Assembly (NCBI GenBank): GCA_023512255.1
Contig: JAILZY010000103.1
Coordinates: forward strand, 1-11,875
Length of the DNA: 11,875 nt
From: a bacterium
Lineage (GTDB): Bacteria > SZUA-182 > DTGQ01
Reading direction: 5' to 3'
Shown here: positions 1 through 11,875 of the stretch, piece by piece
Position numbering within the stretch: position 1 is the first letter of the stretch
Layout: each line of letters starts with the position of its first letter
Notes under the pieces: model-generated
Seen by the model: the letters and a program-made list of their open reading frames with translations, nothing else
Database searches by the model: none
What the model was told of the DNA's origin: nothing
Made by a program: the position numbers and the translations under genes

Positions 1-163
1 TATTTATTAGCTACCATTGAGAGACATAACCCTAATAAGAGCTAAGCCCCTTCGAGGGTTTATGGTTGTTCTGATATTAGGGTTTATGGTGTCTAATATA
101 TATGGTGTCTGATATATAAGAGCAATTATGGTCGCTCTTATTTATTAGCTACCATTGAGAGAC
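1..163. repeat. Direct and inverted repeats upstream of the methyltransferase gene
   Basis: A 25-bp direct repeat (begins TATTTATTAG, ends TTGAGAGAC) occurs at 1-25 and 139-163. The first copy touches the window edge, so the unit may be longer. Between the copies lie about three degenerate copies of a GGTTTATGGTGTCT-(a/g)ATATA unit (about 57-119). There is a 10-bp inverted repeat AACCCTAATA (28-37) / TATTAGGGTT (75-84), a small hairpin CCCT-TCG-AGGG (48-58), and a 7-bp hairpin TAAGAGC / GCTCTTA (117-123 / 134-140) beside the second copy. The stretch is A+T-rich and shows no coding potential. It could be the methyltransferase promoter/operator region or the edge of an inserted element; the sequence does not decide. 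Confidence 0.75.
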
Positions 164-177
164 CAAAAGAATAATAT

Positions 178-1110
178 ATGAAAACACAAAGTTTCTACAA
201 TAAAAGAAAGAATGGAACCCAAACCAGTGCTTTTGGTACGCCGGGGCGGATAAACCACGATTCATCCAAGTTTTACAACAGCAAACTCTATGAGGGATTA
301 AGTAACGGAAAAGATGTTGAGTATGTAGAAAATCAGATTGATCCTCAAAATATAAATAAGGTTTTTTGTAAAAGTAGCGAAGCTATGTCGGAGCTTCCAG
401 ATAATAGCGTCCATTTAATGGTTACTTCGCCGCCCTATAATGTAGGCAAAGAATATGATGAAAATTTATCTCTAAAAGAATATAGAGAGTTATTAAAACG
501 AGTATTCAAAGAGACACACAGAGTTCTGGTTCCGGGTGGTAGGGCGTGTATAAATGTTGCGAATTTAGGCAGAAAACCTTATTTACCACTCCATAGCTAT
601 ATTATTGAGGATATGCATAATATTGGTTTCTTAATGAGGGGCGAAATTCTTTGGGATAAAGGAAGTAGCGCCAGCCCTTCAACCGCTTGGGGAACATACT
701 TAAAAGCCAACAATCCGGTGTTGCGGGATATTCACGAATATATTCTTGTTTTTTGTAAAGATACGTTTACTAGATTAAATCCACACAAGAGAAAAAGCAC
801 TATTTCAAAAGAGGAATTTTTAGAATTTACAAAAAGCGTTTGGAAATTCGCCGCAGAGCAAGCTTCAAAAGTGGGGCACCCTGCACCTTTTCCAGTTGAA
901 TTACCATATCGTTTAATTCAACTTTACACATTTGAGGACGAAATTGTTCTAGATCCTTTTGTTGGGAGTGGGACAACTTACATTGCGGCGTTAAAAACAA
1001 AAAGAAAATATGTTGGTTATGATATTGATAAAAAGTACTGCGATTTGGCTGAAAGGAGAATTAAACAATTCTTACAAGAACAGATAACTTTGTTTAATCA
1101 TGCCAAATAA
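178..1110 (+). CDS. Site-specific DNA methyltransferase, beta motif order (N4-cytosine or N6-adenine)
   Basis: Transfers a methyl group from S-adenosylmethionine to an exocyclic amino group in DNA. The catalytic motif IV, TSPPYN (residues 83-88), precedes the AdoMet-binding motif I, DPFVGSGTT (259-267). The target-recognition region lies between them, which is the beta-class order. S-P-P-Y is commonest in N4-cytosine enzymes but does not exclude N6-adenine. HPAPFPVELP (234-243) is the usual segment before motif I. The N-terminal block around FGTPGR..HDSSKFYNSKLY (19-38) resembles, from memory, a conserved lead-in of some type II methyltransferases. At 310 aa the enzyme appears complete. No clear ribosome binding site precedes the ATG at 178. 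Its 3' end overlaps a broken ORF at 1100, as in coupled restriction-modification pairs. It is distinctly richer in A+T (many AAA, AAT, ATA codons) than dnaX onward, consistent with horizontal acquisition. The recognition site cannot be predicted. Confidence 0.93.
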   Translation: MKTQSFYNKRKNGTQTSAFGTPGRINHDSSKFYNSKLYEGLSNGKDVEYVENQIDPQNINKVFCKSSEAMSELPDNSVHLMVTSPPYNVGKEYDENLSLKEYRELLKRVFKETHRVLVPGGRACINVANLGRKPYLPLHSYIIEDMHNIGFLMRGEILWDKGSSASPSTAWGTYLKANNPVLRDIHEYILVFCKDTFTRLNPHKRKSTISKEEFLEFTKSVWKFAAEQASKVGHPAPFPVELPYRLIQLYTFEDEIVLDPFVGSGTTYIAALKTKRKYVGYDIDKKYCDLAERRIKQFLQEQITLFNHAK

Positions 1111-1323
1111 AAATTATCATCGACAAATTGAAACAAGATGTTATAATCACAAACAATTCAAAAAAAAGAATTAAAGCCCCCATTATTGCAGATAAATATA
1201 ACACCCTCGTCATGGATTGACGAACGGTCAGCAGAAATGCCTTGGGCGGCTCTAGTGATTAGAGTTGAAAGAGAAACTGCTCTCAATTTTTTAGGCATAT
1301 TGCGGATTATGTATCCTAAATGA
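1100..1323 (+). pseudogene. Truncated, frameshifted remnant overlapping the methyltransferase gene; possibly its former partner
   Basis: An ATG at 1100 overlaps the last 11 bases of the methyltransferase gene and opens a 24-codon frame ending at TAA 1172-1174 just after an A8 run (1160-1167). If one A is restored, the frame continues as KKELKPPLLQ, then WIDERSAEMPWAALVIRVER, up to a T6 run (1287-1292). Restoring one T there gives ALNFFRHIADYVS and then TAA at 1317-1319. Read unedited, the middle frame instead ends at TGA 1321-1323. The W-(I/L)-DER..EM.WA.L and FR.I patterns are, from memory, like the N-terminal part of DUF5677-type proteins. The protein is cut to roughly 75 residues. Each join falls in a homopolymer, so this is either decay or sequencing error followed by true truncation. 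It might instead be the start of a restriction partner; the function is not established. Confidence 0.6.
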
Positions 1324-1358
1324 TGAGCCAATAGTAAAATAGGCAATATAATAAATTA

Positions 1359-1378
1359 TATAATATTTATAATATAAT
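1359..1378 (+). promoter_or_regulatory. Candidate -10 elements for the SRP RNA gene
   Basis: Perfect TATAAT hexamers lie at 1359-1364 and 1373-1378. The second is nine bases before position 1388, where the folded SRP RNA begins, which is good spacing for a -10 box. No convincing -35 hexamer is visible, and the whole stretch is nearly pure A+T, so chance matches are likely. Confidence 0.4.
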
Positions 1379-1387
1379 AAATTAAAA

Positions 1388-1485
<98 letters not shown>

Positions 1486-1487
<2 letters not shown>

Positions 1488-1504
1488 CCTAATCAGGCTG
1501 TTTT
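1486..1504 (+). terminator. Weak intrinsic terminator after the SRP RNA
   Basis: AGCCT-AATC-AGGCT forms a 5-bp stem with a 4-nt loop (1486-1499), followed by GTTTT. It starts directly at the 3' end of the SRP RNA stem, where a terminator is expected. The stem is short and the T-run brief. Confidence 0.45.
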
Positions 1505-1704
1505 GCAATTTGCCTATAGCGCGAGGGCTGTGGCAAACGGGGCCTGTGGCAGAGGATCAAAATCGGGCGAGATGGCCCGACGAATTTATAACTTAAACTT
1601 AGATCGAAAGGCTCGAGCACTTAAGATCAAGATGGCCCGACGATAAATCTTTAATTTTTTTCTTGTAAACTATCTCATTCAATCACCTGACCAACAAAGC
1701 ATCA
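1505..1704. other. Non-coding spacer between SRP RNA and dnaX, with a 14-bp repeat
   Basis: No convincing gene is present. AGATGGCCCGACGA occurs at 1570-1583 and again exactly 60 bp on at 1630-1643; the first copy sits in a small hairpin TCGGGC/GCCCGA (1563-1568 / 1575-1580). CTGTGGCA is also repeated near 1528 and 1545. A T-rich tract (about 1650-1664) follows, then the untranslated lead to dnaX, which lacks an obvious Shine-Dalgarno sequence. No promoter could be assigned confidently. Confidence 0.6.
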
Positions 1705-3540
1705 ATGTCATATCTTGTCTTAGCCAGGAAGTGTCGCCCAAAGGCTTTCCATGAGGTCATAGGGCAGCAGCACATCACCCAAACCCTGAAAAACAGCATT
1801 GTGTCAGGGCGAGTTGCTCAATCCTTTCTCTTTACCGGTCCGCGAGGGGTCGGGAAGACCACAACCGCCAGAATCCTGGCTAAGGCTCTAAACTGCCCTC
1901 AGGTCAGTGAAGGAGAGCCTTGCAATAGCTGCCATGTGTGTCAGGAAATTAGCCAGGGTAGCTTTGTGGATGTTCTGGAGATAGATGGCGCCTCCAATAA
2001 CAGTGTAGATGATATCAGGGACCTGCGGGAGAAAATTCGCTACCTGCCAACTGCTGGCCGCCGTAAGATCTACATTGTGGATGAGGTCCACATGCTGTCG
2101 ACTGCGGCTTTCAATGCTCTGTTAAAAACCCTAGAAGAGCCGCCTCAACATGCGGTTTTCATCTTTGCCACTACCGAGCCTCACAAAATTCCGGCTACGA
2201 TCCTATCGCGCTGTCAGCGGTTTGATTTTAAACGGCTCGGCCCGAAGGAAATTGCCGCTGCCTTGCATGATGTAGCCAAAGCCCAAGGGTGGCAGGTGCC
2301 GCCCTCCGTTCTTGCACTCATTGCTCGATCCGCTGATGGGAGTATGCGGGATGCTCAGAGTATTCTTGATCAAATTATCTCCTCAAGCCAGGGTGAGATA
2401 AACTATGATGAGGTCCTCTATCTTTTGGGGATGGTGAAAAAAGATGACATTCAGGCGATCTGGGAAGCGGTCTTTAATCGAAACCCGCAGGCTATCTTAT
2501 CAACCCTGGCCAAGGTATTGGAGCGAGGCTATGATTTTCGCTTCTTTGCCGAACAACTGCTGCACCATCTGCGGGATCTTATGGTCTGCAAAACCTGCTC
2601 TGAGCCTGCTCCCCTGCTAAACCTGACTGAGGAAGAGGTTGAGCCACTAAAACGGCAAAGCGATCTTGTCAGCCTGGAGGCCCTACAGCAGTATTTTCAT
2701 CTTCTGCTTCAAGGTATTGATCAGATGCGGGGATCGACACATCCTCGGATCATTTTAGAAATGACCCTCATTCGACTGGCCAGGATGGAGGCAGTGGCCT
2801 CATTCGGTGAAATCCTGGAGCGTCTTGCCGCTATGGAAGATGCGCTCTCATCCCAAACCCTTTCTTCTCAAATCGACTCTCCTTTAAGCCCTAAGGGCAT
2901 CTTAGTTAAAGAGGCCCCTTACGCCGACCGCTTTGAGCCCAAGGCCGCCCAACCTGCTAATAAGCCCAAGGCCGTCCCACCTCCTGAGACGGGCGATCCC
3001 ACCTCTTTTAAACATTCGGTCTCAGGCTCAGGCTCTTTGGCGGCAGCATCTTGTAATGACCAGCCAATGGCCTCGTCATCCCAGCCCCCCTCACTCTCTG
3101 CGGAGCAAAAATTGTCGGCGATGGTAGAGAGGATAAAAAAAAGAAAGCCATCACTGACCATGATTCTTCGACAGGCAACTTTAGAGGCAATCGGCGAAGA
3201 CACTGTTACCTTGTCATTACCCAGCGTTTTTCTCAACACTCTCACCGAGGAAAGCAATCGGTCGATTTTGCAGGCCGAATGCCAGAATGCTTTCGGTGCC
3301 CGGTGGCGACTAGAATGTCGTGCCAGGGAGATGGTAAGCACAGATAAATCTTTATCTTCTGAGGAAAAAGAAGACTGTACGTCAGGGGAAATTGATGCTA
3401 TAATAAAGCGCTACCCTATTGTCTCGATGATTCTCGAGATGTTTTCAGCCCGGATGGTGCAAACTGAAGCCTCCTTTCTCCGAAAGGATCAGCTAATGAC
3501 ATCGGAGATAGGGATCAGCGACATGGTAAACAGCCACTGA
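1705..3540 (+). CDS. dnaX: DNA polymerase III subunit gamma/tau (clamp-loader ATPase)
   Basis: ATPase of the clamp loader that opens the beta clamp and organises the replisome. The N-terminus MSYLVLARKCRP is typical of the family. The AAA+ module shows Walker A GPRGVGKTT (45-53), zinc cysteines C64, C73, C76 and C79, Walker B IVDEVHML (124-131), an SRC motif with the arginine finger (168-170), and sensor 2 GSMRDAQS (212-219). The helical domain III runs to about residue 370. A Pro/Ser/Ala-rich linker (about 390-465) leads to a C-terminal domain, so 611 aa corresponds to full-length tau. Codons 477-480 contain an A8 run (3135-3142) at the linker/C-domain junction, a possible slippage site for a shorter gamma-like form. 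The ATG is chosen by N-terminal conservation, because the ribosome binding site is poor. A 9-bp hairpin (3531-3539 / 3542-3550) covers the stop codon. Confidence 0.97.
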   Translation: MSYLVLARKCRPKAFHEVIGQQHITQTLKNSIVSGRVAQSFLFTGPRGVGKTTTARILAKALNCPQVSEGEPCNSCHVCQEISQGSFVDVLEIDGASNNSVDDIRDLREKIRYLPTAGRRKIYIVDEVHMLSTAAFNALLKTLEEPPQHAVFIFATTEPHKIPATILSRCQRFDFKRLGPKEIAAALHDVAKAQGWQVPPSVLALIARSADGSMRDAQSILDQIISSSQGEINYDEVLYLLGMVKKDDIQAIWEAVFNRNPQAILSTLAKVLERGYDFRFFAEQLLHHLRDLMVCKTCSEPAPLLNLTEEEVEPLKRQSDLVSLEALQQYFHLLLQGIDQMRGSTHPRIILEMTLIRLARMEAVASFGEILERLAAMEDALSSQTLSSQIDSPLSPKGILVKEAPYADRFEPKAAQPANKPKAVPPPETGDPTSFKHSVSGSGSLAAASCNDQPMASSSQPPSLSAEQKLSAMVERIKKRKPSLTMILRQATLEAIGEDTVTLSLPSVFLNTLTEESNRSILQAECQNAFGARWRLECRAREMVSTDKSLSSEEKEDCTSGEIDAIIKRYPIVSMILEMFSARMVQTEASFLRKDQLMTSEIGISDMVNSH

Positions 3541-3568
3541 CCAGTGGTTGATGATGGTCTTCCGTGGT

Positions 3569-3617
3569 GGGGAGAAGCGTATGCTCCTCCTTGAATCAAT
3601 GTAATTTTGCGGAGGGG
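3569..3617 (+). promoter_or_regulatory. Possible alternative hairpins around the ybaB ribosome binding site
   Basis: The Shine-Dalgarno GGAGGGG (3611-3617) can pair with CTCCTCC (3584-3590; 7 bp including one G-U), with a 20-nt loop. The same CTCCTCC can pair with GGGGAG upstream (3569-3574), which would free the ribosome binding site. This three-segment arrangement resembles a simple translational switch, but short purine/pyrimidine complementarity of this kind also arises by chance. Confidence 0.3.
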
Positions 3618-3620
3618 AAA

Positions 3621-3929
3621 ATGAAGGGTTTCAATCAAATGATGAAGCAGGCCCAGGAAATCCAGGCCAAGGTGCTCAAGGCGCAAAAGGAAGTAGAATC
3701 TCAGACAGTTGAGGCTGAGGCAGGAGGGGGCATGGTTAAGGTGGTGGCTAATGGCAGGCAGCGGATTGTCGAGATCAAAATCGATCCTGAAGTAGTCAAT
3801 CCAGATGATATTGAAATGCTTCAGGATCTTGTAACCGCGGCGGTCAATAAAGCCATGGACAATGCCCAGGAAATGGTGGCTCAGGCTATCAATAAGGTTA
3901 CTGGAAATTTGAAAATCCCGGGGTTCTAG
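3621..3929 (+). CDS. ybaB: YbaB/EbfC family nucleoid-associated protein
   Basis: Small dimeric DNA-binding protein thought to act in nucleoid organisation and recombination; exact roles differ between species. The 102-aa product has the family features: an N-terminal amphipathic helix (MKGFNQMMKQAQEIQAKVLK), a central beta segment with G-G-G-M-V-K-V-V-A-N-G (about 37-47) and IDPEVV (about 56-61), and a C-terminal helix rich in Ala/Gln. I chose the ATG at 3621 rather than the in-frame upstream ATG at 3564 because GGAGGGG ends three bases before it and the protein then has the usual length and N-terminus. It sits between dnaX and recR, its conserved position in many bacteria. Confidence 0.96.
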   Translation: MKGFNQMMKQAQEIQAKVLKAQKEVESQTVEAEAGGGMVKVVANGRQRIVEIKIDPEVVNPDDIEMLQDLVTAAVNKAMDNAQEMVAQAINKVTGNLKIPGF

Positions 3930-3971
3930 TATTCAACCGCACAGAAGGAAAGAGGAAGAGATAAAAAAGCA

Positions 3972-4565
3972 GTGTCTATTCGGGCAGTGGATGAGCTGGT
4001 AAAAGAATTTAAAAAGATGCCTGGCATCGGCCTAAAGACAGCTCAGCGGCTGTCTTTTTATATCCTGAGAATCTCCGAGCAGGAGGCCGACAAACTGGCT
4101 AGAGCTATCATGCAGGTCAAGGAGAAGGTAAGGTATTGTTCTATCTGTGGGAATATTACCGAATCAGACCCTTGCCAGATCTGCACCGATTCTCGGCGGG
4201 ACAGCCAAACTATCTGCGTGGTAGAAGAGCCTAAGGACATCCTAGTCATTGAAAAAACAGGTGAATATCGGGGAACCTACCATGTGCTCATGGGGGCCAT
4301 CTCTCCCCTGGATGGAATTGGCCCAGAGAATCTGAAAATTGACAGTTTGATCGAGCGGGTCAAATCCAAGGGAGTTAAAGAGGTGATCCTGGCTACCAAT
4401 CCAAATGCGGAAGGAGAGGCCACGGCTACCTATCTTTCACGGCTTCTCAAGCCTTTGGGAATTAAGGTCTACCGAATCGCCCGTGGACTGCCTGTAGGAA
4501 GCGAGCTTGAGTATGCTGACGAAGTTACAGTTACCAAAGCCCTGGAAGGAAAACTCGAGATGTAG
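3972..4565 (+). CDS. recR: Recombination mediator protein RecR
   Basis: Ring-forming partner of RecO (and RecF) that helps load RecA onto SSB-coated single-stranded DNA at gaps. At 197 aa it matches family length. In order: helix-hairpin-helix (about 12-28, KKMPGIGLKTAQRL), a four-cysteine zinc finger (C56, C59, C68, C71), a Toprim domain starting at VVEEPKDILVIEK (about 83-95), and the conserved ATNPNAEGEATA segment (141-152) with RGLPVGSELEYAD near the end (171-183). The start is a GTG at 3972; a purine-rich AGGAAGAG lies about a dozen bases upstream. It follows ybaB by 42 bases and probably shares its transcript. Three imperfect CTGGA-type repeats follow the stop codon. Confidence 0.97.
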   Translation: MSIRAVDELVKEFKKMPGIGLKTAQRLSFYILRISEQEADKLARAIMQVKEKVRYCSICGNITESDPCQICTDSRRDSQTICVVEEPKDILVIEKTGEYRGTYHVLMGAISPLDGIGPENLKIDSLIERVKSKGVKEVILATNPNAEGEATATYLSRLLKPLGIKVYRIARGLPVGSELEYADEVTVTKALEGKLEM

Positions 4566-4580
4566 GAAAAGAGCTAAACT

Positions 4581-4640
4581 CTGGACAAGATCTCTACTGG
4601 ATAAAAGACCCTAATTACCTGGATAAGACCTCTAAATAAT
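4581..4640 (+). repeat. Imperfect tandem repeats downstream of recR
   Basis: Three related units begin with CTGGACAAGATC (4581), CTGGATAAAAGACC (4597) and CTGGATAAGACC (4619), with unit lengths of 16 and 22 bases. They fill the spacer between recR and the por operon. No promoter or terminator is obvious here. Confidence 0.55.
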
Positions 4641-4731
4641 GGTAAGATAAAGCCGGGTGGGGTTTTTGAGCCAGAATCCAGAAGATCAATTTTCACTTAT
4701 CATAAAACTTTCTCGATAAGGGGGATCAGGT

Positions 4732-5304
4732 ATGCAGGAAATAACAGAAGTGCGCTGGCATGGCCGGGGTGGGCAGGGAACGGTCACGGCGGCTAAAATC
4801 TTTGCTGAAACGGCTATGAGCGAAGGCAAATATGTCCAGGCATTCCCTGAGTATGGCCCAGAGCGAATGGGGGCACCTTTGCGAGCCTACAACCGAATTT
4901 CCACCAAGCCCCTATCCCTCCACTGCCAGGTTACCAATCCCAAAATTGTGGCTGTAGTCGATGCCACTCTGCTTGGCTCAGTGGATGTAGCTGAGGGGAC
5001 CGCGGAGGATGCCATCTTTGTCATCAACACTCCGGATGATCCCAAAAAGGTGCGTGAAACCTACCGCATCCCTCATGGATCAATCTTTACCGTAGATGCA
5101 ACCCGCATTGCCCTTGAGACCTTGGGCAAGCCCATTCCCAACACTCCTATCCTCGGTGCCCTGGCCAGAGTAACTGATACCATCAGCAAGGAGCATCTGA
5201 TTGAGGACACCAGGGTAAATCTCTCCAAAAAGTTTAGCCCTGAGATCGTGCAGAAAAACATTGAGGCTATTACCCGAGCCTACGAGGAGGTAAGAGGCGA
5301 ATGA
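4732..5304 (+). CDS. porG: Pyruvate (2-oxoacid):ferredoxin oxidoreductase, gamma subunit
   Basis: Subunit of the cytoplasmic enzyme that converts pyruvate and CoA to acetyl-CoA, CO2 and reduced ferredoxin, reversibly. The 190-aa protein has the gamma-domain signature RWHGRGGQG near the N-terminus (8-16) followed by FPEYGPERMGAP (38-49), and ends in a helix leading straight into the delta subunit. The ATG at 4732 is preceded at good spacing by GGGGG (4720-4724). Its stop overlaps the porD start (ATGA, 5301-5304), implying translational coupling. It is the first gene of a compact G-D-A-B cluster; the 166-base gap from recR makes a separate promoter likely. Pyruvate as substrate is inferred mainly from the beta subunit; other 2-oxoacids remain possible. 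Confidence 0.93.
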   Translation: MQEITEVRWHGRGGQGTVTAAKIFAETAMSEGKYVQAFPEYGPERMGAPLRAYNRISTKPLSLHCQVTNPKIVAVVDATLLGSVDVAEGTAEDAIFVINTPDDPKKVRETYRIPHGSIFTVDATRIALETLGKPIPNTPILGALARVTDTISKEHLIEDTRVNLSKKFSPEIVQKNIEAITRAYEEVRGE

Positions 5305-5606
5305 GTACCAATGAATTGAAGGGATGGAAGGAGATTCCGATTGGGGGGGTAATTGTTGAGGCTGGAAATTCAGCTCGGTATGAAACCGGAGGATGGCGGA
5401 CTTTTCGTCCCCTGATGGATGGACAGTTGTGCAAAAACTGCCTATTCTGTTGGATCTATTGCCCAGATTCAGCCATTGAGGTTGAAGATGGCAAGGTCAA
5501 GGGGATAAATCTTCGCTATTGCAAGGGGTGCGGGATCTGTGCCCGAGAGTGTCCGGCCAAAGCGATTCAGATGATTGAAGAAGCCAAAGTCTCGGCGGGT
5601 GAATGA
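5301..5606 (+). CDS. porD: Pyruvate (2-oxoacid):ferredoxin oxidoreductase, delta subunit (2[4Fe-4S] ferredoxin-like)
   Basis: Electron-transfer subunit that passes electrons from the catalytic alpha/beta core to external ferredoxin. The 101-aa protein has two classical CxxCxxCxxxC(P) clusters: C44, C47, C50, C54 and C74, C77, C80, C84, both with the proline after the fourth cysteine. The N-terminal 40 residues, with GGWRTFRPLMD (30-40), are typical of the stand-alone delta subunit. It overlaps porG by four bases. Beyond the stop, GTGAATGATTA (5599-5609, spanning the stop) recurs at 5620-5630, just before the alpha subunit. Confidence 0.95.
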   Translation: MSTNELKGWKEIPIGGVIVEAGNSARYETGGWRTFRPLMDGQLCKNCLFCWIYCPDSAIEVEDGKVKGINLRYCKGCGICARECPAKAIQMIEEAKVSAGE

Positions 5607-5671
5607 TTAAAAATTACCAGTGAATGATTAGGCGTATAGTTATTGATAATAATGGAAGGGGGTTTAAACGA

Positions 5672-6853
5672 ATGGGGAAACCGGTAGCCATGACCGGCAA
5701 TATCGCCGTGGCCAACGCCATGAGGCAAATTAATCCTGATGTCTGCGCTGCTTATCCGATTACGCCTTCAACTGAAGTGATGCAGCAGTTTGCCTCGTTT
5801 GTTGCCGATGGTAAGGTGGACACGGAACTAGTAACCGCGGAAAGTGAACATAGTGCTATGAGTGCCTGCATCGGAGCGGCAGCAGCAGGAGGACGGGTCA
5901 TGACCGCGACCTCAGCCAATGGGCTTGCCCTGATGTGGGAAATGCTCTATATTGCCTCTGGCAATCGTCTGCCGATCGTCATGACGGTAGTCAACCGAGC
6001 CTTGAGTGCGCCCATCAATATTCATGGAGACCACAGTGACGGTATGGGAGCAAGGGATTCGGGATGGATTCAAATTTATTCAGAAAATGCCCAGGAAGCC
6101 TATGACAATCTCATTCAGGCTGTAGTCATCGGCCAGCACCGGGATGTCCGGCTTCCGGTCATGGTTGGCATGGATGGCTTTATCATCAGCCATTCGATTG
6201 AGAATCTGGAACTTTTGTCTGATCAGGAGGTTAAAGATTTTATCGGGGAATATCTCCCTCTTTATCCGTTATTGAATATAAAACAGCCGGTTACCTACGG
6301 GCCGCTGGACCTTCAGGATTACTATTCCGAGCACAAGCGCCAGCAGGCCGAGGCCATGAAACTTGCCAAGCCGGTTATTCTGAAAGTAGCGCAGGATTTT
6401 GCCGCTTTGAGCGGGAGAAAATATGGCTTCTTTGAAACCTATCGTTTGGATGATGCCGAGATGGCCATCCTCACCCTGGGCTCTTCGGCCGGAACCGCAA
6501 GGTTTGTAATCGACAGAGCCCGTGAGCAGGGAGTAAAGGTTGGGCTTATCAAGCTTCGCGTCTTCCGTCCCTTCCCCATGAAAGAGCTTCAGGCGGCTTT
6601 GGGACATCTCAAGGCTCTCGCGGTTATGGATCGCTGCGATTCCTTTGGAGCCGCCGGAGGTCCGGTCTTTTCCGAGGTCCGCTCTGCCCTATACGATCTT
6701 TCTCCCCATCCCGCGGTGGTCAACTACATCTATGGTCTTGGAGGCCGAGATCTTGGCATCGCTCATATCGAGCAGGTCATACGGGATCTTCAGGAAATCA
6801 GGCAAACTGGATGTATCAGAGAACTGCTCACCTACCTCACGGTCCGGGAATAA
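5672..6853 (+). CDS. porA: Pyruvate (2-oxoacid):ferredoxin oxidoreductase, alpha subunit
   Basis: Catalytic subunit carrying the pyrimidine-binding (domain I) and transketolase-C-like (domain II) regions; with the beta subunit it binds thiamine diphosphate. The 393-aa protein shows AAYPITPSTEV (26-36), ESEHSAMSACIGAAAAGGR (57-75), TSANGLALM (80-88) and NRALSAPINIHGDHSD (108-123), all characteristic of the POR alpha chain. The C-terminal half contains VKVGLIKLRVFRPFP. I prefer the ATG at 5672: it has a strong upstream GGAAGGGGG and gives the usual MGKP-like N-terminus. An in-frame ATG at 5624 would add 16 residues that do not look conserved and has no good ribosome binding site. It is followed by porB after a 32-base gap. 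Confidence 0.95.
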   Translation: MGKPVAMTGNIAVANAMRQINPDVCAAYPITPSTEVMQQFASFVADGKVDTELVTAESEHSAMSACIGAAAAGGRVMTATSANGLALMWEMLYIASGNRLPIVMTVVNRALSAPINIHGDHSDGMGARDSGWIQIYSENAQEAYDNLIQAVVIGQHRDVRLPVMVGMDGFIISHSIENLELLSDQEVKDFIGEYLPLYPLLNIKQPVTYGPLDLQDYYSEHKRQQAEAMKLAKPVILKVAQDFAALSGRKYGFFETYRLDDAEMAILTLGSSAGTARFVIDRAREQGVKVGLIKLRVFRPFPMKELQAALGHLKALAVMDRCDSFGAAGGPVFSEVRSALYDLSPHPAVVNYIYGLGGRDLGIAHIEQVIRDLQEIRQTGCIRELLTYLTVRE

Positions 6854-6885
6854 GGGGCAGGTGTGAAAAAGATTCGAGGAGAAAA

Positions 6886-7815
6886 ATGGCCACATTAAAA
6901 GAATTATCGAAAAGAGAAGAACTTCTGGCTGGCGGGCATCGGCTGTGCGCTGGCTGCGGAGCCTCAATCGTTGTCCGACAAATTCTTCTGGCTGCTGGCC
7001 GGAATGTGGTAGTCTCATGCGCTACCGGCTGTCTGGAGGTTTCCACCAGTATCTATCCCTATACTTCATGGCGAGTACCTTTCATCCACAGTGCTTTTGA
7101 AAACTCAGCCGCTACTGTCTGTGGAGTCGAGGCTATGTACCAGTCTTTGAAGCGAAGGGGGAAATTGCCGGTCGATGAGGAAATCAAATTCATTGCCTTT
7201 GGCGGCGATGGGGGAACGTATGATATCGGGCTGCAATCACTCTCCGGCGGGCTTGAGCGAGGGCATGATTTTCTCTATGTCTGCTACGATAATGGTGCCT
7301 ATATGAATACCGGCATCCAGCGATCAAGCTCAACTCCCCTAGGAGCTGATACCACCACCAGCCCGGTCGGAAAGGTAATCCCTGGCAAGCAGCAGTACCG
7401 CAAAGACCTAACCGATATAGTCGAGGCTCACCATATACCCTATCTGGCTCAAGCCTCACCTCACAACTGGAAGGATCTGACCCATAAGGTGGAAAAGGCT
7501 CTATCCATCAAGGGGCCAAAATTTCTAAATGTCATTGCTCCCTGCCACCGGGGCTGGAGGGCCGGGGTCAATCAGACTATCGAGCTAGCCAGGCTAGCGG
7601 TTGAAACCTGCTTCTGGCCGCTGTATGAGGTCGAGGATGGCAAGCTGACTATCAACTACAAACCCAGAGAGAAAAAACCCATTATCGAATGGATTAAATT
7701 ACAGGGAAGATTTAGTCATCTCCTTAAGCCGGAAAATGAGCATATCCTCCGCAGACTTCAGGAAGGAATAGATGCCAAGTGGGAAAGCCTGCTCAGACGA
7801 GAAGGAGAAAAGTGA
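6886..7815 (+). CDS. porB: Pyruvate (2-oxoacid):ferredoxin oxidoreductase, beta subunit (TPP-binding)
   Basis: Subunit binding the thiamine diphosphate pyrophosphate/Mg2+ group and the proximal [4Fe-4S] cluster. Likely cluster ligands are visible: C21 and C24 (CAGCG), C49 (ATGC) and C220 (APC). The thiamine motif begins GGDGGTYDIG (106-115) and continues to YDNGAYMNTG (134-143), followed by IQRSSSTPLGADTTTSPVG, a run typical of pyruvate-type rather than 2-oxoglutarate-type enzymes (family knowledge, not proof). The ATG at 6886 is chosen because GAGGAG lies just upstream and MATLKEL starts the protein at normal length (309 aa); an earlier in-frame ATG at 6811 would lie inside porA. It closes the por operon; a probable terminator begins 21 bases after the stop. 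Confidence 0.95.
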   Translation: MATLKELSKREELLAGGHRLCAGCGASIVVRQILLAAGRNVVVSCATGCLEVSTSIYPYTSWRVPFIHSAFENSAATVCGVEAMYQSLKRRGKLPVDEEIKFIAFGGDGGTYDIGLQSLSGGLERGHDFLYVCYDNGAYMNTGIQRSSSTPLGADTTTSPVGKVIPGKQQYRKDLTDIVEAHHIPYLAQASPHNWKDLTHKVEKALSIKGPKFLNVIAPCHRGWRAGVNQTIELARLAVETCFWPLYEVEDGKLTINYKPREKKPIIEWIKLQGRFSHLLKPENEHILRRLQEGIDAKWESLLRREGEK

Positions 7816-7836
7816 GCAATAGGGAAGCAAATGAAG

Positions 7837-7893
7837 TTAGGGGAAAACCCTTTTTTTAGGGGAAAACCCTTTTGAAAAAGGGTTTTCCCCTAA
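7837..7893. terminator. Repeated short hairpins and an 18-bp perfect inverted repeat; probable bidirectional terminator after porB
   Basis: TTAGGGGAAAACCC followed by T7 occurs at 7837-7857. By itself it can form a short GGG-AAAA-CCC hairpin with a T-run, a minimal intrinsic terminator. A second copy, TTAGGGGAAAACCCTTTT (7856-7873), is followed after two bases by its exact reverse complement (7876-7893), giving an 18-bp perfect stem. The third, inverted arm reads as the same hairpin-plus-T form on the minus strand, so termination in both directions is plausible. The first copy can also compete for the third arm. No classical T-run follows the long stem on the plus strand. Confidence 0.6.
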
Positions 7894-7901
7894 AAACCCC
7901 T

Positions 7902-7942
7902 TTCCTAAAACTTTAATAAAATAGCTATTAAAATTTTAGGAA
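7902..7942 (+). promoter_or_regulatory. Long inverted repeat abutting the start of the haem/CBS sensor gene
   Basis: TTCCTAAAACTTTAATA (7902-7918) pairs with TATTAAAATTTTAGGAA (7926-7942), 17 positions with a single mismatch and a 7-nt loop. The right arm ends one base before the possible ATG at 7944 and contains the only nearby Shine-Dalgarno-like bases (AGGAA). In RNA it would bury the initiation region; in DNA it could be an operator. A terminator is less likely because no T-run follows. Confidence 0.5.
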
Positions 7943-7943
7943 G

Positions 7944-9296
7944 ATGGCTTGGAAGGAACCTTTATTGAATAAGGATCCCTTCCAAACTCCGACGCCCCAG
8001 TTTCTTCCCAGTTTCTTAAAGGACATGACTCGATTTGGCCTCAGTAAAATCAGCTTAAAGATCATCGTTACCATTCTGATTCCGATTATCCTTATGGGAG
8101 GGGCATTTGTCGCTCTATTCATCTACAGTATCACCTCATGGCAATACAATGATATAGCCACCTGCCAAAGCCAGCTGATGGATTTTCTGACCTGTGGTAT
8201 TGAAGACTCCTTTGCCCGGCAGGACTATAGACAAATCAAAGCCAAACTGTCCGAGCTTGGAAGAAGGCTAAATATCAGCCGAATCAGGCTTCTGACCAAA
8301 GAAGGCAAGGTCATCTATAATAGCCAGGCAAAAGATTCTCAAGACAGGGGCAATCCTACAACCCATGAATGTCTTCTTTGTCATAATAGTACCGGTCATC
8401 AACTAGCCCTACCACGGCCAGCGATTCAGGCCTGCGTGTCCGAAGGCAAAAAAATCATCCGACATTTTACCCCGATTTTGAATCAGCAAAATTGCCAGCG
8501 CTGCCACACAGGCAATCAAAAGGTCTTGGGCTTTTTCCTGGCTGATTTTGTCCAACCCAGGGTAGATAAGCGAAAGGCGCTTTTTTTGACTCAAATGGGG
8601 CTTAGCTCGGCTGTTACAATTTTGGTCATCCTGAGCATCCTATATATTACCCTGCGTCGGATGATCGATTATCCGATCCGAGAGATCATTGCCCAGATAA
8701 GGGGGATTTCGGTCATCTCAGGAAATTTGAGGCAGATTGAATATTCCTCAACCGATGAGATCGGAGAGATAGTCAATCTGATCAACGAGCTGGCTGAGCG
8801 GCTGCGCTATTCACGGGAGGAGCTGGCTTCCTGGTACCAGGTGAGTCATGAGATTGTCTCAACCCTTGATTTTGAAAAGCATATCCTGGCTTCCACCCCT
8901 GTCCGAGAGGTTATGGATACAGAGATTGAACTTATCTATGAGGATATGCCGGTGAGAGAGGTGATGGAGCTTTTCAAAAGCAGCCAAGGCATATTCTTCC
9001 CTGTGGTTGATCGACATAGGACCTATCTTGGGGTTATTACCCTGCGCGAGGCGCGGAATGTATTATTGGATCAGAGCCTAGAGGGCATCCTCTACGCTCG
9101 GGACTTCTCCTGCTCTGACTTTCCCACCATCTCGCCCTCAGGAACGCTTTCTGAAGCTATGGACCTCTTCCTGAAGAAGGGGATAAATCATCTGCCGGTA
9201 GTGGATGAGATGACCCAAACCCTGATCGGCATCCTCGAGCATGAGCGTATCTTCCAGGTACTGAAAGCAGAGCTGGTCAAACGGGTAGGGCTTTGA
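7944..9296 (+). CDS. Membrane sensor: dihaem c-type extracytoplasmic domain, HAMP, CBS pair
   Basis: Predicted inner-membrane protein with an extracytoplasmic sensing domain and a cytoplasmic CBS pair. Visible order (residues from 7944): TM1 about 38-62; extracytoplasmic domain about 63-212 with two CxxCH haem-attachment motifs, CLLCH (143-147) and CQRCH (184-188), the second preceded by the FTPILNQQ segment common in haem-sensor proteins; TM2 about 213-237; HAMP about 238-291 with DEIGE (271-275); a helical linker (292-315) like those leading into GAF domains; CBS1 about 317-380 and CBS2 about 385-445, with FFPVVD and LPVVDE. No kinase, cyclase or methyl-accepting domain is present. The CBS pair resembles those of ClC channels (inference). 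Ligand, redox role and output partner are unknown. The start is uncertain: ATG 7944 has AGGAAG with no spacing, and ATG 8025 (27 codons later) has AAAGGA almost adjacent. pgsA follows after 31 bases. Confidence 0.85.
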   Translation: MAWKEPLLNKDPFQTPTPQFLPSFLKDMTRFGLSKISLKIIVTILIPIILMGGAFVALFIYSITSWQYNDIATCQSQLMDFLTCGIEDSFARQDYRQIKAKLSELGRRLNISRIRLLTKEGKVIYNSQAKDSQDRGNPTTHECLLCHNSTGHQLALPRPAIQACVSEGKKIIRHFTPILNQQNCQRCHTGNQKVLGFFLADFVQPRVDKRKALFLTQMGLSSAVTILVILSILYITLRRMIDYPIREIIAQIRGISVISGNLRQIEYSSTDEIGEIVNLINELAERLRYSREELASWYQVSHEIVSTLDFEKHILASTPVREVMDTEIELIYEDMPVREVMELFKSSQGIFFPVVDRHRTYLGVITLREARNVLLDQSLEGILYARDFSCSDFPTISPSGTLSEAMDLFLKKGINHLPVVDEMTQTLIGILEHERIFQVLKAELVKRVGL

Positions 9297-9327
9297 AAAA
9301 TAAAACTAAAACCTTAATCTTAAAACC

Positions 9328-9867
9328 ATGACCTTGCCGAATAAGCTTTCTCTAGTTCGAATCTTTCTGGTGCCAGTGCTGGTAACGGTGCTCCTGACCA
9401 GATTCAGCAACCCCCTGGCTCTGAGCATCTTCCTCCTGGCCTCTCTAACCGACTGGCTGGATGGGTATATTGCCAGAAGATCAAAGCAGACAACCACCTT
9501 AGGCAAACTGCTTGATCCGATGGCTGACAAACTCCTGATCTCCTCTGCCCTCATCTCCCTGGTTGAAATGGGGCTAGCTCCAGCCTGGATGGTGGTAGTC
9601 ATTGTCAGCCGAGAGATCGCCATAACCGGCATCCGCTCTGTGGCAGCTTCGCAAGGCGTAGTCATCGCGGCCAGCAGGATGGGAAAGTATAAGGCGGTCA
9701 GTGAAATTCTGGCTATTTCTTTTTTAATTCTGGGCAAGATCCCCTTTCCAATCTTGGGGAATTTTCCCCTGGGGCACATTCTGCTCTGGGTAGCCATGAT
9801 TATGGCTATTGTCTCAGGGATTGAGTATGTGATCAAATTTAACCAGCAGGTCAAGCTGACCAGCTAA
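9328..9867 (+). CDS. pgsA: CDP-diacylglycerol--glycerol-3-phosphate 3-phosphatidyltransferase
   Basis: Integral membrane enzyme that makes phosphatidylglycerophosphate, the committed step to phosphatidylglycerol and cardiolipin. The 179-aa sequence has the complete CDP-alcohol phosphotransferase signature DGx2ARx8Gx3Dx3D: D45, G46, A49, R50, G59, D63 and D67, with D42 also present. The rest is a series of hydrophobic helices, and SREIAITGIRSVA (94-106) is typical of PgsA. The N-terminus MTLPNKLSLVRI fits the family, although no good Shine-Dalgarno sequence precedes it. It follows the sensor gene by 31 bases and precedes plsY, another phospholipid gene. The final codons (AAG CTG ACC AGC TAA) are the first unit of a 23-bp repeat that continues downstream. 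Confidence 0.95.
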   Translation: MTLPNKLSLVRIFLVPVLVTVLLTRFSNPLALSIFLLASLTDWLDGYIARRSKQTTTLGKLLDPMADKLLISSALISLVEMGLAPAWMVVVIVSREIAITGIRSVAASQGVVIAASRMGKYKAVSEILAISFLILGKIPFPILGNFPLGHILLWVAMIMAIVSGIEYVIKFNQQVKLTS

Positions 9868-9960
9868 GTAAGAGCTAGCTGACCGGCTAATGAGAAGCTA
9901 GCTGACCGGCTAAGACCAGCTAAGGAGAGCTAGCTAAGGAGAAGCCTACCAGCTAGGAGA
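9854..9960 (+). repeat. 23-bp tandem repeat starting at the pgsA stop codon
   Basis: AGCTGACC(A/G)GCTAA occurs at 9854-9867 (the end of pgsA including its TAA), 9877-9890 and 9900-9913, an exact 23-base period. The two downstream copies share the longer unit AGCTAGCTGACCGGCTAA. Degenerate pieces (ACCAGCTAAGGAG, AGCTAGCTAAGGAG, ACCAGCTAGGAG) continue to about 9960. The last one supplies AGGAGA, the probable plsY ribosome binding site. Confidence 0.85.
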
Positions 9961-9971
9961 AGAACTTTAGA

Positions 9972-10568
9972 ATGATTGGCCTAAAAGCGCTATTTCTTGG
10001 CATCATAGCCTATCTCCTTGGATCCATTCCCTTCGGCATCCTGATTGCCCGAAGGCATCGGGTTGATATCCAAAAGGTCGGAAGCAAAAATCCCGGAGCC
10101 ACCAATGTACTTCGCACTGTGGGGAAAAAAGCAGCTCTTTTTACCCTCCTTGGAGACCTGGCCAAGGGAGCAGTGGCTGTGCTTTTGGGAAAGGCCTTCT
10201 CAAGCTCTGCAGCTATGGCCGAGGCCCTCGGATTATTAGCCATCATTGGTCATGACTGGTCGATCTTCAACCGACTGCGCGGCGGAAAAGGAGTAGCGAC
10301 CAGCTTGGGAGTTTTTCTTGCCCTCACCCCGGGGCCTACCTTGCTTGCTCTGCTGGTCTGGGGGACAGCTCTTGGCATCAGCCGCTATGTCTCCTTGGCC
10401 TCGATCCTGGCCGCGGCGGCTCTTCCCCTGCTTATCTTTATTTTTCAAGGCACGGGGAGCCTGTTTTTTACCTCACTCGCTGCTTCCGCTCTCCTGATCC
10501 TCAAGCACAGATCAAATATCCAGCGCCTGATAGCCGGCACTGAGCACAAACTCACCCCGCGGCGATAA
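9972..10568 (+). CDS. plsY: Acyl-phosphate:glycerol-3-phosphate acyltransferase
   Basis: Membrane enzyme that acylates glycerol-3-phosphate from acyl-phosphate to give lysophosphatidic acid, the first step of the PlsX/PlsY route. The 198-aa sequence carries the family motifs: GSIPFG (17-22), GSKNPGATNVLR (37-48, usually GSGNPGATN, so G39 is K here), GHDWSIF (93-99) with RGGKGVATSLG (103-113), and KHRSNIQRLIAGTEHK near the C-terminus. About five hydrophobic segments fit the known topology. The ATG at 9972 lies 11 bases after AGGAGA (9955-9960). It is downstream of pgsA, a functional pairing in phospholipid synthesis. The last codons including TAA are the first unit of a downstream repeat. Confidence 0.95.
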   Translation: MIGLKALFLGIIAYLLGSIPFGILIARRHRVDIQKVGSKNPGATNVLRTVGKKAALFTLLGDLAKGAVAVLLGKAFSSSAAMAEALGLLAIIGHDWSIFNRLRGGKGVATSLGVFLALTPGPTLLALLVWGTALGISRYVSLASILAAAALPLLIFIFQGTGSLFFTSLAASALLILKHRSNIQRLIAGTEHKLTPRR

Positions 10569-10626
10569 GCTCACCCTTGCGGCGATAATTTATGGCCACT
10601 TGTGCGGCGATAATTTATGGCCACTT
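10551..10626 (+). repeat. Tandem repeats starting at the plsY stop codon
   Basis: GCGGCGATAA occurs at 10559-10568 (ending in the plsY stop), 10579-10588 and 10604-10613. The first two share CTCACCC upstream, with a unit of about 20 bases. The last two share the 24-base unit TGCGGCGATAA + TTTATGGCCACTT at 10578-10601 and 10603-10626, with a 25-base period. They are not coding beyond the stop. Confidence 0.85.
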
Positions 10627-10880
10627 TGCAACTTGCAGCTTTTCGCCCACCAAGCCACCACTGCATTTTTTTGTAAAAAAGATCTTGCTTCTAAACCAAA
10701 TTTGGATTATTATTTTAATGACTATGGAAATCTGATATAGATAAGTGAATCTCCCCGCTCAAGGGATTAGCGAATGAGTTTCCCATTCCATTGTTTGCTC
10801 TGGCAGTGACTTTCCCCAGCACAGTTTGCTCGGGCAGTGCCTCTCCCCGCCGCAAGGGATTGGCGCAGCAAGGCAAGAGG
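10627..10880. other. Non-coding region with degenerate repeats upstream of the CRISPR leader
   Basis: No gene could be recognised. Two repeat families are interleaved: GTTTGCTC(T/G)GGCAGTG(A/C)CT(T/C)TCCCC at 10793-10817 and 10824-10848 (31-base period), and CTCCCCGC-(n)-CAAGGGATT(A/G)GCG at about 10751-10772 and 10843-10865. A 10-bp palindrome, CCAAATTTGG, lies at 10696-10705. TTTTTT-GT-AAAAAA (about 10669-10682) is a low-complexity inverted repeat. None is clearly a terminator for plsY. Confidence 0.6.
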
Positions 10881-11106
10881 GGGATATAATTTATAGAATA
10901 AATTTATATAATAAACGAAATTTTAAAACATACCCAAAAGAGGGGGTGGTTACAGGGAAACGGTAAGTTATTGATATTTTAAGATTAAATTAGCATTGAG
11001 AGGACAAATTAGGGAGTTTTGAGGGTCGATGATGAGCATGGAAAAGATACCTTACAGGAAATGCCAGAATAACTATTTGAATCTATTGGCGCAAAAAAGG
11101 CAAGGG
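10881..11106 (+). promoter_or_regulatory. Probable CRISPR leader
   Basis: An A+T-rich stretch directly before the first repeat, with TATAAT at 10885-10890 and further A/T runs to about 10930. The array repeats end in ...GGGATTGCGAC, a terminus I associate with repeats such as those of Thermus read in the crRNA sense; that would put the leader on this side. Orientation is inferred, since no cas genes or degenerate terminal repeat are visible. Confidence 0.4.
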
Positions 11107-11382
11107 GTAGAAATCCATGACCTGATGATTAAGGGATTGCGACTTTCTTGATATCCCTAATTTTTCATGACATAACTCATTTAAATTAAGTAGAAATCCA
11201 TGACCTGATGATTAAGGGATTGCGACGGTAAACTATTTATTTAAGAGGAGCAATTCCCCCAGGGTTTGTAGAAATCCATGACCTGATGATTAAGGGATTG
11301 CGACCACAACTATATTTACAATTTATAATTGTTCATTAGAAGTCTGTAGAAATCCATGACCTGATGATTAAGGGATTGCGAC
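11107..11382 (+). CRISPR. CRISPR array: four identical 37-bp repeats, three spacers
   Basis: Repeats at 11107-11143, 11190-11226, 11268-11304 and 11346-11382 are identical; each begins GTAGAAATCCATGACC and ends TGATTAAGGGATTGCGAC. The spacers are 46 bp (11144-11189), 41 bp (11227-11267) and 41 bp (11305-11345). They are unrelated to each other and A+T-rich. Within the repeat, AATCC near the 5' end and GGATT near the 3' end can pair, giving a weak long-loop hairpin. No cas gene lies in the window, so the type cannot be assigned; spacers of 41-46 bp are on the long side. The plus-strand orientation is an inference from the repeat's 3' end. No spacer matches another part of the window that I can see. 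Confidence 0.97.
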
Positions 11383-11837
11383 GCACTTAAGAGCGAAGGG
11401 AGTGCTCCGCCCCGGGGAAAATTGCGATCTGGGGAAGGATAAAAATTGTGATTATAAAGTGAATAATAATTCACCTAAAAATCTCTCCCAAGTAAACGCC
11501 TTATCTCTAAACAGAAAGGAGGTGGTGGATACAGAATATGCGTAGACAAAAACATTGGTAGGGGCTTAAGAATGGATAAAATTAAAGGGAGGCAGAAAAT
11601 AGGAGGTAAGGGGTAAAAATTATGTAGTAAGTAAGCAGGATAAATAAGATTAACAAAGTAAGTTAGGATGTAGCGAAGTAATTATTACTCAAAGAAGGAG
11701 AGGAAAGTAACTGTACTCAAGTTAAGGAAAGTAATTGTTTTATGTGGGGGGGAGAAGGAGAAGTAGTATGTTTTCAAAAAAAGCAGGAAAAAGCTTCATA
11801 CTATACTTTTGCACTTTTGGTATGGAGCATTTTGGAT
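11383..11837. other. Non-coding, C-poor region downstream of the CRISPR array
   Basis: No gene could be supported; stop codons are dense in all plus-strand frames. GTGAAT-AATA-ATTCAC (11459-11474) is a small perfect hairpin, and AGTAATTATTACT (11677-11689) is an odd palindrome. Related units AAGTAA...TACTCAA recur near 11676 and 11706, and GGAAAGTAA(C/T)TG near 11702 and 11726. From about 11580 to 11770 the plus strand has very few C residues and many A/G runs. Confidence 0.6.
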
Positions 11838-11875
11838 ATGGGTAAAAAAATTGAATGGCACACCCTGTTAAGGGA
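11838..11875 (+). CDS. Possible start of a gene running off the right edge
   Basis: An ATG at 11838 opens a frame of twelve codons (MGKKIEWHTLLR) to the window end without a stop. GGAG (11824-11827) lies about ten bases upstream. This is too short to recognise a family, and an open run this short is expected by chance. Confidence 0.25.
   Translation, partial: MGKKIEWHTLLR

Follow-up and report, generated by a model that had tools for sequence, protein, structure and literature searches.

A rare fusion of a haem-c-type HAMP sensor half with a ClC-type CBS pair, encoded beside pgsA and plsY in one bacterial family

Haem-c sensors of the Cache/PAS type have been described with several outputs, including kinase, MCP, and GGDEF/EAL domains (PMC12889525, PMC3831638). 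The family with a single haem-attachment motif is named sCache_heme, and NO-sensor properties have been reported for its HAMP-bearing form (PMC12889525). Sensors of similar kind with two motifs, such as Gsu0591, Gsu0599, Adeh_2011, and Adeh_3383, have also been reported (PMC3831638); dihaem Cache/PAS sensors themselves are thus already known from Geobacter and Anaeromyxobacter. In related haem-c sensors, axial haem ligation shifts with redox state, and NO is bound (PMC8396549, PMC12889525). The CBS domains of ClC proteins, in turn, regulate the membrane protein to which they are attached, and in CBS2 of the plant protein AtCLCa the residue Asp753 binds the ribose (PMC10423218).

Here, we describe a bacterial gene that joins a half of the first kind to a half of the second. 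It lies in a window of 11,875 nucleotides (the whole stretch of DNA that was analysed; contig JAILZY010000103.1), in which an open frame of 450 amino acids occupies positions 7944-9296 of the forward strand. The true start is probably Met28 at 8025 rather than 7944, because one orthologue (genome G002) has an in-frame TAA directly 5′ of the equivalent Met and the 27 N-terminal residues ahead of Met28 are unconserved among orthologues. The features of the gene and of its two downstream neighbours are as follows.

8025-9296, forward strand: sensor-CBS gene from its probable start at Met28 (423 amino acids plus stop)
8061-8129, forward strand: TM1, residues 40-62 (by hydropathy; conserved in the orthologues)
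8130-8579, forward strand: predicted extracytoplasmic dihaem-c sensor domain, residues 63-212 (Cache/PAS-like by homology to haem-c sensor kinases)
8370-8384, forward strand: first predicted haem-attachment motif, CLLCH, residues 143-147 (C, C, and H present in 33 of 36 related sensor kinases)
8463-8465, forward strand: His174 of RHFxP (invariant in the three orthologues, absent from the 36 related kinases)
8493-8507, forward strand: second predicted haem-attachment motif, CQRCH, residues 184-188
8580-8654, forward strand: TM2, residues 213-237 (by hydropathy)
8655-8813, forward strand: HAMP and the following helix (Pfam match to residues 244-288; kinase homology to residue 301)
8814-8894, forward strand: junction, residues 291-317 (end of the HAMP helix, then the ClC-linker-like EKHILAS)
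8901-9068, forward strand: CBS1, residues 320-375 (motif T-L-R/H-E)
9099-9263, forward strand: CBS2 (Arg435 at the ribose-binding Asp position, His in orthologues)
9328-9867, forward strand: pgsA, phosphatidylglycerophosphate synthase (31 bp downstream)
9972-10568, forward strand: plsY, glycerol-3-phosphate acyltransferase (conserved neighbour)

The architecture, TM-dihaem (predicted)-TM-HAMP-CBS pair with nothing else, is real. An earlier note, made from the letters of this DNA, had read two CxxCH motifs between transmembrane helices, a HAMP domain after them, and a CBS pair as the only recognisable output, and each of these elements was recovered, HAMP just short of its profile cut-off. The CBS pair is matched by Pfam in two tandem stretches (75.2 bits, cut-off 24), and the same search of the protein returned no match to kinase (HisKA/HATPase_c), cyclase, GGDEF, MCP, or Voltage_CLC (PF00654) domains. 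HAMP is placed directly after TM2 at 23.1 bits against a cut-off of 25 (14.4 bits in an orthologue), and the alignment to HAMP kinases runs unbroken through it up to residue 301. AlphaFold models, one for the complete protein and another for its CBS portion, were built from only two sequences and reached a pLDDT of 40, too poor for use.

Two CxxCH motifs appeared by chance in just one of 200,000 residue shuffles, and all of their Cys and His residues are invariant across the three orthologues. Homology to two-TM HAMP sensors, together with a positively charged N-terminal side (4 K/R vs 1 D/E), implies that the motifs would face outside rather than the cytoplasm; the charges flanking TM2 are not decisive for orientation. 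Cytochrome c assembly genes occur in all five genomes tested, and covalent attachment of two haems is predicted. The second motif sits just before the last strand, with KVLGFFLADF coming next, and in many related dihaem kinases (L023-L049) its place is taken by CX4CH instead of CxxCH. His174, present only in the sensor-CBS group, is a candidate distal haem ligand.

A profile built on 36 haem-c sensors of other genomes scores 137 bits over residues 33-301, and the three orthologues behave alike. The Pfam family PF21563 (Mcp40H-20_sensor) scores 22.5 bits (E=1.5e-4), below its curated cut-off of 27, a cut-off that three related kinases (L006, L009, L027) do pass; PF11845 (sCache_heme, Tll0287-like) gave no match at E<=1 and was only weak in relatives. 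In three genomes of the phylum, haem-c sensor kinases (L012, L014, L015) adjoin a formate dehydrogenase-like molybdopterin oxidoreductase.

For the output half, a profile built on ten ClC tails scores 103 bits over residues 288-446, again with the three orthologues alike, BLAST against several ClC tails gives 30-35% identity beginning at about residue 311, and the top NCBIfam match is a ClcB-like channel, all of which bears out the ClC resemblance first suggested from the letters. Judged by these two profiles, the protein reads as a clean fusion of a haem-c sensor kinase half (33-301) with a ClC-type tail (288-446). Because the tail of a Na+/H+ exchanger (L048) bears a related CBS pair (24% identity), the donor would have been a tail of this general type and not surely a ClC gene. 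A ClC gene of the phylum, as donor or as partner, was rejected, since no ClC channel (PF00654) was found in nine of its genomes; 12 of 14 control genomes have one. Additionally, among the other CBS proteins of the window's genome, none was close enough to be retrieved with the sensor-CBS pair.

The earlier note had also placed a GAF-like entry helix ahead of the CBS pair, a proposal that found no support. No GAF profile from Pfam matches the protein at E<=1, and the supposed helix overlaps both the last part of the HAMP helix and the ClC membrane-exit linker, the point from which ClC homology runs. A GAF-derived helix is not needed, as the stretch is largely covered by these two elements; residues 302-310 match neither the sensor-kinase nor the ClC-tail profile firmly, and a trace of GAF ancestry could conceivably persist there.

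The search covered approximately 820 distinct genomes, including 386 spread across the bacteria and 395 that belong to one large phylum. The full fusion was confined to three species, representing two genera, of one small family of uncultured bacteria, with the qualification that thresholds were strict in the later scans and that few candidates per genome were scored in the two large ones, whereby a diverged fusion could escape. The orthologue in a second species of the window's genus is 77% identical, and that in another genus of the family is 55% identical; the latter comes from a MAG, CSMAG_2299, filed as 'Pseudomonadota bacterium' and presumably from a cold seep, judging by the CSMAG prefix used in PMC10491686. 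Outside the family, profile matches fall either on haem-c kinases or on CBS tails, which belong to different proteins. Apparent HAMP-CBS spans in nine further genomes proved to be ClC-type channels, viral contigs and phages contained no relative of the sensor-CBS protein, and the sole plasmid match was an ordinary HAMP kinase.

In a third genus (G001), a broken copy lies upstream of pgsA (L105 3308-3618, G001:C182), in which orthologue residues 6-91 (frameshifted) and 410-426 remain around an internal deletion. Because this remnant retains both ends at the same place, the fusion must predate the split of these genera and have been lost later in one of them. Between the two congeneric copies, pN/pS is 0.19 overall, 0.09 in TM2-HAMP, 0.06 in the short junction, and 0.21 in the CBS part, values that are approximate given that synonymous sites are near saturation; these intact copies are under purifying selection, strongest where a signal would pass. 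A literature search, with subscription journals mostly outside its coverage, retrieved no paper joining CBS domains with haem-c HAMP sensors. The domain combination is genuine, conserved, and, in the genomes searched, rare, with both halves already known; the earlier note had likewise taken it for an architecture not known to be described.

The pgsA-plsY pair lies directly downstream in all four genomes (31, 62, and 37 bp away where the sensor-CBS gene is intact), whereas the upstream genes vary between genera and include the por operon, rnhB, and a Mnh antiporter subunit-like gene. Between porB and the sensor gene, positions 7837-7893 hold a near-perfect 20-bp inverted repeat (fold z-score -5.8), probably a terminator separating two operons, or else a small repeat. 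Elsewhere in the window, a lone N6/N4 DNA methyltransferase gene (178-1110) precedes dnaX without a visible restriction gene, and some 1.3 kb at the contig end (10569-11875) has no convincing ORF.

The following mechanism is offered as a tentative reading, with the odds as a whole somewhat against it. The receptor would combine the sensing half of a haem-c sensor kinase (TM-dihaem-TM-HAMP) with a ClC-type linker and CBS pair. Its periplasmic haems may sense redox state or NO, and altered haem ligation would move TM2 and HAMP; HAMP would then rotate or splay a dimer of CBS pairs positioned beneath the membrane. Lacking a catalytic domain, the CBS dimer could switch a partner protein mechanically, much as CBS domains serve the ClC pore. 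The likeliest partners, proposed from adjacency, would be the products of the neighbouring genes, PgsA and PlsY, in which case phospholipid synthesis would track the redox state of the envelope. Conserved adjacency by itself does not show that PgsA or PlsY is regulated, and any such control must be dispensable, because the loss of the sensor-CBS gene in G001 leaves pgsA-plsY intact. A literature search for CBS domains with CDP-alcohol phosphatidyltransferases retrieved nothing relevant. That an extracytoplasmic dihaem redox or NO sensor steers phospholipid enzymes directly, via a borrowed ion-channel regulatory module and without any phosphorylation, second-messenger, or transcription step, is the boldest form of this proposal, and we regard it as unlikely.

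The same receptor may instead act on a partner whose gene lies elsewhere, such as a histidine kinase or some other membrane protein, the adjacency to pgsA-plsY being operon history. Adjacency can last without a functional link, and the phylum's genomes encode several other haem-c HAMP kinases able to pair; nevertheless, the retention of downstream pgsA-plsY in four of four genomes while upstream neighbours change weighs against this alternative, which we consider possible but rather doubtful.

CBS pairs commonly bind adenosine compounds. Accordingly, a two-sided sensor can be envisaged, in which a small molecule from the cytosol (nucleotide, cofactor, or metal) occupies the CBS pair and is integrated with the state of the haems; CBS1 does retain T-x-x-E, the E of which is also found in two ClC tails. 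The position corresponding to Asp753 of AtCLCa (PMC10423218), however, is Arg, His, and His in the three orthologues, and for this reason ClC-type binding of ATP or other nucleotides, one of the two couplings suggested in the earlier note, is disfavoured; the other, to a partner protein, is preferred, in the form of a mechanical switch. We judge a two-sided sensor improbable.

A reversed role, in which the haems serve electron transfer in the envelope and HAMP-CBS only anchors or modulates, draws on the redox-like properties of stand-alone haem Cache proteins (PMC12889525). It is very unlikely, as TM2-HAMP belongs to the most constrained parts of the protein, which fits signalling, and HAMP is treated as strictly signalling in the same study. 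A functionless product of decay, accidental fusion, or misassembly, of which the broken G001 copy might be taken as a sign, can be dismissed as extremely improbable, given an intact fusion in three independent assemblies, purifying selection in the two compared, and a G001 remnant whose two surviving ends indicate that it was once complete.

The fusion shows that a ClC-tail-type CBS pair can move onto a HAMP sensor and be kept by selection, which suggests that the CBS module can be driven mechanically by a receptor, besides responding to ligands. Were PgsA or PlsY the partner, the redox state of the envelope would be linked directly to the synthesis of membrane lipids.

Compared with the CBS tails of ClC channels and transporters, the protein shares the CBS pair and the linker segment preceding it, whereas the channel domain and the CBS2 ribose-binding Asp are missing. 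The Na+/H+ exchanger tail has a similar CBS pair, likewise without the CBS2 Asp, but bears an exchanger domain and shares only 24% identity. With the haem-c Cache/PAS sensors (sCache_heme, DUF3365/Tll0287; Geobacter GSU0582/GSU0935), it shares an extracytoplasmic domain between two TM helices, a CxxCH just before the last strand, and a probable HAMP after TM2; unlike them, it has only a CBS pair in place of a kinase, MCP, or GGDEF/EAL output. Its sensor half is homologous through HAMP to that of the TM-dihaem-TM-HAMP histidine kinases (L006, L023, L027), which continue beyond this point into HisKA and HATPase_c.
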